This document shows positions 1 through 64,000 of a DNA stretch of 64,000 nucleotides, piece after piece. This DNA comes from Treponema brennaborense. GTDB lineage: Bacteria; Spirochaetota; Spirochaetia; Treponematales; Treponemataceae. Position 1 is the first letter of the stretch. Every line of letters starts with the position of its first letter. Location of the stretch: positions 1 through 64,000 of the forward strand of contig JAMPCJ010000005.1 in NCBI GenBank assembly GCA_023666275.1, given 5' to 3'. A program made the position numbers and the translations under genes. The notes beneath the pieces were generated by a model. That model was not told the DNA's origin. It ran no database searches and saw only the letters and a list, made by a program, of their open reading frames with translations.

Positions 1-51
1 GCGATCTTCGGCTTGACAGGCCGACGCGATAACCAGCTTCGCTACGCCCCC
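1..51 (-). tRNA. tRNA-Asp (GTC), cut by left edge
   Basis: Read on the minus strand from 51, the sequence gives a 7-nt acceptor strand GGGGGCG, TA, a D-stem GCGA/TCGC, and an anticodon arm TCGGC-CTGTCAA-GCCGA with anticodon GTC. The variable region starts at the left edge; the T-arm and the 3' acceptor strand lie outside the window. The arm pairing is perfect, so the identity is secure although only about 50 of 74 nt are visible. Confidence 0.9.
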
Positions 52-63
52 TTTTTCGCTTCA

Positions 64-92
64 AATCTATACTATCACTTCACAATTGTCAA
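64..92 (-). promoter_or_regulatory. Promoter of tRNA-Asp
   Basis: On the minus strand TTGACA (87-92) is followed after 17 nt by TAGATT (64-69). The predicted transcription start lies about 6 nt before the mature 5' end of tRNA-Asp. Confidence 0.7.
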
Positions 93-189
93 GCCGATAC
101 CTTGCCACTATGCCATTGCCGCCCACAAACCGCGCCTGCACGGCGGCTGTGCGTATTGGAATTAACGCGTTTTTGCACTCTGCAAGCCT

Positions 190-230
190 CTTGTCAGTTA
201 CTAACAATAGACTTGTTAGTAACTGACAAG
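190..230. repeat. Perfect 17-bp inverted repeat with 7-nt loop
   Basis: The left arm CTTGTCAGTTACTAACA (190-206) and right arm (214-230) are exact reverse complements around ATAGACT. Related half-sites follow: TTAGTAACTAATGAAC (about 239-254) and CTTGTCAGCTGCTGAC (about 256-271). No T-run follows on either strand, so it is not an obvious terminator. An operator with repeated half-sites or a remnant of a mobile element are both possible. Confidence 0.85.
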
Positions 231-810
231 TCGTTAATTAGTAACTAATGAACTTCTTGTCAGCTGCTGACGTGCTCTTGTTCACAATACAATTCCACGG
301 ATTTTAGATGCTCTCCCGTTGGCTAAAAAAAATTACGGATTTTTCGAAAAATTGCGAAAAAAAGGAACGTTTAAATCACGAAACGGCACGCGCGAACTTC
401 GATTTTAGCGCCTGCCGATTTTTCCTTTGAAACGCACAAAAAAGCGTGATTTTCCTTGCTTTTCGGCGCAGTTTCAAGTCTTTTTACGCAATTTTTTGTT
501 TTCCAACTATATCACAATTTCTTAAAAAAAACGTTCGTTTTTTTTCAATAACGAAAAAAATTTGCAGAATTTTATCGTGTGAGGGGGCAATCATCTGAAA
601 TCCGCCGCACCGCGCAAGGGTTGCTTCGTCGCCCGCTTCTCGCAAAGACACACAAAGAAACATAATACTGCACGGAATACTGCCGCCAACATCGCGACAT
701 TGCAGGCATTCATATAGGCAGGAACGATGTCATCAACCTTGCGATAAGCGCCGCAAGAAGCTTGCAGAGTGCAAAAAATGCGGTTTTTTCGGCACTTACA
801 GACTGACAGC

Positions 811-881
811 ATAATCTTTTTGGTACAAAAACATGATATTTTTGTACCAACGAGATGATATTTTTGGTACAAAAAGATTAT
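811..881. repeat. Nested inverted and direct repeats of TTGGTACAAAAA
   Basis: TTGGTACAAAAA (820-831) and its exact reverse complement (839-850) flank a 7-nt spacer. A third, forward copy sits at about 864-875. The outer 21-mers at 811-831 and 861-881 are also near-perfect inverted copies, and ATGATATTTTTG occurs twice as a direct repeat. No gene sits at either side, so the role is unknown; a multi-site operator or a small non-autonomous element would both fit. Confidence 0.85.
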
Positions 882-1051
882 CTTGTACGTACTAAGCGGC
901 AGGAAATTTTTCGAGGCGTGAACTGCGTTTTTTTCGGCAGGCGGCGATTTTGCAGGAATGCGATAACGGCTGCTGCAAAGCGAACGGCGGATATTATGTT
1001 TTTTGTGAAAAAAAATAAAGCGGCAGAGATGCGGTTTTTAACGGAATTATT

Positions 1052-1124
1052 TAGCAGGGGCAGGACTTGAACCTGCGACCTCCGGGTTATGAGCCCGACG
1101 AGCTGCCAACTGCTCTACCCTGCG
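1052..1124 (-). tRNA. Initiator tRNA-fMet (CAT)
   Basis: The cloverleaf folds fully on the minus strand with anticodon CAT. Initiator marks are present: three G:C pairs at the bottom of the anticodon stem (GGG/CCC), A11:U24 in the D-stem, and no Watson-Crick pair at 1:72. The mismatch here is C1/U72, whereas C1/A72 is usual in bacteria. The 3' CCA is not encoded. The gene lies just downstream of, and promoter-overlapping with, the PrsW-like gene. Confidence 0.93.
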
Positions 1125-1137
1125 TCGTAATGGCAGT

Positions 1138-1166
1138 ATTTTAACATCAGATTGAAAGTGTGTCAA
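1138..1166 (-). promoter_or_regulatory. Promoter of initiator tRNA
   Basis: TTGACA (1161-1166) and TAAAAT (1138-1143) on the minus strand are 17 nt apart. They overlap the 3' end of the PrsW-like gene; transcription would start about 7 nt before the tRNA. Confidence 0.75.
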
Positions 1167-1794
1167 CAGATGTTTGTTTTTGCCCGTCAAAGTATTTGTA
1201 AAAAATGCTGCACTGCGCTACGGAAAAAAGGATTGCGGCAATGGAAAAATACCAAATAAAGTTGGAAAAAGAAGCAAAAAAGTTATATACGGAATGGATT
1301 GCCGCTGCCTGAATAAAAATGAACGGACGCCGACTGCCTGTTTTTTGTCCCCAAATGAATAATCCGCACAAGCCGCTGCATGAACAATGAAGAATAACCG
1401 CGGTGAATAAACGGAGCCCTATATGCTGCGAGCCGGCGATAAAATATATGACAGCTTCAAACGAACCGAAAGAAAGACCGGCGATGCAGGCTGCCGCAAA
1501 AAATGCTGCGGCGGTTTGCTGTTTCGACGGCAGACATCCGCGCAGAATAAGTGCACGGATGCATTCTTCGGTACAGCCGTTTGCAATCAGCAGAAAAACA
1601 GCTGCGCCGCTGCCCGCAAAAAAGCGCATAACCAGCTGTCCCAGTGCAAATTGCGCGGCGGCAGCCGGAATAATCGCGATAAGCCCTGTCAGTACTGCCG
1701 CAAAAAGTAATTTCGGCTTCAGTTTTTTTGCTTTCAGGCAAATGACTGCCGCAAGCACAAGCGGAATAAAACAAACCAATATTCCCAAAATCAT
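1147..1794 (-). CDS. PrsW-like intramembrane metalloprotease
   Basis: A 215-aa protein that is almost entirely hydrophobic, with roughly seven membrane segments. Family-like motifs are seen in order: EECIR within segment 3 (around residue 75), F-x3-E-x3-Y (SFGSFEAVIYF, around 110), a His in the next segment (ILHCSCSG), and HSVYN near residue 166. These match the glutamate and histidine positions of PrsW/CPBP-type proteases, which cut membrane proteins such as anti-sigma factors. The substrate is unknown. The ATG at 1794 has no Shine-Dalgarno sequence; a -10 hexamer lies 6 nt upstream, so the mRNA is probably leaderless. It is divergent from shikimate kinase. Confidence 0.75.
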   Translation of the reverse strand: MILGILVCFIPLVLAAVICLKAKKLKPKLLFAAVLTGLIAIIPAAAAQFALGQLVMRFFAGSGAAVFLLIANGCTEECIRALILRGCLPSKQQTAAAFFAAACIAGLSFGSFEAVIYFIAGSQHIGLRLFTAVILHCSCSGLCGLFIWGQKTGSRRPFIFIQAAAIHSVYNFFASFSNFIWYFSIAAILFSVAQCSIFYKYFDGQKQTSVDTLSI

Positions 1795-1800
1795 GATTGA

Positions 1801-1829
1801 AGCATATATGAATCTTTCGTCAGCGTAAA
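1801..1829 (-). promoter_or_regulatory. Leaderless-type promoter of the PrsW-like gene
   Basis: TTTACG (1824-1829), 17 nt spacer, TATGCT (1801-1806), then 6 nt to the ATG at 1794. Confidence 0.6.
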
Positions 1830-1890
1830 GGCGCGGTCTTTTATCTTCTGCGCGCAGTAAATACGCGTATGTTTTATTCTTCGGATATGC

Positions 1891-1896
1891 TATACT
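1891..1896 (+). promoter_or_regulatory. -10 element of aroK, leaderless type
   Basis: TATACT lies 8 nt upstream of the ATG at 1905, with an overlapping TATGCT just before it. No clear -35 element and no Shine-Dalgarno sequence is seen. Confidence 0.5.
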
Positions 1897-1904
1897 TGCG
1901 CATC

Positions 1905-2531
1905 ATGGAGAAAGATTACGTGCCGATTGATTTCGGCGGCAAAAACAACGCGCGGTTTCAAAATTGCGTGATTTTCGGCGTAAAACATTGCGGAAAATCA
2001 TCCGCAGGCAAATGTCTTGCGGAAAAACTGGACGCGGCGTTTTATGATACCGACGATATTATTTTCGAAATAACCGGAAAAACACCGCGCCGAATATATG
2101 CGGAAAGCGGGGAAGCGGCATTTAAATCGGCGGAAGAAAATGCGTGCGCCTGGCTGCGGCGGACGCTGAAAGTCGATATTCCCCGAAGCCTTGTTACGGC
2201 TGCCATTCCTGCCGTAATCGCAACCGGCGGCGGAATTTGCTGCAATCCTGCCGCAATTGAAAACCTGAACGGTGCCGGCTTGCGTGTATTCATCGATGCC
2301 GATGAAAAAACCGTCGCCGACCGAATAATAAAAAAATCCGAGGAAGCCGGAAGTTATCCGGCGTATATCGAGCGGGAACATCCGCAGTCTTTGGATGATG
2401 TCCGCATGATTTTTCACCGCTTTTATCGGGAACGGCGTGAAATGTACCTGCGCCTTGCGGATGCGGTCGTGCGGAACGGCGAAACGCCGGAACAAACCGC
2501 CGAGAAAATCCGCGCGCTGCTTTCGGTTTGA
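1905..2531 (+). CDS. aroK: Shikimate kinase
   Basis: This cytosolic enzyme phosphorylates shikimate at the 3-hydroxyl in chorismate synthesis. The protein is 208 aa. It shows a P-loop FGVKHCGKSSAG (around residues 21-32), the substrate-binding DTDD motif (45-48), a GGG motif (TGGGICC, near 112) and an Arg-rich lid (HRFYRERREMY) near the C-terminus. It is somewhat longer than the typical 170-175 aa because of an insert around residues 85-105. An upstream ATG at 1869 is possible but would overlap the promoter hexamers. The ATG at 1905 sits 8 nt after TATACT, matching the leaderless pattern of neighbouring genes. Confidence 0.88.
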   Translation: MEKDYVPIDFGGKNNARFQNCVIFGVKHCGKSSAGKCLAEKLDAAFYDTDDIIFEITGKTPRRIYAESGEAAFKSAEENACAWLRRTLKVDIPRSLVTAAIPAVIATGGGICCNPAAIENLNGAGLRVFIDADEKTVADRIIKKSEEAGSYPAYIEREHPQSLDDVRMIFHRFYRERREMYLRLADAVVRNGETPEQTAEKIRALLSV

Positions 2532-2593
2532 AAATATTTTTCGATTATATTTTGCCATGCGTGCGATTGATAGCTTTTTTTTTCGTTTTCGGC

Positions 2594-2599
2594 TATGCT
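2594..2599 (+). promoter_or_regulatory. -10 element of dnaX, leaderless type
   Basis: TATGCT lies 7 nt before the ATG at 2607, the same hexamer as in front of the PrsW-like gene. TTGATA at 2567-2572 would be 21 nt away, too far for a good -35. Confidence 0.45.
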
Positions 2600-2606
2600 G
2601 TTTTGT

Positions 2607-4535
2607 ATGGTGTATGAAGTAACGGCTGCACGGCGGCGCCCGCAGATATTCGAAGAGCTTGTCGGACAGGAATTTGTAACGGCAACATTGCAGAATGCAG
2701 TCAAAAGCGGAAAAATTGCCCATGCGTATTTGTTTTCCGGTCCGCGAGGTTGCGGAAAAACAACTTCCGCGCGGATTCTTGCGAAACTGCTGAACTGCGA
2801 AAAAGGTCCCGCAGCAACACCGTGCGGCGTCTGCCAATCGTGTTTGGAAATTGCGCGCGGCGCAAGTCTTGACGTAATAGAAATCGACGGCGCTTCAAAT
2901 ACGAGCGTAAACGATGTTCGGCAGATAAAAGACGAGATTTTATTCCCGCCGAATTCATGCCGCTATAAAATATATATAATCGACGAAGTGCACATGCTTT
3001 CGGTCAGTGCGTTTAATGCGCTTTTGAAAACGATTGAGGAACCGCCGCCGTATGTTGTATTTATTTTTGCTACCACGGAGCTGCATAAAGTTCCGGCTAC
3101 GATAAAGAGCCGCTGCCAGCAGTTTCATTTCAGGCTCGGTTCCGTCGAGCAGATAAAAGAGCTGCTTTCGGCGGCGGCGGCGGAAGCCGGCATTCAGGCG
3201 GACAGTGAAGCGCTGTATTGGATTGCGCGGGAATCTACCGGCAGTTTTCGCGATGCGTACACGCTGTTTGACCAAGTGGCGGCATTTTCCGACGGGCATA
3301 TAACTTACGAAAAAATTCGGGATAAATTAGGGCTTGTCGGCGTTGAACGCTTCAATGAATTATGCGAATTATGCGTAAGCGGCAATGCTGCGCCGGTGCT
3401 TGAAAAACTCGACGAAATACTGCAAAACGGAGTATCAATAGAACAGTTTACGGCAAATGCTGCCGATTATCTGCGCAGTTTGCTGCTGCTGCAAAACGGC
3501 ATAAAAAAAGAAGCGCTTCTCGGACAAACAGCGGATCGGTTTTCTGCAAAAGTTCTTTCCGCCTGGAACAGCGTGCAGCTTGAAAGGGCGCTGTCGCTTT
3601 TTTTGCAGCTGTTCAGAGATATACGATATTCTTTGAATCCCCGCTATGAGCTTGAGCTTGTTTTGTCAAAGCTGACATGGCTTTCGTCCTATGTTACGGC
3701 TTCCGATATTCAGCGGGTTATCGGCGGCATCAGACCGATGCTGACCGGCGGCGCATCTGGCTCATCGGCAAGTTCCGCTTCCGCAGTATCGGCGTCTTCC
3801 GCACAGACACCTTCCGTGAGTTTGCCGCCGCAGATGCCGAAATTCAGCATATTATCGGACGCGGCGCCTGATAATGGGAGTGCGGGGCAGACGGAGCCTT
3901 CAAGAGTAAACAGCTTCCCTTTTCGGGATAGCGGCCGGAGAGAACCGGAGATTCCGCAGTCTGCGGCCGCTGTCGGAAATGAATATTTTTCGGAAAAACA
4001 GACTGCGGATGCATTTGCCGCTTCGAGTGCCGGCGCGGAAAAAATTATCCATGCGGAATATGAACATTCTGCCGCGCCGCTGCCTGATCGGAAACTTTTG
4101 TCCGCCGATGAATTGCGGACCGCGCTGATGGAAAAATTGTCTGTTTCGGAAATGTCTTTGTCGTCTGCTGTGGCGCAGACAAGCGGCTGGCGCATTAAGG
4201 ACGGCACGCTGTTTGTAACAAGCCGAATGCCTTTTTTGCAGAATCAGCTTGAACGGAAAAAACATATAATACAGCCGCTGGCTGCGTCTTTGTGGGGAGC
4301 ACCTTTGGAGCTGACTGTTCTCCTTGAAAAAGCGGAAACGGCAAATGCGAATGAACAGCTTCCGCCGCAGGCCGCGTTGATAAAAGAAATGTTTGACGGA
4401 AATTGCGTTTCGGCGGCAGACATAAATCATTTTGCCGTGCAGAATGCCGCAGTGTATGCAGCGGAGAAAACCGAAGAAGAATTATCCGGAGATTTTTTCG
4501 ATTCGGAAGCCGAAGAAACGGATTCTGCGCCGTAA
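2607..4535 (+). CDS. dnaX: DNA polymerase III subunit gamma/tau
   Basis: The clamp-loader ATPase that organises the replicative polymerase. The 642-aa protein begins like the family (VYEVTAARRRPQIFEELVGQ). Walker A is GPRGCGKTTSA (around 42-52), a four-Cys zinc module follows (CEKGPAATPCGVCQSC), then Walker B IIDEVHML (around 126) and the sensor motif IKSRCQQF. After domain III a Ser/Ala-rich linker (about 380-410) leads to a tau-like C-terminal part. The length is like full tau. The ATG at 2607 is preferred over 2595 from homology and the -10 spacing. It heads a dnaX-ybaB-recR group, a common bacterial order. Confidence 0.95.
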   Translation: MVYEVTAARRRPQIFEELVGQEFVTATLQNAVKSGKIAHAYLFSGPRGCGKTTSARILAKLLNCEKGPAATPCGVCQSCLEIARGASLDVIEIDGASNTSVNDVRQIKDEILFPPNSCRYKIYIIDEVHMLSVSAFNALLKTIEEPPPYVVFIFATTELHKVPATIKSRCQQFHFRLGSVEQIKELLSAAAAEAGIQADSEALYWIARESTGSFRDAYTLFDQVAAFSDGHITYEKIRDKLGLVGVERFNELCELCVSGNAAPVLEKLDEILQNGVSIEQFTANAADYLRSLLLLQNGIKKEALLGQTADRFSAKVLSAWNSVQLERALSLFLQLFRDIRYSLNPRYELELVLSKLTWLSSYVTASDIQRVIGGIRPMLTGGASGSSASSASAVSASSAQTPSVSLPPQMPKFSILSDAAPDNGSAGQTEPSRVNSFPFRDSGRREPEIPQSAAAVGNEYFSEKQTADAFAASSAGAEKIIHAEYEHSAAPLPDRKLLSADELRTALMEKLSVSEMSLSSAVAQTSGWRIKDGTLFVTSRMPFLQNQLERKKHIIQPLAASLWGAPLELTVLLEKAETANANEQLPPQAALIKEMFDGNCVSAADINHFAVQNAAVYAAEKTEEELSGDFFDSEAEETDSAP

Positions 4536-4630
4536 TCATAATACGCAGAAGCATTTGCTGCGGTTATTTTGCAAATGCGAATGAACCGCGGACGATTTTT
4601 ATATGCCAGCAATAAGGAGAGAAATTCGAT

Positions 4631-4939
4631 ATGAATCCGTTTGATTTACTGAAAGATGCGCAGGCCGCAAAAGCGCAAATGGAAAAAATCCGCAATGAGC
4701 TGAAATCTATATCCGTAACCGGAAGTTCCGGCGGCGGATTGGTTAAAGTTACGGTAAACGGACAGTTTGAAATGCTGAATGTGCAAATCGATCCTGCAGC
4801 TGTCGATGTTCGGGATATACCGATGCTGCAGGATCTGATTGTTTCCGCATATCGGCAGGCCGCGTCTAAAACGGAAGAACTCTTGAAAGAAAAAATGCTT
4901 CCGATGTTCGGCAATTGGAAAATCCCCGGCTTAGGCTGA
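4631..4939 (+). CDS. YbaB/EbfC family nucleoid-associated protein
   Basis: A 102-aa DNA-binding protein of the YbaB/EbfC family, which in Borrelia (EbfC) binds DNA broadly and affects gene expression. Typical traits are an N-terminal helix rich in Lys/Gln (KDAQAAKAQMEKIRNEL), a beta part with GSSGGGLVKVTVNGQ, and the LQDLIVSAYRQA helix. A strong AAGGAG lies upstream of the ATG. It sits between dnaX and recR, as in many bacteria, and ends 11 nt before the recR start. Confidence 0.9.
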   Translation: MNPFDLLKDAQAAKAQMEKIRNELKSISVTGSSGGGLVKVTVNGQFEMLNVQIDPAAVDVRDIPMLQDLIVSAYRQAASKTEELLKEKMLPMFGNWKIPGLG

Positions 4940-4950
4940 ATGGAAGCTGT

Positions 4951-5538
4951 ATGACTGTTTTAGATGAATTGACGGACAGTTTTTCTCGTCTGCCCGGTAT
5001 CGGAAAAAAAAGCGCTTCGAGAATTGCGCATCATCTTTTGAAAATGGATCAATCGTTTTTGTTCCGTTTTGCGCAGGAATTGGCGACACTGCATGAACGG
5101 ATAAAAACGTGTTCTGTCTGCGGCATGTATACGGAAAGCGATCCGTGTGCCGTATGCAGCGATCCCCTGCGTGAAAAGCAGCTTTTATGCGTTGTGGAGC
5201 AGCCGCAGGATGTGGAAGTAATAGAAAACTCCCGCGAATTTCACGGCGTATTTCATGTTCTCGGCGGATTGATTGCGCCGCTTGACGGCATAGGCCCCGA
5301 ACAGCTGAGAATCGATTCGCTTGTGTCCCGTGTCCGCAAAGAAAATATCGCGGAAGTTATTATTGCCACCAATCCGACAATCGAAGGCGATACGACGGCT
5401 TTGTATCTTCAAAAAATTCTTTCGCAGACAGGCGTGCGGATAACTCGATTGGCATCGGGGCTGCCTGTCGGCGGCGATCTCGGTTATGCGGATAAATTGA
5501 CGCTGGCACGCAGTTTCCGCGGACGGACAGCTTTCTAG
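4951..5538 (+). CDS. recR: Recombination protein RecR
   Basis: RecR, with RecO, loads RecA onto gapped DNA during recombinational repair. The 195-aa product has the helix-hairpin-helix region (LPGIGKKSASRIAHHLL), a four-Cys zinc finger (CSVCGMYTESDPCAVC, around 57-72) and a Toprim domain (LLCVVEQPQDVEVIE) with the closing LPVGGDLGYADKLTL. The ATG at 4951 follows GGAAG and restores the normal N-terminus. It is the last gene of the dnaX group. Confidence 0.95.
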   Translation: MTVLDELTDSFSRLPGIGKKSASRIAHHLLKMDQSFLFRFAQELATLHERIKTCSVCGMYTESDPCAVCSDPLREKQLLCVVEQPQDVEVIENSREFHGVFHVLGGLIAPLDGIGPEQLRIDSLVSRVRKENIAEVIIATNPTIEGDTTALYLQKILSQTGVRITRLASGLPVGGDLGYADKLTLARSFRGRTAF

Positions 5539-5606
5539 CTGCCGAAAACGTTTTTCAAATACTTTTTGCGCAACACGGCGCGCTTTGCCGTATCAATGCT
5601 TTCCTC

Positions 5607-5634
5607 TTGCTAAAACTGTCTTATATGGTATAAT
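5607..5634 (+). promoter_or_regulatory. Promoter of the chemoreceptor gene
   Basis: TTGCTA (5607-5612), 16 nt spacer, TATAAT (5629-5634), then about 40 nt of leader with GGAG at 5668. Confidence 0.65.
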
Positions 5635-5678
5635 TTTTTGTACTGCGTTATATTTTTGTTTTTGTACGGAGAACTGCA

Positions 5679-7766
5679 ATGTCATTGATGCGGAAAACGT
5701 TCTTTTTTTCCGGAATATTTTTTGTATGCGTTTGCATTTTTTCTTTGACGGCATATTATAATGTCCAGTTGAGAATCGGCCGAAACAATCTTGCTCAGCA
5801 GATTATGCATGAAGCCAACCTTGATCAGGTAAAATTGGAATCTTCTGTCAACCGCGATATTGCTTTGGCACTGCAATGTTCTCAGTCCCCGCTGATTGTC
5901 AATTATTTTTCCAATCCTGCGGATGCGATGCTTGAAAGCAGTGCGTTCCGCGAAATGGCAAGCTACCGTAAATCATTTTCATCCGGCATCAATTTTTGGG
6001 TAAACGATGTCGACCTGAAATTTTATTCGAATGACGAATATGCGTATACGGTTAATCCTTCGGATCCGGATGCGTACTGGTACAAGATGACGCTGTATGA
6101 AACGGACGTATATAACTTCAACATCAATTACAATGCCGAGTTGAACCAGACATGCCTTTGGATAAATGTTCCGGTTTTTGCCGCCGGAAGAAAGCCGGTC
6201 GGAATAGTCGGCACCGGCATTGTGCTGGATGCTTTTCTTGCGTCGATATACGAAAGCGTCCGCGAAGAAAATCAGGGACGTTTGTTTTTTTTCAACCGGC
6301 AGGGAGAAATTACCGGCGCTGCGGACGGCGCGCTTGTGCATCGGAAAGAAGCTGTTTCCACGCAGCTTGACGGTTTGTATGAAATCATTCAGCCGCAGCT
6401 TGAGTCGTTCAAAGACGGAGAAATCCGCCGTTTCAGTCTGGGAAAAAACGAATATGCGCTGTGTTATGTAAAATCTCTCGATTGGTATCTTATCAGATGC
6501 ATTTCCGTTTCTTCCAATTTGCAGAAAGATTCCGCGCTGTCTGTTGTTTTTGCTATCGTTATCTGCATTATGCTGATAATCTTCGTTGTGTTTACATTGT
6601 TTATCCGTTTTATTCTCAAGCCGCTTTCCGGTTTGCGCCATTCGATGATGTCGGTTTCCGGCGGAGATTTTACCGCGAAATTTGCGTACCGCCGCGATGA
6701 TGAAATCGGTTCGCTGAGCGACAGTCTTGCTTCCATTACGGATACGGCTGCCGAACTTGTAAAGGGAATTCGGCAGAAAACGGAATTCGTTCATAAAACA
6801 AACGATACGCAGCAGTCGAGTTTGACTTCCGGAAGGGAATTGCTGGAGGAAATTCTTTCCGAAATCAGAACCATGGCGGAAGCAGGCACCGAACAGCAGC
6901 AGATGATTGAAAAAATCGCCGCCGCTGTTTCAAAAACGGTTTCGAACCTTCAGAATTTCGGGAATATAATTCAAACGCAGACGGGCGATATTTCGGTATC
7001 CGGAGAAATGATCGGGCAGCTGCTTGATGCGGTCGATTCAATCGAACAGCAGAGAACTGCTTCGTCGCAGAATATGGTCAAGCTGTCCGAATCTTCGGTA
7101 AAAGGTGCGGGGCAGTTAAAGCAGGTTTCCGATACGGTTGCGCAAATTGCGGCGGATACGGAAAAACTTCTCGAAACAAATAAAATAATCGCTTCCATAA
7201 CAAACCAGACGAATCTTCTTGCAATGAACGCCGCGATTGAAGCTGCTCATGCAGGCGAAAGCGGGCAGGGGTTTGCTGTCGTTGCGGAAGAAATACGGAG
7301 CCTTTCCGAAAAAACCCGTTCGCAGTCTGAAGAAGTTGCGCGAGTTATTAAGATGATTATCGAATCCGTAAAAAGCGTTGTCGATTATTCCGATAAAACC
7401 AGTCAAGTGTTTAATGAAATTGTCGATCAAATCGGTCTTGTCGACCATGGATTTAAAGCAATGTCCAATGCAATAGAAAAAGGCAACGATTTAAGCGGCT
7501 CTGTCGCCGGAAAATTAAAGGAATTATCCGCCGGTTCCGAATCCGTTGCGCAGGGATTTTCCGTTATGAAAAACGATACGGAAGAAATCAACGGCATTGT
7601 GGAGCAAACTTTTTCAAGTACGAAAAAGCTTATTGCCGGAATGGATGCCATCACCGAAAGCGCCAAATATATCGATTCGCGTTTTGAAGAAGTCGCGGAA
7701 CTTGCCAACAAAAATGACGAGCAGCTGCAGACGCTTGCCGGTTCTCTTGACGGATATACGGTTTGA
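5679..7766 (+). CDS. Methyl-accepting chemotaxis protein
   Basis: A 695-aa chemoreceptor. It has an N-terminal membrane anchor (about 7-27), a periplasmic sensor of about 255 aa that looks like a dCache-type ligand-binding domain, a second membrane segment (about 288-312), a HAMP linker (LKPLSGLRHSMMSVSGGDF onward) and a long cytoplasmic signalling coiled coil. The kinase-control tip is canonical (NQTNLLAMNAAIEAAHAGE near residue 507, then GFAVVAEEIRSL). It would control CheA and swimming in response to an unidentified ligand. It has its own promoter and ends 5 nt from the convergent znuB. Confidence 0.93.
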   Translation: MSLMRKTFFFSGIFFVCVCIFSLTAYYNVQLRIGRNNLAQQIMHEANLDQVKLESSVNRDIALALQCSQSPLIVNYFSNPADAMLESSAFREMASYRKSFSSGINFWVNDVDLKFYSNDEYAYTVNPSDPDAYWYKMTLYETDVYNFNINYNAELNQTCLWINVPVFAAGRKPVGIVGTGIVLDAFLASIYESVREENQGRLFFFNRQGEITGAADGALVHRKEAVSTQLDGLYEIIQPQLESFKDGEIRRFSLGKNEYALCYVKSLDWYLIRCISVSSNLQKDSALSVVFAIVICIMLIIFVVFTLFIRFILKPLSGLRHSMMSVSGGDFTAKFAYRRDDEIGSLSDSLASITDTAAELVKGIRQKTEFVHKTNDTQQSSLTSGRELLEEILSEIRTMAEAGTEQQQMIEKIAAAVSKTVSNLQNFGNIIQTQTGDISVSGEMIGQLLDAVDSIEQQRTASSQNMVKLSESSVKGAGQLKQVSDTVAQIAADTEKLLETNKIIASITNQTNLLAMNAAIEAAHAGESGQGFAVVAEEIRSLSEKTRSQSEEVARVIKMIIESVKSVVDYSDKTSQVFNEIVDQIGLVDHGFKAMSNAIEKGNDLSGSVAGKLKELSAGSESVAQGFSVMKNDTEEINGIVEQTFSSTKKLIAGMDAITESAKYIDSRFEEVAELANKNDEQLQTLAGSLDGYTV

Positions 7767-7771
7767 AAGCG

Positions 7772-8587
7772 TTACTTTGTCAGTTTTCCGATAAGCGCGC
7801 AAATGCAGAACACCAGCAGTTGCACGGAAACAATTGTCGCACCGGCGGGCGTTGAAAAAAGAAAAGACACGGCAATTCCCGCAAAAAAACAGCAAAGCGA
7901 TAACACTGCGGAACAAACAGTTACCGCGAAAAAACTTCTGCATATCCGCATTGCGGATAACGCGGGAAAAACAATCAAGCTTGATATCATCATTGCGCCC
8001 ATGAGTCTTATTCCGACAACGACAGTCATTGCAGTCAGCGATGCGATAAGCATATTATATAATTCCGTATGGATACCGCCTGCTTTTGCGAATGTTTCAT
8101 CGAATGTCGCAGAAAAAATGCGGTTGTAAAAAAGCACAAATGAAATCAGCACCGCAGCCGATACGGCAGTGCAGATATATACATCGGTTTTATTTACGGC
8201 AAGTATGCTTCCGAACATGTAGGCGGTAATGTCCGTATTCAGTCCCGATGATACAGATGCGGCAATGATTCCTGCGGCAAGCGCTCCCGATGAAATAAGC
8301 GCGACAGAGGCATCTCCTTTTATGGCTGACGATGAACCTGCGCGCAGCAGAAAAAAAGCGGCTGCAAGCGTAACGGGAATCGATACCGCGAGCGGCTGCA
8401 TATTGCATGCCATGGCAATTGCAAGCGCTCCGAACCCGACATGCGAAAGTCCGTCGCCTATCATGGAAAAGCGTTTCAGTACAAGACTGACGCCGAGCAG
8501 CGCCGCACATACCGATACAAGGCTTCCGGCTATGACGGCGCGTATGATGAAATCGTAAGAAAATAATTCCCGAAAAAAGTCAGTCAT
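7772..8587 (-). CDS. znuB: Metal (zinc-type) ABC transporter permease
   Basis: A 271-aa, eight- to nine-segment inner-membrane permease of the ZnuB/TroCD family, which moves Zn or Mn into the cell. Family marks include GVSLVLKRFSMIGDGLSHVGFGALA near the N-terminus and the RLMGAMMISSLIVFPA segment. The ATG at 8587 overlaps the end of znuC by 8 nt (ATGACTGA). A longer frame to 8677 exists, but this start gives the usual family N-terminus (MTDFFRELFSYDFI) and has a GGAG upstream. It is third in a three-gene operon. Confidence 0.9.
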   Translation of the reverse strand: MTDFFRELFSYDFIIRAVIAGSLVSVCAALLGVSLVLKRFSMIGDGLSHVGFGALAIAMACNMQPLAVSIPVTLAAAFFLLRAGSSSAIKGDASVALISSGALAAGIIAASVSSGLNTDITAYMFGSILAVNKTDVYICTAVSAAVLISFVLFYNRIFSATFDETFAKAGGIHTELYNMLIASLTAMTVVVGIRLMGAMMISSLIVFPALSAMRICRSFFAVTVCSAVLSLCCFFAGIAVSFLFSTPAGATIVSVQLLVFCICALIGKLTK

Positions 8588-9350
8588 TCGTGTTTTCTCC
8601 ATAGGGAATGTGAGTTGCTCGGCATTGCGGGGAACAGGAAAAACCTTGATGAGTGCTGCATGTTTCCATTCCGGCAAACACAGAAAAAGCTGCCGACTGG
8701 CGGTATGCCTCGGCAGTTCCGTAAAATGCCGGCGATTTATTCATGTGCAGAATATGCGTTGCGTTTTTCAAAGCGCGGTGAATATCGTGTGAAACCATTA
8801 GAACGGCAGTTTTTTCTGTTTTATTCAATGCGCGGATAATTTCATATAGTTCATCTGTTACCGTCGGATCAAGACCTGCTGCCGGTTCGTCGAGCACGAG
8901 CAGCTGTTTTGCCGCGCATAATGCTCTTGCCAGCAAAACGCGCTGCTGCTGGCCGCCGGAAAGATTTCGGTATGATTTTTTTTTCAGCGATTCTATGTGA
9001 AGCAGTTCGAGTTTTTGCTGCGCCGTTTCTCTGTCTTTTTTTGAAATGAACGGCAGTTTGCTTTTTGAATGGATGCAGCCGGAAAGCACTATTTCCTGCA
9101 CGGAAGCCGGAAAGTCCCGCTGTGCCGGCGTTTGCTGCGGCAAATACCCGACTGCCTGCGGGTTTTGTTCAATCGTTCCGCTGTATGCAGGAATAAGACC
9201 GAGCAGCGCTTTTAATAATGTCGATTTGCCGGAACCGTTTGCTCCGACGATGCAGATGTAGTCACCGGCATTTACCGAAATCGAAACATTTTTAACTGCG
9301 GTATAAGAACCGTATCTGACTTCTAAGTCGCGGCAGGAAAGTATGCTCAC
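8580..9350 (-). CDS. znuC: Metal (zinc-type) ABC transporter ATPase
   Basis: A 256-aa ATP-binding subunit that powers the importer. Walker A is GANGSGKST (near 37), the Q-loop region is YLPQQTP, the signature is LSGGQQQR, Walker B is LLVLDEPAAGLDP, and the switch His is in SHDIH. A Cys/His-containing tail (CSTHQGFSCSPQC) could bind metal. The start is GTG at 9350, overlapping the znuA stop as GTGA, with GGGG upstream. Confidence 0.93.
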   Translation of the reverse strand: MSILSCRDLEVRYGSYTAVKNVSISVNAGDYICIVGANGSGKSTLLKALLGLIPAYSGTIEQNPQAVGYLPQQTPAQRDFPASVQEIVLSGCIHSKSKLPFISKKDRETAQQKLELLHIESLKKKSYRNLSGGQQQRVLLARALCAAKQLLVLDEPAAGLDPTVTDELYEIIRALNKTEKTAVLMVSHDIHRALKNATHILHMNKSPAFYGTAEAYRQSAAFSVFAGMETCSTHQGFSCSPQCRATHIPYGENTND

Positions 9351-10405
9351 TGATTCAGCCCCTTTTTCAGTGCATCGGCATTGCGCCGCATCAGAGAAAT
9401 ATATGTTTCGCCGTTTTCAAAGTCTGTGCGTGAAACATTATGGCAGGAATGAAGTTCCAGCACGGGAACTCCGGCAGCTTCCGCAATCGCATTTGCGATT
9501 TTTCGGCTGCTCATTTCAATCGAAAAAACTGCCGGCAGATTTTGTTTTTTTACAATATCAATCAAACGGGCGATTGCCGAAGGACTTGCTTCGACGGCAG
9601 TACTGCATCCCGAAAAAGCCGATTCATACCGGAGCTGCAATTCTTCCGCAAAATAACGAAGCGGGAATCTGTCGCCCATAACGATCGTATCATGCTTTGC
9701 GCTGCGAACGATTTCATGCAGTTCATTATCAATCGCAAGAATTTTGTTTCTGTATGCTTCGGTATTTTCGGCAAAAACCGCTGCGATTTGTTCCGAATCG
9801 GATGTTTTTTCCCGCACGGCGGTTTGCATTATGTTTGATATTGCATCAAGCATTTTTACTGCATTCAGCGGAGATGTCCAAATGTGTTCATCCGCTTCAT
9901 GGATATTATGCCGATGCAATGGTTCTTCATGTGTATGCGTTTCATCGAATTCGGCAGTGTCTGCAAAATCTATCAGCTTTACGATTTTTTTTGCTGCGCG
10001 CTGTTCCGGTGCAAACGAATCGAGAATTTTGTCTGCCCATTTTTCGCTTTCTCCGCCGATGCACAAAAAAATGTCGCACTTGTGCATTGCGAGAATATCT
10101 GCCGGCGACGGATCAAACGAGTGGATTTCCGTGCCCGGTTTTACCAAAAGTTTTACGGCTGCGGCGGAATCGGTGCCGGCGACAGCGCGTGCCAAGTCGT
10201 AGCACGGAAAAATAGACGCGACGATATGCAGCTGTGCTTGATTTGTGCGCTCAGAATATTTTTCCGTACTTTGCGCCGCAAAAGCGGAATGCGAATCGTT
10301 TTTCGTACAGGAAAAAAAAATCGAAAGCACCGCAGCAATTATTACGATATGGGGAATGATATTGCAGGCAGGCTTTTTCGAACTGCGCGCTGTTGCATGG
10401 TGCAT
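9347..10405 (-). CDS. znuA: Metal (zinc-type) ABC transporter solute-binding lipoprotein
   Basis: A 352-aa periplasmic receptor of the cluster A-I (ZnuA/TroA) group. A signal peptide ends in a spirochaete-like lipobox (SIFFSC). Predicted ligands include His in TEIHSFDPSP and in DEHIWTSP, plus a His-rich loop (THTHEEPLHRHNIH), which favours zinc. Where ZnuA usually has HDAF, this protein reads GDRFPLRYF, so Asp may replace a His ligand; similar DRFP sequences occur in a subset of the family. The ATG at 10405 follows GGAGG; an earlier in-frame start at 10504 lacks one. Zinc rather than manganese is an inference. Confidence 0.88.
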   Translation of the reverse strand: MHHATARSSKKPACNIIPHIVIIAAVLSIFFSCTKNDSHSAFAAQSTEKYSERTNQAQLHIVASIFPCYDLARAVAGTDSAAAVKLLVKPGTEIHSFDPSPADILAMHKCDIFLCIGGESEKWADKILDSFAPEQRAAKKIVKLIDFADTAEFDETHTHEEPLHRHNIHEADEHIWTSPLNAVKMLDAISNIMQTAVREKTSDSEQIAAVFAENTEAYRNKILAIDNELHEIVRSAKHDTIVMGDRFPLRYFAEELQLRYESAFSGCSTAVEASPSAIARLIDIVKKQNLPAVFSIEMSSRKIANAIAEAAGVPVLELHSCHNVSRTDFENGETYISLMRRNADALKKGLNQ

Positions 10406-10578
10406 GAAATCCTCCGTTTCGTTTGCTTTTATATTATCGAGCAGAGCAAAAAGCATATCATAATTTTTTGCCGCAGAAAAGGACTTGACATGTTTTCGGA
10501 ACAAAATAACTTTTTATTCTGCAATTCGGCTGATAACTTATTTTTATTTGTTTTATAAAAGGTGTTTTGATTTTTGAA

Positions 10579-11427
10579 TTATGTCGGCAGTTTCTTCAAT
10601 GCCGCACGGATAGTTTTAATATCAGCCGTGCCGTCGCTTTTGCGCAGCGGCATATCTTGAATATCAAGTTCAAAAGATCTGCGCGCGACATGCTGCGGAT
10701 AATGTGCGTCGGAAGAAGTTGTCAGCGGATATCCGTGTGTATCAATCGGCGGCATTCCTGTGTACAAAACAGTTTCTCCGTTTACAATTACTTTTCGCGG
10801 CGCATTTTTTTCTGTCGCCGCCGTGTGCGCGTTCTCTGAATCCTGTGTGCCGGCGTTTTGCCGGCTTGTTATTCTTTCCGGAAGCCGTACTACTTCCAGC
10901 GCGTCCCAGTCGCCGTCTGGAATAAAACCGAGCTGGCTCGAAAGAGAAAACGCGGGACGGTCTACGTGCGCGGGAATTACGATGCCGTTCAGTGCGTGCA
11001 CTCGTGCGGCAAGAGCATCGATAGAAATGTCTGCGGAAGTAATGAGATATTTATCGATTTCTCCGGCAATGTCTTCATTTTCGTCAACGTAAACTTGATC
11101 GCCGGTTTTTTCGGGATTATTCATAATCGGCGGCAGCAGATTATAAATTTCCGTGCCGAAATCAAGCGCAGCGGAAAGAGAATCGAACAGCGATAAAACA
11201 TGCACTTCTTCTGCAGTTTGCACTTCCATACCGAACAGCGGCGTAATGTCCAGTTTTCGGCATTCGAAATCAAACGCCGGACAATTCAGTGCGCAATTAT
11301 GATCCGTCAATGCCGCCACCGAAATTCCCCGTTCATGCAGCAGCCGGGCAATCCGCCGCGGCGACATGGAAAGATCTCCGCATGGAGATAAACATGAATG
11401 TATATGGAAATCTGCGCGAATTTTCAT
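10579..11427 (-). CDS. PHP-domain phosphoesterase
   Basis: A 282-aa protein of the PHP metal-dependent phosphoesterase family. Metal-ligand motifs are DFHIHSCLSPCG (residues 6-17), ALTDHN (about 39-44), PAHVDRP and SSDAHYPQH. The exact substrate is unknown. It lies 26 nt downstream of the DRTGG-like gene and close to a CBS-HATPase gene. This trio recurs next to [FeFe]-hydrogenase genes in anaerobes, so a link to the hydrogenase block upstream is likely. A GGAAG precedes the ATG. Confidence 0.82.
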   Translation of the reverse strand: MKIRADFHIHSCLSPCGDLSMSPRRIARLLHERGISVAALTDHNCALNCPAFDFECRKLDITPLFGMEVQTAEEVHVLSLFDSLSAALDFGTEIYNLLPPIMNNPEKTGDQVYVDENEDIAGEIDKYLITSADISIDALAARVHALNGIVIPAHVDRPAFSLSSQLGFIPDGDWDALEVVRLPERITSRQNAGTQDSENAHTAATEKNAPRKVIVNGETVLYTGMPPIDTHGYPLTTSSDAHYPQHVARRSFELDIQDMPLRKSDGTADIKTIRAALKKLPT

Positions 11428-11452
11428 GCTGTGCTTCCTGTATCTTTTTGTG

Positions 11453-11785
11453 TCAGCCGATTAAAAGATTGTATAATTTTCCCGAAACGGTAAACTGGTT
11501 TTCGCTCGCCGTGAAGATGCCGATGCGTTCTTCTTTTGCCGCTTCAATCATATCATCCGGCACCGGACGGCTGTTGCAGATGATGATGCAGGGAGAATCT
11601 TTCAGCGAAGCAACCGCGACGGTATTTTTATGTGCCTGAATCGTTATCAAGACGCATTCGTCCGGCGCATTGCCCATCGCGTCGCTCAAAAGATCCGACG
11701 TATATGCCGCGGAAATTTCTTTGTTTTCATATAAATCCTGCACTACGGAAAGATTTAATTTTTGTACCAAATCACCGGTTTTCAT
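11453..11785 (-). CDS. DRTGG-domain-like protein
   Basis: A 110-aa cytosolic protein resembling the stand-alone DRTGG domains annotated near HPr-kinase-like or hydrogenase genes. Seen in the sequence: an N-terminal helix (LVQKLNLSVVQDL), ISAAYTSDLLSDAMGNAP (the part most like the family), then alternating beta and alpha stretches ending in TVSGKLYNLLIG. No catalytic motif is evident; family members are thought to be regulatory ligand-binding modules. GGAG precedes the ATG. Confidence 0.7.
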   Translation of the reverse strand: MKTGDLVQKLNLSVVQDLYENKEISAAYTSDLLSDAMGNAPDECVLITIQAHKNTVAVASLKDSPCIIICNSRPVPDDMIEAAKEERIGIFTASENQFTVSGKLYNLLIG

Positions 11786-11952
11786 TATTTGCTCCGATAA
11801 AAATTGATGCGGGAATTCCAGTTTTCATTTGCCTTTTAAAATATTCCGCGCCGAAATTCCCCACGAAGTTCCGCCGCGGTGCGGGATTTCTCCTTTATCA
11901 CGGCTGAATAAAAACTTTGCCCCGGCGCAGCCGCAAACTGCGGAACATGAAA

Positions 11953-12993
11953 TTACCAGCCGGATTGTATCGGTTTTGCGAGCGTTACAGGCTGCTGTTC
12001 CTGCGGCTGCGCCAAAGTGAACGATGCCTTTACGGTTGTTCCTTTTCCCACCTGTGATGTAATGAAAAAATCATCGGAAACGCGCTTTGTATTCGGAAGT
12101 CCCATTCCCGCGCCGAATCCCAAAGAACGCACTCGATCCGTTGCCGTGGAAAAACCTTCCGTCAGCGCCTTTTCTATATCGGGAATGCCGGGACCGGTAT
12201 CCGTCGCTTCTATGGTTAACTTTTCCGGGCTGATGTAATAGCGCATAAAACCGCCGTTTGAGTGGACCACTTGATTTATTTCCAATTCATAACTTGCAAT
12301 TCCGATTCGCCGCGTGAGCGCCGGTTCTATTCCCATCGATTTGAGAATTTTTTTTACTTCCGTCGAAGCTTGTCCGGCGGTTTCGAAATTCAGCGGTTCG
12401 ATTTTGAATTCCACAACGCGGTTCGGCATGTTATGCAGGCTTTTTACTTTTTGAATCAGATTTCTCCGTATACCGTTGGAGCGTATCATATCCTGTGTTT
12501 CCGGCTGATTCGAGTTTTGCGCCGCAGCAGCTTCTTGTTCGAGCCGCTCCACTTCGTTATTCATGGCAACCAGCAGCGCATTGATGACGTCGGATGTGGT
12601 GATTATTCCGGTCAGTTTATTTTCGGCATTCAATACCGGAAAACGCCCGAATTTATATTTATTGAAATATGACACGACAAAAGAAACAGGCATATTTTCC
12701 TGCAAGTAAATAATATTTTTTGTCATGTGAGTTTCGCATGTTTCATCTATCCAGTTTTTATCGAATGCATTTACAATGTCGTCCATGGAAACGATGCCGG
12801 CAAGCACGCCGTTTTCGGCGACAGGAACGCCTGTAATATGATTTGCTTTCATTATCTGCTGAATTTCACGCATAGTATTGCGCGGTGTCGCGGCAACAAT
12901 ATCTTTTGTCATTACATCTTTTATTTTCAGCTGAAATAAAAGCTCGGTCACGGCTTCCGGCGAAGATTCTGTATTTATCGGAATTGTCGGCAT
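11953..12993 (-). CDS. CBS-pair protein with HATPase (anti-sigma-like kinase) domain
   Basis: A 346-aa soluble protein. Residues about 20-145 hold two CBS domains (KIKDVMTKDIVAATPRNT, then THMTKNIIYL), which usually bind adenosyl ligands. Residues about 205-325 are a GHKL ATPase of the RsbW/SpoIIAB type, with an N-box (ELEINQVVHSN), DTGPGIPD and GAGMGLPNTK. Such proteins phosphorylate or sequester partner proteins in switching cascades. A SpoIIE-type phosphatase is encoded at 19749-20972, an obvious counter-player. A DRTGG-like and a PHP gene follow. The promoter places TATACT 6 nt from ATG. Confidence 0.85.
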   Translation of the reverse strand: MPTIPINTESSPEAVTELLFQLKIKDVMTKDIVAATPRNTMREIQQIMKANHITGVPVAENGVLAGIVSMDDIVNAFDKNWIDETCETHMTKNIIYLQENMPVSFVVSYFNKYKFGRFPVLNAENKLTGIITTSDVINALLVAMNNEVERLEQEAAAAQNSNQPETQDMIRSNGIRRNLIQKVKSLHNMPNRVVEFKIEPLNFETAGQASTEVKKILKSMGIEPALTRRIGIASYELEINQVVHSNGGFMRYYISPEKLTIEATDTGPGIPDIEKALTEGFSTATDRVRSLGFGAGMGLPNTKRVSDDFFITSQVGKGTTVKASFTLAQPQEQQPVTLAKPIQSGW

Positions 12994-12999
12994 AAAAAA

Positions 13000-13005
13000 A
13001 GTATA
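13000..13005 (-). promoter_or_regulatory. -10 element of the CBS-HATPase gene, leaderless type
   Basis: TATACT lies 6 nt upstream of the ATG at 12993, with only T residues between and no ribosome binding site. Confidence 0.5.
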
Positions 13006-13095
13006 TCACAGCCTCGGACAGATTGCCAGATATTTTTGCGTTTGCGTTGCGCCGATGCCGCCTGCACTGCGACAATTCCGCGCCGCCGCAATATG

Positions 13096-13500
13096 TCAGC
13101 CCTGCAAAATTTTTACATGAACTTTCCTGTTCCGCGCACCGTCATATTCGACAAAATAAATGCCCTGCCAGGTTCCCAGCAATAATCTGCCGCTTTCTAT
13201 GATAATCGCGGCGGAAAAACCCGTCAGGCTCGCTTTCAGATGTGCGGAAGAGTTCCCCTCGCTGTGCAAATATCCGTCTTCCCACGGCACAATTTTATTT
13301 ATTTCCATTATAAAATCTCTGCGCACGTCGGGATCCGCGTTTTCATTTATCGTAACTGCCGCCGTTGTGTGCGGAACGGCAACGATGCAAAGCCCTTCTT
13401 TTACGCCGCTTTCGGCAACAAGCGCCGCGATTTTTTCCGTAATATCAATCATCTGCGTGTGCGCGCTGCTTTGGACGGAAATCGTATATACCGCTGCCAT
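13096..13500 (-). CDS. YjbQ/UPF0047 family protein
   Basis: A 134-aa member of the YjbQ family, small trimeric enzymes reported to have weak thiamine-phosphate-synthase-like activity; the true role is not settled. Conserved features are PHTTAAVTINEN (with the family His), the SSAHLKASLTG segment and the C-terminal LGTWQGIYFVEYDG. GGAG precedes the ATG, and the gene starts 2 nt after the stop of a paralogue, so the two are co-transcribed. Confidence 0.88.
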   Translation of the reverse strand: MAAVYTISVQSSAHTQMIDITEKIAALVAESGVKEGLCIVAVPHTTAAVTINENADPDVRRDFIMEINKIVPWEDGYLHSEGNSSAHLKASLTGFSAAIIIESGRLLLGTWQGIYFVEYDGARNRKVHVKILQG

Positions 13501-13502
13501 AA

Positions 13503-13919
13503 TTATTCTCCGATTATTTTTATCAGGACACGTTTGTCCCGCTTGCCGTCAAATTCAAAATAAAAAATCTGCTCCCAAGTTCCGAAGTCAAGTTTCCCGC
13601 CGGTAATCGCGCATACAACTTCCCGCCCCATGATTGTTCTTTTCAAATGCGCATCGGCGTTGTCCTCGTATCCGTTATGATGATACTGCTCATACGGCTT
13701 TTCCGGCGCGAGTTTTTCAAGCCAAGTTTCATAATCCTGATGCAGCCCGCTTTCATCGTCGTTTATAAAAACGCTCGCGGTGATATTCATTGCATTCACC
13801 AAAACCAAACCTTCCCGAACCCCGCTTTCGTCAATTGCCGCCTGCACATCGCCCGTAATATTTTTGAGCCCTCTGCGCGATGCCAGATGGAAATGCAGTA
13901 CTTTCCTGTGCGATATCAA
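13503..13919 (-). CDS. YjbQ/UPF0047 family protein, second copy
   Basis: A 138-aa paralogue of the next gene and of the same family. It keeps the typical [17 protein letters not shown] and [21 protein letters not shown] signatures. The start is TTG at 13919, with GGGAGGAATAAT directly upstream; a longer frame to 14063 would give a non-homologous Arg-rich N-terminus. The motif usually read as MHITASVF is MNITASVF here, so the conserved His is Asn. That may change or remove activity. Confidence 0.86.
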
Positions 13920-14152
13920 ATTATTCCTCCCGTTTTTCTGCGGATGTTTTATTCGGGCGTACCGTCCGCTGCGCGTCCGGCCGAGCTGCTGCGGGTTCCG
14001 CCTTTCGGCTTCAAACCTGCGCGCCGCAGGTTCGCTGACGCGCCCTCCGCATCTCTTACGCACGGCGCGAATTCACATTATTCACGCCGTATACAAAAAG
14101 TGCGCGCCAGATTTTCGCTGCTGCCGCAATCCTTTTAAATCCGCTCCGATAA

Positions 14153-14158
14153 ATTATA
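14153..14158 (-). promoter_or_regulatory. Possible extended -10 promoter of the yjbQ pair
   Basis: TGCTATAAT on the minus strand is a good extended -10, without a clear -35. A start near 14146 would give a leader of about 225 nt before the TTG at 13919. That leader contains G/C-rich hairpins, but I do not recognise a known riboswitch in it. Confidence 0.35.
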
Positions 14159-14185
14159 GCATAAAACGGATATAAATTTTTATCC

Positions 14186-14221
14186 AAAAAAAAGCGCGCC
14201 TCGGTCATGACCGAGGCGCGC
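14186..14221 (-). terminator. Rho-independent terminator after nifJ
   Basis: A 12-bp perfect stem (14194-14205 with 14210-14221) around CATG, followed on the minus strand by a run of eight T. It is placed 38 nt after the nifJ stop. Confidence 0.92.
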
Positions 14222-14258
14222 CCTGCTGTTTTATCCCGCAAAACAGGACAAAATCAGT

Positions 14259-17200
14259 TTATTTATACAATTCTATCAGTTTCTGCAAATGCTCAAAGCG
14301 TGCTTTTGCTGCTTCTTCGTTTTTCTGGAACAAAACAGATGCTCTGTCAGGGAATTTACGAGTCAGCGCAGAATAGCGTGTTTCGTTTGCAAGGAAATCC
14401 TGATAGGTTCCGTCGCCTGCTTTGGATGACAGTGTGAACGGATTTTTGCCTTCTGCTTTCAATGCCGGATTGAAACTGAACAAATTCCAGTAACCGGAAG
14501 CAACGGCTTTCTTCATTTCGTTCTGGCAGTGATTCATGCCGCCTTTTACTCCGTGCAGTTCGCACGGCGCATAACCGATGATAAGAGAAGGTCCGTTGTA
14601 AGCTTCGGCTTCCGCTATCGCTTTGACAGCCTGTGCCGGATTTGCTCCGAGCGCAATCTGTGCTACGTATACGTATCCGTAGCTCATAGCTATCTCAGCC
14701 AGCGATTTTTTCCCTATATCTTTTCCGGCTGCTGCGAATTGACATACTTCACCGATGTTTGAAGCTTTTGAAGCCTGTCCGCCGGTATTTGAATACATTT
14801 CCGTATCAAACACCATGACATTGATATTTTCACCGGATGCAAGAACATGATCCAATCCGCCGAATCCGATATCATACGCCCAGCCGTCGCCGCCCATAAT
14901 CCAGACGGATTTTTTGGAAAGATATTCTTTCTTTTCAAGAATTTCGTTCGCACAGCCGCAGGTGCATTTTTCAAGTTCGGCAATCAATGCTTTGCATGGT
15001 TCCGCATTGTCGATTGTGCTGTCTTTCGTTGCAATGAATTTCGCGATAGCATCTTTCAAACCGTCCCGTGCTTTATCGCTCGCTGCAATTTCTTCGAGTT
15101 TTGCAATCAACGAATCGCGGATGTATTTTTGTCCCAAGTACATGCCGAGACCGTGTTCTGCGTTGTCTTCAAACAGCGAGTTGGACCAAGCCGGACCTTT
15201 TTTGCTGTCCTTATTGATTGTGTACGGACATGTTGCTGCCGGACCGCCCCAAATCGAAGAACAGCCTGTGGCGTTTGATATATACATGTGTTCGCCGAAT
15301 AATTGCGTGATAAGCCGCGCGTAAGAAGTTTCCGCACAGCCTGCGCATGAACCGGAGAATTCAAGCAGCGGCTGATTGAACTGCGAGCCTTTCGGCGTCA
15401 AGTCATTGATATCCGCATCCGTTTTTTTGCCGACATTCGCGACCAAATAATTGAAAACGGGTTGTTCTTCGCTGCGGCTTTCCTGCGGAACCATTTCAAT
15501 GGCTTTCGTCGGACATACCGTAACGCATTCTCCGCAGCCCATGCAGTCTAACGGCGAAACACTCATGGTGTATTTGTACTGGCTTGCTTTGGGTTTTGTT
15601 TCCACCGCAACAAGTCCGGCAGGAGCTGCTTTTATTTCCTGCTCGTTCAATAAATACGGGCGAATTGTGGCGTGGGAACAAACAAATGCGCAGTTATTGC
15701 ACTGAATACATTTTGCGGCGTCCCATTTCGGAACAAGAACGGCTGTTCCGCGTTTTTCATACGCAGACGCACCGAGTTCGAACTGACCGTCGGCAATGTC
15801 TTTGAACGCAGAAACAGGAAGACTGTCGCCGTCCATGAGCGCAATCGGGTTCATCAGTTTTTCAACCATGGCAACCGTTTTTGCCTCTCCGCTCAGTGCC
15901 GGTTTTGCCGCGTCCGGTGCAGGATTTGCCCAGGATGCGGGAATCTTCACTTCGTGCAGTGCATTTACGCCGGCGTCGATGGCTTTGCAGTTCATATCGA
16001 CGATGTCCTGTCCTTTTTTGGAGAACTTCGCCACGACTTTTTCTTTCATGTATGAAACAGCTTCATCAATCGGCAGAACATTTGCCAGTTTGAAGAATGC
16101 AGACTGCAGAACCGTGCTGGTGCGTTTGCCGAGTCCTATTTTTCCGGCAAGATCGACTGCGTCTACTGTGTAAACTTTGATGTTGTTGTCTGCAATGTAT
16201 TTTTTCGATTCCGCGGGCAGATGTTTGTCCAATTCTTCATCGTTCCATTGGCAGTTGATAAGGAATGTTCCGCCTTTTTTGACGTCCTGAACCATTTTGT
16301 AGCCTTTTACGATGTACGACTGGTTGTGGCAGGCTACAAGGTCTGCCTGATTGATGTAGTACGGACTTCTTATCGGTTTGTCGCCGAAACGCAGGTGAGA
16401 AATCGTGATGCCGCCTGTTTTCTTTGAATCATACTGGAAATATGCCTGAATGTATTTTTCCGTATGATCGCCGATAATTTTGGTGGAGTCTTTATTCGCA
16501 CCGACAGTTCCGTCGCCGCCGATACCCCAGAATTTGCATTCGACAGTGCCTTCCGCAGATGTAATCGGCGCCGGCTTTATTTCCGGCAAACTGAGGTTCG
16601 TTACATCGTCTACAATGCCGACAGTAAAGCGCGGTTTGGGAGCGTCTTTTTCAAGCTCTTTGAAGATTGCAAACACGCTTGACGGCGGCGTATCTTTTGA
16701 ACCGAGACCGTAACGGCCGGCGGAAAGAACAATGTTATTGAGTCCGGCTTCATGCAATGTTGTAACAACATCGAGGTACAACGGATCGCCGAGCGCACCG
16801 GGTTCTTTTGTGCGGTCGAGAACAGCCAGCTTTTTGCAGGTTTTCGGCAATATTTCGAGGAATTTTTCGGAAACCCACGGACGGTACAGCCGAACTTTGA
16901 TAAGACCGACTTTTTCGCCCTGTTTTGTCAGATAGTCTATAACTTCTTCCGCTACATCGCAAAGAGAACCCATTGCGACAATTACTCTGTCGGCATCCGG
17001 CGCACCGTAATAATTGAACAAATCATAATTCGTGCCGAGCAGCTCGTTGACTTTTTTCATGTATTTTTCAACGGTTGCGGGAAGCGCGTCATAAATCGGA
17101 TTGCATGCTTCGCGGTGCTGGAAGAAAACGTCGCCGTTTTCGTGTGAACCGCGCATTGCCGGATGTTCCGGATTGAGCGCATGCTCGCGGAATGCTTTTA

Positions 17201-17798
17201 CGGCGTCCATGTTGCACAGATTTTTAAGGTTTTCGTAGTCCCATATTTCGATTTTCTGAATTTCATGGGATGTACGGAATCCGTCAAAAAAGTTGAGGAA
17301 CGGAACTTTTCCCTCGATTGCGGCGAGATGCGCCACAGGAGATAAATCCATGACTTCCTGCGGATTCGATTCCGCCAGCATGGCGAAACCTGTCTGCCGG
17401 CAGGCATACACATCGCTGTGGTCGCCGAAAATATTCAATGATTGGGTGGCAACAGTCCGTGCCGATACATGGAATACTGCGGGCAGTTGTTCCGCCGCGA
17501 TTTTGTACATGTTCGGAATCATCAGCAGAAGTCCCTGCGACGCAGTGAATGTTGTTGTCAGTGCGCCTGCCGCAAGCGAACCATGAACTGTTCCGGCCGC
17601 TCCTGCTTCCGACTGCATTTCGACGACTTTTGTCTGTGTGCCGAAAATGTTTTTCAGCCCTGTTGCCGACCATTGGTCTACAAAATCAGCCATCGGCGAT
17701 GAAGGAGTGATGGGATAAATACCGGCTACTTCGGTAAACGCGTACGCAACATGCGCTGCTGCCTGATTGCCGTCCATCGACTGTTTTTTTCTGGACAT
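14259..17798 (-). CDS. nifJ: Pyruvate:ferredoxin (flavodoxin) oxidoreductase
   Basis: A 1179-aa single-chain PFOR that converts pyruvate and CoA to acetyl-CoA and CO2 while reducing ferredoxin, the central energy step of many anaerobes. Domains in order: pyrimidine-binding domain I (AYAFTEVAGIYPITPSSPMA), the gamma and EKR regions (GDGTVGANKDSTK), two [4Fe-4S] motifs (CIQCNNCAFVC near 697; CMGCGECVTVCP near 755), and the TPP-binding domain (GCAGCAETSYARLITQLFG; GGDGWAYDIG). The C-terminal extension of the dimeric enzymes is present. AGGAGG precedes the ATG. Reduced ferredoxin probably feeds the hydrogenase encoded just upstream. Confidence 0.97.
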   Translation of the reverse strand: MSRKKQSMDGNQAAAHVAYAFTEVAGIYPITPSSPMADFVDQWSATGLKNIFGTQTKVVEMQSEAGAAGTVHGSLAAGALTTTFTASQGLLLMIPNMYKIAAEQLPAVFHVSARTVATQSLNIFGDHSDVYACRQTGFAMLAESNPQEVMDLSPVAHLAAIEGKVPFLNFFDGFRTSHEIQKIEIWDYENLKNLCNMDAVKAFREHALNPEHPAMRGSHENGDVFFQHREACNPIYDALPATVEKYMKKVNELLGTNYDLFNYYGAPDADRVIVAMGSLCDVAEEVIDYLTKQGEKVGLIKVRLYRPWVSEKFLEILPKTCKKLAVLDRTKEPGALGDPLYLDVVTTLHEAGLNNIVLSAGRYGLGSKDTPPSSVFAIFKELEKDAPKPRFTVGIVDDVTNLSLPEIKPAPITSAEGTVECKFWGIGGDGTVGANKDSTKIIGDHTEKYIQAYFQYDSKKTGGITISHLRFGDKPIRSPYYINQADLVACHNQSYIVKGYKMVQDVKKGGTFLINCQWNDEELDKHLPAESKKYIADNNIKVYTVDAVDLAGKIGLGKRTSTVLQSAFFKLANVLPIDEAVSYMKEKVVAKFSKKGQDIVDMNCKAIDAGVNALHEVKIPASWANPAPDAAKPALSGEAKTVAMVEKLMNPIALMDGDSLPVSAFKDIADGQFELGASAYEKRGTAVLVPKWDAAKCIQCNNCAFVCSHATIRPYLLNEQEIKAAPAGLVAVETKPKASQYKYTMSVSPLDCMGCGECVTVCPTKAIEMVPQESRSEEQPVFNYLVANVGKKTDADINDLTPKGSQFNQPLLEFSGSCAGCAETSYARLITQLFGEHMYISNATGCSSIWGGPAATCPYTINKDSKKGPAWSNSLFEDNAEHGLGMYLGQKYIRDSLIAKLEEIAASDKARDGLKDAIAKFIATKDSTIDNAEPCKALIAELEKCTCGCANEILEKKEYLSKKSVWIMGGDGWAYDIGFGGLDHVLASGENINVMVFDTEMYSNTGGQASKASNIGEVCQFAAAGKDIGKKSLAEIAMSYGYVYVAQIALGANPAQAVKAIAEAEAYNGPSLIIGYAPCELHGVKGGMNHCQNEMKKAVASGYWNLFSFNPALKAEGKNPFTLSSKAGDGTYQDFLANETRYSALTRKFPDRASVLFQKNEEAAKARFEHLQKLIELYK

Positions 17799-17842
17799 AT
17801 ATCCTCCTAAAAAATAACCAAAAGTAAATACATACTCTTTTT

Positions 17843-17871
17843 AGAATACAGCTATAGTGATTTTCTTGCAA
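17843..17871 (-). promoter_or_regulatory. Promoter of nifJ
   Basis: TTGCAA (17866-17871), 17 nt spacer, TATTCT (17843-17848), then about 37 nt of leader ending in AGGAGGATAT before the ATG. Confidence 0.6.
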
Positions 17872-17904
17872 GGGCAGTAATATTCTGTATTGCCATTTCT
17901 TTTC

Positions 17905-17946
17905 GTGCGGAGTTCCCGTCTGGTTTGCAAAACGGAAATTCCGCAC
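17905..17946 (-). terminator. Stem-loop after the hydrogenase gene
   Basis: GTGCGGA (17905-17911) pairs with 17940-17946, and the stem continues inward with one mismatch. It begins 16 nt after the hydrogenase stop. On the minus strand no T-run follows, so it is a weak terminator or an mRNA-stabilising hairpin. Confidence 0.4.
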
Positions 17947-17961
17947 ATTTTTAAGATGCCG

Positions 17962-19431
17962 CTATTCTTTTACAGACTGAATTCCTGCCTGCACATATTT
18001 TTTTAACTGAACTGCGGCAACTTTCGGGTTTGTAACGACGCAGGGACCGGCGATGCATCCGCCTTCGCACGCCATTACTTCAACCAGATTCGGCGTTTCC
18101 GGCGTGTACGGCAGTTCTCCTGTTTGGATTTTTCCGTAATTCGCAAGCTGTTTCAGTCCGGCTTTGTCAAGTCCGTTTATTACTGCGGGTTTGAGTATCG
18201 CCGGATTTTTCAGCCTGATGCGCACGGCTTCCGCGACTCCGCCCGACGCCGCGAAATTGCGTCCGGAAGCGGTCGGAACGACATTCATAGCTTCTGCTTG
18301 TTCTTGTGCTATGTCTATTCCATGTGCCACAAACATTGCGCCTATTTCTTCTCCGGAAAGAACGTAATCGACAAATTCATCATCCATGCCTTCCCTTCGT
18401 TTGGCAAGACACGGTCCGATGAACACGGCAACGCAGTCGGGGTCTGCTTTTTTTGCCAATTCGGCAGTGTAATGCATCGGGCTTCTTGTATCGGAAACAC
18501 ACGGACTTAGGGCCGGAACATGAATATGCACTGCGCGGACATACGCGGAACAGCAGGATGTGGTCATCAGTTTGTCGCCTTTTTCCATTCGTTCCTCGAA
18601 TTCCGACGCTTCTTTGTCTGCCGTTATGTCAGCCCCGATTGCGACTTCCCATACTTTGCTGAATCCGCATTTTTTCAGTGCGCTTTCCAATTGTCCGGGA
18701 GCGGCGCGGAATTGAGCAGCAATGGCAGGTGCGTACATTGCAACTACTTTTTTGCCGTCTTGAATGCGTTTCATGACATCTACCATTTGGTTTTTATCCA
18801 TCATTGCGCCGAACGGACATTCGCGCATGCAGTTTCCGCAGAAAATACATTTGTCATAATCTATGCGTTCTTTGCCGTTGGCGTCTTTTGAAATGGCACC
18901 GACCGGACATGCTTCTTCGCAGGGAACGGGAATTTTTATAATGGCATGATACGGACAGTTCTGCATGCACAAACCGCAGTTTATGCAGGTTTCGTTGTCA
19001 ATGGCGGCGCGTCCGTTTTTTATTTTGATGGCTTTTTTGCCGCAATTCATTATGCACGGGCGGGCAAGACATGCCTGACAGGCATTTGTTACCATATAAT
19101 GAGTGCGGACGCAGGCATTGCAGGCATCGTCAAGTACCGTCAGCATGGGCCATGTCGGTTTTTCCCGCGTAAGTGCTTCGTGTGCAAATTCCGCAAGTTT
19201 TTTTTCGTCGTCGTAATCTTCGACACTGCATCCGAGCCGCGCCATTACCCGCTGGCGCAGAATTTCCCTGTCATGATAAATGCAGCAATGCCAAGGTTCT
19301 TTGCCGCGCGGCGCCATTTCCCGCGGAATGTAATGAACGCCTTCTTCGAGTTTGCCTTCAAGCTGAAGTTTTGCGATCCGTACCAAGATTTCCCGTTTTA
19401 CTTGAGCCGCATTATTGTTTATATTGAGCAT
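17962..19431 (-). CDS. Monomeric [FeFe] hydrogenase (group B-like)
   Basis: A 489-aa ferredoxin-linked hydrogenase that would make or use H2. An N-terminal conserved region (KLQLEGKLEEGVHYIPREMAP) and a Cys-rich part (CNACVRTHYM, CQACLARPCIMNC) precede two ferredoxin-type clusters (CINCGLCMQNCP; CIFCGNCMRECP). H-cluster motifs: TTSCCSAYV (near 290; Ser replaces the usual Pro after the Cys pair), FIGPCLAKRRE (near 335) and MACEGGCIAGPC (near 451). The start at 19431 has AAGG upstream; a longer frame to 19596 is unsupported. It is last in an operon beginning at 22980 and stands next to PFOR. Confidence 0.93.
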   Translation of the reverse strand: MLNINNNAAQVKREILVRIAKLQLEGKLEEGVHYIPREMAPRGKEPWHCCIYHDREILRQRVMARLGCSVEDYDDEKKLAEFAHEALTREKPTWPMLTVLDDACNACVRTHYMVTNACQACLARPCIMNCGKKAIKIKNGRAAIDNETCINCGLCMQNCPYHAIIKIPVPCEEACPVGAISKDANGKERIDYDKCIFCGNCMRECPFGAMMDKNQMVDVMKRIQDGKKVVAMYAPAIAAQFRAAPGQLESALKKCGFSKVWEVAIGADITADKEASEFEERMEKGDKLMTTSCCSAYVRAVHIHVPALSPCVSDTRSPMHYTAELAKKADPDCVAVFIGPCLAKRREGMDDEFVDYVLSGEEIGAMFVAHGIDIAQEQAEAMNVVPTASGRNFAASGGVAEAVRIRLKNPAILKPAVINGLDKAGLKQLANYGKIQTGELPYTPETPNLVEVMACEGGCIAGPCVVTNPKVAAVQLKKYVQAGIQSVKE

Positions 19432-19466
19432 GTTGTTTTTCCTTAAAAGTAAATGGAATAAGCGAT

Positions 19467-19736
19467 TTACGCTGTCCCCTGAATTTTCGAAGCAAGTTCG
19501 GTTATTTTGTCTATAACAGTCAAATATGAAGCCTGCGGCATCAACTCTCCGTTTATCAATACAAACGGCGCTTTGCCGCATTCCGGATTCCGGCATTTTT
19601 CAAGACAGGTAAGCCCTTCTATTTCGACAATTTCTTTTAAGTTTTCGGGAAGCCATTCGTCAAGAAGCATAATTTCGGATGCTCCCATTACAAAACATGC
19701 GGTTCCTGTGCAAATTGAAACTTTGATTTTTTTCAT
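19467..19736 (-). CDS. Thioredoxin-like [2Fe-2S] ferredoxin
   Basis: An 89-aa protein similar to the NuoE/24-kDa ferredoxin fold. Cys9 and Cys14 (CTGTAC) and Cys44 and Cys48 (CLEKC) could hold a [2Fe-2S] cluster; a fifth Cys at 53 is close by. It is a likely electron carrier for the hydrogenase encoded 35 nt downstream. AGGAGA precedes the ATG, and the upstream neighbour is the SpoIIE-type phosphatase. Confidence 0.85.
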   Translation of the reverse strand: MKKIKVSICTGTACFVMGASEIMLLDEWLPENLKEIVEIEGLTCLEKCRNPECGKAPFVLINGELMPQASYLTVIDKITELASKIQGTA

Positions 19737-19748
19737 ATTGTTTCTCTC

Positions 19749-20972
19749 CTAAAAATAATGGATATGAACTTCTTTTAAATAAACGTCCTGAAGAAGCGCC
19801 GCGATTTTTTTTACGACGTTGCGGCGGATTTCCAATTCAACCGGCATATTCGGATCTTGATGCGCCTCGTTTATTTTGGTGCCTACGATGAATTGAATTC
19901 TGTCACAGTTCAAAAACAATTCAACCATTTTTGTCGCGGCATTTTGTTTTATATTTTCCGTCCGCGCGCCGGCTTGAAGCAATTCGGAAACGGAACCGAG
20001 CGTGATGATTCCTTCCGTTACCATGTCGGCGCCTTCCATTTCCGAGTACGGCGGAACTTTGGGATCGAAATCTTTCATCTGAACTTTTACGGTTCGGTGC
20101 AGTTCTCTGGAAATAATATTTGCGGTTGTTCCGCCGCAGATAATTTTATGACCGTTGAATTTATCGAAAACAGCCGCAATTTCATTGTCGCTTTCTTTGC
20201 GCAGCGGCGGACCGGTGAGAACAAGCAAATCGCGCGGTTTTCGGAAATAAATGACGCCGCATGATATATCGTCTTTTGCCGAGTATCCGTCGTGAATAAG
20301 CGCTTCCTGGACAACCGCGCGTGCAAGATCCCGTGCGCTGATGAACGGATGCTGCCGCACTTCGTCAAGAATGAACAGCTGCGCGTTCGGTGCGCCCCAG
20401 CCGAACGGGAATGCGGGCGTTCCCATGCCGGATTGTGTTACGCCGTCGGAAAAAAATATCAGCCGATCGCCGGGACGGGCTTCATATTGCGAATACTGCA
20501 AAAATGCCTGCCGTTTCGGCGCTGTTTTTTTGTTTTTTCTGACAATTTCCGCGAATTCTTTTATCGGTTCGATCATGGTTTGCTGCCGTATTAAAACATA
20601 CGGCGGGTTGTCGTATTCCATGATGCGGACATTTCTGCCGGATTCTATATCCACAAGCGTAAATGTGGCATAACTGATTCCGCGTTCTTTGCAAACAGGC
20701 AGCGTGTTCATGATGATTTCCGCGGCGCGTTTTATCGGAATATCCGCAGCAATGAATTTTGTCGCCATTGTTGCGGTCAATGTAGCAAGCACGCCGGCTT
20801 TTATTCCGGATCCGAGACCGTCAGACAGCGCGGTTATGACGCGTCCGTCGTTTTGGTTTTTTTGGGAAAGGAAAACATCTCCTTCTGCGTGGAGTTTGTG
20901 TTTGCATACTTGATAATGATCGACTTCTATAAATGTTTCGCGATTTGTTTCGGGAAAAAATGATTCGCTCAT
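19749..20972 (-). CDS. SpoIIE-type PP2C phosphatase with C-terminal extension
   Basis: A 407-aa soluble protein. Residues about 15-245 form a PP2C/SpoIIE phosphatase: metal-binding Asp in ITALSDGLGSG (near 50), RLIFFSDGVTQSG (near 170) and AKDDISCGVIYF (near 238). Such enzymes dephosphorylate anti-anti-sigma or related switch proteins. Residues about 250-407 are a further domain that I cannot name (includes ICGGTTANIISREL and VEGI-like repeats are absent). The start overlaps the stop of the hydS-like gene by one base (TAATG), so the two products are probably made together, with the sensor hydrogenase controlling the phosphatase. Confidence 0.87.
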   Translation of the reverse strand: MSESFFPETNRETFIEVDHYQVCKHKLHAEGDVFLSQKNQNDGRVITALSDGLGSGIKAGVLATLTATMATKFIAADIPIKRAAEIIMNTLPVCKERGISYATFTLVDIESGRNVRIMEYDNPPYVLIRQQTMIEPIKEFAEIVRKNKKTAPKRQAFLQYSQYEARPGDRLIFFSDGVTQSGMGTPAFPFGWGAPNAQLFILDEVRQHPFISARDLARAVVQEALIHDGYSAKDDISCGVIYFRKPRDLLVLTGPPLRKESDNEIAAVFDKFNGHKIICGGTTANIISRELHRTVKVQMKDFDPKVPPYSEMEGADMVTEGIITLGSVSELLQAGARTENIKQNAATKMVELFLNCDRIQFIVGTKINEAHQDPNMPVELEIRRNVVKKIAALLQDVYLKEVHIHYF

Positions 20973-22720
20973 TACTCTTCTGTTTCTTCTCCTGCGCTGA
21001 AAGATTCTATAATGGAATTAAGAATAGATTCCGTTTCTGCGGCATTTTCTCCGAGCAAAAACGCAATTTTCTGCACTACAGACAAATTCTTGTTTATGAC
21101 TTTTTTTGCCTGACTTATTGTACGATTTTTTCTGACTTGCGGCGCGGTAATGTCTTCAATAACGCATCCTGCAATTTCTTCTTTTTCGATTGCGAAAATT
21201 GAAACATGAAATATTTTCTTCCCTTCGTGAACTTCTTTTTCTATGACGTCGGGACCGTTCATTGCAAGCGCATCCGAAAATAAATGAGTGAAAGCTGCGA
21301 GTTTTGTCAGATCCGCGCCTTCCATTCCCGGTTTTGCGTCGTACATTTCTGTTATGTCGCTGCCGAGCAATTCCGCAAAATGTCTGTTGCATTCAACTAT
21401 TTGCAGATTTTTGTCCGCAATGACAACGCCTCCCGGAATTGCTTGAATTAAGCCGTTTGCTTTTTTCTGGGCAAGTTTTCTCATATAAGAAACGCACATG
21501 GTTTTTTCGGCACGATTATCAAGCATAGCTTCTGCGAATGCGCGGCACGTATCATATCCGCAGCTTGCGCAGTTTAATTCGTCTGCCGGCGTAAATTTTC
21601 CTACAAGACGCAATGCCGTGCGAATTTCTTCCGGCGTATGGCTTGCCGCCGGCACTGCCTGAACGGGAAGCGTTCCTGTTAAATCCGGCATTTGTTCTGT
21701 TTCTGATAACTTCAATGTATCTTCCGCTGTTTCTGCATAAGAGATAATTTGCACCCGTTTCACCGCGGCGGAATTATTTCTTGCGCTTCCGGGACCGTTT
21801 ATGCAGCCGCCCGGACAAGCCAGCAATTCTATGAAAAGCGGCGAGGTCAATTTGTCATTGTCGAGGTTTTTCAAAATATTGGGAATTTCATCAATTCCGG
21901 CTGCTGCCATAGCGCGGACATTTTCTGTTTTGTTGTATTTTTTGAACGCCGCTATCATGCCGCCGTCAATAGGATACAGCGATCCTTTTGCGGCGCGCTG
22001 CGGAATAAAGCATGAATCCGCCGAGTCTGCGTGCACGGTTGCCGGCGAAATGTCCGCTTCCGAAAACCAGCGGCGCATATCATCAAAAGTCAGTGCGACA
22101 TCAATGGTTTTCCAAATGTCTGCTTCCCGCTTTTTGGCGATGCACGGCCCGATGAATACTATGCCGATATCAGAGCCGTAAGTATTTTTTAAGTACCGTG
22201 CATGTGCAAGCAGCGGAGATGCACAATCGGTGATGTACGGCGAAAATTCCGGCTGGAATTGTTTTATATATTCCACTACGGCAGGACATGCCGAGGATAA
22301 AAATAATTTTTGCCGGGAACCGTTTTGTTCTGCTTCCGCAAGTTTTTCCGCGAGCATTTTTGAAACAAGATCCGCTCCGATGGCTGTTTCGGAAATTCCC
22401 CAAAAGCCAAGCTGCTTAAGTGCTGCCGAAAATTGCGACGGTGTAAAATCATTGAATTCGGAAACGAAAGACGGCGCAACAGACGCGATGACGCGCTTTT
22501 TTAATGTAAGCAGCTGTTTTGTGCGCCCAAGATCGTCCCGTACATGTTTTGCTTTTGCGGGGCAGTTTATGACGCATCGTCCGCATGCAATGCATAATTC
22601 CGGAATAATCATTGCGTGCCCGTTTTCCACGCGGATTGCTTTCACCGGACATTGCCGAATACATTTATAGCAGTCCTGGCATTCTGTTTCTGCTGTATAT
22701 ATCGGATATAAAAAATTCAT
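20972..22720 (-). CDS. HydS-type sensory [FeFe] hydrogenase with PAS domain
   Basis: A 582-aa protein. It carries two N-terminal [4Fe-4S] motifs (CQDCYKCIRQCP; CIACGRCVINCP), then an H-cluster domain with SSACPAVVEY (near 142), FIGPCIAKKRE (near 187) and LLACPGGCINGPG (near 297). A CASCGYDTC iron-sulfur motif (near 380) and a PAS domain (about 410-520; GGVVIADKNLQIVECN) follow. In the first motif Ala stands where catalytic hydrogenases have the proton-relay Cys. This architecture matches group C hydrogenases, which are thought to sense H2 or redox state rather than turn over fast. It lies directly upstream of the phosphatase gene and overlaps the preceding gene as TGATG. Confidence 0.9.
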   Translation of the reverse strand: MNFLYPIYTAETECQDCYKCIRQCPVKAIRVENGHAMIIPELCIACGRCVINCPAKAKHVRDDLGRTKQLLTLKKRVIASVAPSFVSEFNDFTPSQFSAALKQLGFWGISETAIGADLVSKMLAEKLAEAEQNGSRQKLFLSSACPAVVEYIKQFQPEFSPYITDCASPLLAHARYLKNTYGSDIGIVFIGPCIAKKREADIWKTIDVALTFDDMRRWFSEADISPATVHADSADSCFIPQRAAKGSLYPIDGGMIAAFKKYNKTENVRAMAAAGIDEIPNILKNLDNDKLTSPLFIELLACPGGCINGPGSARNNSAAVKRVQIISYAETAEDTLKLSETEQMPDLTGTLPVQAVPAASHTPEEIRTALRLVGKFTPADELNCASCGYDTCRAFAEAMLDNRAEKTMCVSYMRKLAQKKANGLIQAIPGGVVIADKNLQIVECNRHFAELLGSDITEMYDAKPGMEGADLTKLAAFTHLFSDALAMNGPDVIEKEVHEGKKIFHVSIFAIEKEEIAGCVIEDITAPQVRKNRTISQAKKVINKNLSVVQKIAFLLGENAAETESILNSIIESFSAGEETEE

Positions 22721-22980
22721 CAGTCAAGCTCCAACTCATGCCCCAAAAGATCTTCCAATCCTTCAGGGGAAACATCCGAATATAATTTTTCATTGATTCT
22801 TATATGCGGTCCCGATTTGCATTCCCCTTCGCAAAGACATCCTTTTACCGAAACAGTGTCGAATAAATTATGGTCGTCGATAAATTTTTGAATGATTTCG
22901 GCATTGTTTGCATTGCCCCGGCTGAAGCAGGAACTTCCCATACATACCGTTATGGATATTTTTTTGCCGTCTTGTAACAT
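22720..22980 (-). CDS. Thioredoxin-like [2Fe-2S] ferredoxin, operon leader
   Basis: An 86-aa relative of the protein at 19467-19736, with likely cluster ligands in VCMGSSCFSRGN (Cys13, Cys18) and GCLCEGECKSGP (Cys48 or 50, Cys54). It may bring electrons to the sensor hydrogenase encoded by the overlapping next gene. It is the first gene of the five-gene hydrogenase operon. There is no Shine-Dalgarno sequence; the promoter places its -10 hexamer 6 nt from the ATG. Confidence 0.86.
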   Translation of the reverse strand: MLQDGKKISITVCMGSSCFSRGNANNAEIIQKFIDDHNLFDTVSVKGCLCEGECKSGPHIRINEKLYSDVSPEGLEDLLGHELELD

Positions 22981-22986
22981 ACGGCA

Positions 22987-23015
22987 ATTCTATAAATAAT
23001 TATCAATTAGGTCAA
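22987..23015 (-). promoter_or_regulatory. Leaderless-type promoter of the hydrogenase operon
   Basis: TTGACC (23010-23015), 17 nt spacer, TAGAAT (22987-22992), 6 nt, ATG at 22980. It is one of the clearest examples of this arrangement in the window. Confidence 0.75.
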
Positions 23016-23053
23016 TGCAAAAAATATCAGTAGATAAAACCGGATAATTGACT

Positions 23054-23059
23054 TATAAT
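23054..23059 (+). promoter_or_regulatory. -10 element of the methyltransferase gene, leaderless type
   Basis: TATAAT lies 9 nt before the ATG at 23069; the -35 is weak. Confidence 0.5.
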
Positions 23060-23068
23060 TCAAATGTT

Positions 23069-23803
23069 ATGGAATATATAAATAATATAATAGAATATTT
23101 CGATGAATTATATCCGGTGCTGCCGGAACAGCGCCGGTTTTATAATACGCTTGCATCAGCGTATCCCATGCCGGTAAAATTTTTGCGGATAGGCTGCCGG
23201 ACGGGCGCGCTTGAACATCAGCTCGCGCAGGATGGTCATGATGTTACCGGCATTGAAATGTCAAAAGAACTGCTGGATGTTGCGTCCCGCCGCCGCCGCT
23301 TGCCGAATATGGCAGTCCGTTTTTTTCAAATGGCAACGCTGGATATGACGCGCTTCCTCGGAAAGAAATTTTATAATGTTATTTCATGTCTTGATGATGC
23401 GCTGATTTTTATTCATGATTCAACGCTGCTGCGGAAATTTTTTTATGACTGTGCACAGCTTCTTTCCGAAAACGGAAAAATAATTTTGCAGCTGCAAAAT
23501 TATTCGTTGTATGATTTCGGCTCTTCTGACACGGTACATCTTCCGGATAAAGAAAGCGTCCGCATAAAATTGTTTTCGCACATACGCTGCGCGGACGGCA
23601 ATTATCTGCTGAATCAGGAATTGGAAACAAGCAGAAAAAAACGGTTGCCGGTAATTTGCGATGAAATTGTTTTGCCGTTTTCCGTGCAGGAAATCGAAGC
23701 TGCTGCGCGCGGTGCCGGCTTCTCATCTTTCAGCTGTTTTGAAAATTACGCAAAAAAACCGTTTGCTCCGGAAAGCAGAACAGTTGTGTGCGTTATCGGC
23801 TGA
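23069..23803 (+). CDS. Class I SAM-dependent methyltransferase
   Basis: A 244-aa cytosolic methyltransferase. The SAM-binding motif I is FLRIGCRTGALEHQLAQDG (near 41-59), with the acidic GIEMSKELLDVA after it and ISCLDDALIFI as motif IV. The substrate cannot be told. It is divergent from the hydrogenase operon and convergent with ricT. The ATG at 23069 is chosen over 23048 because it follows TATAAT at leaderless spacing. Confidence 0.78.
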   Translation: MEYINNIIEYFDELYPVLPEQRRFYNTLASAYPMPVKFLRIGCRTGALEHQLAQDGHDVTGIEMSKELLDVASRRRRLPNMAVRFFQMATLDMTRFLGKKFYNVISCLDDALIFIHDSTLLRKFFYDCAQLLSENGKIILQLQNYSLYDFGSSDTVHLPDKESVRIKLFSHIRCADGNYLLNQELETSRKKRLPVICDEIVLPFSVQEIEAAARGAGFSSFSCFENYAKKPFAPESRTVVCVIG

Positions 23804-23907
23804 AGCGCTATTCATCGGAATCGGTGCTTTCAGCACAGCCCCTTGCGGGAACAAACCGTTCCGAGCGCATCAGGCTGAGATTTGCTTATTGTTTTTATTT
23901 TCAAAAA

Positions 23908-24840
23908 CTATTTTGAAATTTTCCATTTTCCGTCTTTGTGAATAAGCCGCGATGCAGGAATTTCAAGCAGGCGCCCGTCTTCTCCGAGAATTTTTATTGC
24001 CGCAGTTAACGGGTTTACTTCGGTTACGCGAAATTCCGTGTTATCGTAATGCAGCTTCAGCCCTTCCGCCGGCAGTTTTTTGCGCGCTTCGGCGTAGCAG
24101 TCATATTCGTAAGAAAGACAGCAAAGAAGCCGTCCGCATTGTCCCGATATTTTCATGGAATTAAGAGAGAGATTTTGGTCTTTCGCCATTCTGATTGAAA
24201 CAGGACGCAGCCTGTCGGAAACCGAATGGCAGCAGTACGGTCTGCCGCAAACGCCCAGCCCGCCTGTAATGCGTGATTCATCTCTTACGCCGATTTGGCG
24301 CAGTTCTATGCGCATTTTAAATACGGAAACGAGATCCTTAACCAATTCCCGAAAATCAACGCGGTTATCCGAGCTGAAAAAAAACAGTATTTTTTGTTCT
24401 TCAAGCAGGTAATGCGTGGAAATAAGTTTCATTTCCAAATGATGCGCTTCTGCTTTTTCCTGAAAAATCTTGAATGCGCTTTTTTCTTTTTCTTTGAAAC
24501 TTTTCGCGCGCTCTAAATCGCCGGAAGTCGCTTTTCTGTCTATGTATATTATGTCGCACGGACGGATGCTTAACGGAACTTTCGCCTGTCCTTTTACAAG
24601 CGCAATGTCTTTGCCGTATCTTGTCGGAATAATGACATAATCGCCCGGTGCAAGCGAAAGCTGATTTTTTGACGCGGCATATAAACTTTCGAATGAATAT
24701 TCAAGCTGAATTTGATATAAAGGCTGCGGAAATTCAAAAGTTTCATGGGCGTCAGCCGCAGGTTCCTGAACATCATCTTCCAAGGAATATAGATTTTCGG
24801 AATTCTCTTTTTCTATGTCGTTTTCAAAAACTTCACTCAT
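23908..24840 (-). CDS. ricT: RicT/YaaT (PSP1 domain) protein
   Basis: A 310-aa PSP1-domain protein. In Bacillus RicT (YaaT) works with RicA and RicF in RNase Y-dependent RNA maturation. Diagnostic Cys-rich signatures are GVCGRPYCC (near 198) and SGQCGRLLCCLSYEYDCY (near 233). An acidic N-terminal extension of about 40 residues precedes the conserved part. It is the last gene of a four-gene minus-strand operon and follows yaaR by 16 nt, an association also seen in Firmicutes. Confidence 0.92.
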   Translation of the reverse strand: MSEVFENDIEKENSENLYSLEDDVQEPAADAHETFEFPQPLYQIQLEYSFESLYAASKNQLSLAPGDYVIIPTRYGKDIALVKGQAKVPLSIRPCDIIYIDRKATSGDLERAKSFKEKEKSAFKIFQEKAEAHHLEMKLISTHYLLEEQKILFFFSSDNRVDFRELVKDLVSVFKMRIELRQIGVRDESRITGGLGVCGRPYCCHSVSDRLRPVSIRMAKDQNLSLNSMKISGQCGRLLCCLSYEYDCYAEARKKLPAEGLKLHYDNTEFRVTEVNPLTAAIKILGEDGRLLEIPASRLIHKDGKWKISK

Positions 24841-24856
24841 GCGGCAATCCTTGTTC

Positions 24857-25390
24857 CTATGTAAATAAGTTTACCAGAAGACCGGTTATTTCATCAACCT
24901 TCTGCGCAAGTTTAATTTGATCCGCGTAATTTGCGAGCAAATCTCCCGCAAGCTTATCGAGGCGTTCGTTGATAATTTTAATTTGCACAACAACCGGAAT
25001 TTCTTTTCTGGAAAGAAGAACGCGTCTTTGAATTCTGCTGCTGCGGAGCTGTTCAAGCTGATAGGTGTTTTCTACTGCGAATTTCAAAAAATCGCCGACC
25101 GCCTTTCTGAATGCGGAAAAAGCCGCACCATACGGTTTTTGTTTTAATTTTTCCGCGGCAATATCAACGTTGTCTTTGAGTGTTTCCAGAATTTTTTCAA
25201 ACGGCATGTTTTTGAAAGCTGCCGTTTGAAAAATCGTGTCTGCCGCCGCCGACTCCAGCATTTCCGAAAAAGTTTCCGCAGCTCCGTCTTCTTTCCGTAT
25301 GCGTTCGTTTGTCTTTCTTTGTTTCTTAGCCGAATTTTTCGCAGCGCCGGAAAAATACAATGAATTATGAAGCGTTTCTATGCTGCTCAT
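24857..25390 (-). CDS. YaaR family (DUF327) protein
   Basis: A 177-aa, mostly helical cytosolic protein of the YaaR family. The conserved core runs from about residue 80 (LKQKPYGAAFSAFRKAVGDFLKF) through RRVLLSRKEIPVVVQIKIINERLDKLAGDLL. Function is unknown; the family is commonly encoded beside RicT. The N-terminal 60 residues are charged and variable. Its start lies 3 nt after the bactofilin stop. Confidence 0.85.
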   Translation of the reverse strand: MSSIETLHNSLYFSGAAKNSAKKQRKTNERIRKEDGAAETFSEMLESAAADTIFQTAAFKNMPFEKILETLKDNVDIAAEKLKQKPYGAAFSAFRKAVGDFLKFAVENTYQLEQLRSSRIQRRVLLSRKEIPVVVQIKIINERLDKLAGDLLANYADQIKLAQKVDEITGLLVNLFT

Positions 25391-25393
25391 AAA

Positions 25394-25810
25394 TTATATG
25401 GAAATATATGATTTCTGGCGGATAATTTTCATATCCTGCCAGCGGTTTTTTGCGGTTTCGAATTCTTCTTCTTTTTCAAGAGAAATGCAAAAACCCTGCA
25501 ATACAACACCTTCTGCTAACTGCAGCTTGTGAGTTATTACATCGCCTATGACAGCCGCCGTCGGGAACAATTGGATGCTTTCCGGCGCAAGAATATCGCC
25601 TTCGACAAGTCCGCCCACAATTGCCGATTTTGCGGAAACATTGCCGCGGATGCGGGCGTTTTTTCCGATAATGACGCGGCCTGTTGTTTCGAGATTGCCT
25701 TTTATGTCTCCGTCGATGCGGATAAAACCGACGGCGCGTATGTCGCCTGTAATTACGGAACCGGAGCCGACCAGCGTATTTATGGTTATATCATCTGAAA
25801 TTTCCGGCAT
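25394..25810 (-). CDS. Bactofilin
   Basis: A 138-aa polymer-forming cytoskeletal protein. The centre is a right-handed beta-helix made of short repeats (GSVITGDIRAVGFIRIDGDI, then VSAKSAIVGGLVEGDI and similar), with short flanking tails. Bactofilins polymerise without nucleotide and often position cell-wall enzymes. An M23 peptidase gene lies directly upstream (11 nt), a common pairing linked to cell shape. GGAG precedes the ATG. Confidence 0.93.
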   Translation of the reverse strand: MPEISDDITINTLVGSGSVITGDIRAVGFIRIDGDIKGNLETTGRVIIGKNARIRGNVSAKSAIVGGLVEGDILAPESIQLFPTAAVIGDVITHKLQLAEGVVLQGFCISLEKEEEFETAKNRWQDMKIIRQKSYISI

Positions 25811-25821
25811 GGATTCTCCAG

Positions 25822-26841
25822 CTATTTGGACATTCGTATGTTTACGTATTTTGCGGGATCCACAACGTCGGAACCGATATGCACTTCGTAGTGCAGGTGC
25901 GGACCGGTGGAAATTCCTGTGTTGCCGACAGTTCCGATAATTTCGCCCTGATCTACGAATTCGCCTTTCCTTACGCGGAAAGAATTCATGTGCGCGTAAC
26001 GGGTGTAAAATCCGTGCTTATGCTTGATAATTATGTAGTAGCCGAAATCCGGCGAATAATCCGCTGTTACGACTTGTCCGTTCGCCGTGGCAATAATAGG
26101 ATCGCCCGTCCGCCAGGTCGAAAAATCCATGCCTTTATGAATGTACCACTGGCCGGATATAGGATGCTTGCTTTGTCCGAACGATGCGGAAACATGTCCT
26201 ACGCCGTTTTTTAACGGCCAGACGCTTGGAATATCGGCGAACAGCGTGGTTTGCGATTCAAGCATTTTTGCTATTTGTTCAATGGGCTGAATTGTGTTTT
26301 CCAAATACGAAGTAAGACGGCGTATATCCGCTGTTTCGCGGACGGAACTATGCGCAAGTTCCTGCACATCGAATAACGACGACAAATCGCCGTTTTTGCC
26401 GGCATTTTTTGAAACCGACGGCTGATTGATTCCGAGCAGCGACATCGACTGCGAAAATGAATCCTGAAACCGTTTTGCAGCTTGAAGCAGGTTGTTGTTT
26501 TCGTCGCGCAGTTCGTCCAGACTTGCGAGTGTTTCGCGGTTCTCTTCCCGCAGCCGCGCAATTTCCGCCGTTGAAACAAAACTCTGTCTGTTAAAATAAA
26601 TGAATGAAACGGCAATTCCTATCGTAAGCACAGCGCCTGTTATCAGCGCAAAAATATTCGTCTGAAAGTTTATGACTTTGCTTTGAGAATGGGGAACAAT
26701 CATTATGGTAAGTCTGCGGTCGCAAATTTTAATCAGCCTTGCAATACTTCTGCCTGCAAGCCGAAAAAAAGAGGAAAGAGAATTGAGAAGCGAAAAGAAA
26801 ATATTTCTTTCGACTTTTTTGTAACGCTGCAACTCCGGCAT
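25822..26841 (-). CDS. M23 (LytM) family peptidoglycan peptidase, membrane anchored
   Basis: A 339-aa envelope protein. There is one membrane segment (about 56-78), a periplasmic coiled coil (about 85-130) and a C-terminal M23 domain (about 225-330). Zinc ligands are visible in HKGMDFS and HLHYEVH, with the helper His in YTRYAHMNSF. It should cut peptide cross-links of peptidoglycan. With the bactofilin next to it, it probably shapes the cell. The ATG at 26841 follows GGGG and a 24-nt leader; the longer frame to 26901 crosses the promoter. Confidence 0.92.
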   Translation of the reverse strand: MPELQRYKKVERNIFFSLLNSLSSFFRLAGRSIARLIKICDRRLTIMIVPHSQSKVINFQTNIFALITGAVLTIGIAVSFIYFNRQSFVSTAEIARLREENRETLASLDELRDENNNLLQAAKRFQDSFSQSMSLLGINQPSVSKNAGKNGDLSSLFDVQELAHSSVRETADIRRLTSYLENTIQPIEQIAKMLESQTTLFADIPSVWPLKNGVGHVSASFGQSKHPISGQWYIHKGMDFSTWRTGDPIIATANGQVVTADYSPDFGYYIIIKHKHGFYTRYAHMNSFRVRKGEFVDQGEIIGTVGNTGISTGPHLHYEVHIGSDVVDPAKYVNIRMSK

Positions 26842-26871
26842 TATATACCCCAAATTCTGACAATAATTATA

Positions 26872-26901
26872 ATTATAGCACTCGCAATTATTGAATGTCA
26901 A
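26872..26901 (-). promoter_or_regulatory. Promoter of the M23-bactofilin-yaaR-ricT operon
   Basis: TTGACA (26896-26901), 18 nt spacer, TGCTATAAT with the hexamer at 26872-26877. A consensus promoter with a normal short leader. Confidence 0.8.
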
Positions 26902-27038
26902 ATGTGAAATTTGTTTTATTGACGGCTATGACTTACTGTGTTATCTTTATCGGCATAGGAACATAAAAATATAACAATAAGTTTGTTCCGCAGAAATCCA
27001 TTCTGGATTCATAATCATTTTCTTTTATGGAAGAAGCC

Positions 27039-27812
27039 ATGCAATTTTTTGATACTCATGCCCATATAGGGCTTATCTATGATGATCCTATTGAACAGCT
27101 TCGTGTCGTGCAGGAAGCAAAACAGGCGCAGGTAACTAGAATTGTAAGCATTTGCAACAGTCTGCACGATTTTCCGCGAGTATACGAAACATTAAAAGCC
27201 GTTCCCGGCATATATCACGCGGTCGGTGTTGCGCCTTCGGAAGTCATGACGCCCGGAAAAAATTGGACGCAGACAATTGAAGACAGTTTAAAGCTGCCGA
27301 ATGTTGTGGCGGTCGGAGAAATCGGGCTTGATTATTTCAGAAAATTCGGCGACAAACGCTCGCAGATAGAACTTTTTATTACTCAGCTTGAAATTGCGCA
27401 GAAATGGAATATGCCGGTTATCATTCACAATCGGGATGCCGGCAAAGATGTTTTCGATATTTTGTCCGAACGCCTGCCGGATGCCGGCGGTGTTTTGCAT
27501 TGTTATTCGGAAAACGCGGAATACGCGAAAAATGTGCTTGACTTGAATTTGTATTTTTCGTTTGCGGGAAATCTTACGTACCGGAATGCGCGGAATTTGC
27601 ATGATACGGTCATGAATATTCCGCTGGACAGAGTGCTTATTGAATCCGAGAGTCCGTTCATGGTTCCTGCCGAATATCGGGGAAAAAGAAATATGCCGTC
27701 ATACACCGTGTCTACCGTTCGGTTTTTGGCGGAGCTGCTTGATATTGATTTTGAAGAACTCAGCGTGCAGCTTTGGAAAAACAGCTGCCGTTTCTTTCGA
27801 ATACCGGAATAA
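27039..27812 (+). CDS. TatD family metal-dependent hydrolase
   Basis: A 257-aa TIM-barrel nuclease/hydrolase of the TatD family. Metal-binding motifs are DTHAHIG (residues 4-10), VGEIGLDYF, VIIHNRDAG and VLHCYSE. The last motif, normally ETDSP or ESDAP, reads ESESPF here, so the conserved Asp is Glu. The start at 27039 follows GGAAG and gives the usual N-terminus; an ATG at 27027 is possible. dus follows 29 nt downstream. Confidence 0.9.
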   Translation: MQFFDTHAHIGLIYDDPIEQLRVVQEAKQAQVTRIVSICNSLHDFPRVYETLKAVPGIYHAVGVAPSEVMTPGKNWTQTIEDSLKLPNVVAVGEIGLDYFRKFGDKRSQIELFITQLEIAQKWNMPVIIHNRDAGKDVFDILSERLPDAGGVLHCYSENAEYAKNVLDLNLYFSFAGNLTYRNARNLHDTVMNIPLDRVLIESESPFMVPAEYRGKRNMPSYTVSTVRFLAELLDIDFEELSVQLWKNSCRFFRIPE

Positions 27813-27841
27813 TAAAAATTCCTTATAGGTCCGCGGTTATA

Positions 27842-28855
27842 ATGAACAGTCCCAGTATGTATCATCCGGTCAAAATAGATGCGCTGGAATTGCGGGGCAA
27901 TATTTTCCTTGCGCCTGTTGCGGGGTATTCCGACAGGGCTTTCAGAGCGGTTTGTCTTGAAGGCGGTGCGGATTTTACGTTTACGGAAATGGTTTCGGGA
28001 GAAGCGCTTGTCCGCAAATCTGAAAAAACGCTGACTTTGATGCGCCGCGCACCGGAAGAAAGCAAGTATGCCGTGCAGATTTTCGGCGGTTCTCCCGAAG
28101 TAATGGAACAAGCCGCAGCAATCGTGATTGAAACGGCGGCGCCGTCTGCAATAGATGTGAATGCGGGCTGTCCCGTGCCGAAAATCGTGAAAACGGGCGC
28201 CGGTTCTGCCCTGACAAGAGATCCCGACCGATTGTTTGATGTTGTTTCGGCGGTTTGCCGTGCCGCGAACGGCTGCAATGTTCCTGTTACGGTAAAACTG
28301 CGTTCCGGCTGGGATTCCGGCAACATGTCTTGGAAAGAAGCCGCATGTGCTGCGGTTGAAGCAGGCGCTGCTGCGGTAACGCTCCATCCGCGTACGCGTG
28401 CGCAGGGATATGACGGAAAAGCGGACTGGTCTGTTCTTGCGGAACTTGTGCGGCTGTTTCATGCGCGTCCGAAACCGATTCCGGTATTCGGATCCGGCGA
28501 TGTGTTTTCTCCGCAGGATGCTGCGCGTATGCTTGCGGAAACAGGCTGTGATGCGATAATGTTTGCCCGCGGCGCAATGGGCAATCCGTTTGTATTCCGG
28601 CAGACGCAGCAGCTGCTGCAAACAGGCGAGTATAAAGAAATTCCCATTGATGTGAGAATTCGTGCCGGAATGAAAGAACTTCGCCTGCTTGCCGCCGATA
28701 AAGGCGAACTTTCCGCCTGCCGGGAAATGCGCAAGCGTTTTTGCGCATACGTGAAAGGCGTAAACGGTGTTGCGCAAATCAGAAGCGATATTGTCCGTGC
28801 TTCCTGCATCGCCGACTATGAAAGAATTTTCGCAGGGCTATTATTGTCAAATTAG
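27842..28855 (+). CDS. dus: tRNA-dihydrouridine synthase
   Basis: A 337-aa flavoenzyme reducing uridine to dihydrouridine in tRNA D-loops. Family motifs: FLAPVAGYSDRAFR near the N-terminus, VQIFGGSP, the catalytic Cys in VNAGCPVPKIVKTGAGSAL, VKLRSGWD, VTLHPRTRAQGYDG and IMFARGAMGNPF. It is closest to the DusB-like group. An in-frame ATG at 27857 is a real alternative start, since TATAAT occurs at 27838-27843. Confidence 0.93.
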   Translation: MNSPSMYHPVKIDALELRGNIFLAPVAGYSDRAFRAVCLEGGADFTFTEMVSGEALVRKSEKTLTLMRRAPEESKYAVQIFGGSPEVMEQAAAIVIETAAPSAIDVNAGCPVPKIVKTGAGSALTRDPDRLFDVVSAVCRAANGCNVPVTVKLRSGWDSGNMSWKEAACAAVEAGAAAVTLHPRTRAQGYDGKADWSVLAELVRLFHARPKPIPVFGSGDVFSPQDAARMLAETGCDAIMFARGAMGNPFVFRQTQQLLQTGEYKEIPIDVRIRAGMKELRLLAADKGELSACREMRKRFCAYVKGVNGVAQIRSDIVRASCIADYERIFAGLLLSN

Positions 28856-28873
28856 ACTAATGCATTATACAAT
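28844..28873 (+). promoter_or_regulatory. Leaderless-type promoter of the 28883 gene
   Basis: TTGTCA (28844-28849), 18 nt, TACAAT (28868-28873), then 9 nt to the ATG. Confidence 0.6.
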
Positions 28874-28882
28874 AGTACAAAT

Positions 28883-30454
28883 ATGTCTTTTTTCTCGTCG
28901 TTGATAAAATTTCTAAAATCACTGTTCAGCGGTTCAAGTCCCGAGGCAAAAAAGCGACATGAATTATATCGAATTGAAAGTGTCTTAAAAGCTTTTCAGC
29001 CGCCTGTGTACCGCGACGATATGGTACTGCCGGCGGTGGGAGAAGCGTTTGATATTTTGTATAAAAATACAAAACCGATTTATGATGTTCTTGCTGCTAC
29101 ACTGTTCAGTACGGATGTACAGTTGAAATTGAAATACACGGATATGCTTGTTTTTTCCGGTTTTGAGGGAGAATCCCGCGATTTGCTGAAATCGCTGTCG
29201 TATCAGCAGCGCAAAGAACAAGTGGAACAGGCTGAAAACGCTCAGCGGATTTACGAAGATCAGCGGAAAAAGCAGGAAAAGCTGCTTGTGCTGCTCAACG
29301 GAGAAATGTTTCAGCAAATTGAATTTGTCATTCATACTTTGGAACAATTGTTTGATATTTGCAAATATAATTACATCACAACAATGCATTTGTTCGATAA
29401 AGAGTACATGCCCGATGTGCTCGACAACGCTCCGCGCTTTAAAGCGGTTCCGATAGCCGAACTGGAAAGTGCGTTTATCGATATGCTTTATATATCCGAC
29501 GGCTTCAGTCTTAATACATCGGTTGCCAGGGCAGTGATTGTTCTTGCGGAACAAAAAAACGAAAGAGCTTTGAGCGAAGCGGAATCCGAGCGGCTTATGA
29601 CCTGCATGAAAAAAATAGTCAGCGTGTTCCGCCGTTTTTTCAGTCCGGAGCTTCTGCGGAATTTTGTAGCTGTTATACGGAATGAAGCTTCTTTCACGGG
29701 AGATTCCGCAAAATACAGCGCAAAAATCCTTGAGGACTGTGCGCATCGTTTTAAAAGCCAGTTTGAAGCAGATACGCAGCGTATCAGGACTGAAATTCAG
29801 GATGAATTTATTTTCAGGCAGATAGGCTCTTTGTTCGAAACACGTCCGCTGCTTGCCGTGCAGGGATACAATGCCGATACAAACAGGCTGCTGCTGCAAA
29901 ATAATATTTCTGTTTTTTCATGGACAACTCCGCTGCAAATCGTAAAAACATTTGTTTCGTATTTTATCACGGAACAGCTGCTTGCGCTGATGAACGATAT
30001 TATCGTAGAAGGTTTCTTTGAAAATCAAACATACAAAACGGATTTTGCCGCGTCCGTGTTTGAATGCGGAGAATTCAGTACGAACATACAAGCATTCGAA
30101 GCGACTTTTGCCCGCGGCGGCGAAAATGACATGTCGGTGATAAACAGTTATTTGCAGGACGGGCACCAGAATCCCGATTTATTCAAAAAACTTGAAAAAT
30201 TGGTTTCCGCTGCCAATGCCAATGTCGAACATCTTATTCACGCCATTGTTGTTTCGTTTTCCGAGCTTACGGAAAAAATGGACGCATTGTTTGCGGACGC
30301 AAAGCGGTCAAAACCGGTATATGTTTCAAATATAAAAATACTGTTTACATCGGTTAGGAACAGGGATAATATGTATCAAGTAGAGAAAGACTTTCCGAAA
30401 TGGAGAAATTTCCTTGATATTATGAAGAATTATGTTATAATTACAGCCGGCTAG
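28883..30454 (+). CDS. Hypothetical protein, probably spirochaete-specific (DUF5312-like)
   Basis: A 523-aa soluble, mostly helical protein without signal peptide. It starts with a hydrophobic-basic stretch (SFFSSLIKFLKSLFSG) that could lie on the membrane. Residues about 105-140 are a Glu/Gln-rich coiled coil (QQRKEQVEQAENAQRIYEDQ). I recognise no catalytic motif. The size, start and neighbours recall the DUF5312 family of treponemes, but this is from memory. It sits 11 nt upstream of a GGDEF gene and may share its transcript. Confidence 0.7.
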   Translation: MSFFSSLIKFLKSLFSGSSPEAKKRHELYRIESVLKAFQPPVYRDDMVLPAVGEAFDILYKNTKPIYDVLAATLFSTDVQLKLKYTDMLVFSGFEGESRDLLKSLSYQQRKEQVEQAENAQRIYEDQRKKQEKLLVLLNGEMFQQIEFVIHTLEQLFDICKYNYITTMHLFDKEYMPDVLDNAPRFKAVPIAELESAFIDMLYISDGFSLNTSVARAVIVLAEQKNERALSEAESERLMTCMKKIVSVFRRFFSPELLRNFVAVIRNEASFTGDSAKYSAKILEDCAHRFKSQFEADTQRIRTEIQDEFIFRQIGSLFETRPLLAVQGYNADTNRLLLQNNISVFSWTTPLQIVKTFVSYFITEQLLALMNDIIVEGFFENQTYKTDFAASVFECGEFSTNIQAFEATFARGGENDMSVINSYLQDGHQNPDLFKKLEKLVSAANANVEHLIHAIVVSFSELTEKMDALFADAKRSKPVYVSNIKILFTSVRNRDNMYQVEKDFPKWRNFLDIMKNYVIITAG

Positions 30455-30465
30455 AAGAAAATTAC

Positions 30466-31584
30466 ATGAAATTATTTCCCAGACAAAAAAAACAATCCGG
30501 TTTGAGAAAAAACGCTGTTTCCGTTGAATCTTATGAGAAACAGTTGTACGACTTGCGGCAGCTGGTTGAAATTTCAAAAAGCCTTGGTTCTATTCTTGAT
30601 TATTCGATGCTCATAGAATCAATCTTATATATCTGCCTCGGACAAATGCACACGCTCGGCGCGGGAATGTTTATTATGAAGACGTTCGATGCCGATGCGT
30701 TTGAAATGGAAAATAATTTCAGCGGGCTTGATTTATGCAGCGGAATAAAATATGAAATACCTGTTTCGCATCCGATTGTTGCGTTTTTGAATGAAAATGT
30801 CCGCGCATATTCTCTTTCCGAATTAAAGAAAGCGTTCGGCGCCGAACTGCCGGAGCAGTTTACGTCAGTCAATCCGTCTTTGATTGTTCCGTTAAAACAG
30901 AAGACTCACCTGAACGGTATTTTGGTTCTCGGAGAACGTATTGATGTCGGTGACGGTGTTGAATATACAGAATACGACCGTTTTCAAATAATGATAATCG
31001 CGTCGCTGGTTGCCATTGCTATAAACAACGCGGCTTTGATTGACCAAGCGACAACAGACATGATGACGCATTTGAAGCTGAAATATTACTTTTATTCATA
31101 TTTGAGCGGCAAATTGGAATTTTCGCATCAAAATAAACTTCCGCTTTCTGTGATGATGCTTGATATTGATTTCTTTAAAAAATTCAACGATATGTACGGG
31201 CATGCCTGCGGGGATTATGTACTTCAGCAAGTCGCGAAGGTTATTTCCGACGGCATCCGCGGGCAGGATCTTGCGGGGCGCTACGGCGGCGAAGAATTTG
31301 TCGTTATGCTGTATAATACCGACGGCACAGGCGCAATGCTGGTTGCGGAACGGATTCGGCAGGACATTGAGCGGATGGATCTTGTGTACGAAAACGACAC
31401 GCATTTGCGTGTAACGATATCCATCGGTGTCGCCGAGTTTCTTCCCGAAACCGAAGTATCTTCAAAAGAACTTATTGAACTTGCCGATCAGGCGTTGTAT
31501 GTTTCAAAACGCAGCGGCAGGAACCGCGTAACGCTTGCAAATCCAAATGAGCTGCGCGGCAAAGAGAAAAATTCCGACCAATAG
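30466..31584 (+). CDS. GAF-GGDEF diguanylate cyclase
   Basis: A 372-aa signalling enzyme that makes cyclic di-GMP from GTP. An N-terminal GAF-like sensor (about 30-185) is joined to a C-terminal GGDEF domain (about 205-360). The active-site loop is RYGGEEF, a working variant of GGDEF; metal-binding VMMLDIDFFKKFND precedes it. An RxxD product-inhibition site (RGQD) sits five residues before the loop. In spirochaetes c-di-GMP affects motility and host adaptation. No membrane segment is seen. The ATG at 30466 follows closely on the preceding gene. Confidence 0.92.
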   Translation: MKLFPRQKKQSGLRKNAVSVESYEKQLYDLRQLVEISKSLGSILDYSMLIESILYICLGQMHTLGAGMFIMKTFDADAFEMENNFSGLDLCSGIKYEIPVSHPIVAFLNENVRAYSLSELKKAFGAELPEQFTSVNPSLIVPLKQKTHLNGILVLGERIDVGDGVEYTEYDRFQIMIIASLVAIAINNAALIDQATTDMMTHLKLKYYFYSYLSGKLEFSHQNKLPLSVMMLDIDFFKKFNDMYGHACGDYVLQQVAKVISDGIRGQDLAGRYGGEEFVVMLYNTDGTGAMLVAERIRQDIERMDLVYENDTHLRVTISIGVAEFLPETEVSSKELIELADQALYVSKRSGRNRVTLANPNELRGKEKNSDQ

Positions 31585-31591
31585 GATTTTT

Positions 31592-32230
31592 ATGACAATT
31601 TCCCGAAAAATACGGACTCCGTTTCGATATTCGTTTAATAATGCGTCGTTGTATATTATCGGCGCAAATATCGTTGTGTATTTGCTTGAATTGTTATTTC
31701 CGTATCTTGCAGTATATTTGCCGTTAAACGTGCATGCTGTTGTCAAAGGGCACATGTATTGGCAGTTTTTTACATATATATTTTCCCACGGCAGTGTTCA
31801 GCATTTGCTGTTCAATATGCTCGGCATACTTTTTTTCGGACTTGCAGTTGAAAAAACTATCGGTTCCCGCGAATATGTGCTGTTTTATTTGCTGTCCGGC
31901 GCGGTATGCGGGATTATTTCTTTCTGCATTTATTGCATATTCGATGCATTTTATGTAAAGCTTTTAGGCGCGTCCGGCGCAGTGTATGCGCTTTTGTTCG
32001 CTTATGCTGTCATATTTCCCAAATCGCAAATATATATATGGGGCATACTGCCGATTCCCGCGCCGCTGCTTATTGCGGTTTATGCGGCTATTGAAATTAT
32101 CAGTCAATTTTCGGGGCGGGACGGCATAGCGCACATGACCCATTTGGCGGGTTTTATTTTTGCATGGCTGTATTTTATTATCAGGATGGGAATTCATCCG
32201 TTAAATATATGGAAAAAAAATATGCGCTGA
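31592..32230 (+). CDS. Rhomboid family intramembrane serine protease
   Basis: A 212-aa inner-membrane protease with six predicted segments. Signature residues are the HGS-x2-HLLFNM segment of TM2, the catalytic Ser in GASGAVY (near 126) and the catalytic His in HMTHLAGF (near 182). Substrates are unknown. It starts 7 nt after the cyclase gene with AGGAT upstream, and overlaps the next gene by 22 nt. Confidence 0.9.
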   Translation: MTISRKIRTPFRYSFNNASLYIIGANIVVYLLELLFPYLAVYLPLNVHAVVKGHMYWQFFTYIFSHGSVQHLLFNMLGILFFGLAVEKTIGSREYVLFYLLSGAVCGIISFCIYCIFDAFYVKLLGASGAVYALLFAYAVIFPKSQIYIWGILPIPAPLLIAVYAAIEIISQFSGRDGIAHMTHLAGFIFAWLYFIIRMGIHPLNIWKKNMR

Positions 32231-33066
32231 AATATCGGCGTTTCCGTATCGTGTGCGCCGCTGCGGCACTGCTGTTTTTTTCGGAATTTCCGCATGCGCA
32301 TTCGATAAGCAAAAATCAGAACGATTCTCATGCCGGCGGCAATATTCGTTTCGAGTTATGGGCGCTCATTGACGAAGAGCCGTCGGTGCAGCTTCCCGAC
32401 TTAACGGGAAAAAACGAAAATACCAAAACTGCGCCGATTGATTTTCCGCCGGTAAACGATAATTTTGAGGAAAAATTATCCGATTCTGTTGCCGTGCGGG
32501 ATTTTTCGCACGATTTATTGCGCGGCAAAAATCAAGACAAATACCGCGTACCGATTTGGAAGATTTCGGAACTGGCTCCGTTTATTCTTGAAGGCATGGT
32601 TTTCGGCTGGGATTTTGATTATTCTCCGTCGGATAAAGCTCGCGGCGTTTCCGAGTATTTCGCGTATAAACCGTGGGAAAATATTTCTGCCGATGACAGC
32701 CGTATTTCGTTCCATGAACCGATAATTTTGGATAATAAACTGCGCTGTTATGCGGAATTTTTTCTTTCAGGCAGCATGCGGCAGCGTCTTTCTGCCTGGA
32801 ATTCTGTTGTGTATCCGAAAATTCAAGGAACGGGACGCGGCAGCGTATCGGCAGGCATAGACGGGCAAAAAGCAGCCTGCTGTGATGCCGTAAAGCAGGG
32901 CGTTCGGCAGTATGTCCGGCAATTTGTGAAAAATAAGCCGAAAGAAATAAGCGGAACCGTATTATTTCGATCGGCGCCGCGTATGTATATTTCCGACGGC
33001 TTTTATATTGCCGACCTTGATTTTTTTCTTTATGTAGGTACAATAGTACCGTATACAAGCTATTAG
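32209..33066 (+). CDS. Secreted hypothetical protein
   Basis: A 285-aa protein with a likely signal peptide (RRFRIVCAAAALLFFSEF), so probably periplasmic or surface located. The mature part is acidic and Pro/Asn-rich near the N-terminus, then reads like a compact domain (RVPIWKISELAPFILEGMVFGW and SDGFYIADLDFFLYVGTI). I do not recognise a family. It overlaps the rhomboid gene, which suggests translational coupling. The ATG at 32209 is chosen because it places the signal peptide at the N-terminus. Confidence 0.65.
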   Translation: MEKKYALKYRRFRIVCAAAALLFFSEFPHAHSISKNQNDSHAGGNIRFELWALIDEEPSVQLPDLTGKNENTKTAPIDFPPVNDNFEEKLSDSVAVRDFSHDLLRGKNQDKYRVPIWKISELAPFILEGMVFGWDFDYSPSDKARGVSEYFAYKPWENISADDSRISFHEPIILDNKLRCYAEFFLSGSMRQRLSAWNSVVYPKIQGTGRGSVSAGIDGQKAACCDAVKQGVRQYVRQFVKNKPKEISGTVLFRSAPRMYISDGFYIADLDFFLYVGTIVPYTSY

Positions 33067-33253
33067 GTTTTTTAATAATATCGCAGAAATTCGCAGCATT
33101 CATATATTTTGCGATACGTGCATGTATGGTATTTTGCAGCGGATCTGTTTGCTGCAATAGTTTCGCTTCTTCTCCGCAAAGTGTATATTTTATGATGCGG
33201 TACCGGCTGGATTTTCAGCAGCGCAGAATCTTTTTCTTTTAAGGAAAGAAAAA

Positions 33254-33586
33254 ATGAAAAAGAATTGTATAATTCTCTGCTTTTGTATCTTTTGCCTCGC
33301 ATTTCTTTTTGCGCAGCAGCAAGTTGAAATAGTCGAAGAAAAAGGCAAAACCAGCATGATGACTATAGAGTTTATTCCGTCGGTTGATGAGGCTCGTTTT
33401 ATTTTTTCGTGTCCGGCAGGGTTGTTTGATCAAGGTGAAGCCGTGAAATCCATAAAAGAAAGGGCGGTTCTTTTTACCAAAGAACGCGGTTATTTTTTTT
33501 ATACATATATCCGTCCGGATGTTACCAAATATGATAATACCGGAAAAACGGCAGTATATACTTCTTTTATAAAATTCTTGAACTAA
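33254..33586 (+). CDS. Small secreted hypothetical protein
   Basis: A 110-aa protein with a clear signal peptide (KKNCIILCFCIFCLAFLFAQ, cut probably after Ala or Gln near residue 22). The mature 88 residues include a YFFYTYIRPDVTKY segment and no known motif. AAGGA precedes the ATG. It stands alone, about 190 nt after the preceding gene and 50 nt before pheS. Confidence 0.65.
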   Translation: MKKNCIILCFCIFCLAFLFAQQQVEIVEEKGKTSMMTIEFIPSVDEARFIFSCPAGLFDQGEAVKSIKERAVLFTKERGYFFYTYIRPDVTKYDNTGKTAVYTSFIKFLN

Positions 33587-33636
33587 ATTAACAGCGAAAT
33601 CTGCATCTATTATTTTCTTATCCGGAGCGTGAATTC

Positions 33637-35193
33637 ATGGATATACAAACAATAATAAAAAATCTGCACCCGCTTGAAATCCGTGTGCTGAGAATGTACA
33701 AACAAGGCGATGAGCTGACGTCCGCTCGGCTGCAAAAAGAGCTTGCCTACAAGGAAGGGCATGCGAATCAGGCTTTTTCATGGCTTTCCGGAAAAGGTTT
33801 AACGGAGGTAATCCGCAGAGAACGGCATACTTATTATGAGATTACGGACCTCGGCCGGATTTTCGAAAAAGCCGGTCAGCCGGTTGAGCGCATTATCAAT
33901 TTTTTGAAAGAAAAAGGCGCGCATGCATTGCCGCGGATTGCTGCGGCGTTGAAACTTGATAATAAAGACGTGGGCAGCGCGTTCGGAATGCTTTCAAAAG
34001 AAGGCGTTCTCGCAATGGACAGCAATAAACATGCTGTTCATACCGGCAAGGCATCGCCGCCGTACATAAAAATAGTGTCGGAATTGCTGAAGCGTGCTGT
34101 TGCTGCGGAAAACGGCATGCTGGACGAAGCTTCTTTGACGGCAGAAGAAATAACGGCGATAAGTTCTCTTGCCAAAAAACGCGGCGCTGCGGATTCTCCT
34201 TTCCGGATGGTGGAACGGGAAACAGTTGTGTACCGTTTAACGGCTTCTGCTGCGGAAGTAGCTGCCGCGTTGGAGCAGGCCGGCATTACCGGCAAAGAAA
34301 TCGGCGCGGTTACTTCGAAAATGCTTGTTTCCGGCGAATGGAAAAATACTGCATTCCGCAGTTATAACATCGGCATTCCGCCGGCTCGTATTATTCCCGG
34401 CCGCGTCAGTGCGTACGTTGCGTTTCTTGAAAGCGTAAAGGATAAATTATGTTCCCTCGGTTTTCAGGAATTTGACGGTCCGCTTGTGGAAACGGAGTTT
34501 TGGAACTGCGATGCGCTTTTTATGCCGCAATTTCATGCCGCGCGCGATATTCATGATGTGTATTCCGTGAAAAATCCTACGCATGCGAAAAAAATAGAAG
34601 AACCGTTTTTGTCTAATGTGGCAGCGGCGCATCGTAACGGAGGAAATACCGGAAGCAGGGGCTGGAATTATAATTTTGATACGGAATTTACGCGGCGTCT
34701 GATTCTGCGCAGCCAGGGAACCGTGCTGTCTGCGCATCAATTGGCAAAAGCTGATATTCCCGGAAAATATTTCGGCATTGTACGCTGTTTCCGCTACGAT
34801 AAAGTCGATGCGACGCATTTGTCAGATTTTTATCAAACGGAAGGTATTGTGCTGGGCGAGGAAGTGAATCTGAAAACGCTTCTCGGTTTTCTTGAAATGT
34901 TCGCAGTCGAAATTGCCGGTGCGACAGATGTCAAATACGTGCCCGGATATTTTCCGTTTACGGAGCCGTCAATCGAGGTTCATATAAAACATCCGATTCT
35001 CGGCTGGTTTGAGCTCGGCGGTTCCGGAATTTTTCGGCCGGAAGTTACAAAGGCTATGGGTGTTGATGTGCCCGTTCTTGCCTGGGGAATCGGCATCGAT
35101 CGCATGGCGCTTATGGCGCTTGGGCTGAACGATTTGCGTGAATTATTCAGTCCCGATATAGAGCAAGTTCGTTTGCGCACAGCTCGTTTTTGA
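33637..35193 (+). CDS. pheS: Phenylalanine--tRNA ligase alpha subunit, archaeal/eukaryal type
   Basis: A 518-aa synthetase chain that charges tRNA-Phe, normally as an alpha2-beta2 tetramer. The N-terminal half carries winged-helix DNA/RNA-binding-like domains (LHPLEIRVLRMYKQGDELT; AYKEGHANQAFSWLSGKGL), as in archaeal and eukaryal enzymes and unlike the shorter bacterial PheS. The class II core includes FHAARDIHDVYSV (near 308), RLILRSQGTVLSAHQLA, FRYDKVDATHLSDFYQTEG and GWFELGGSGIFRPE. This type is a known trait of spirochaetes. GGAG precedes the ATG. No beta subunit gene is in the window. Confidence 0.93.
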   Translation: MDIQTIIKNLHPLEIRVLRMYKQGDELTSARLQKELAYKEGHANQAFSWLSGKGLTEVIRRERHTYYEITDLGRIFEKAGQPVERIINFLKEKGAHALPRIAAALKLDNKDVGSAFGMLSKEGVLAMDSNKHAVHTGKASPPYIKIVSELLKRAVAAENGMLDEASLTAEEITAISSLAKKRGAADSPFRMVERETVVYRLTASAAEVAAALEQAGITGKEIGAVTSKMLVSGEWKNTAFRSYNIGIPPARIIPGRVSAYVAFLESVKDKLCSLGFQEFDGPLVETEFWNCDALFMPQFHAARDIHDVYSVKNPTHAKKIEEPFLSNVAAAHRNGGNTGSRGWNYNFDTEFTRRLILRSQGTVLSAHQLAKADIPGKYFGIVRCFRYDKVDATHLSDFYQTEGIVLGEEVNLKTLLGFLEMFAVEIAGATDVKYVPGYFPFTEPSIEVHIKHPILGWFELGGSGIFRPEVTKAMGVDVPVLAWGIGIDRMALMALGLNDLRELFSPDIEQVRLRTARF

Positions 35194-35364
35194 GCACCTG
35201 AAAGAAAGAACGCTGCAAGCAGAAAAAAATCCGCCCGAAAATATCTCACGGAAAATTCTTTTCTGCTCTGCTTTGCGCAGACAAAAATCGATAGTCTGCC
35301 GCAAAACGCGCGTCTGCTTGGTTGTCAGCGGCAGCTGTGCCGCAGCTTGTTTTATGTATACTGC

Positions 35365-36609
35365 CTAATAACTGCCGTTCGGCAGTTTTTGGATTATTTT
35401 TGCAAGCTGTCTGCCTTTTTCTTTTAAAATTAAAAGATCGCTTTCTGTGGGTTTTCCCTGCCATTCATAACTTTCAATGTTTTTCCAATGCAGTGTTTGT
35501 GCCAATGTGTCATATTCGTTTTGCGCGCCGCCGCACCAGCCCATGCTGCCTATACGGAGCACGGTTTTTCCGGTGATTCGTTTGCGCAGAAAAAGATTTA
35601 ATACATCTGCCGCAGGCGGATACATGCCGTTTTCGTATGTGGGCATTGCAATAAGCAATCCGCCGGCTTTGAACGCATCGCCTATGATGCTTGAAAGGTC
35701 GCTGCCGGGTACTTCGTGAACAGTGCAGGAAATATTTTCCGCGTTTATTCCGTTTATAACGGCTTTTACCCCTTCTTTTGTGCTGCCGTACATTGAACCG
35801 TAAATAACGCAAATTTCTTTTTCGTGTGCATCGCCGGAAGCATAATCCGCATATTTCAAATACCGATTGATAATTTTCTGCGGATTTTCATGCCAGATAA
35901 TTCCATGGCTGGGACAAATATATTGAATAGGAAAAGATGATATTTTTTCCACTGCATTTTTTACAAATGCGCTGACGCTTGACATAATATTTGCGTAATA
36001 ACGCAGAGATTCTTTCTCAAAAAACAAATGTTCGGATTCGGATAATTCATCGTCGAAAATTCTCTCGCCTATACTGCCGAAAGAACCGAACGCGTCGCAG
36101 GAAAACAGACAGCCGGAATGCTGTTCAAACGTCATCATTGTTTCCGGCCAGTGAACGTTCGGCGTTTCTATGAATTGCAGCATAGTATTATTGCCCAAAT
36201 CAAGAATATCGCCGTTTTTTACACAATGCATATTTGCCGCGTCGAGTGTTTCCGGTTTGCAGAAATTTTCCAGCAAATCGATTCCTTTTGCCGAAGTGAA
36301 CACATGAATTGACGGATTTCTCTTGAGGAATTCCTGAATGTAGCTTGTATGATCGGGCTCAAGATGATTAAGAATCAAATAATCGATAGATTCCGGCGAA
36401 AATCCGATAGAAGACATGCTTTCGGTCATTTGCCGCGTTGCATTTTCCCAGTCTGCGTATAAATCTATTATTGCGGTTTTGTTTCCGGAAACCAAATAAG
36501 AATTAAGCGAAACGCCGAAAGGAATCGGCCAAAAACCTTCGAAATACGGCGCCTGTGTTATATCTGCATGAAGCGCATAAATTTGATTTGTTATTTTTCG
36601 TGCTTTCAT
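35365..36609 (-). CDS. Flavodiiron protein (FprA family)
   Basis: A 414-aa cytosolic enzyme reducing O2 to water (or NO to N2O), an oxygen-defence protein of anaerobes. The metallo-beta-lactamase-like part (1-250) holds the diiron ligands: H-x-E-x-D-H in NHLEPDH (near 80), VHWPET, SCDAFG and PSHGIIW. The flavodoxin domain (about 258-405) has the FMN loop YGSMYGSTKEG. It stands alone. No Shine-Dalgarno sequence is seen; TACAAT lies 7 nt from ATG. Confidence 0.94.
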   Translation of the reverse strand: MKARKITNQIYALHADITQAPYFEGFWPIPFGVSLNSYLVSGNKTAIIDLYADWENATRQMTESMSSIGFSPESIDYLILNHLEPDHTSYIQEFLKRNPSIHVFTSAKGIDLLENFCKPETLDAANMHCVKNGDILDLGNNTMLQFIETPNVHWPETMMTFEQHSGCLFSCDAFGSFGSIGERIFDDELSESEHLFFEKESLRYYANIMSSVSAFVKNAVEKISSFPIQYICPSHGIIWHENPQKIINRYLKYADYASGDAHEKEICVIYGSMYGSTKEGVKAVINGINAENISCTVHEVPGSDLSSIIGDAFKAGGLLIAMPTYENGMYPPAADVLNLFLRKRITGKTVLRIGSMGWCGGAQNEYDTLAQTLHWKNIESYEWQGKPTESDLLILKEKGRQLAKIIQKLPNGSY

Positions 36610-36616
36610 GGTTTTT

Positions 36617-36622
36617 ATTGTA
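36617..36622 (-). promoter_or_regulatory. -10 element of the flavodiiron gene, leaderless type
   Basis: TACAAT, 7 nt before the ATG at 36609; no good -35 at 17 nt. Confidence 0.45.
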
Positions 36623-36652
36623 ACGTGTCGCTATTCGGGTTTTGTTGCTGAG

Positions 36653-36681
36653 TTGTGTAAATAAGTGTTGTTTACTATACT
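36653..36681 (+). promoter_or_regulatory. Leaderless-type promoter of malQ
   Basis: TTGTGT (36653-36658), 17 nt, TATACT (36676-36681), 6 nt, ATG at 36688. Confidence 0.6.
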
Positions 36682-36687
36682 TTGGTT

Positions 36688-38337
36688 ATGAAAGAAATTC
36701 AGAAAAAATCAATGTCCGCGCGGAAAAGCGGAATTTTGCTGCATCCGATATCATTGCCCGGATCTCCGGGAATCGGCACTATCGGTGCTGCCGCGTACCG
36801 TTTTGTTGACTGGCTTGAAAAATCGCGCCAGTCATTGTGGCAGATACTGCCGGCAGGTCCGACAGGTTTTGCGAATTCGCCTTATTCCGCTTTGTCTTCT
36901 TTTGCCGGAAATCCGCTGCTTATTGATACGGAAATGCTTGCGGAAAGCGGATTTCTTACCGCAGAGCAGGCTGTTCCGCCCGATTCTCTCCGCAGCAGCG
37001 GATGCATTGATTACACGGCTGTCTGCAATTGGAAAATTCCGCTTTTGAAAACGGCGGCGCGGCAGTTTTTGGCGCAAATACAATCTGGAAACAAAACAGC
37101 CGGCGAGGCATTTTCCGCATTCAAGAAAAAAAATGACGGCTGGCTCAATGATTTCGCTGTTTTCATGAGCATCCGCGATGTTTATGATGAAAAAGCCCGC
37201 CGCGAACATGCGCCGAATTCTTCCTGGGGAAATTATTGGCCGAAAGAACTTGCGCTGCACGACGATTCGGCTGTTGAAAAGTGGTGTTTATCCCATTCCG
37301 AAGAAATCGAAGTGCGGAAAGCCGTGCAGTTTTTTTTCTTTGATCAATGGGCGAAACTGCGTTCCTATGCGAACGGCAAGGGTATTTCAATTATCGGCGA
37401 TATGCCGATATTTGCCGCTGCCGATTCTGCGGATGTTTGGGCGCACCGAAAATTCTTTCAGCTGGACAGCCGCGGGCGCCCTCGTGCGGTTGCCGGTGTT
37501 CCGCCGGATTATTTCAGTGCGACAGGACAATTATGGGGAAATCCGCTGTATGACTGGCGGGCAATAAAAGAAGATAAATTCAGCTGGTGGCTTTCGCGGA
37601 TAAAAGCGGTTCTTGAATTGACGGATTTTGTCCGCATTGACCATTTCCGCGGCTTCGAATCGTACTGGTCGGTTCCTGCCGGAGAAAAAACGGCGGAAAA
37701 CGGCGCATGGAAAAAAGGACCGGGCAGAGCGCTGTTTCGTGCAATCCGCGCGGAATTCGGCGATATTCCTATTATTGCGGAAGATCTCGGCGTAATAACC
37801 GATAAAGTTGCCGCACTGCGGGATGAATTCGAATTGCCCGGAATGAAAGTTCTGCAGTTTGCGTTTGACGCTTCCGGCGATGCGGCCGGCGCGCATACCA
37901 ATGCATTCCTTCCGCATGAATTCGGCAGAAGATGCGTGGTGTATACCGGAACACACGACAATGATACAACGGCAGGCTGGCTTTCGTCTTTGCCGCCGGA
38001 GCAGAAAGAACTTGTCCGCGAGTATATTTGCGGCGGCGCGTTTTCACCTGCCGGCACAATTTCGGATGAACAGATGTGTCCGGCTTTGATTCGGCTTGCG
38101 TTTTCTTCTGTTGCCGAATTTGCAATTATACCTTTGCAGGATATTTACGGAATCGGCAGCAGCGCACGCATGAATACGCCGTCAACGGTTTCCGGAAACT
38201 GGCAGTGGCGCATGGATGCCGATATGCTTCCCGGCTGTTCTGCCGCTGCTTGCTGTGCGGCGGCGGAACAAAAAGCTGCATGGCTGCGCCGAATGAGCTG
38301 CTTGTACAACAGGAACACGCATATTGCGGCATTTTAG
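36688..38337 (+). CDS. malQ: 4-alpha-glucanotransferase
   Basis: A 549-aa GH77 amylomaltase, which transfers maltosyl units during maltodextrin or glycogen use. Typical features are GILLHPISLPGSPGIGTIG near the N-terminus, WQILPAGPTGFANSPYS, the nucleophile Asp in VRIDHFRGF (near 316), the acid Glu in IAEDLGV (near 364) and Asp in TGTHDNDTT (near 423). The length fits bacterial MalQ of about 500-550 aa. An upstream TTG at 36682 is in frame but less likely. Confidence 0.95.
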   Translation: MKEIQKKSMSARKSGILLHPISLPGSPGIGTIGAAAYRFVDWLEKSRQSLWQILPAGPTGFANSPYSALSSFAGNPLLIDTEMLAESGFLTAEQAVPPDSLRSSGCIDYTAVCNWKIPLLKTAARQFLAQIQSGNKTAGEAFSAFKKKNDGWLNDFAVFMSIRDVYDEKARREHAPNSSWGNYWPKELALHDDSAVEKWCLSHSEEIEVRKAVQFFFFDQWAKLRSYANGKGISIIGDMPIFAAADSADVWAHRKFFQLDSRGRPRAVAGVPPDYFSATGQLWGNPLYDWRAIKEDKFSWWLSRIKAVLELTDFVRIDHFRGFESYWSVPAGEKTAENGAWKKGPGRALFRAIRAEFGDIPIIAEDLGVITDKVAALRDEFELPGMKVLQFAFDASGDAAGAHTNAFLPHEFGRRCVVYTGTHDNDTTAGWLSSLPPEQKELVREYICGGAFSPAGTISDEQMCPALIRLAFSSVAEFAIIPLQDIYGIGSSARMNTPSTVSGNWQWRMDADMLPGCSAAACCAAAEQKAAWLRRMSCLYNRNTHIAAF

Positions 38338-38439
38338 GCATCGGCGCGTAAAATAAATTATTCGCGGATGCAGCTGCTCATTATTTGCATCGGTTTATCG
38401 CTTTGTCATATTTATCTTTTCTCTTTTTTTGAAAAGTGC

Positions 38440-38445
38440 TACTCT
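38440..38445 (+). promoter_or_regulatory. Possible -10 element of the antiporter gene
   Basis: TACTCT, 8 nt before the ATG at 38454; the -35 region is T-rich and unclear. Confidence 0.35.
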
Positions 38446-38453
38446 CTTGCTCT

Positions 38454-40196
38454 ATGGATATATTAGCGGATTTTTTTCCGGATTTTATGCATTTCGGCAA
38501 ATTTGAAGACACGAACCTTATTTTGCTGCTGGGAATAATTTTATTCCTCGGTGCCGTCGGCGGCAGGCTTTTTCAGAAAATGAAAATTCCGCAGGTCGTC
38601 GGATATATAGTAATCGGAATTGTAATAGGTCAGTCGGGCTTCCAAATTTTGAGTGCGGATGTCATCGCCGCGCTTAATCCCTTGAGTTCTGTCGCGTTAT
38701 CTCTTATCGGTTTTTTAATCGGAAGCGAATTAAAGATTCAAGTCATACGGAAGTACGGCAGGCAATTTGCCGGTATTTTGCTGTTTGAAGCAATTGTTCC
38801 TTTTTTTGTTGTATCTGCGGCAGTATCGGCTGCGGCATGGCTGATGACAAAAAATTTTGCCGTGTCGGTATCGCTCGGATTGGTTCTCGGTTCCATTTCT
38901 TCCGCTACCGCGCCTGCCGCAACAACAGACGTTTTGCGGGAGAACCGAACGCGGGGACCGCTTACTTCTACGGTTCTCGGCATTGTTGCAATGGATGATG
39001 CGGTCGCGCTTGTTTTGTATGCCGCCGCGTCGTCTGCGGCAACCGCTTTGCTCGGTTCTACCGCCGGATCTTTCGGGCAGCAAGCGCTGGCACTTGTGTA
39101 TGACATTGTTGTGTCTGCTGCGCTCGGTTCCGCTGCGGGCTTTTTATTGAGCTTCGTTATCCGCAATGTCATGACGGATGAAGGCCGCATTTTGGCATTT
39201 TCGTTGGGCACGCTGTTTCTTTCTACCGGAATTTGTTCTCGGTTCAATTTGGATACGATTTTGTCCGCAATGTCGATGGGATTTTTCCTGGTGAATTTTG
39301 CGCCGGCAAAAACACGGGCAACATTTTCGCTCGTGGAAAAATTTACGCCGCCGATTTACGTTTTGTTTTTTGTGCTTGTCGGCGCAAAATTGAATATTTG
39401 GAATGTTACTGCATTTGTCGGAATTATCGTGCTTTTGTATATTGTTTGCCGCACCCTCGGAAAATCAATCGGATCGAGAATCGGAGCAAAGATTACTCAT
39501 GCTCCCGAAACAGTTCGGCGTTATCTGCCGTTTTGTCTGCTTAGTCAGGCAGGCGTTGCGATTGGACTTTCAATCACCGCGGGACAGGATTTTTCTTCGA
39601 CAATCGGCGCCACAGTCATTCTTATAATTACGGCGACGACGTTCGTCGTGCAGCTGCTCGGACCGGTTTGCGTAAAATACGCGGTTACAAAAGCCGGCGA
39701 ATGCAATTTGGATATCTGTGAAGAAGATATCATGAAAACCTGCGCAGTGCGTGATATTACTTGCGGAGGTTTGCCTGTTTGTTCGGAAGATTCTCCGGCA
39801 GTTGTTGCCGAAACGGAAAAGCTGTGCGATATACTTGATGCTTTCATTCATCATCAAAATTTAAATTACTGCGTAAAAAACGCGGAAGGAAAACCGGCGG
39901 GAATTATTACGCTTGAGCATTTAAAAGAATCGCTGTCGCTTCCCGATTTTTCAAACGCACTTATGGCAATGGATATTGCCGAGCCGAGCTCCGTTTCGGT
40001 AACTCCCGATATGATGATTTGCGATGTGCTGAAATTATTTACCGAAAAAGACATTGACGCTGCGCCGATATTAAACGAAAACGGCAAGGCGGCAGGCATC
40101 CTTGAACGGCAAATGATAGAACATTACCTGCGCCGAAAAGTTGTATCGCTTCATAAAAAACTTTCCGAACTGACAGAACAATCAGCTGCCGAATAG
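38454..40196 (+). CDS. CPA2-type cation:proton antiporter with CBS domains
   Basis: A 580-aa inner-membrane protein. About residues 20-410 form a 12-13-segment Na+/H+ or K+/H+ exchanger of the CPA2/Kef type (GAVGGRLFQKMKIPQVVGYI; TSTVLGIVAMDDAVALVLYA with the conserved Asp pair). Residues about 425-560 form two CBS-like domains (CDILDAFIHHQNLNY; MMICDVLKLFTEKDIDAAPIL) that could gate transport by ligand binding. It should help pH or cation balance. The ATG at 38454 is chosen; 38436 would add six residues. Confidence 0.87.
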   Translation: MDILADFFPDFMHFGKFEDTNLILLLGIILFLGAVGGRLFQKMKIPQVVGYIVIGIVIGQSGFQILSADVIAALNPLSSVALSLIGFLIGSELKIQVIRKYGRQFAGILLFEAIVPFFVVSAAVSAAAWLMTKNFAVSVSLGLVLGSISSATAPAATTDVLRENRTRGPLTSTVLGIVAMDDAVALVLYAAASSAATALLGSTAGSFGQQALALVYDIVVSAALGSAAGFLLSFVIRNVMTDEGRILAFSLGTLFLSTGICSRFNLDTILSAMSMGFFLVNFAPAKTRATFSLVEKFTPPIYVLFFVLVGAKLNIWNVTAFVGIIVLLYIVCRTLGKSIGSRIGAKITHAPETVRRYLPFCLLSQAGVAIGLSITAGQDFSSTIGATVILIITATTFVVQLLGPVCVKYAVTKAGECNLDICEEDIMKTCAVRDITCGGLPVCSEDSPAVVAETEKLCDILDAFIHHQNLNYCVKNAEGKPAGIITLEHLKESLSLPDFSNALMAMDIAEPSSVSVTPDMMICDVLKLFTEKDIDAAPILNENGKAAGILERQMIEHYLRRKVVSLHKKLSELTEQSAAE

Positions 40197-40228
40197 CGGG
40201 CTGCCGGCGTGTTGCGCGCGGCAATCCC

Positions 40229-40285
40229 AAAAACGCCGCTTCATTATGCTTGTCAAATCATAAACTGCATGCCGATGAAGCGGCG
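40229..40285 (-). terminator. Terminator after the DoxX-like gene
   Basis: CGCCGCTTCAT (40234-40244) pairs perfectly with 40275-40285, and on the minus strand five T follow. The loop is long (30 nt), so efficiency is uncertain. It may also serve the convergent antiporter gene. Confidence 0.6.
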
Positions 40286-40298
40286 CGAAAGCGCGCAG

Positions 40299-40754
40299 CT
40301 ATTCTTCCTGTGCCTGAAGCAGTGCGCCGAGAATCATAAGATGTCCGGAAAGCCCTTTCAAAAATGAAAGGAATTTTGTGCCGCTGCCGAATGCGCCTTT
40401 AATCAATCCGCCTTCGCCGAGAATATCGACAAGCACAATGACAACGAGCCACATAATTGTGATAATCAGCATAATGATTTTTGCGGGGCCGAGTGCCGGC
40501 GCAAACATGTTTATAAGCAGAAAAATCCCGCCGGCAAGTTCGAGTATTCCTATAATGATAATGAGAACGCCGGAAATATTTCCTCTGCCGAACAAACTAT
40601 ATATGGCTGATGCTATTTCGTTCCCGCCGAATGCCGATTTAAATTGACTTACAATGCCGCCGTCAAGCTGCACCGTAATGATGCCTGATATAATCAGAAA
40701 AAGCGATAATGCAACTTTCAGAATAGTTGCTCCAAGTGATTTTGATACTGTCAT
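40299..40754 (-). CDS. DoxX-like small membrane protein
   Basis: A 151-aa protein with four hydrophobic segments (ATILKVALSLFLIISGIITV; ISGVLIIIIGILELAGGIFLL; IIMLIITIMWLVVIVLVDIL; and a C-terminal one). The layout fits the DoxX/DoxD-like group, whose roles are mostly unknown. GGGAGG precedes the ATG at 40754; the frame continues to 40829 without support. Confidence 0.7.
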   Translation of the reverse strand: MTVSKSLGATILKVALSLFLIISGIITVQLDGGIVSQFKSAFGGNEIASAIYSLFGRGNISGVLIIIIGILELAGGIFLLINMFAPALGPAKIIMLIITIMWLVVIVLVDILGEGGLIKGAFGSGTKFLSFLKGLSGHLMILGALLQAQEE

Positions 40755-40905
40755 TGTATCCTCCCGTAAAAACCAACAAAGAAATTGTAATCCCAGAGTT
40801 GACTTTTCAATAAAAAGTTTGCAACGCAAACATGTAAAATAAAAACTTCATGTTATTTTCAGGCAGTTTTTATTTTATATCTTTAATATATTCGATGTAT
40901 AATTT

Positions 40906-41649
40906 CTATACATGAATTTGCGCCAATATTTTTCCGATGCTGTCATGCACGACGAGATTTGCGGCGCCGTCGTGCGGCGTTTCCGATTTATTCAAAAGCA
41001 CAATATTATTTCCATGGAAATGATATATCATGCCCGCTGCCGGATACACGGCAAGCGATGTGCCGCCGATAATAAGCGTGTCTGCCGCACCCAACGCTTT
41101 TGAAGCAAGCGACATTGTTTCGCTGTTCAGGCTTTCTTCATACAGCACTACGTCCGGTTTAATTACGCCGCGGCAGTGTTCGTTTTCGCAGCGGGGAATG
41201 CCGTCTTTTTCCGCTGCGCACAATTTTATCAGTGCTTCGGCATTGTAAAACGCGCCGCATTTGATGCAGTAATTGCGGTGAATGCTTCCGTGCAGTTCGT
41301 GCACCGTTTTGCTGCCCGCTTTTTGATGCAGTCCGTCGATGTTTTGCGTGATAACCGCCGTGAGTTTGCCGGATTTTTCCAATTCCGCAAGTTTGCAATG
41401 CGCGGCATTCGGTTCCGCATTCAGAACAAGCATTTTTTCGCGGTAGAAACGGAAAAATTCCGCAGTTTCCGCCATGAAAAACGAATGACTTAAAATCGTT
41501 TCGGGCGGATACTTCCACTGCTGCCGATACAGTCCGCCGGTACTTCTGAAATCGGGAATTCCGCTTTCCGTGGAAACTCCCGCGCCGCCGAAAAATACAA
41601 TCCGCTGCGATTTATCTATAATGTCCTGCAAGTGTTCAATTTCTGTCAT
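40906..41649 (-). CDS. NAD-dependent protein deacylase, Sir2 family
   Basis: A 247-aa sirtuin, removing acyl groups from lysine with NAD+. Motifs in order: FFGGAGVSTESGIPDFRS (NAD binding), TQNIDGLHQKAGS, catalytic His in ELHGS, a four-Cys zinc site (CIKC and CENEHC), and IIGGTSLAVYPA. The start overlaps the glycosylase gene by 14 nt, but a good promoter lies inside that gene. Two ATGs (41655, 41649) are close together; 41649 has the common leaderless spacing. Confidence 0.92.
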   Translation of the reverse strand: MTEIEHLQDIIDKSQRIVFFGGAGVSTESGIPDFRSTGGLYRQQWKYPPETILSHSFFMAETAEFFRFYREKMLVLNAEPNAAHCKLAELEKSGKLTAVITQNIDGLHQKAGSKTVHELHGSIHRNYCIKCGAFYNAEALIKLCAAEKDGIPRCENEHCRGVIKPDVVLYEESLNSETMSLASKALGAADTLIIGGTSLAVYPAAGMIYHFHGNNIVLLNKSETPHDGAANLVVHDSIGKILAQIHV

Positions 41650-42187
41650 CAGCATTATTGTACTGTTGATTTGCGTATTTCGCAAGAATTGCATATTCGC
41701 AGACAAGTTTTTCCAGCGGCCAGCGCCCTCTGTTCGCGGGACTCGTTGACGGCAAACAAAGGGCGGGAATTCCGGTTTGCGGCAGACACAGTTTTGTGTA
41801 CAGCCGGAATGCTTTCTGCCCTGCGGTTACGACGGTATCGATGCGGCTGTTTTGCAGCATAGCGGAAAAATCGTTCGGCACGGCGTTTTTGATGGACGCG
41901 TCTTGTGCTCCGGAAATATTGCAGGACGCAAGCACATCCCATAATGCCAGATGATTGTTCAGAATCAATGCCGTTTTTTCCGAAATTGTCTGCGGAAGCG
42001 GCTGCCGAAAGACCGCCGCAGCAACTTGCCAAAAACGGTTTTGCGGATGCCCGTAGTAAAATCCCTGCCTGCGCGACGCGGGAGAAGGCATTGTGCCGAG
42101 AATAAGAATCCTGCTGTTTTTGTCATACACCGGTGCAAGCGGATGAATAATCGTTTCCGTTGTTTGTTCTGCGGAATGCGCCGTCAT
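41636..42187 (-). CDS. DNA-deoxyinosine (hypoxanthine/uracil) glycosylase, UDG superfamily
   Basis: A 183-aa base-excision repair enzyme of the UDG fold, most like family 6. Motif 1 is ILGTMPSPASRRQGFYYGHP (near 31-50) and motif 2 is the C-terminal LPSTSPANRGRW. This family typically removes hypoxanthine formed by adenine deamination. The start at 42187 gives the normal N-terminus and lies 8 nt from TACAAT; the longer frame to 42343 would run under the divergent promoter. Confidence 0.87.
   Translation of the reverse strand: MTAHSAEQTTETIIHPLAPVYDKNSRILILGTMPSPASRRQGFYYGHPQNRFWQVAAAVFRQPLPQTISEKTALILNNHLALWDVLASCNISGAQDASIKNAVPNDFSAMLQNSRIDTVVTAGQKAFRLYTKLCLPQTGIPALCLPSTSPANRGRWPLEKLVCEYAILAKYANQQYNNADDRN
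41657..41685 (-). promoter_or_regulatory. Leaderless-type promoter of the sirtuin gene
   Basis: TTGCGA (41680-41685), 17 nt, TACAAT (41657-41662), 7 nt, ATG at 41649. It lies in the end of the glycosylase coding region. Confidence 0.65.
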
Positions 42188-42195
42188 GAATCCGC

Positions 42196-42201
42196 ATTGT
42201 A
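42196..42201 (-). promoter_or_regulatory. -10 element of the glycosylase gene, leaderless type
   Basis: TACAAT, 8 nt before the ATG at 42187; weak -35. Confidence 0.45.
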
Positions 42202-42275
42202 CAGCGGAAAACAAATTATTTCCAGTCCGCAGCCATGTTGTCCGCAAATCGCGCCGATGCTTTTTCAGTCTTTCA

Positions 42276-42304
42276 TTGACATGAAAAAGGGCACTTTGTA
42301 TACT
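42276..42304 (+). promoter_or_regulatory. Consensus promoter of the polyene cluster, first transcript
   Basis: TTGACA (42276-42281), exactly 17 nt, TATACT (42299-42304), then 10 nt to the ATG at 42315. It is the best sigma-70 match in the window and leaves almost no leader. Confidence 0.8.
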
Positions 42305-42314
42305 TTTGCGAATA

Positions 42315-43415
42315 ATGGACAAATCAGAATATTTTTCCGACACGATACGCGCTGTCGATGCGAAATTCGAAGCGCAGAAAATTGCTTTCTCTCCGCTGAC
42401 TTTTCAGGCTGTGCGGGCAATGCTCGAAACAGGCATCTTGCGGAAAATATCGGACAGCGGAGACGAAGGCGCATCGGTCCGCGAAATCGCCGAATCCTGC
42501 GGACTTTCAGAATACGGAGTTTCTGTTCTTGCGGAAATGGCGCTTGGAATGAATATCGTAAAATTGTGCGGAGGCGGCAGCGAAACGCGGCTGACACTCG
42601 GAAAAACAGGCTGGTTTTTGCTTGAAGATGACATGACGCGGATCAATTTTGATTTTGTCAACGATATTTGCTATAAAGGCGCCTGGAATTTAACGGATTC
42701 CGTCAAAACCGGACGTCCTGAGGGATTAAAAGAGTTCGGCTCTTCCTGGACAACTATTTACGAAGCGCTTTCGTCCCTGCCGGAGCAGGCGAAAAAAAGC
42801 TGGTTTGCGTTTGATCATTTTTATTCCGATATTGCGTTCCCGGAAGCACTGCCGATTGTTTTTTCAAAAAATCCTTCATTGCTGCTTGATATCGGCGGCA
42901 ATACGGCAAAATGGGCAATCCGCTGCTGCGAATTCAATAAAAATGTGCGGGTTATTATTGCCGATTTGCCGGGACAAACTGCTTCTGCGGAAAAAAACGC
43001 GGCGGCGGCAGGTTTTTCCGATCGCATAACGACCAGTGCGGGAAACATTTTGAATGATAAGACCGTTTTGCCGCAGAGTGCGGACGCAGTATGGATGAGC
43101 CAGTTTTTGGATTGTTTTTCATTGCGGCAGATAACAAAAATCATGAAAAAAATCGCCGCAGCCGCAGATACGAAAACGGATATCTGGATTTTGGAACCGT
43201 TGTGGGATATGCAGAAATTCCGTGCGGCTTCATATTCATTGCAGGCAACATCGCTGTATTTCACCTGCATGGCGAACGGGAACAGCAAAATGTATTCTTT
43301 CGGGGAATTGACGGATGCCGTTGAAGCCGGCGGTTTTTCTCTTGTTGCGGCGCATCATAATCTCGGATCCAATAATTATTCTTTGCTGAATTTCAGAAAA
43401 GCAAAAAATGCATAG
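42315..43415 (+). CDS. SAM-dependent methyltransferase of the polyene-like cluster
   Basis: A 366-aa enzyme with an N-terminal winged-helix dimerisation part (ILRKISDSGDEGASVREIAE; LSEYGVSVLAEMAL) and a class I SAM domain (LLLDIGGNTAKWAIR near 190; IIADLPGQ; VWMSQFLDCFS). This is the layout of small-molecule O- or C-methyltransferases. Methyltransferases of this kind are regular members of aryl-polyene clusters, where they methylate the aryl head. It starts the cluster and lies 16 nt upstream of the chain-length-factor gene. The track of an upstream TTG at 42306 overlaps the promoter and is unlikely to be used. Confidence 0.83.
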   Translation: MDKSEYFSDTIRAVDAKFEAQKIAFSPLTFQAVRAMLETGILRKISDSGDEGASVREIAESCGLSEYGVSVLAEMALGMNIVKLCGGGSETRLTLGKTGWFLLEDDMTRINFDFVNDICYKGAWNLTDSVKTGRPEGLKEFGSSWTTIYEALSSLPEQAKKSWFAFDHFYSDIAFPEALPIVFSKNPSLLLDIGGNTAKWAIRCCEFNKNVRVIIADLPGQTASAEKNAAAAGFSDRITTSAGNILNDKTVLPQSADAVWMSQFLDCFSLRQITKIMKKIAAAADTKTDIWILEPLWDMQKFRAASYSLQATSLYFTCMANGNSKMYSFGELTDAVEAGGFSLVAAHHNLGSNNYSLLNFRKAKNA

Positions 43416-43431
43416 CGATACGGAATAAAAA

Positions 43432-44169
43432 ATGACGGAAAACGCAAAATCCGCGGCGGCTGTGTGGAATCCGAAAATTGCCGAAAAAATCGCAGTTACG
43501 AAATTTTCCGCCTGGGCACCGGGGCTCGGCGCGTTTGCTCAAAATCCCGCCGCATGGCATGAGTGGGCGGAAAACCGCCGGAGCATCGATATGACTGCTG
43601 AATCGCCGGCTATCCCGTTTGCGGATCCGCTTTTGCGGCGGCGTCTCAGCCAGCTTACAAAGATGACCGTACAAATCGTGCATGACGTTCTTCCGGATGC
43701 GGCGGATGCAAAAATGGTGTTTTCTTCGTTTCGAGGCGAAATAGCGCGGCAATTTTCTATAAACAAAATGCTCATAGAAGAACATTCTGTTATGCCCGCG
43801 TCGTTTTCGCTTTCTGTTTTCAACGCACCGCCGGCAATGGCGTCTATAATTCTCGGTTTGCAGTCAGGCTACAGCGCCGTATATCCCGCCGAAGATTCGA
43901 TTTTGTCCGCGATTGCGGCAGCAAGTGCGGCTATTGCGTCCGGCGCGGAACAGCGTGTTGTTTTTGTGTACGCGGATGAATGTATTCCCGAATTATACGG
44001 AACATTACGTCCGCAAGAACCTGCGCTGGCGTTCGCTGTTGTGCTTTCCGCATCCGATGCTTCGGGCGGCGAACAAGGAGCTGTTCCGCTGTTGTCTGTG
44101 CTGCCTGAAAAACATGCCGGTTCATTTTCTCCGGCGGATTTTTTGAAACGGCTTATTTTGCTGTGCTGA
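43432..44169 (+). CDS. Ketosynthase-like chain length factor (ApeC-like)
   Basis: A 245-aa protein similar to the N-terminal half of ketosynthases but without an active-site Cys; the matching region reads SVFNAPPAMASIILGLQ. Such half-size proteins pair with the real ketosynthase (ApeO type) in aryl-polyene synthases and set chain length. Other marks are FAQNPAAWHEWA and FSSFRGEIARQF. It is followed by a terminator, so it forms a two-gene unit with the methyltransferase, away from its presumed partner at 53056. Confidence 0.78.
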   Translation: MTENAKSAAAVWNPKIAEKIAVTKFSAWAPGLGAFAQNPAAWHEWAENRRSIDMTAESPAIPFADPLLRRRLSQLTKMTVQIVHDVLPDAADAKMVFSSFRGEIARQFSINKMLIEEHSVMPASFSLSVFNAPPAMASIILGLQSGYSAVYPAEDSILSAIAAASAAIASGAEQRVVFVYADECIPELYGTLRPQEPALAFAVVLSASDASGGEQGAVPLLSVLPEKHAGSFSPADFLKRLILLC

Positions 44170-44197
44170 CGGCGGATAACCGAAATTCCCGCCCGCG

Positions 44198-44228
44198 CCA
44201 TGCATTTTGCGCTTTGTGCATGGTTTTT
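44198..44228 (+). terminator. Rho-independent terminator inside the polyene cluster
   Basis: CCATGCA (44198-44204) pairs with TGCATGG (44217-44223), followed by five T. It lies 29 nt after the chain-length-factor stop and separates it from the ACP transcript. Confidence 0.8.
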
Positions 44229-44320
44229 CATTGCCGCTTTGTTCTCCGCCGAAAATCACCAATTCCGTTAAGGCTTATCAGCTTTCCGCCTGTAATATAA
44301 TTTCGATGCTGCATTTATGT

Positions 44321-44350
44321 TTGACTATTATGTTGACAATCTTGTATAAT
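44321..44350 (+). promoter_or_regulatory. Promoter of the ACP-to-ketoreductase transcript
   Basis: TTGACT (44321-44326), 18 nt, TATAAT (44345-44350). A second TTGACA at 44333 is too close to serve as -35. The leader is about 45 nt and includes the nine-G tract. Confidence 0.75.
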
Positions 44351-44380
44351 TAAGTAAAATTTTGTTTTTTTAAATTATGC

Positions 44381-44389
44381 GGGGGGGGG
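44381..44389 (+). repeat. Nine-G homopolymer tract before the ACP start
   Basis: A run of exactly nine G between the promoter and the ATG at 44402. An upstream ATG at 44377 reads into the tract. With nine G this frame ends at 44415, past the ACP start; with eight (or eleven) it would join the ACP frame. The tract may also act as a G-rich ribosome-binding region. Poly-G length change is a known phase-variation mechanism in Treponema. Confidence 0.9.
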
Positions 44390-44401
44390 ACAGCGCTTCT
44401 T

Positions 44402-44686
44402 ATGGACGAACTTAAACAGCAAATAAAAGAAGTTATCATCAGCGCTTTGGAACTCGAAGATATACGGCCGGAGCATATCGCCGACGATGAACCGTTGTTC
44501 GGCGAGGGACTCGGCTTGGATTCTATAGACGCATTGGAACTGGGCGTTGCACTGAAGAAAAAATTCGGCGTGAAATTTTCCGCGGAAAGTGCGGACAATA
44601 GAAAACATTTTGCGTCTGTTGATGCGCTGGCGCAGTTCATCATTGCGGAAAGAGCCGCATCAGAGGGAAATCAACAGCTTCCGTGA
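44402..44686 (+). CDS. Acyl carrier protein of the polyene-like cluster
   Basis: A 94-aa carrier protein. The phosphopantetheine Ser is Ser41 in GLGLDSIDALEL; helices II and III look normal (KKFGVKF; SVDALAQFIIAE). It would hold the growing polyene. Aryl-polyene clusters usually encode two carriers (ApeE and ApeF); only one is found here. It opens a long run of tightly packed genes reaching 55603. No phosphopantetheinyl transferase gene is in the window. Confidence 0.93.
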   Translation: MDELKQQIKEVIISALELEDIRPEHIADDEPLFGEGLGLDSIDALELGVALKKKFGVKFSAESADNRKHFASVDALAQFIIAERAASEGNQQLP

Positions 44687-44722
44687 AAAACAAATTGTCC
44701 GCTGCATTTTTTTCGAAGAAAT

Positions 44723-47053
44723 ATGCGTAAGATAGCCGCGCCGCTTTTTTATTTGTTTGCCGCGTTATATCCGGCTGTTGTTTTTGTGCTTTTGGTGCTG
44801 CTGAAAATTCCTGCCCGCGTTATTTCTTTATGCATCATGTTTTTTTGCGGATGCATGTTTTTGGCGGCAACATCCGGAAAAAAACGCAGCCGGCACATAA
44901 AGTTTTTGCTGTCTTCTGCTGTGCTGTTTGTGCTTGGAACCGCGTGCTGCATTTCCGGCGCCGATATTTTCCTGAAGCTGTATCCGGTTTTGATAAACGG
45001 AATGCTGCTCGGCTTTTTTTCGTTTTCGCTTGTATCGCCGCCGACGGTTATATTCCGTTTGGCGGTGATGCAGAAACCGTCTATACGCGGTTCTATTGCC
45101 GCTAAAAGAGTAGAGGCGTATTGTTTCCGCGTTACGCTGATATGGTGCGCGTTTTTTCTGCTGAACGGAACAGCCGCAGCGTACACAGTATTTTGTGCAT
45201 CGGGAACTGCCTGGTCGGTATATAACGGCGGCATTTCCTACGCGCTGATGGGATTGCTTTTTGCCGGAGAATTTATGGTCAGAAGGATTGTTGACAAAAA
45301 AATGCCCGTATCTGTTCCTTTTTCGCAGTTTGCCGCGAATTCGCACGCGCCTGACATGGTTGTGTGCTATGAAAAAAAATGGTCGGACGGCTGTGTTCTC
45401 ACTTGGAATGATTTCCTTATCGATTCCGCCAAACTAAGACAGTTTATCAATGCGCCGGAACACAGCGGATCGGATTCCTGGATTCTTCATTGCGATGACT
45501 ATTATTATTTTTTGGCTGCGTTCACTGCGCTTCTGCAATGCGGAAAAAAAATTCTGCTTACCGCGAATATTTCGCCGGCGTTTATTGCGGAAATTCAGAC
45601 AGATGCTTCGATACGCTTTTTAACCGATCAGAATATTTCCGGGGCGGATTTTGTGCCGGATATTTTGGATAATGCCGCCGCGCCATCCGAAGCCGAAAGA
45701 AATACAACGCCCGCCATAATCGCGGATGAAACGCATATTATCATGTATACTTCCGGCTCGACCGGGCATCCGAAGCAAGTGCATCAGCGGCTGACCGAAT
45801 TTGAAACGGATAATGCGTTCGTGCTGTCAAAATGGGGCGACGAATTCCTCAAGCGGAAATTATGTTCTACCGTCAGCCAGCATCATATTTACGGACTGCT
45901 GTTCGGCATTTTGCTGCCTTTTACGGCCGGCGTTCCGTTTCGGCGCAAGCGTATTGTGTATCCGGAAGAATTCGAAACGCTCACCGATGATTCTTATATG
46001 ATTATTGCAACGCCCGCGTTTTTGAAACGTTCCGTAGAAGCGGAACACAATGCGCTGCATTTGAATTCCTGCTGGATTTTTACTTCGGGCGGAGTTCTTA
46101 CAAAAGAAATCGCGGAAGCCTCGTATCATACATTCGGATTTTGGCCGCTCGAAGTATACGGCAGCACCGAAACAAGCGGCATTGCGTATCGTCAGTCCAA
46201 AAACGGACTTTCCTGGACGCCTTTCGACAATGCGGAAATATGGAAAAATGAAGACGGCTGTCTTGTTGTCCGTTCGCCGTATATACAAGATCCCGCAGGT
46301 TTTGTTACCGGCGATCTTATCGAAATGCAGGAAAACGGACAATTCCTGTTAAAAGGGCGCGCGGATTCTATCGTAAAAATAGAAGAAAAACGCATTTCTG
46401 TTACGGAAGTCGAAAACAGAATTCTTCAATCCGGTTTTGTTTCCGATGTATGCGTGGTGCCTATAACGGAAAAGCGTCAATATCTTGCTGCCGCGATTGT
46501 GCTTAATGAAGCCGGCAGACAAAAATTCAAAGATACCGAAAAATATTTGATAAACCGTTTTTTCCGCAATTATACGGCGCAGTTTTTTGAAGCTGTCGTG
46601 CTGCCGAGAAAATGGCGCTATCTCGATGCGATTCCCGCCGATGTTCAGGGAAAAAAGAAAAAGCAGGAAATTCAATCGTTGTTTGTACCGGAAAACGGAC
46701 ACGGCATTCCGTGCGAACAGCTTGTCAGAAAAACCGATGCCGCTGCCGATATTGCGGTTTTTATTCCGGCGGAAAGCGATTATTTTGACGGCCATTTTCC
46801 CGATTATCCGCTGCTTTCGGCGGCAGCGCAAATCGATCTTGCCGCGCATTTTGCCGATCGGTATTTCGGCGCCGGAAAAATCGTGCCGGATATAAAACGA
46901 TGCAAATTTATTTCTCCGATAAAACCCGATGCATCGCTGTTAATTCATCTGGAATACAGAGCGGACAGCGGAACTTTGTCATTTGCCTATGCAGCGCCGG
47001 ATGAAAATACGCTTTTTTCTTCCGGAACTTTAACTGTCAAGGATGAAGCATGA
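44723..47053 (+). CDS. Fusion: membrane domain, acyl-AMP ligase and hotdog dehydratase (ApeG-H-I-like)
   Basis: A 776-aa three-part protein. Residues 1 to about 205 are five to six membrane segments resembling the small COG4648/ApeG protein. Residues about 210-650 are an adenylate-forming ligase with YTSGSTGHPKQ (near 341), VYGSTETSGI and TGDLIEMQENGQFLLKGR; it would activate the aryl starter acid and load it on the ACP. Residues about 665-776 are a hotdog domain (YFDGHFPDYPLLSAAAQ, near 688) like the ApeI dehydratase. In most aryl-polyene clusters these are separate genes. GAAGAA precedes the ATG, and the end overlaps the next gene as ATGA. Confidence 0.85.
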   Translation: MRKIAAPLFYLFAALYPAVVFVLLVLLKIPARVISLCIMFFCGCMFLAATSGKKRSRHIKFLLSSAVLFVLGTACCISGADIFLKLYPVLINGMLLGFFSFSLVSPPTVIFRLAVMQKPSIRGSIAAKRVEAYCFRVTLIWCAFFLLNGTAAAYTVFCASGTAWSVYNGGISYALMGLLFAGEFMVRRIVDKKMPVSVPFSQFAANSHAPDMVVCYEKKWSDGCVLTWNDFLIDSAKLRQFINAPEHSGSDSWILHCDDYYYFLAAFTALLQCGKKILLTANISPAFIAEIQTDASIRFLTDQNISGADFVPDILDNAAAPSEAERNTTPAIIADETHIIMYTSGSTGHPKQVHQRLTEFETDNAFVLSKWGDEFLKRKLCSTVSQHHIYGLLFGILLPFTAGVPFRRKRIVYPEEFETLTDDSYMIIATPAFLKRSVEAEHNALHLNSCWIFTSGGVLTKEIAEASYHTFGFWPLEVYGSTETSGIAYRQSKNGLSWTPFDNAEIWKNEDGCLVVRSPYIQDPAGFVTGDLIEMQENGQFLLKGRADSIVKIEEKRISVTEVENRILQSGFVSDVCVVPITEKRQYLAAAIVLNEAGRQKFKDTEKYLINRFFRNYTAQFFEAVVLPRKWRYLDAIPADVQGKKKKQEIQSLFVPENGHGIPCEQLVRKTDAAADIAVFIPAESDYFDGHFPDYPLLSAAAQIDLAAHFADRYFGAGKIVPDIKRCKFISPIKPDASLLIHLEYRADSGTLSFAYAAPDENTLFSSGTLTVKDEA

Positions 47054-47796
47054 CACAGGGATTTATCATTCCCGTGTACAATCACGGAAAACCGGCGGCT
47101 GCCGTAACGGAAAATCTTTTGCGCTTCGAGATTCCTATTATTTTAATTGATGACGGCAGCGGCGCGGAAACAAAAGAAATTCTGCACGGACTTGCGGAAA
47201 AATATTCCTGCGTCAATCTTGTAACACTTGACCGCAACCGCGGCAAAGGCGGTGCGGTTTGCGCCGGAATAGATCGCGCGAAACAGCTGGGATTGACGCA
47301 TGTTCTGCAAATCGATGCGGACGCCCAGCATGACATAAGCCGTGCGGAATTTTTTCTTGAACAGTCTAAAATGTTTCCGCAGCGAATGATTTGCGCCTAT
47401 CCCGATTTCGATGATTCCGTTCCTGCCAGCCGCAAAAACGGGCGCAAGCTCGCGAATTTCATGGCGCGTTTAATAACGCTTTCGTCTGATATAACGGACT
47501 GCATGTGCGGTTTCCGCGTGTATCCGGTTTCCGTTGCATACGACTTGATTCATCGTTATCGGTTTGACATGCGGATGGGCTTTGACATCCAGATTTTAAT
47601 ATATCTTCATTGGCAGGGAATTCCGTTTTCGTTTTATCCGGTACGCGTCGTGTATCCCGCCGGCGGTATTTCGCATTTTCATCTTGTGCGGGATAATGTC
47701 CGCATTATTTTTGTGTTTGCGAAATGTTTTTTCGGCATGATTATGCGCTTCCCGTATTTTTTGGTTAGGAAATTGAAAAGGCGGTGCACGGCATGA
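47050..47796 (+). CDS. Family 2 glycosyltransferase
   Basis: A 248-aa GT-A enzyme. It shows FIIPVYNHGKP, LIDDGSGAET, NRGKGGAVCAG, the metal-binding DADAQHD (near 95) and CGFRVYPVS. In aryl-polyene clusters such a transferase is thought to help build the sugar or lipid anchor of the pigment; it is often fused to the acyltransferase that here follows as a separate gene. It overlaps both neighbours by 4 nt (ATGA), indicating tight co-translation. Confidence 0.88.
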   Translation: MTQGFIIPVYNHGKPAAAVTENLLRFEIPIILIDDGSGAETKEILHGLAEKYSCVNLVTLDRNRGKGGAVCAGIDRAKQLGLTHVLQIDADAQHDISRAEFFLEQSKMFPQRMICAYPDFDDSVPASRKNGRKLANFMARLITLSSDITDCMCGFRVYPVSVAYDLIHRYRFDMRMGFDIQILIYLHWQGIPFSFYPVRVVYPAGGISHFHLVRDNVRIIFVFAKCFFGMIMRFPYFLVRKLKRRCTA

Positions 47797-48821
47797 AATA
47801 TTCTTCCTCTCATGCATTGAATTGTTTCGCGTCTTCCCGCCCCTGCCGCCGGCACGGAGAAAAACATTGGTCCGAACGCCGTGAACTTGTAACCGGTTAT
47901 ACGTGTTATAAAATAGTACTTTTGATTTTCAGAACACTGCCGCCGACGCTTATGCGGATACTTGCGCTTCCGGTAAGTTTTTTTTATTTTCTGTTTGCCG
48001 GAAAAGCGCGTGCCGCTTCGAAAAAATTTCTGCGCCGCGTAAAACCGCAGTGCGATGCTCCGAAAAAAATTTTTTTGAATCCGCTGAAACATTTCGCTGC
48101 GTTTTCATTGACTATAGTTGAAAAAATACAGGGATGGGGCGGGAAAATTCAATTTGAAAATATTCATTTTCAGCGGGACGACATAGACAATCTCGTTTAC
48201 GAATTGGAAAACGGCCGCGGTGCGCTGCTTATTTGTTCGCATTTGGGAAATGCGGAATTACTGCGCGCGCTTGCCAGCTATGATCGCACGGGCGTTTCGC
48301 GCAGTGTGCCGGTTATATCGATAGTTGATTTTTCCTGCAACGCGTATTTCAACAGAATGCTTCGGGAACTTAATCCGGATTCTATGATGCATATTATCAG
48401 CGCGGACGATGTAGGACCGGAAACAATTATTCAGCTGCAGGAACAAATTGCAGGCGGCGGGCTTGTTGTTATTGCGGGCGACAGAACTTCTGCCAATACG
48501 CGCGATCGGTATTTAACGATTCCTTTTTTGGGGTTCGATGCGCCGTTTGCGTACGGTCCGTATTTGCTTGCTTCACTGCTTAACGCGTCCGTGTATTTTG
48601 TGTTTGCGCTGCGCACGAAAGATGCCGGCATTTTCCCCGAATACGATATGCACGTTCACAAAAATCAAATTTCGTTTGACTGTCAGCGCAAAGAACGAGA
48701 AACACGCATCCGCAGCACTGCCGAAAATTTCGTGCATTATCTTGAATATTACAGCCGGAAGTATCCCTGCCAGTGGTACAATTTTTTTGATTTTTGGGCT
48801 TTCCCGGAAACGTTGATATGA
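47793..48821 (+). CDS. LpxL/HtrB-like lipid acyltransferase
   Basis: A 342-aa membrane-associated acyltransferase. After a hydrophobic segment (PPTLMRILALPVSFFYFLF) comes the region around LLICSHLGNAELLRALA, where the catalytic H-x4-D/E is represented by HLGNAE, then VVIAGDRTSANTRDRYLTIPFLG. It would transfer an acyl (perhaps polyenoyl) chain to the anchor lipid. Treponemes lack classical LPS, so a lipid A role is unlikely. The ATG at 47793 overlaps the glycosyltransferase stop as ATGA. Confidence 0.85.
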   Translation: MKYSSSHALNCFASSRPCRRHGEKHWSERRELVTGYTCYKIVLLIFRTLPPTLMRILALPVSFFYFLFAGKARAASKKFLRRVKPQCDAPKKIFLNPLKHFAAFSLTIVEKIQGWGGKIQFENIHFQRDDIDNLVYELENGRGALLICSHLGNAELLRALASYDRTGVSRSVPVISIVDFSCNAYFNRMLRELNPDSMMHIISADDVGPETIIQLQEQIAGGGLVVIAGDRTSANTRDRYLTIPFLGFDAPFAYGPYLLASLLNASVYFVFALRTKDAGIFPEYDMHVHKNQISFDCQRKERETRIRSTAENFVHYLEYYSRKYPCQWYNFFDFWAFPETLI

Positions 48822-49270
48822 CAAATGAATTGGATCCGCGTGTGCTCGCGGCGGAAATAGAATTTTCCGTGGAATTTTACGAAGTCGATTCTATGAAAAT
48901 CGCCTGGCATGGAAATTATATCCAGTATTTCGAACGTGCCCGCTGTGCGCTGCTTGATAAAATCGGTTATGATTATAATCAAATGGAACAAAGCGGTTTT
49001 GCTTTTCCCGTTGTCGATGTCCGAGTGAAATATATTCGTCCGCTGCGTTTTAAGGATCGAGTGCGGGCAAAAGCAACGCTTGCCGAATATGAAAATCGGC
49101 TGCGCATACAATTCGAACTGCGCAATGCGGCAACCGGAGAACTCGCAACAACCGGTTCCGTAACGCAGATGGCAGTCTGCATGGGAACAGGAGAAACCTG
49201 TTTTGTGTGTCCCGAAATTTTTACGAAAAAAGTAGAATCGCTGATCCGTCAGGGAGGGTTTCCGCAGTGA
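48818..49270 (+). CDS. 4HBT-type acyl thioesterase (ApeK-like)
   Basis: A 150-aa hotdog thioesterase. The signature is VEFYEVDSMKIAWHGNYIQY, where the acidic residue and H-x-N-Y belong to the active site, followed by FERARCALLDKIGYDY. It may release or edit chains during polyene synthesis. The start overlaps the acyltransferase stop (ATGA), and its own stop overlaps the next start (GTGA). Confidence 0.9.
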   Translation: MTNELDPRVLAAEIEFSVEFYEVDSMKIAWHGNYIQYFERARCALLDKIGYDYNQMEQSGFAFPVVDVRVKYIRPLRFKDRVRAKATLAEYENRLRIQFELRNAATGELATTGSVTQMAVCMGTGETCFVCPEIFTKKVESLIRQGGFPQ

Positions 49271-49956
49271 AAATCGGAAAGAACTTTAATTTGTCTGCAA
49301 TTGTTCCCGCGCATGCATGTTTGTTTTTATTGTTTGCACTATTTGTTCCGACGGAAAATATGTATGCGGATGTTTTTTCGTTCCCGCTGACGGATGAGTC
49401 GGAGCCGGCTTTTCGGGAAGTATGTGCGGCGATTTCCGGCAAACCGATTGTAAAAGGCTGTTTTATCCAAAAAAAAACAATTGCGCGCTTGAATAAAAAT
49501 TTTATTTCTTCCGGAGAGTTTGTCATATCCGCAGAAGACGGCATTATTTGGAACACAAAAAATCCGTATCCCTCTGCGGCTGTGATAACGGAAAACAGTA
49601 TTATACAAATTTCCGCGGACGGAAAAAGAACCGGCATTCAAGCTGCGGGAAACGGCGCCTTTGATTATTTTTCGCAGATAATCGGCGCGCTGTTCACCGG
49701 AAACGCCGCCTTGCTGCGGGAAAATTTTGCCATGTATTTTGAAGCGGCAGACAACGGCAGCTGGATTTGCGGATTTATTCCGCGCGATGAAATGATTCGT
49801 TCGTTTGCCGCGCAAATTGTTTTGTCCGGCAGCGATACCATACGCAGCTTGCTGCTGCATGAAAAAAACGGCGACAGCATCGGCTATGAGCTGTCTGATC
49901 ATGTGTTTGCTTCGGAACTGACGGATGATGAAAAAGCATTTTTTACCGAAGACTGA
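49267..49956 (+). CDS. LolA-like periplasmic carrier
   Basis: A 229-aa protein with a signal peptide (FLLFALFVPTENMYA region) and a LolA-type beta fold (GCFIQKKTIARLNKNFISSGEF; DGIIWNTKNPYPSAAVIT; FTGNAALLRENFAMYFE). LolA-like proteins in these clusters probably ferry the lipid-linked pigment across the periplasm. The start is GTG at 49267 with GGGAGGG upstream; the longer frame has no such site. It overlaps the exporter gene by 32 nt. Confidence 0.82.
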   Translation: MKIGKNFNLSAIVPAHACLFLLFALFVPTENMYADVFSFPLTDESEPAFREVCAAISGKPIVKGCFIQKKTIARLNKNFISSGEFVISAEDGIIWNTKNPYPSAAVITENSIIQISADGKRTGIQAAGNGAFDYFSQIIGALFTGNAALLRENFAMYFEAADNGSWICGFIPRDEMIRSFAAQIVLSGSDTIRSLLLHEKNGDSIGYELSDHVFASELTDDEKAFFTED

Positions 49957-52429
49957 ATCGCCTGCGTGTATATATGTTCCGCTGGCAATTTGGTGTTTAT
50001 TATATGCTGCCGTAATAATAATTTTTGTTTGTTCATTGTTCCGCACGCAGGATATTCACATTGATTCGAATCTTGCGGATATACTTCCGCCGTCGCACGC
50101 GCTGAAAAATGTTGCTTCTGCGGATGCAGCGTTCAGTTCGAAAAATGCGCGCAGTATTGTGATTTTTTCTGCGCATCGGGATTTTTCCGCTGCAAAAGCT
50201 GCCATGGAAAAATTGTACAATGAATGCAAACATGAAAGTTTTTTTGAAAGCATTATGCTGTACGCAGATGCTTCTGCTGCCGCGCAGATTTCCGATTTTT
50301 TATTTGAGTGGCGGTATAACTTGATTGATGATGAAACTGCTGCGCGGCTTGAACGCGGCGAGGCGGACAAAATTGCGCAGGAAGCGCTTGCCGCTGTTTT
50401 CGGCGGATTTGCTTTTTCCGATTTTTCTCATCTGGAAGAAGATCCTTTTTTGCTGACAGATAAAAATATGCGGATTTTTCTTAATGCCGCGCTTATGTCC
50501 GGTGCAGGACTGTTTGTAAAAGACGGCGTGCTTGCCGCAAATCACGAAGGTATATGGTATGTTATGCTCCGCGGAGTACTTTCCGAAAAAAGCACATCCG
50601 TTGCGAATAAACAAAGCGCGGTAAAATATATTTATAAATCCTGCGCGGAAATTCAAGAAAATGCCGCACGAGAAGCAGCATATAATAATGGCACTGCGGA
50701 AACAAACGATGCATTCTTTGCGCCGGAATTTTTTTACACGGGAATACCGTTTCATAGTTATGAGAGTTCATCTTCTGCTCAAAAAGAAATTTCTATTATC
50801 TCTTCCATTGCTATGGTGCTGGTAATTTGCATATTTTTGTGCGTATTCCGCAGTTTGTTCCCTGCGTTTGTTTCTGCATTCGCGGTGCTTCTTTCGTGCG
50901 TATTTGCTTGTGTTTCTGCGCTTTTGATTTTCAGAAAAATTCATTTGCTTACATTTGTGTTCGGTACGACGCTTATCGGAACATGTCTCGATTATTCGAT
51001 TCATTTTTTTGCGTACCGAAAAGATTTTTCGGTTTTGAAAAACGGCGGCAGTATTCGATCGCACATTTTCCGCGGCATCGGTATCAGTTTTTTGTCTACG
51101 GAAATATGCTGCGCGGCTCTTGCATTGGCGCCGTTTCCGCTGTTAAAGCAGGTTGCTGTTTTTCTTGCCGCCGGATTGCTTTGTGCTTTTTCGTGCGTTG
51201 TCTGCGTATATCCGTGTTTCGAAAATCGTGCTGTTCCTAAAAGAAAATATTTCCCCGAAAAATTTTTCCGTTTGCCTCTTTCATTTGTTTTGCGGAAAAA
51301 TATTTTTTTTGCCGGCATAAAAAAAACAGTGCGGCGCTTCCGATTATCTCCGCGAATGACAGCGGCATTGCCGGCCGCGGCTGCGCTGATTGTTTTGCTG
51401 TGCTGCAAAAATTCCGTCCGCATCGAAAACAATATCAGGAATTTATATAAAATGCCTGAACATCTTTTGCGCTCGGAACGGACAGCTTCGGAGATTTTTC
51501 AAACGAAAACTTCCGGATGGTATTTTTTGATTGAAGGCATTTCTCCGAATGATGTTCTGCTGCGCGAAGAACAATTGTGCCGCCGAATTGCGGAAGAACT
51601 CCCCGAAACGGATGCACGGAATTATGCTGCCGTATCGCGGTTTATTCCGTCCGAACAAAAACAGCGCCGCAGTTATGCCGCCGCACAGCAATTGCTGCCT
51701 GCCACTTTAAAACAATATGAAGCGCTCGGATTCTCCGCAGCGGAAGAAAAAGAATTGCGCCGCGGTTTTGAATCTGCCGCAGGGAAATTCTGTCCGCCGC
51801 CGAATTCTTCGAGAACAAACTTTCCCGATGTAATTGCCGCCGCCGTTGATAATTTATGGATCGGACAATGCGGCGAATTATATTATTCCTGCGTGATGCC
51901 GTTTTCTTCGGAAAATGAAGATGTGCTTCGCAGCATTGCGGAAACAGAGGAACATGTATATTTTGTAAATAAATCGAAAGACATAAATAAGGAACTTGAT
52001 TCGCTGACGGCGGCTATGCTGAAATTGCTTGCTTTGGCATTTGCGGTGATAACAGCGATGCTCGTATATTTGTATCCGCTGAAAACTGCGCTGTCGATTG
52101 CCGCTGCGCCGTTGTTTGCCGGATTGATAACCGCCGCGGTTCTCGCTGCCTGCGGTGCTGCTGTCGGATTTTTTTCGGCGACCGGTTTTGTTCTTGTGTT
52201 CGGGCTTGGACTTGATTATATTATCTACAATGTGGAAGGACGAAAATCCGATGCGGAAAAAACGACGCGTTCCGCAGTGCTGCTTTCATATATAACAACA
52301 GCACTTTCTTTCGGCGCGCTGTCGCTGACCGGTTTTGCGCCGGTTCATATATTCGGACTGACAGTATGCGTCGGTTTGACGGCGGCGTTCGTTTTTCCGT
52401 TATTGCTTGCAAGTCAGGAGAAAGAATGA
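49925..52429 (+). CDS. MMPL/RND family exporter
   Basis: An 834-aa inner-membrane pump with about 12 segments in two similar halves, each with a large periplasmic loop (about 45-270 and 500-680). Sterol-sensing-like regions are FVFGTTLIGTCLDYSIHFFAY (near 345) and ATGFVLVFGLGLDYIIYNVEG (near 757), with Asp residues typical for proton coupling. It most likely extracts the pigment lipid and passes it to the LolA-like protein. ATG at 49925, with a second ATG directly after; the end overlaps the lipoprotein gene as ATGA. Confidence 0.9.
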   Translation: MMKKHFLPKTESPACIYVPLAIWCLLYAAVIIIFVCSLFRTQDIHIDSNLADILPPSHALKNVASADAAFSSKNARSIVIFSAHRDFSAAKAAMEKLYNECKHESFFESIMLYADASAAAQISDFLFEWRYNLIDDETAARLERGEADKIAQEALAAVFGGFAFSDFSHLEEDPFLLTDKNMRIFLNAALMSGAGLFVKDGVLAANHEGIWYVMLRGVLSEKSTSVANKQSAVKYIYKSCAEIQENAAREAAYNNGTAETNDAFFAPEFFYTGIPFHSYESSSSAQKEISIISSIAMVLVICIFLCVFRSLFPAFVSAFAVLLSCVFACVSALLIFRKIHLLTFVFGTTLIGTCLDYSIHFFAYRKDFSVLKNGGSIRSHIFRGIGISFLSTEICCAALALAPFPLLKQVAVFLAAGLLCAFSCVVCVYPCFENRAVPKRKYFPEKFFRLPLSFVLRKNIFFAGIKKTVRRFRLSPRMTAALPAAAALIVLLCCKNSVRIENNIRNLYKMPEHLLRSERTASEIFQTKTSGWYFLIEGISPNDVLLREEQLCRRIAEELPETDARNYAAVSRFIPSEQKQRRSYAAAQQLLPATLKQYEALGFSAAEEKELRRGFESAAGKFCPPPNSSRTNFPDVIAAAVDNLWIGQCGELYYSCVMPFSSENEDVLRSIAETEEHVYFVNKSKDINKELDSLTAAMLKLLALAFAVITAMLVYLYPLKTALSIAAAPLFAGLITAAVLAACGAAVGFFSATGFVLVFGLGLDYIIYNVEGRKSDAEKTTRSAVLLSYITTALSFGALSLTGFAPVHIFGLTVCVGLTAAFVFPLLLASQEKE

Positions 52430-53034
52430 ATGTAAAACATGCCGCGGCATTTCTCGGTGCGGGAATTTTATTGTTATTCGCCGCATCGTGCGGAGCAACC
52501 GGAAAAAATATTGCGGAAACTTATCCCGCCGCGGAAAAATCCGTTTCTGTGCGTCTGTCCGGAAAATCCGTTTATACGCTTTTGCCGGTGCGCTGCATGG
52601 AAGGAAGCATTGACGGCGTACAGCACATATCGGCGTCTTTCGGAAATAAATCTTTTTCTGCCGATGCGTTTGTGCAGTCTGACGCTGAAAAACTTTTTAT
52701 AATTGTATTCAATAATTTCGGCAGCACCATGGCGGAAATCGAATACGCCGGCAATGCGGTTTCTTTATATTCGGCAATGCTTCCTGATTTTATTAAACCG
52801 GAATATATAATTGCCGATTTTCAATTTTGCTTTTATGAAGTATCTTCTGTTTCTGCTGCGCTTTGCAAAAGCGGATTGACGCTGAAAACTGCGCACGAAA
52901 ACGAAACCGAAATTCGCCGTATATATAACGGGAAAAAATTGATAATCGAAATAAAAAAAAGCGGCGCATTTGCAGAGTATTCGAATTATGCGCGGGGATA
53001 TTTTTACAAGCTGAACGGCGATTATCCGAAATAA
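52426..53034 (+). CDS. DUF3261-like lipoprotein
   Basis: A 202-aa probable outer-membrane lipoprotein with a lipobox ending LLLFAASC (Cys22). The mature part is beta-rich and ends with RRIYNGKKLIIEIKKSG. Its position after an MMPL exporter, and its size, match the DUF3261 proteins of aryl-polyene clusters, which may receive the lipid at the outer membrane. AGGAG precedes the ATG. Confidence 0.78.
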   Translation: MNVKHAAAFLGAGILLLFAASCGATGKNIAETYPAAEKSVSVRLSGKSVYTLLPVRCMEGSIDGVQHISASFGNKSFSADAFVQSDAEKLFIIVFNNFGSTMAEIEYAGNAVSLYSAMLPDFIKPEYIIADFQFCFYEVSSVSAALCKSGLTLKTAHENETEIRRIYNGKKLIIEIKKSGAFAEYSNYARGYFYKLNGDYPK

Positions 53035-53055
53035 GTTCAATCGGAAAGGTTCTGA

Positions 53056-54264
53056 ATGCTGCAAAAAACTAACACGGAAATTTATCTTTCAAATCCCGGC
53101 GTCTTATGCTGTGCGGGAAATTCTCTGTCTGCGCTGTCTGCCGCGGCGGCTGCCGCAAGCACAGAAGGCATTGGCGAAACAGAATGCTGCGGAAAAAATT
53201 TTTTCGTCGGACGAATCGATGATCGTTTTATTCCGCCCTCCGATGACCGATTTGACATGAGGATTTTGCGCATTGTTGCCGCCGCACTTGAACAAATCCG
53301 TCCGGCGGTTGAAAAAGCGAAATCACGATACGGTGCGGATCGAATCGGCGTGTGCATCGGTTCCTGTGATAACGGTTCCGAATTGTCATTGGAAGCGCAC
53401 CGCTCGTTTTTTGCGGCAAAGTCTTTTCCGAAAAATTATCGGCTTGAAATTCAAGGCGCGTCATATCCCGCTTCGTTTGTTTCCCGCATTTGCGGTGTTT
53501 CCGGAATTTCACTCGCATTTTCGACAGCGTGTTCGTCTTCTGCGAGTGCTTTGGCAAAAGCGCGTCAGCTTATTCTCGGCGGACTGTGCGATGCGGTTAT
53601 TGCGGGCGGTGCGGATATTGTTTCGCAGACAGTGCTGCTGGGCTTTGATTCTTTGCAGACGGTGTCGGAAAAAATTTGCAATCCGTTCAGCAAAAACCGC
53701 AGCGGCATTACGCTTGGCGAAGGCGCCGCATTTTTTCTTCTTGCAAAAGACGATACAGACGGTTCCGGTATTGTGCTTGCCGGCTGCGGAGAAAGCGCCG
53801 ATGCGTCGCATATTACATCACCGCGTGCGGACGGATACGGTGCGCAGACAGCTATGAATGCAGCGCTGGCGGATGCGGATGTTCTTCCCGGCTGCATCGA
53901 TTATGTGAATTTGCATGGAACGGGAACCGTGCTCAATGACAGCATGGAAGCGGCAGCTGTTGCTTCGGTATTTCCTGCCGATGTAATTGTCAGTTCCACA
54001 AAACCGATAACAGGCCATACGCTTGGCGCTGCCGGTGCGCTTGAACTTGCGCTTTGCATGTCGAGCATGCAGCAGCGCATTCTGCCCTGCCATTGCTGGG
54101 ATGGAATGCAAGATCCGCTGCTGCCGCGTTTGAATTTTGCGCATCAAAATCACGCGCTTCCTGCTGTTCGATATTGCATGAGCAATTCGTTTGCATTCGG
54201 CGGCTGCAATGTCAGTTTGATTATACGAAATATTCGTTGCCGGAACGGAAATCTTCCGTTTTGA
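53056..54264 (+). CDS. Beta-ketoacyl-ACP synthase (ApeO-like)
   Basis: A 402-aa condensing enzyme that elongates the polyene with malonyl-ACP. The catalytic triad is complete: Cys in AFSTACSSSASALAKAR (near 158), His in NLHGTGTVLND (near 286) and His in KPITGHTLGAAGALEL (near 320). The C-terminal NSFAFGGCNVSLI is typical. It probably dimerises with the half-size chain length factor encoded at 43432. Only one full ketosynthase is present; many aryl-polyene clusters have a second (ApeR). Confidence 0.93.
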   Translation: MLQKTNTEIYLSNPGVLCCAGNSLSALSAAAAAASTEGIGETECCGKNFFVGRIDDRFIPPSDDRFDMRILRIVAAALEQIRPAVEKAKSRYGADRIGVCIGSCDNGSELSLEAHRSFFAAKSFPKNYRLEIQGASYPASFVSRICGVSGISLAFSTACSSSASALAKARQLILGGLCDAVIAGGADIVSQTVLLGFDSLQTVSEKICNPFSKNRSGITLGEGAAFFLLAKDDTDGSGIVLAGCGESADASHITSPRADGYGAQTAMNAALADADVLPGCIDYVNLHGTGTVLNDSMEAAAVASVFPADVIVSSTKPITGHTLGAAGALELALCMSSMQQRILPCHCWDGMQDPLLPRLNFAHQNHALPAVRYCMSNSFAFGGCNVSLIIRNIRCRNGNLPF

Positions 54265-54312
54265 ATACGCGCTGCCGGACATGAATAATCATATCATTTG
54301 CAGAGGTTCCCG

Positions 54313-54840
54313 ATGATCATTTCAAATGACTGTATTGCAAATCTTGTGCCGCATAAAGGAAAAATGCTTCTTTTGAACAGAATTGTATTTTTCGATACAA
54401 AAGAAGGACTGCTTGTTTCGGAAAGCGATATTTCTGCGGACTGGCTGTTTTACGATGCCGCGCTTTCGGGTGTGCCGTCCTGGGTTTCTTTTGAACTCAT
54501 GGCGCAGAGCATCGCGGCTTTGAACGGCATTGCGGAGCGGGAAAAAACAGCACGCGCTTCTGCCTGCGGTTCGCCGCCGGCGTTCGGCACAGATGCTTTT
54601 TGTTCCGCGCCGGATTTTCTTTCCCGCAGTGATATGATAAAACCGAAAACAGGATTTATCGTAAGCATTTCCGCAATGCACTTTTCGGTGCCGGTTTTGA
54701 CCGTCGGTTCCGCCGTGCGGACGGAAGTTCTCATCGAATGCAGGGATAACAATGTCTGTTCATTTACGGGCACGGTAACGCAAAACGGCATTGAAGCGGG
54801 GTGCGGCAGACTTGTTGCCGCGGAACACGAAAGCAAATAA
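54313..54840 (+). CDS. Hotdog-fold 3-hydroxyacyl dehydratase (ApeP-like)
   Basis: A 175-aa protein similar to the second dehydratase of aryl-polyene synthases. Features are LVPHKGKMLLLNRIV near the N-terminus (family His) and PSWVSFELMAQSIAALNG around 55-72. It would remove water to create each double bond, possibly together with the hotdog domain of the fusion protein. AGAGG lies 7 nt before the ATG at 54313; the TTG at 54298 is less likely. Confidence 0.85.
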   Translation: MIISNDCIANLVPHKGKMLLLNRIVFFDTKEGLLVSESDISADWLFYDAALSGVPSWVSFELMAQSIAALNGIAEREKTARASACGSPPAFGTDAFCSAPDFLSRSDMIKPKTGFIVSISAMHFSVPVLTVGSAVRTEVLIECRDNNVCSFTGTVTQNGIEAGCGRLVAAEHESK

Positions 54841-54871
54841 TTCGGGAACAAATACGGCAAACGGAGTATGT

Positions 54872-55603
54872 ATGGAATGTGAAAAAAAAGTGCTGATTAC
54901 CGGAGCATCCGGCGGAATAGGTCGTGCAGTTGCGCTTTCGGCAGCGTCGGCAGGTTTCGGCGTTGTTGTACATTGCAATCGCGCAAAAGAGCGTGCGGAA
55001 GAAGCTGCGGATATGATTGCCGCAGCAGGCGGATGCGCCGAAGTTTTGCAGTTTGATATTGCGGACAGACAGGATTGCGCGGAAAAACTGAATGCTTGGG
55101 TAGAAAAAAACGGCGCGCCTTGGGGCGTTGTTTGCTGTGCGGGAATATGCCGCGACAACGTATTTCCCGCTTTAAGCGCCGATGATTGGGATTCCGTACT
55201 CCGCGTAAATCTGGATGGTTTTTACAATGTTCTGAATCCGCTTGTAATGCCGATGTGCCGTCGCCGCCGCGGCCGGATAATCACAATTTCTTCCGTGTCC
55301 GGCATTATGGGAAATTACGGTCAGGTGAATTACAGTGCGGCAAAGGCGGGAATTATCGGCGCGACAAAAGCACTCGCCGCGGAACTTGCGGGACGATCCA
55401 TTACCGTAAATTGCATCGCGCCGGGGTTTATCGATACCGATATGACAGCTTCTGTGCCGGCAGCTGACGCAATCCTTCGGCAAATTCCGATGCGGCGTGC
55501 CGGAAAGCCGGAAGAAGTCGCAGCGGCTGCGGTTTTTCTGCTTTCCGATGCGGCGTCATATATTACCCGTCAGGTTATTTCCGTGAACGGCGGCTTGATA
55601 TAA
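54872..55603 (+). CDS. 3-oxoacyl-ACP reductase (ApeQ/FabG-like)
   Basis: A 243-aa short-chain dehydrogenase. NAD(P)H binding is by TGASGGIGRAVALS, and the catalytic Ser, Tyr and Lys are in ISSVSGIMGNYGQVNYSAAKAG. It reduces the ketoacyl-ACP after each condensation. The GGAG 5 nt before the ATG at 54872 fixes the start. It is the last gene of the cluster; the next gene is convergent. I see no clear terminator in the 128 nt between them. Confidence 0.93.
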   Translation: MECEKKVLITGASGGIGRAVALSAASAGFGVVVHCNRAKERAEEAADMIAAAGGCAEVLQFDIADRQDCAEKLNAWVEKNGAPWGVVCCAGICRDNVFPALSADDWDSVLRVNLDGFYNVLNPLVMPMCRRRRGRIITISSVSGIMGNYGQVNYSAAKAGIIGATKALAAELAGRSITVNCIAPGFIDTDMTASVPAADAILRQIPMRRAGKPEEVAAAAVFLLSDAASYITRQVISVNGGLI

Positions 55604-55731
55604 CCGCTGCCCCGCGTTATGGATTGATGCGGAATCGGAGCGGAGCGCGGAATGCGCACTCAAACAAATCCGTTTCTGCGTTTTGTGCAGGCAGGAAATG
55701 CCGCTGAAATATTCGCTGTTTGCAATGCATT

Positions 55732-56316
55732 TTATAAATGCCGATATTTTTCTTTGTCTTTTTCCGTGAGTTTTCGGATTACTCGGCAGGGATTCCCTGC
55801 GGCAAGGACATCGGACGGAATATTTTTCACGACAACGCTTCCTGCGCCGATTACGGTGTTGTCGCCGATTGCAACGCCCGGCACTACTGTTACACCTGCG
55901 CCGATCCAAACATTATTTCCGATTGAAATGGGAAGCGCGATTTCCAAACCTTTGCTGCGCTGTTCTGCGTCAAGCGGATGTCCGGCAGCGGAAAAACAGC
56001 AATTCGGCGCAATAAAAACATTATCGCCGAATGTTATTCGTGCCGTATCGAGAATAACACAATTGTGATTCGCGTAAAAATTGCTGCCGACAAAAATATT
56101 GTATCCGTAATCGCACCAAAACGGAGCCGTAACTTCCGCGTTGTCCTTTATGCCGCCGAATATGCGATGCAGCAGCTGCCGCTGTTTTTCCGTATCCGAA
56201 GGCTTGCAGAGATTGAATTCGAAACATAAATCCTTGCAGATTGTCCGTTCTTTTTTTAATGTTTCGTCATTGGCATCGAACAAATATCCCGATGCGGCTT
56301 TTTCGCGTTCTGTCAT
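55732..56316 (-). CDS. Maltose/galactoside O-acetyltransferase-like (hexapeptide repeat)
   Basis: A 194-aa acetyl-CoA-dependent transferase of the Maa/LacA group. The N-terminal Mac domain (TEREKAASGYLFDANDETL) is followed by left-handed beta-helix repeats (FVGSNFYANHNCVILDTARI onward), with the catalytic His in SAAGHPLD. The true acceptor is unknown. GGGAG precedes the ATG at 56316. A longer frame starts within the thrH stop (TAATG), so both starts are thinkable. Confidence 0.9.
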   Translation of the reverse strand: MTEREKAASGYLFDANDETLKKERTICKDLCFEFNLCKPSDTEKQRQLLHRIFGGIKDNAEVTAPFWCDYGYNIFVGSNFYANHNCVILDTARITFGDNVFIAPNCCFSAAGHPLDAEQRSKGLEIALPISIGNNVWIGAGVTVVPGVAIGDNTVIGAGSVVVKNIPSDVLAAGNPCRVIRKLTEKDKEKYRHL

Positions 56317-56360
56317 ATATTCTCCCGAAAACTGCCGTACGCCGTGAAATCGCGGCACCA

Positions 56361-56978
56361 TTATGCATTGCGTTCCGCTTCTATCGTCCGCCGTACTGCG
56401 GCATACAAATCTTCATATACATCAAATGCTTGTATTTGCGGATACTCGGCTTTTATGTGTTCCGGTGCGCGGAATAAAAAACCTGCCTGCGATGCTTGAA
56501 TCATTGCGAGATCGTTAAATGAATCGCCGGACGCAATTGTTTTATAGCCGATTGACTGCAATGCACGTACCGCGTGGTATTTTCCGTTTTCCTGCCGAAG
56601 CGAATATCCCGACAGCATGCCGCCGGCGTCGGTATGCAGCTCATTGCAGAAAATTGTCGGCATTCCCAGTTTTTTCATCAGCGGCGCGGCGAATTGCGTA
56701 AACGTATCGGATAAAATAATGACTTGGCAAGTATTCCGCAAATTATCCAAAAATTGCTTTGCGCCGGGCAGCGGTTCTATTTTATTGATGGTGTTTTGAA
56801 TATCCGCAAGTCCGAGTTTATGTTCTTTAAGTACGGCAATTCTTTTTTTCATGAGTATGTCATAATCGGAAATATCGCGCGTTGTCAGTTCAAGCTCTTT
56901 TATGCCTGTTTCTTTTGCAAACGCAATCCAAATTTCCGGTACGAGAACGCCTTCCAAATCAAGGCACGTGATATACAT
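56361..56978 (-). CDS. thrH: ThrH-type phosphoserine phosphatase/homoserine phosphotransferase
   Basis: A 205-aa HAD enzyme. The first motif is DLEGVLVPEIWIAFA, with Glu where classical SerB has Asp, as in ThrH; SDTFTQF and GDSFNDLAM are motifs II and III. ThrH can dephosphorylate phosphoserine and phosphorylate homoserine. It is the first gene of a two-gene minus-strand unit. GGAG precedes the ATG. Confidence 0.92.
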   Translation of the reverse strand: MYITCLDLEGVLVPEIWIAFAKETGIKELELTTRDISDYDILMKKRIAVLKEHKLGLADIQNTINKIEPLPGAKQFLDNLRNTCQVIILSDTFTQFAAPLMKKLGMPTIFCNELHTDAGGMLSGYSLRQENGKYHAVRALQSIGYKTIASGDSFNDLAMIQASQAGFLFRAPEHIKAEYPQIQAFDVYEDLYAAVRRTIEAERNA

Positions 56979-57280
56979 TGATTTCTCCTGTTACGATAAA
57001 GTTCGCATATACTAGCATAAACGCGGGGTTTTATTCAAACACAGCTCCGCGCAGCATGTATAAAAAAAGATACGCATGTATGAAAAAAAATAATACACTT
57101 TTTGTGCCGTGCCGTGCTGCGGATAACATATATTTTCATGCGGCAGGAAAAGAACCGTATTTATTTACGATTGGAGCGGTTATTTTGCTTCGCCGGTTGT
57201 ATATTTGTGCATAATTTCGTTTACTCTTTTTAGGAAAAATTGGCATACGTTTTGCATAATAAAAAACAGGATAAAGAAAA
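56979..57280. other. Divergent intergenic region thrH / sigma factor
   Basis: About 300 nt without a credible gene; a 78-codon frame on the plus strand has no ribosome binding site or recognisable composition. The left end holds the thrH ribosome binding site. The right end holds the sigma-54-type promoter of the sigma factor gene. The A/T-rich middle could hold enhancer sites, but I see no clear inverted repeat. Confidence 0.5.
57240..57256 (+). promoter_or_regulatory. Sigma-54 (-24/-12) type promoter
   Basis: TTGGCATACGTTTTGCA has GG at 57242-57243 and GC at 57254-57255 with the required 10 nt between. It matches the consensus TTGGCACG-N4-TTGCA except at two positions. The predicted start is about 12 nt downstream, leaving a short leader with AGGA before the ATG at 57281. 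Confidence 0.72.
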
Positions 57281-58102
57281 ATGGCACAAAAAATGTTTAA
57301 TACGTATATTGCGCAAATACAAAAGTATCCGCTTTTGACAGCGGAAGAAGAGCTTGCACTCGCGGATCAAATACAAAGCGGAGATTCGGCAGCAAAGCAG
57401 CGCCTTATACAAAGCAATCTGCGGCTGGTTGTCAGCATTGCGAAAAAATATAAAAACACATCGATTCCATTGCTTGATATAATTCAGGAAGGCAACCTCG
57501 GTTTGATTCTGGCGGCGGAACGATATAAAGCTTCTTTTAAAACACGTTTTTCTACGTATGCGTATTTATGGATTACGCAGTCGATTCTGCGTTTTATCCG
57601 CAACCGCAAATCGCTTATTATCGTTCCGCATCGAAAAGAAAATATGATCAGAAAACTCAACGCTGCGCGGGAATATCTGTTTAATCAGCATGGCCATGAA
57701 GCTGGCATTGAAGAGCTTGCGGACTTTTTAGGCGTAAGTACCGAAGAAGTAAAAGACGCGCTCCGTTTTTCGTATACTATTGCAAGCCTTGAAACCGAAA
57801 TCACCGGCGAATCGGATTCCGAAGTGAAAGATGTGCTGCCTGACACGACGTATTCTCCGGAAGAAGAAATGCTGCGCGACACGGAACGGCATGAAATTAT
57901 CAAGCTGTTCCGCATTCTTTCTCCGGCAGAACAATCCGTTTTGTATTACCGCTATAATCTCGGATACGATGAAAAAACAAAAACACTCCGCCAGCTGGGA
58001 GAAATGCTGGGCGTTTCTTCCGAAACCGTGCGGCAAATGGAAATGCGCGCCATCAAGCGCCTGCGTATTGCTGTTTCCGGACAAAATCGTTCTTTCGCGT
58101 AA
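57281..58102 (+). CDS. Alternative sigma factor, RpoS/RpoH-like (sigma-70 family)
   Basis: A 273-aa group 2/3 sigma factor. Region 1.2 (YPLLTAEEELALADQIQSGD), region 2 (NLRLVVSIAKKYKNTSIPLLDIIQEGNLGL; FSTYAYLWITQSI), a region 3-like helix set and region 4 (RQLGEMLGVSSETVRQMEMRAIKRLR) are all present; region 1.1 is absent. It would direct RNA polymerase to a stress or host-adaptation regulon. The gene itself appears to be under sigma-54 control. AGGA lies 9-10 nt before the ATG. It is monocistronic as far as can be seen. Confidence 0.93.
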   Translation: MAQKMFNTYIAQIQKYPLLTAEEELALADQIQSGDSAAKQRLIQSNLRLVVSIAKKYKNTSIPLLDIIQEGNLGLILAAERYKASFKTRFSTYAYLWITQSILRFIRNRKSLIIVPHRKENMIRKLNAAREYLFNQHGHEAGIEELADFLGVSTEEVKDALRFSYTIASLETEITGESDSEVKDVLPDTTYSPEEEMLRDTERHEIIKLFRILSPAEQSVLYYRYNLGYDEKTKTLRQLGEMLGVSSETVRQMEMRAIKRLRIAVSGQNRSFA

Positions 58103-58167
58103 TCATAAATCATCCGTGTATTGTGCAGGACGGGCGGAAAAAACGCAGACGGCGGAAAACACGTTCA

Positions 58168-58196
58168 TTGACTTCGATGCGACATCTAGGTACACT
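58168..58196 (+). promoter_or_regulatory. Leaderless-type promoter of the deacetylase-like gene
   Basis: TTGACT (58168-58173), 17 nt, TACACT (58191-58196), 8 nt, ATG at 58205. Confidence 0.75.
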
Positions 58197-58204
58197 ATTT
58201 TGTC

Positions 58205-59368
58205 ATGGCGCAGAAAAAACGCTCGAAAAATAATGTAAAACGTTTGAAAATATCACCGGGCAAAACAATTTTATTATCTGCTGCGGTGTTCGCGTTATGT
58301 GTTTGCATGCTTATTGCGAGCATTTTTATTTCGTCGCCGCGGGGAACAAAACAAACTTCCGCAGCAAACGAAAGAAATACCGAATCGACCGCACCCGTGA
58401 AGCTTCCGCAGCAGGACAGAGAACCTGCCGAAAAACAGCCGCCACAAAAAGCCTCCGATGCCGAGCCGCAGCCGTCTGCGGCGCAGAAAACAGCGAAGCA
58501 GAAAACGGCGTCTGCCGATGCCCCCGAACCGCCGCAGAAACACGAAAAGCCGCTTCCGGAAAAAAAGCAGATTTCCGCCCCTGCAAAAAAAACAGCGCCG
58601 GATGAAATTCCCGCTGCTCCCGAAAAAAAGGCCGCTGCTCCCGACCGAAAAATTCCGAAATCGGAAACACCGGCCGTGCCGCTGCCGCCGAAGCAGCCTG
58701 CCGGCAGCAAAGGTACAGTTGTTCTTATTTTCGATGACGGCGGCAATAACTTAGGGCACCTTGAGCCGTATCTTGCCATTCCGTTTCCTGTAACCATTGC
58801 CGTGCTGCCGGGACTTGCGGCTTCCGTGCAGACGGCGCAGAAGGTTCGGAACGCCGGCAAAGAAGTAATGCTGCATCAGCCGATGCAGGCAGTCGATCTT
58901 TCGATAAATCCCGGACCGGGCGCGGTTACGCCTGAAATGAATGAAATCGAAATACGGCAGGTGATTCTTGATAATCTTTCCGAAATCGGACCTGTTTCCG
59001 GAATGAATAATCACGAAGGTTCTCTTATTACCGGAGAACTTTGGGCAATAGGCACCGTGCTCGATATTTGCATGGAACAGAATTTATATTTTGTGGATTC
59101 ACGGACATCTGTCGCGTCAAAAGCCCGCGAAGCCGCTGCCGCGCGCGGCATGAAAATATGGGAACGCAGTATTTTTATCGATAATTCTCCGCAAAAAGAA
59201 GATATGCTTGCCGAAATAAAAAAAGGACTTGCCGCTGCGGAAAAAAACGGATTTGTGATAATGATAGGGCATGTACGGCCGCACGGACTGGCGCAGCTGG
59301 TAGCGGAAAAATATCCCGAATGGGAACGCAGCGGCTATGCATTCAAAACAATTTCGCAGCTTAAATAA
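58205..59368 (+). CDS. Divergent polysaccharide deacetylase family (YibQ-like) protein
   Basis: A 387-aa membrane-anchored envelope protein. There is one N-terminal membrane segment (about 17-37), then a long Pro/Ala/Lys/Glu-rich linker (about 55-165) that can span the periplasm, and a C-terminal catalytic-like domain (about 170-387) with VVLIFDDGGNNLGHLEPYLA, VMLHQPMQA and MNNHEGSLIT. The family resembles carbohydrate deacetylases but its substrate is not known. It stands alone between the sigma factor and tsaD. Confidence 0.88.
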   Translation: MAQKKRSKNNVKRLKISPGKTILLSAAVFALCVCMLIASIFISSPRGTKQTSAANERNTESTAPVKLPQQDREPAEKQPPQKASDAEPQPSAAQKTAKQKTASADAPEPPQKHEKPLPEKKQISAPAKKTAPDEIPAAPEKKAAAPDRKIPKSETPAVPLPPKQPAGSKGTVVLIFDDGGNNLGHLEPYLAIPFPVTIAVLPGLAASVQTAQKVRNAGKEVMLHQPMQAVDLSINPGPGAVTPEMNEIEIRQVILDNLSEIGPVSGMNNHEGSLITGELWAIGTVLDICMEQNLYFVDSRTSVASKAREAAAARGMKIWERSIFIDNSPQKEDMLAEIKKGLAAAEKNGFVIMIGHVRPHGLAQLVAEKYPEWERSGYAFKTISQLK

Positions 59369-59479
59369 TTTAATGCGGCGAGTACTTGCCGAAACTGCGG
59401 ATCGCCGCAGACTGTTAAAGGCGGAAGAGATGTTTTATAAAAGCATCCATGCCGCAGTGTATTTAAAGGAGCGCGTTAT

Positions 59480-60499
59480 ATGAAAATATTGGGCATAGAA
59501 TCGTCATGCGATGAAACTGCCGCCGCGGTTGTGGAAGACGGCCGCAAAATATTGAGCAATGTTGTTGCTACGCAAATTCCGTTTCATCAGCAGTATAAGG
59601 GCGTTGTGCCGGAACTTGCAAGCCGCAAACATACGGAATGGATTCTGCCTGTGGTAAAAAAGGCGCTGGATGACGCCGGACTTTCCGCAGACAGCATTGA
59701 CGGCGTTGCGGCAACGAATTGCCCCGGCTTAATGGGCTCGCTGCTTGTGGGATTGACGTTCGCAAAAATGTTTGCCTGGACTGCAAAAAAACCGTTCGTT
59801 GCCGTAAATCACATGCTCGGTCATTTATACGCTGCGCATCTTTTTCAGGACATTCCGTATCCGTATCTCGGTCTGCTTGTTTCCGGCGGGCACAGCATAA
59901 TCTGCAAAGTTTCGAATTTCGATGATATAGAAGTGCTCGGTACAACAGTCGATGATGCTGTCGGCGAAGCCTTTGACAAAGTTGCGAAATTTTACGGCTT
60001 CGGCTACCCGGGCGGCGCAGTCATCGACAACCTTGCAAAAAACGGCAGTGCAGACGCTGCGCATTTTCCGCTGCCGAAACTGCACGGTGCGGAACACCGT
60101 TACGACGTTTCATATTCCGGATTGAAAACAGCGGTCATCAATCAGCTGGATCAGTTTTGGAATCCGAATTTCGAAAAGACGCCGGAAAATATTGCCGCAG
60201 CTTTTCAGGAAACAGCGGTGCGGACATTGATTTCGCGCCTGTTTTCGGCGGCAGAAGATACGGGAATAAAAACGATTGTCGCCGGCGGCGGCGTTGCTGC
60301 CAATTCACGGCTGCGCGCGCTGCTCGCGGAACGGACTGATTTAAACTGCATTTTTCCGCCGCTTTCTTTATGCGGCGACAACGGCGCAATGATAGCCGGA
60401 ATAGGATACCGCTATTTGGAACGCGGCGAAACAAGTCCCTGGAATATTGCCGCCGACGCACGGATTCCGGCATTTCGCCGCCGCGCGTTCCGCCGGTAA
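59480..60499 (+). CDS. tsaD: tRNA threonylcarbamoyladenosine transferase TsaD
   Basis: A 339-aa essential enzyme that makes t6A at position 37 of ANN-decoding tRNAs. Typical motifs are GIESSCDETAAAVVEDG at the N-terminus, metal ligands in NHMLGHLYAAH (His near 111 and 115), SGGHSII, GEAFDKVAKFYGFGYPGG, and CGDNGAMIAGIGY near the end. The length is normal. AAGGAG precedes the ATG. Confidence 0.97.
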   Translation: MKILGIESSCDETAAAVVEDGRKILSNVVATQIPFHQQYKGVVPELASRKHTEWILPVVKKALDDAGLSADSIDGVAATNCPGLMGSLLVGLTFAKMFAWTAKKPFVAVNHMLGHLYAAHLFQDIPYPYLGLLVSGGHSIICKVSNFDDIEVLGTTVDDAVGEAFDKVAKFYGFGYPGGAVIDNLAKNGSADAAHFPLPKLHGAEHRYDVSYSGLKTAVINQLDQFWNPNFEKTPENIAAAFQETAVRTLISRLFSAAEDTGIKTIVAGGGVAANSRLRALLAERTDLNCIFPPLSLCGDNGAMIAGIGYRYLERGETSPWNIAADARIPAFRRRAFRR

Positions 60500-60601
60500 A
60501 CATTGTCTGTTAAAAATATACTGGCGCGGTTTTCGCCTGAGGGAAAACATCTCCGTCCGCCGCAAAATCTTAAGAATTGTAATTATCTTATGGAAGTTTT
60601 C

Positions 60602-60674
60602 AGCCAACTCCCGGACTTGAACCGAGTACCTGCGCGTTACGAGGGCGCTGCTCTACCAGGTGAGCTAAGTTGGC
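60602..60674 (-). tRNA. tRNA-Thr (CGT)
   Basis: A full cloverleaf on the minus strand: acceptor GCCAACT/AGTTGGC, D-stem GCTC/GAGC, anticodon CGT in loop CTCGTAA, and T-stem CTCGG/CCGGG. The anticodon stem GCGCC/CGCGC has a C31/C39 mismatch at the loop end; the usual sequence would have G39. CCA is not encoded. Confidence 0.93.
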
Positions 60675-60687
60675 AAAATATACAAAG

Positions 60688-60716
60688 ATAATATCAAAAA
60701 AACAAATACGCGTCAA
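60688..60716 (-). promoter_or_regulatory. Promoter of tRNA-Thr
   Basis: TTGACG (60711-60716), 17 nt, TATTAT (60688-60693), start about 7 nt before the tRNA. Confidence 0.7.
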
Positions 60717-60980
60717 TCAATATAGCAAATGTGTGTCCATTATCGGAAGCCGAAAATCAAGGCAGAAAGGTGTGCCGACTGTAAAGCGGTAACGGCGCTA
60801 ACATTGCCGGTAGTCCGAATACTGATTGCGGCGCCGTTGGCTCGAACTCGCGAGCGCTCGTTCGATACGGATTGGCATGCCGACAACCTGTCGGCGAGTG
60901 CATAAAACTATTGACGGCAGTACAGCCGATGTGTGTGCATGAAAAATTTTTCCGCAGATGCTTTATCCGCAAATTTTGTT
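60717..60980. other. Intergenic region upstream of tRNA-Thr
   Basis: About 265 nt with no credible gene. It includes a small perfect hairpin GCCGACA-ACC-TGTCGGC (about 60880-60896) without a T-run, and a G/C-rich palindromic patch around CTCGCGAG (60849-60856). I cannot assign a function. Confidence 0.45.
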
Positions 60981-61703
60981 TTAATGCGAAAACAGCCCTT
61001 GTTTCGGGTTCTTGGTTCCGTATGCAGTCCATTTAATCTGCGATGATGCTTTTTTCCGTGCGGAAGAATCCGATTCGGGAATTGCATCAAGAAACGGGAA
61101 AAGCCATTCCGCAATGTCTGCATGACGGGTGCCGTTTTCTGCCCGCAGCAGCAGAACCGAGGGATTTGACGCGGCAGACTGCTGTGCCGCCACAAGTTCC
61201 GCAAGCGCCGTGAACGACTGCTGCGCTACGGCGGTAAGAATTCCCGCTTTTTCCGTTTCCGATTGTGTTTTGGCGGAACTGCTTTTTATTATGTCCGCCG
61301 CGGATGGAAGATATTTTTGGAGAAAAATAAGTCTGCCGCTGCCTTTTTGGGCAAAGTCGGCAAGCAGTTCCGTTACAAGATACAAATAGCTTTGAATCAT
61401 CGTCTCGGAAGCTTCCGCGATAATGTCTGTTTCCAGGTCTTTGAAAGAACGATTCCATTCCGCCGCGTCAAAAATAATAAGCGCCTCGTGTATGTCGGAA
61501 TAGCGGGCTTCCGTTTGGACTATTATCGAGCGGGCTGATATCGGCGACAGCCTGTTCCATACGACAGTATTTTCCGTGTTTGCAGCGTCTGTGCTGTCCG
61601 GATATTTTGCCAGGCAGACTTTTCTGTCGGAAAGAAGCGCTTTCTGCAAATAATCCGCGCCTGCGGCAAAATCTGTTCCCGCAATAAGAAGTGTTTTCGG
61701 CAT
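60981..61703 (-). CDS. Hypothetical protein, Rossmann-like
   Basis: A 240-aa soluble protein. The N-terminus (KTLLIAGTDFAAGADYLQKALL) resembles a Rossmann nucleotide-binding beginning, and the middle (IIVQTEARYSDIHEALIIFDA; SYLYLVTELLADFAQKGSGRLIFL) recalls short-chain dehydrogenases, but the Y-x3-K catalytic pair is not evident. The function is open. The start at 61703 lies 7 nt from TATAAT; a longer frame to 61787 crosses the promoter. Confidence 0.65.
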   Translation of the reverse strand: MPKTLLIAGTDFAAGADYLQKALLSDRKVCLAKYPDSTDAANTENTVVWNRLSPISARSIIVQTEARYSDIHEALIIFDAAEWNRSFKDLETDIIAEASETMIQSYLYLVTELLADFAQKGSGRLIFLQKYLPSAADIIKSSSAKTQSETEKAGILTAVAQQSFTALAELVAAQQSAASNPSVLLLRAENGTRHADIAEWLFPFLDAIPESDSSARKKASSQIKWTAYGTKNPKQGLFSH

Positions 61704-61710
61704 GATGCCG

Positions 61711-61739
61711 ATTATATCATTGCAGCCTTGTTTTAACAA
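61711..61739 (-). promoter_or_regulatory. Leaderless-type promoter of the 60981-61703 gene
   Basis: TTGTTA (61734-61739), 17 nt, TATAAT (61711-61716), 7 nt, ATG at 61703. Confidence 0.7.
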
Positions 61740-61798
61740 TATAATTATGCGCTCCGTTTTTAATTGCGCCGATGCCGCGCAGTGCAATGCATTTGCGA

Positions 61799-61827
61799 TT
61801 GACGCGGAATATGTGAACAGGTATCAT
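61799..61827 (+). promoter_or_regulatory. Leaderless-type promoter of the symporter gene
   Basis: TTGACG (61799-61804), 17 nt, TATCAT (61822-61827), 7 nt, ATG at 61835. Confidence 0.7.
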
Positions 61828-61834
61828 TGACGGC

Positions 61835-63064
61835 ATGAAAATTTGGCTTAAATATTTTTTGGGTTGCACGCTCGGCGTTTTCATGGCGGTTTTTCTTCCG
61901 TTTGATTTTGTTCCCGTTCAAAAAATTCTCGAATTTTGTACGGAATTTTCCGTGCGTTTCGGACGCTACATGTTGATTCCGCTTGTTTTTTTCGGCACGG
62001 CTGTTGCGGTCTGCAAACTGCGCGCGTCCGCCCGCCTGCCGAAAACGATATTAAAAACTGCCGGCATTATAGTCGCTTCTTCTTTTATGCTGACGCTGCT
62101 GGGACTGATTTCCGTTTTAATCGTGAAATTGCCGAGAATTCCGATTTCCGTCGAAAAAATTTCGCAGCCGCTGTCATTGAATATTACGGATAATATTTTG
62201 GCGATTTTTCCGTATTCCGTATTTGAAATTTTTACCGACGGCGCGTTTCTGCTTCCGGTTTTTATTGCGGCGGGATTCATCGGAGCTGTATGCAGCAGCG
62301 AAAAAGTTGCAGCTAAACCGGTTTTTACGCTGTTTGAATCGTTTTCGCGGATTATTTGGACAATATCCAATATTTTTATCGATGTATTTTCAATCGGTCT
62401 GATTGCCGTTTCCTGTTCCTGGACAATTCAGTTTATCGATGTTTTGCAGACGGGCGTATTCAACAGACTGATTATTTTATTGTCCGCGGATTTGCTGATA
62501 ATTGCATTTGTGCTGTATCCGGCGATTATGCGCTTTACTTTCAGAGAAATGCATCCCTATCGAATTTTGTATGCAGGCACGGCATCCGTATTTGCGGCGT
62601 TTTTTACCGGCGACAGCAATATGACGCTTGCTGTGAATTTATTCCACGCAAAAGGAAGTCTCGGCATCAAGCGGAAAATGAACGCAGCGGTTCTGCCGCT
62701 GTTTTCCGTTTTTGCCAGAGGCGGCGCGGCGTTTGTAACGGCTATTTCTTTTATACTGATTTTGCGCTCATATTCCAGTTTGGGGATTTCCGTATATGAT
62801 ATATGCTGGATTTGTTTGGTTTCTTTTGCGGTTTCATTCGCTCTTGGTGCGCTGCCGTCCGGCGGGCCGTTTATCGCGCTTACGGTAATATGTTCTCTGT
62901 ACGGGCGCGGATTTGACAGCGGCTATTTGCTTTTGAAGCCTGTCGCGCCGGTGCTGTGTTCATTTGCTGCCGCGATAGATGCAGTAACGGCAATGTTCGG
63001 TTCTTATCTTATCGCCTGGAAAAGCGGGCAGACGGAACATATTGAACTGAGAAAATTCATATAA
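61835..63064 (+). CDS. Dicarboxylate/amino acid:cation symporter (DAACS family)
   Basis: A 409-aa inner-membrane carrier with the GltP-like fold: eight membrane helices plus re-entrant hairpins. Recognisable parts are RFGRYMLIPLVFFGTAVAV, the first hairpin region FAAFFTGDSNMTLAVNLF, and the second hairpin region LGALPSGGPFIALTV. It would take up glutamate, aspartate or a C4-dicarboxylate with Na+ or H+. The substrate is not determined. It is convergent with tex. Confidence 0.88.
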   Translation: MKIWLKYFLGCTLGVFMAVFLPFDFVPVQKILEFCTEFSVRFGRYMLIPLVFFGTAVAVCKLRASARLPKTILKTAGIIVASSFMLTLLGLISVLIVKLPRIPISVEKISQPLSLNITDNILAIFPYSVFEIFTDGAFLLPVFIAAGFIGAVCSSEKVAAKPVFTLFESFSRIIWTISNIFIDVFSIGLIAVSCSWTIQFIDVLQTGVFNRLIILLSADLLIIAFVLYPAIMRFTFREMHPYRILYAGTASVFAAFFTGDSNMTLAVNLFHAKGSLGIKRKMNAAVLPLFSVFARGGAAFVTAISFILILRSYSSLGISVYDICWICLVSFAVSFALGALPSGGPFIALTVICSLYGRGFDSGYLLLKPVAPVLCSFAAAIDAVTAMFGSYLIAWKSGQTEHIELRKFI

Positions 63065-63096
63065 ATGCGGAACTGCGCATAAAACGGGCACTGAAT

Positions 63097-63131
63097 AAAA
63101 AACAGCCGCATTGTTTCGGCGGCTGTTTTTT
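63097..63131. terminator. Bidirectional terminator between symporter gene and tex
   Basis: ACAGCCGC (63102-63109) pairs with GCGGCTGT (63119-63126), with an A-run on the left and a T-run on the right. It can end both convergent transcripts. Confidence 0.9.
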
Positions 63132-63165
63132 ATTTTGTTTCTGCATTGCGGGGAAATTCCGCACG

Positions 63166-64000
63166 TTATTTATTTTTCAATAACGCTGCGAACGGGTTGT
63201 ACGTAAGTCCGTCGTCGCTCCCGTAACTGCGCGTACCTGTGCGGTTTTGTTTTCCGGGAACGGATTTGCCGCCGCCGGAATTCCGCCTTGCGGATTGAGT
63301 TCCGTTTTCGGCAGCCGCTGTCTTTCCGGCGTCTGTTCTGACAACACGGCGGACTTTTGCCTTGTCCGTTTTTACGGCGGATTCCGTATCGGAAGCGGAA
63401 GAGCGATGTTCCGGAGTTCCGCTTCGCTTTGTGTCTGCCGATGCGCCGCTTTTTAATGACAGACTGATTCTGCGCCGATCCGGATCAAGCGCAATAATAA
63501 CGCATTCTTTTATATCGCCGACTTTAAGAACATCCATCGGATCTTCTACGTAGCTGTCGCTCAGTTCCGATATATGCAGCAGCGCGGTTTCTTTAATACC
63601 GAGATCGACAAACGCGCCGAAGTCGACGACATTTTTGATTTTTCCGGTAACTTTCATGCCTTCTTTTAAATCTTCGAAAGTAACGACGCCCTTTTGCATA
63701 ATCGGTTTCGGATATTCATCACGCGGATCCCGATTCGGTTTTTTCAATTCATCGATAATATCCGTAATCGTTGTGTCGCCGATATTGTATTTTTCTTCGA
63801 TTTGTTTTTTCAAATCGGACGAAACTGCGTTTTGCGACTGTACAAACGGCAGGATTTCGCGCGCGGCGGCATAATTTTCCGGATGAACCCAGGTGTTGTC
63901 CAGCGGATCGGCACTTTCCGGGATTTTAAGAAATCCGGCGCATTGCTCAAACGCTTTCGGGCCGAGTCCGCTTATTTTTTTCAAATCGTCGCGGCTGATG
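63166..64000 (-). CDS. tex: Tex-like transcription accessory protein, C-terminal part
   Basis: The reading frame runs off the right edge, so only the last 277 residues are seen. They contain the helix-hairpin-helix region (KKISGLGPKAFEQCAGFLKI), an S1 RNA-binding domain (VTGKIKNVVDFGAFVDLGIKETALLHISELSD), and a basic, Ser/Gly-rich tail of about 80 residues. Tex binds RNA and the transcription machinery and is about 750 aa in most bacteria. An apparent start at 63984 is a Leu (TTG) inside the protein. Confidence 0.93.
   Translation of the reverse strand, partial: ISRDDLKKISGLGPKAFEQCAGFLKIPESADPLDNTWVHPENYAAAREILPFVQSQNAVSSDLKKQIEEKYNIGDTTITDIIDELKKPNRDPRDEYPKPIMQKGVVTFEDLKEGMKVTGKIKNVVDFGAFVDLGIKETALLHISELSDSYVEDPMDVLKVGDIKECVIIALDPDRRRISLSLKSGASADTKRSGTPEHRSSASDTESAVKTDKAKVRRVVRTDAGKTAAAENGTQSARRNSGGGKSVPGKQNRTGTRSYGSDDGLTYNPFAALLKNK

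Follow-up and report, generated by a model that had tools for sequence, protein, structure and literature searches.

A homopolymer of nine guanines (G9) was identified in the leader of an acyl carrier protein (ACP) gene, within what is, by its gene content, an aryl-polyene cluster for which a pigment is predicted. The window referred to below is the whole stretch of 64,000 nucleotides that was analysed, being bases 1-64000 of contig 14 in an assembly of 2.35 Mb. The tract is a real feature of an ordinary class, the poly-G contingency tract, with an unusual target, a pigment carrier protein. An even chance was given to the leading explanation, in which the G9 is a contingency tract whose length shifts the amount of ACP, and hence of polyene pigment, most probably at the level of translation and through a short reading frame that opens at position 44377. 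What we see directly is how the sequence is arranged, how many such tracts the genome carries and where, and which cluster this is; that the ACP tract slips, that ribosomes use the upstream ATG and that pigment is affected are what we infer. The features concerned are listed in Table 1.

Table 1. Position and supporting evidence for features of the ACP leader and the aryl-polyene cluster.
Feature	Position	Strand	Evidence
Upstream aryl-polyene genes: methyltransferase, N-terminal ketosynthase domain	42315..44169	+	Pfam; gene calls
Predicted promoter P1, TTGACT-18-TATAAT	44321..44350	+	Sigma-70-like consensus scan, 11/12; prediction only
Predicted promoter P2, TTGACA-16-TAAAAT	44333..44360	+	Sigma-70-like consensus scan, 11/12; prediction only
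Short frame from the upstream ATG, 12 codons long at G9, reading through the tract	44377..44415	+	Sequence as read, translated at G6-G12
G9 tract, candidate slipped-strand contingency tract	44381..44389	+	Direct read; sole G/C run >5 in the window
ApeE-like ACP at the head of the downstream aryl-polyene operon	44402..44686	+	Pfam PF00550, E=4.1e-10
Acyl/aryl-ACP ligase fused to ApeI-like dehydratase	44723..47053	+	Pfam AMP-binding and ApeI-like
Rest of the likely operon	47050..55603	+	Pfam; close packing on the same strand

Direct reading of the sequence gave an upstream ATG (44377-44379), a single C (44380), the G9 (44381-44389), ACAGCGCTTCTT and then the ATG of the ACP at 44402. Translation from the upstream ATG produced MRGGDSASYGRT, terminated by TAA at 44413-44415; the G9 and the 12-codon frame from 44377 to 44415 were therefore exactly as the earlier note had described them. 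When the tract was varied from G6 to G12, the upstream frame overran the ACP start by 14 nt at G6, G9 and G12, and by 25 nt at G7 and G10, where it was 15 and 16 codons long respectively. Only at G8 and G11 was the 44377 ATG joined in frame to the ACP. The fusion at G8 (MRGGTALL-MDELK...) had an extension of eight residues, while that at G11 had nine; in-frame fusion on loss of one G or gain of two was as the earlier note had it. The tract is long enough for slippage (8 or more), and is placed where a change of length can alter transcription or translation, that is, 12 nt before the ACP ATG and with fusion at G8 and G11. No Shine-Dalgarno match was found before the upstream ATG, which has a U-rich leader; in an E. 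coli system, poly-U leaders did fairly well in vitro, and a poly-G leader of 18 nt performed badly as a ribosome-binding site (PMC3310771). An Rfam search of the ACP leader for an RNA element returned no match up to E=1.

The ACP is of the ApeE type, with an intact phosphopantetheine site, and lies beside genes for ligase, ketosynthase (KS), ketoreductase (KR), dehydratase and export. It is separated from the upstream aryl-polyene genes by a gap of 232 nt and likely heads an operon, because closely packed genes on the same strand continue to ~55.6 kb. After the ligase, these encode a glycosyltransferase, an acyltransferase, a thioesterase, a LolA-like protein, an RND-type exporter (identified by position), a DUF3261 protein, a ketosynthase, a dehydratase-like protein and a ketoreductase. 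The order of genes, from the methyltransferase and KS-like gene through ACP, ligase, GT/AT, TE, LolA, exporter, DUF3261, KS and KR, resembled that of known aryl-polyene clusters (PMC8253772); the differences were the absence of a second ACP, the fusion of ligase to an ApeI-like domain, and the poly-G in the ACP leader. The nearest homologues of the ACP belong to Treponema and further spirochaete genomes. Its identity to the ACPs of other spirochaete clusters was 63-80%, with the same start methionine throughout, and the eight-residue extension was absent from these relatives, whose ACPs all begin at that residue. In most of the relatives' clusters a second ACP directly follows the first, which is not so at 44402-47053, and homology searching found no second ACP in the window. 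Scanning the genome with the ketosynthase-like protein encoded upstream gave no hit. In E. coli, pigment is abolished when the ApeE ACP is lost; the other ACP, ApeF, can in part be dispensed with and is missing from some clusters (PMC8253772). As an ApeE-type carrier with no second ACP in the window, the ACP is therefore a plausible control point.

The G9 belongs to a large set of similar tracts. Exact counts of G runs across the genome were 19 for G6, 4 for G7, 26 for G8, 35 for G9, 8 for G10 and 2 for G11. There were 71 runs of 8-11 G, against ~1.6 expected for runs of at least 8 when the fall-off in number of the window's short runs was extrapolated. The dip at G7 and the peak at G8-G9 mark a separate class of tract, and this bimodal distribution represents an excess beyond base composition. 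Within the window there were 9694 single G, 41 runs of length 4 and one of length 5, and then the G9 alone; no other run of G or C exceeded 5. The placement of the 71 tracts was judged from the stretches read around each, using a simple gene caller based on codon usage. This showed that 39 of the 71 were outside called genes, compared with 9% of window positions (binomial tail 3e-22), although this figure is inflated because genes broken by an out-of-frame tract are counted as intergenic. Similarly, 46 tracts were no more than 150 bp from a called start, where 26% were expected (binomial tail 9e-12), and nine fell within -35/-10 spacers, which account for 3% of intergenic positions.

Three layouts were seen. 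Tracts within a -35/-10 spacer, typically TTGACA-CTA-C9-GTGC-TATAAA, preceded outer-membrane barrel and other surface genes. Others, many of them within the first codons, occurred in signal peptides, both of lipoproteins (BspA-type LRR) and of enzymes of the surface or envelope (pectate lyase, cellulase); the reading frame there depends on tract length, and not every copy is in frame. In the third layout, the tract lies a few bases before a start codon, as in the ACP (12 nt), a SIMPL gene (L068; 7 nt) and a CDP-glycerol glycerophosphotransferase gene (L080; 7 nt). In both of the latter a G8 stands exactly 7 nt before an in-frame ATG; a second ATG was also observed just upstream of the G8 (L068:2051-2066 and L080:2025-2040), an arrangement like that at the ACP. 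Lipoprotein paralogues with near-identical flanks carried G8, G9 or G10, and tract length therefore does change in this lineage, an indication of real slippage. On the evidence of sequence, the 71 tracts show the pattern of a poly-G phase-variation set and, with the ACP tract among them, the pigment is probably switchable. The suggestion that slippage could tune the ACP thereby gained partial, indirect support from tracts at promoters and gene starts across the genome, while the mechanisms first proposed for it were weaker. Elsewhere, a G9 (2032-2040) was observed a few codons after the start of a cas6 CRISPR gene (L078:1107-2060, minus strand), in frame as assembled, making this cas6 a possible phase-variable CRISPR component. 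At L071, L073 and L113, contigs start or stop at, or no more than ~25 nt from, a poly-G tract in the signal peptide of a lipoprotein, and so more copies may be missing from the assembly. Among other genomes of the family and order, the number of G9 windows ranged from none to over three hundred.

A leader tract conserved among relatives was rejected for the loci read: no run of at least six G was present in the 130 nt preceding the ACP start in any of 7 loci from the family and order search, nor in any of 25 further loci. Overall, ~28 other spirochaete ACP loci are without a leader tract. Since none of the ACP leaders read in other spirochaetes has poly-G, the tract is private to this genome and probably a recent gain. 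In 26 related cluster regions (~373 kb), two tracts of at least 8 G overlapped cluster genes and one more lay outside them, which was not clearly above background; no enrichment of tracts specific to aryl-polyene clusters in spirochaetes is claimed. The two in cluster genes are a G14 in the aryl-polyene ligase gene of another spirochaete (L136:3657-3670), close to which the ligase match shifts frame, and, in a third spirochaete, a C9 in the aryl-polyene methyltransferase gene that is in frame as assembled (L137:2218-2226).

Under the leading explanation, the G9 would change in length through slipped-strand mispairing at replication. As it is predicted to be transcribed with the leader and sits where translation of the ApeE-type ACP begins, it would then shift the amount of ACP and, in turn, of pigment. 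At G9 and G10, ribosomes from the 44377 ATG would run past the ACP start and mask it; at G8 and G11 they would instead make ACP with a short extension. As a weak and distant Shine-Dalgarno sequence, the run of G may add a smaller, graded effect, together with local RNA structure. The G9 was the sole Shine-Dalgarno-like match before the ACP, as the earlier note had it in placing the tract at the ribosome-binding position, but its 12-nt spacing from the ATG is long and its predicted strength depends little on length. In a crude energy model, this strength saturated at ~7 G and was nearly flat from G7 to G11, so that one G more or less would change little by this route; a Shine-Dalgarno sequence with length-dependent strength near G9 was accordingly rejected. 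Because that prediction is flat, the 44377 frame, if used, is the sole strongly length-dependent route visible in the sequence. In a combined version, regarded as rather doubtful, the same G tract would serve the ACP as its ribosome-binding element and also be what slips in the overlapping frame, with one phase in three giving high ACP and pigment.

The main rival to the 44377 route is an effect on transcription, in which slippage of the tract would alter events in the initial transcribed region (promoter escape, RNA polymerase slippage or mRNA stability), producing graded ACP without a role for the upstream frame. From the predicted promoters, the tract would begin ~14-24 nt after the transcription starts, within the transcribed leader, which is consistent with such an effect; the promoter matches themselves were not above those in shuffled sequence (2 vs 1.3 +/- 1.2). 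Poly-G upstream of an ORF gives graded changes in transcription at uspA1 of Moraxella catarrhalis (PMC7302503), and tprL of Treponema pallidum was more active with G8 than with G10 in a reporter (PMC7864442). However, the ACP tract is neither in a -35/-10 spacer nor upstream of the predicted start. No fitting pair of hexamers was found around it on either strand, and so a spacer tract of the porA type was rejected. In the tpr type, the tract is at or upstream of the start and overlaps the -10, while the predicted ACP promoters place it downstream, the start position being a prediction only. The porA layout therefore does not apply to the tract and, if the start lies where predicted, the tpr layout would not do so either. 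The transcriptional effect was thought unlikely.

Equally unlikely was the view that the tract serves mainly as the Shine-Dalgarno sequence of the ACP, by G-rich pairing with CCUCC, its length being incidental and a single G hardly mattering. There is no other such match before the ACP, no gene called in the window had a stronger one (-10.6 kcal/mol), the spacing of G8 in the SIMPL and glycerophosphotransferase genes suits this role, and a leader with GGGCGGGGG occurs in one relative. Against this stand the long spacing at the ACP and the fact that runs of 8-11 G are far commoner than those of 6 or 7, which a plain Shine-Dalgarno function leaves unexplained. It is least probable, and indeed very unlikely, that the tract is a neutral, chance product of a lineage-wide tendency to G runs, fixed or varying without effect. 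Its restriction to this genome agrees with neutrality, as does the finding that aryl-polyene clusters as a class show no obvious richness in tracts, but the tracts of this genome are placed at starts and promoters in a strongly non-random manner.

The tract has parallels in known contingency loci. It resembles those of T. pallidum tprL, tprE/F/G/I/J and tp0126 in being a homopolymer of G8-11 near a gene start in a treponeme; in T. pallidum, the length of such tracts is variable in vivo (PMC7864442). The T. pallidum tracts lie at or upstream of mapped starts and serve outer-membrane targets, whereas the ACP tract is predicted to lie downstream and has a biosynthetic target. The parallel with tpr genes drawn in the earlier note was consequently sound for the type of tract but not for its position, the tprL tract being upstream of its mapped transcription start (PMC7864442). 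M. catarrhalis uspA1 also has a G tract upstream of its ORF, with lengths of 9-12 and graded output reported (PMC7302503); that target is an adhesin for which a change of output was shown. The porA-type spacer tract of Neisseria is likewise a poly-G/C contingency tract, and its layout was seen in this genome at L063, L064, L076 and L092; the ACP tract differs in lying outside a promoter spacer.

Aryl polyene is an envelope pigment that has been linked in E. coli to biofilm formation and to protection against oxidative stress (PMC8253772). A literature search combining phase variation and aryl polyenes returned papers with neither term in title or abstract. If the explanation is true, a whole pathway of secondary metabolism would be stochastic, set by one tract before its only dedicated carrier protein. 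A switch in the start region would make the pigment a phase-variable form of bet-hedging, and the same layout could act in the SIMPL and glycerophosphotransferase genes. More broadly, dozens of envelope genes in this little-studied relative are probably subject to poly-G switching, most work on which has been done in T. pallidum.
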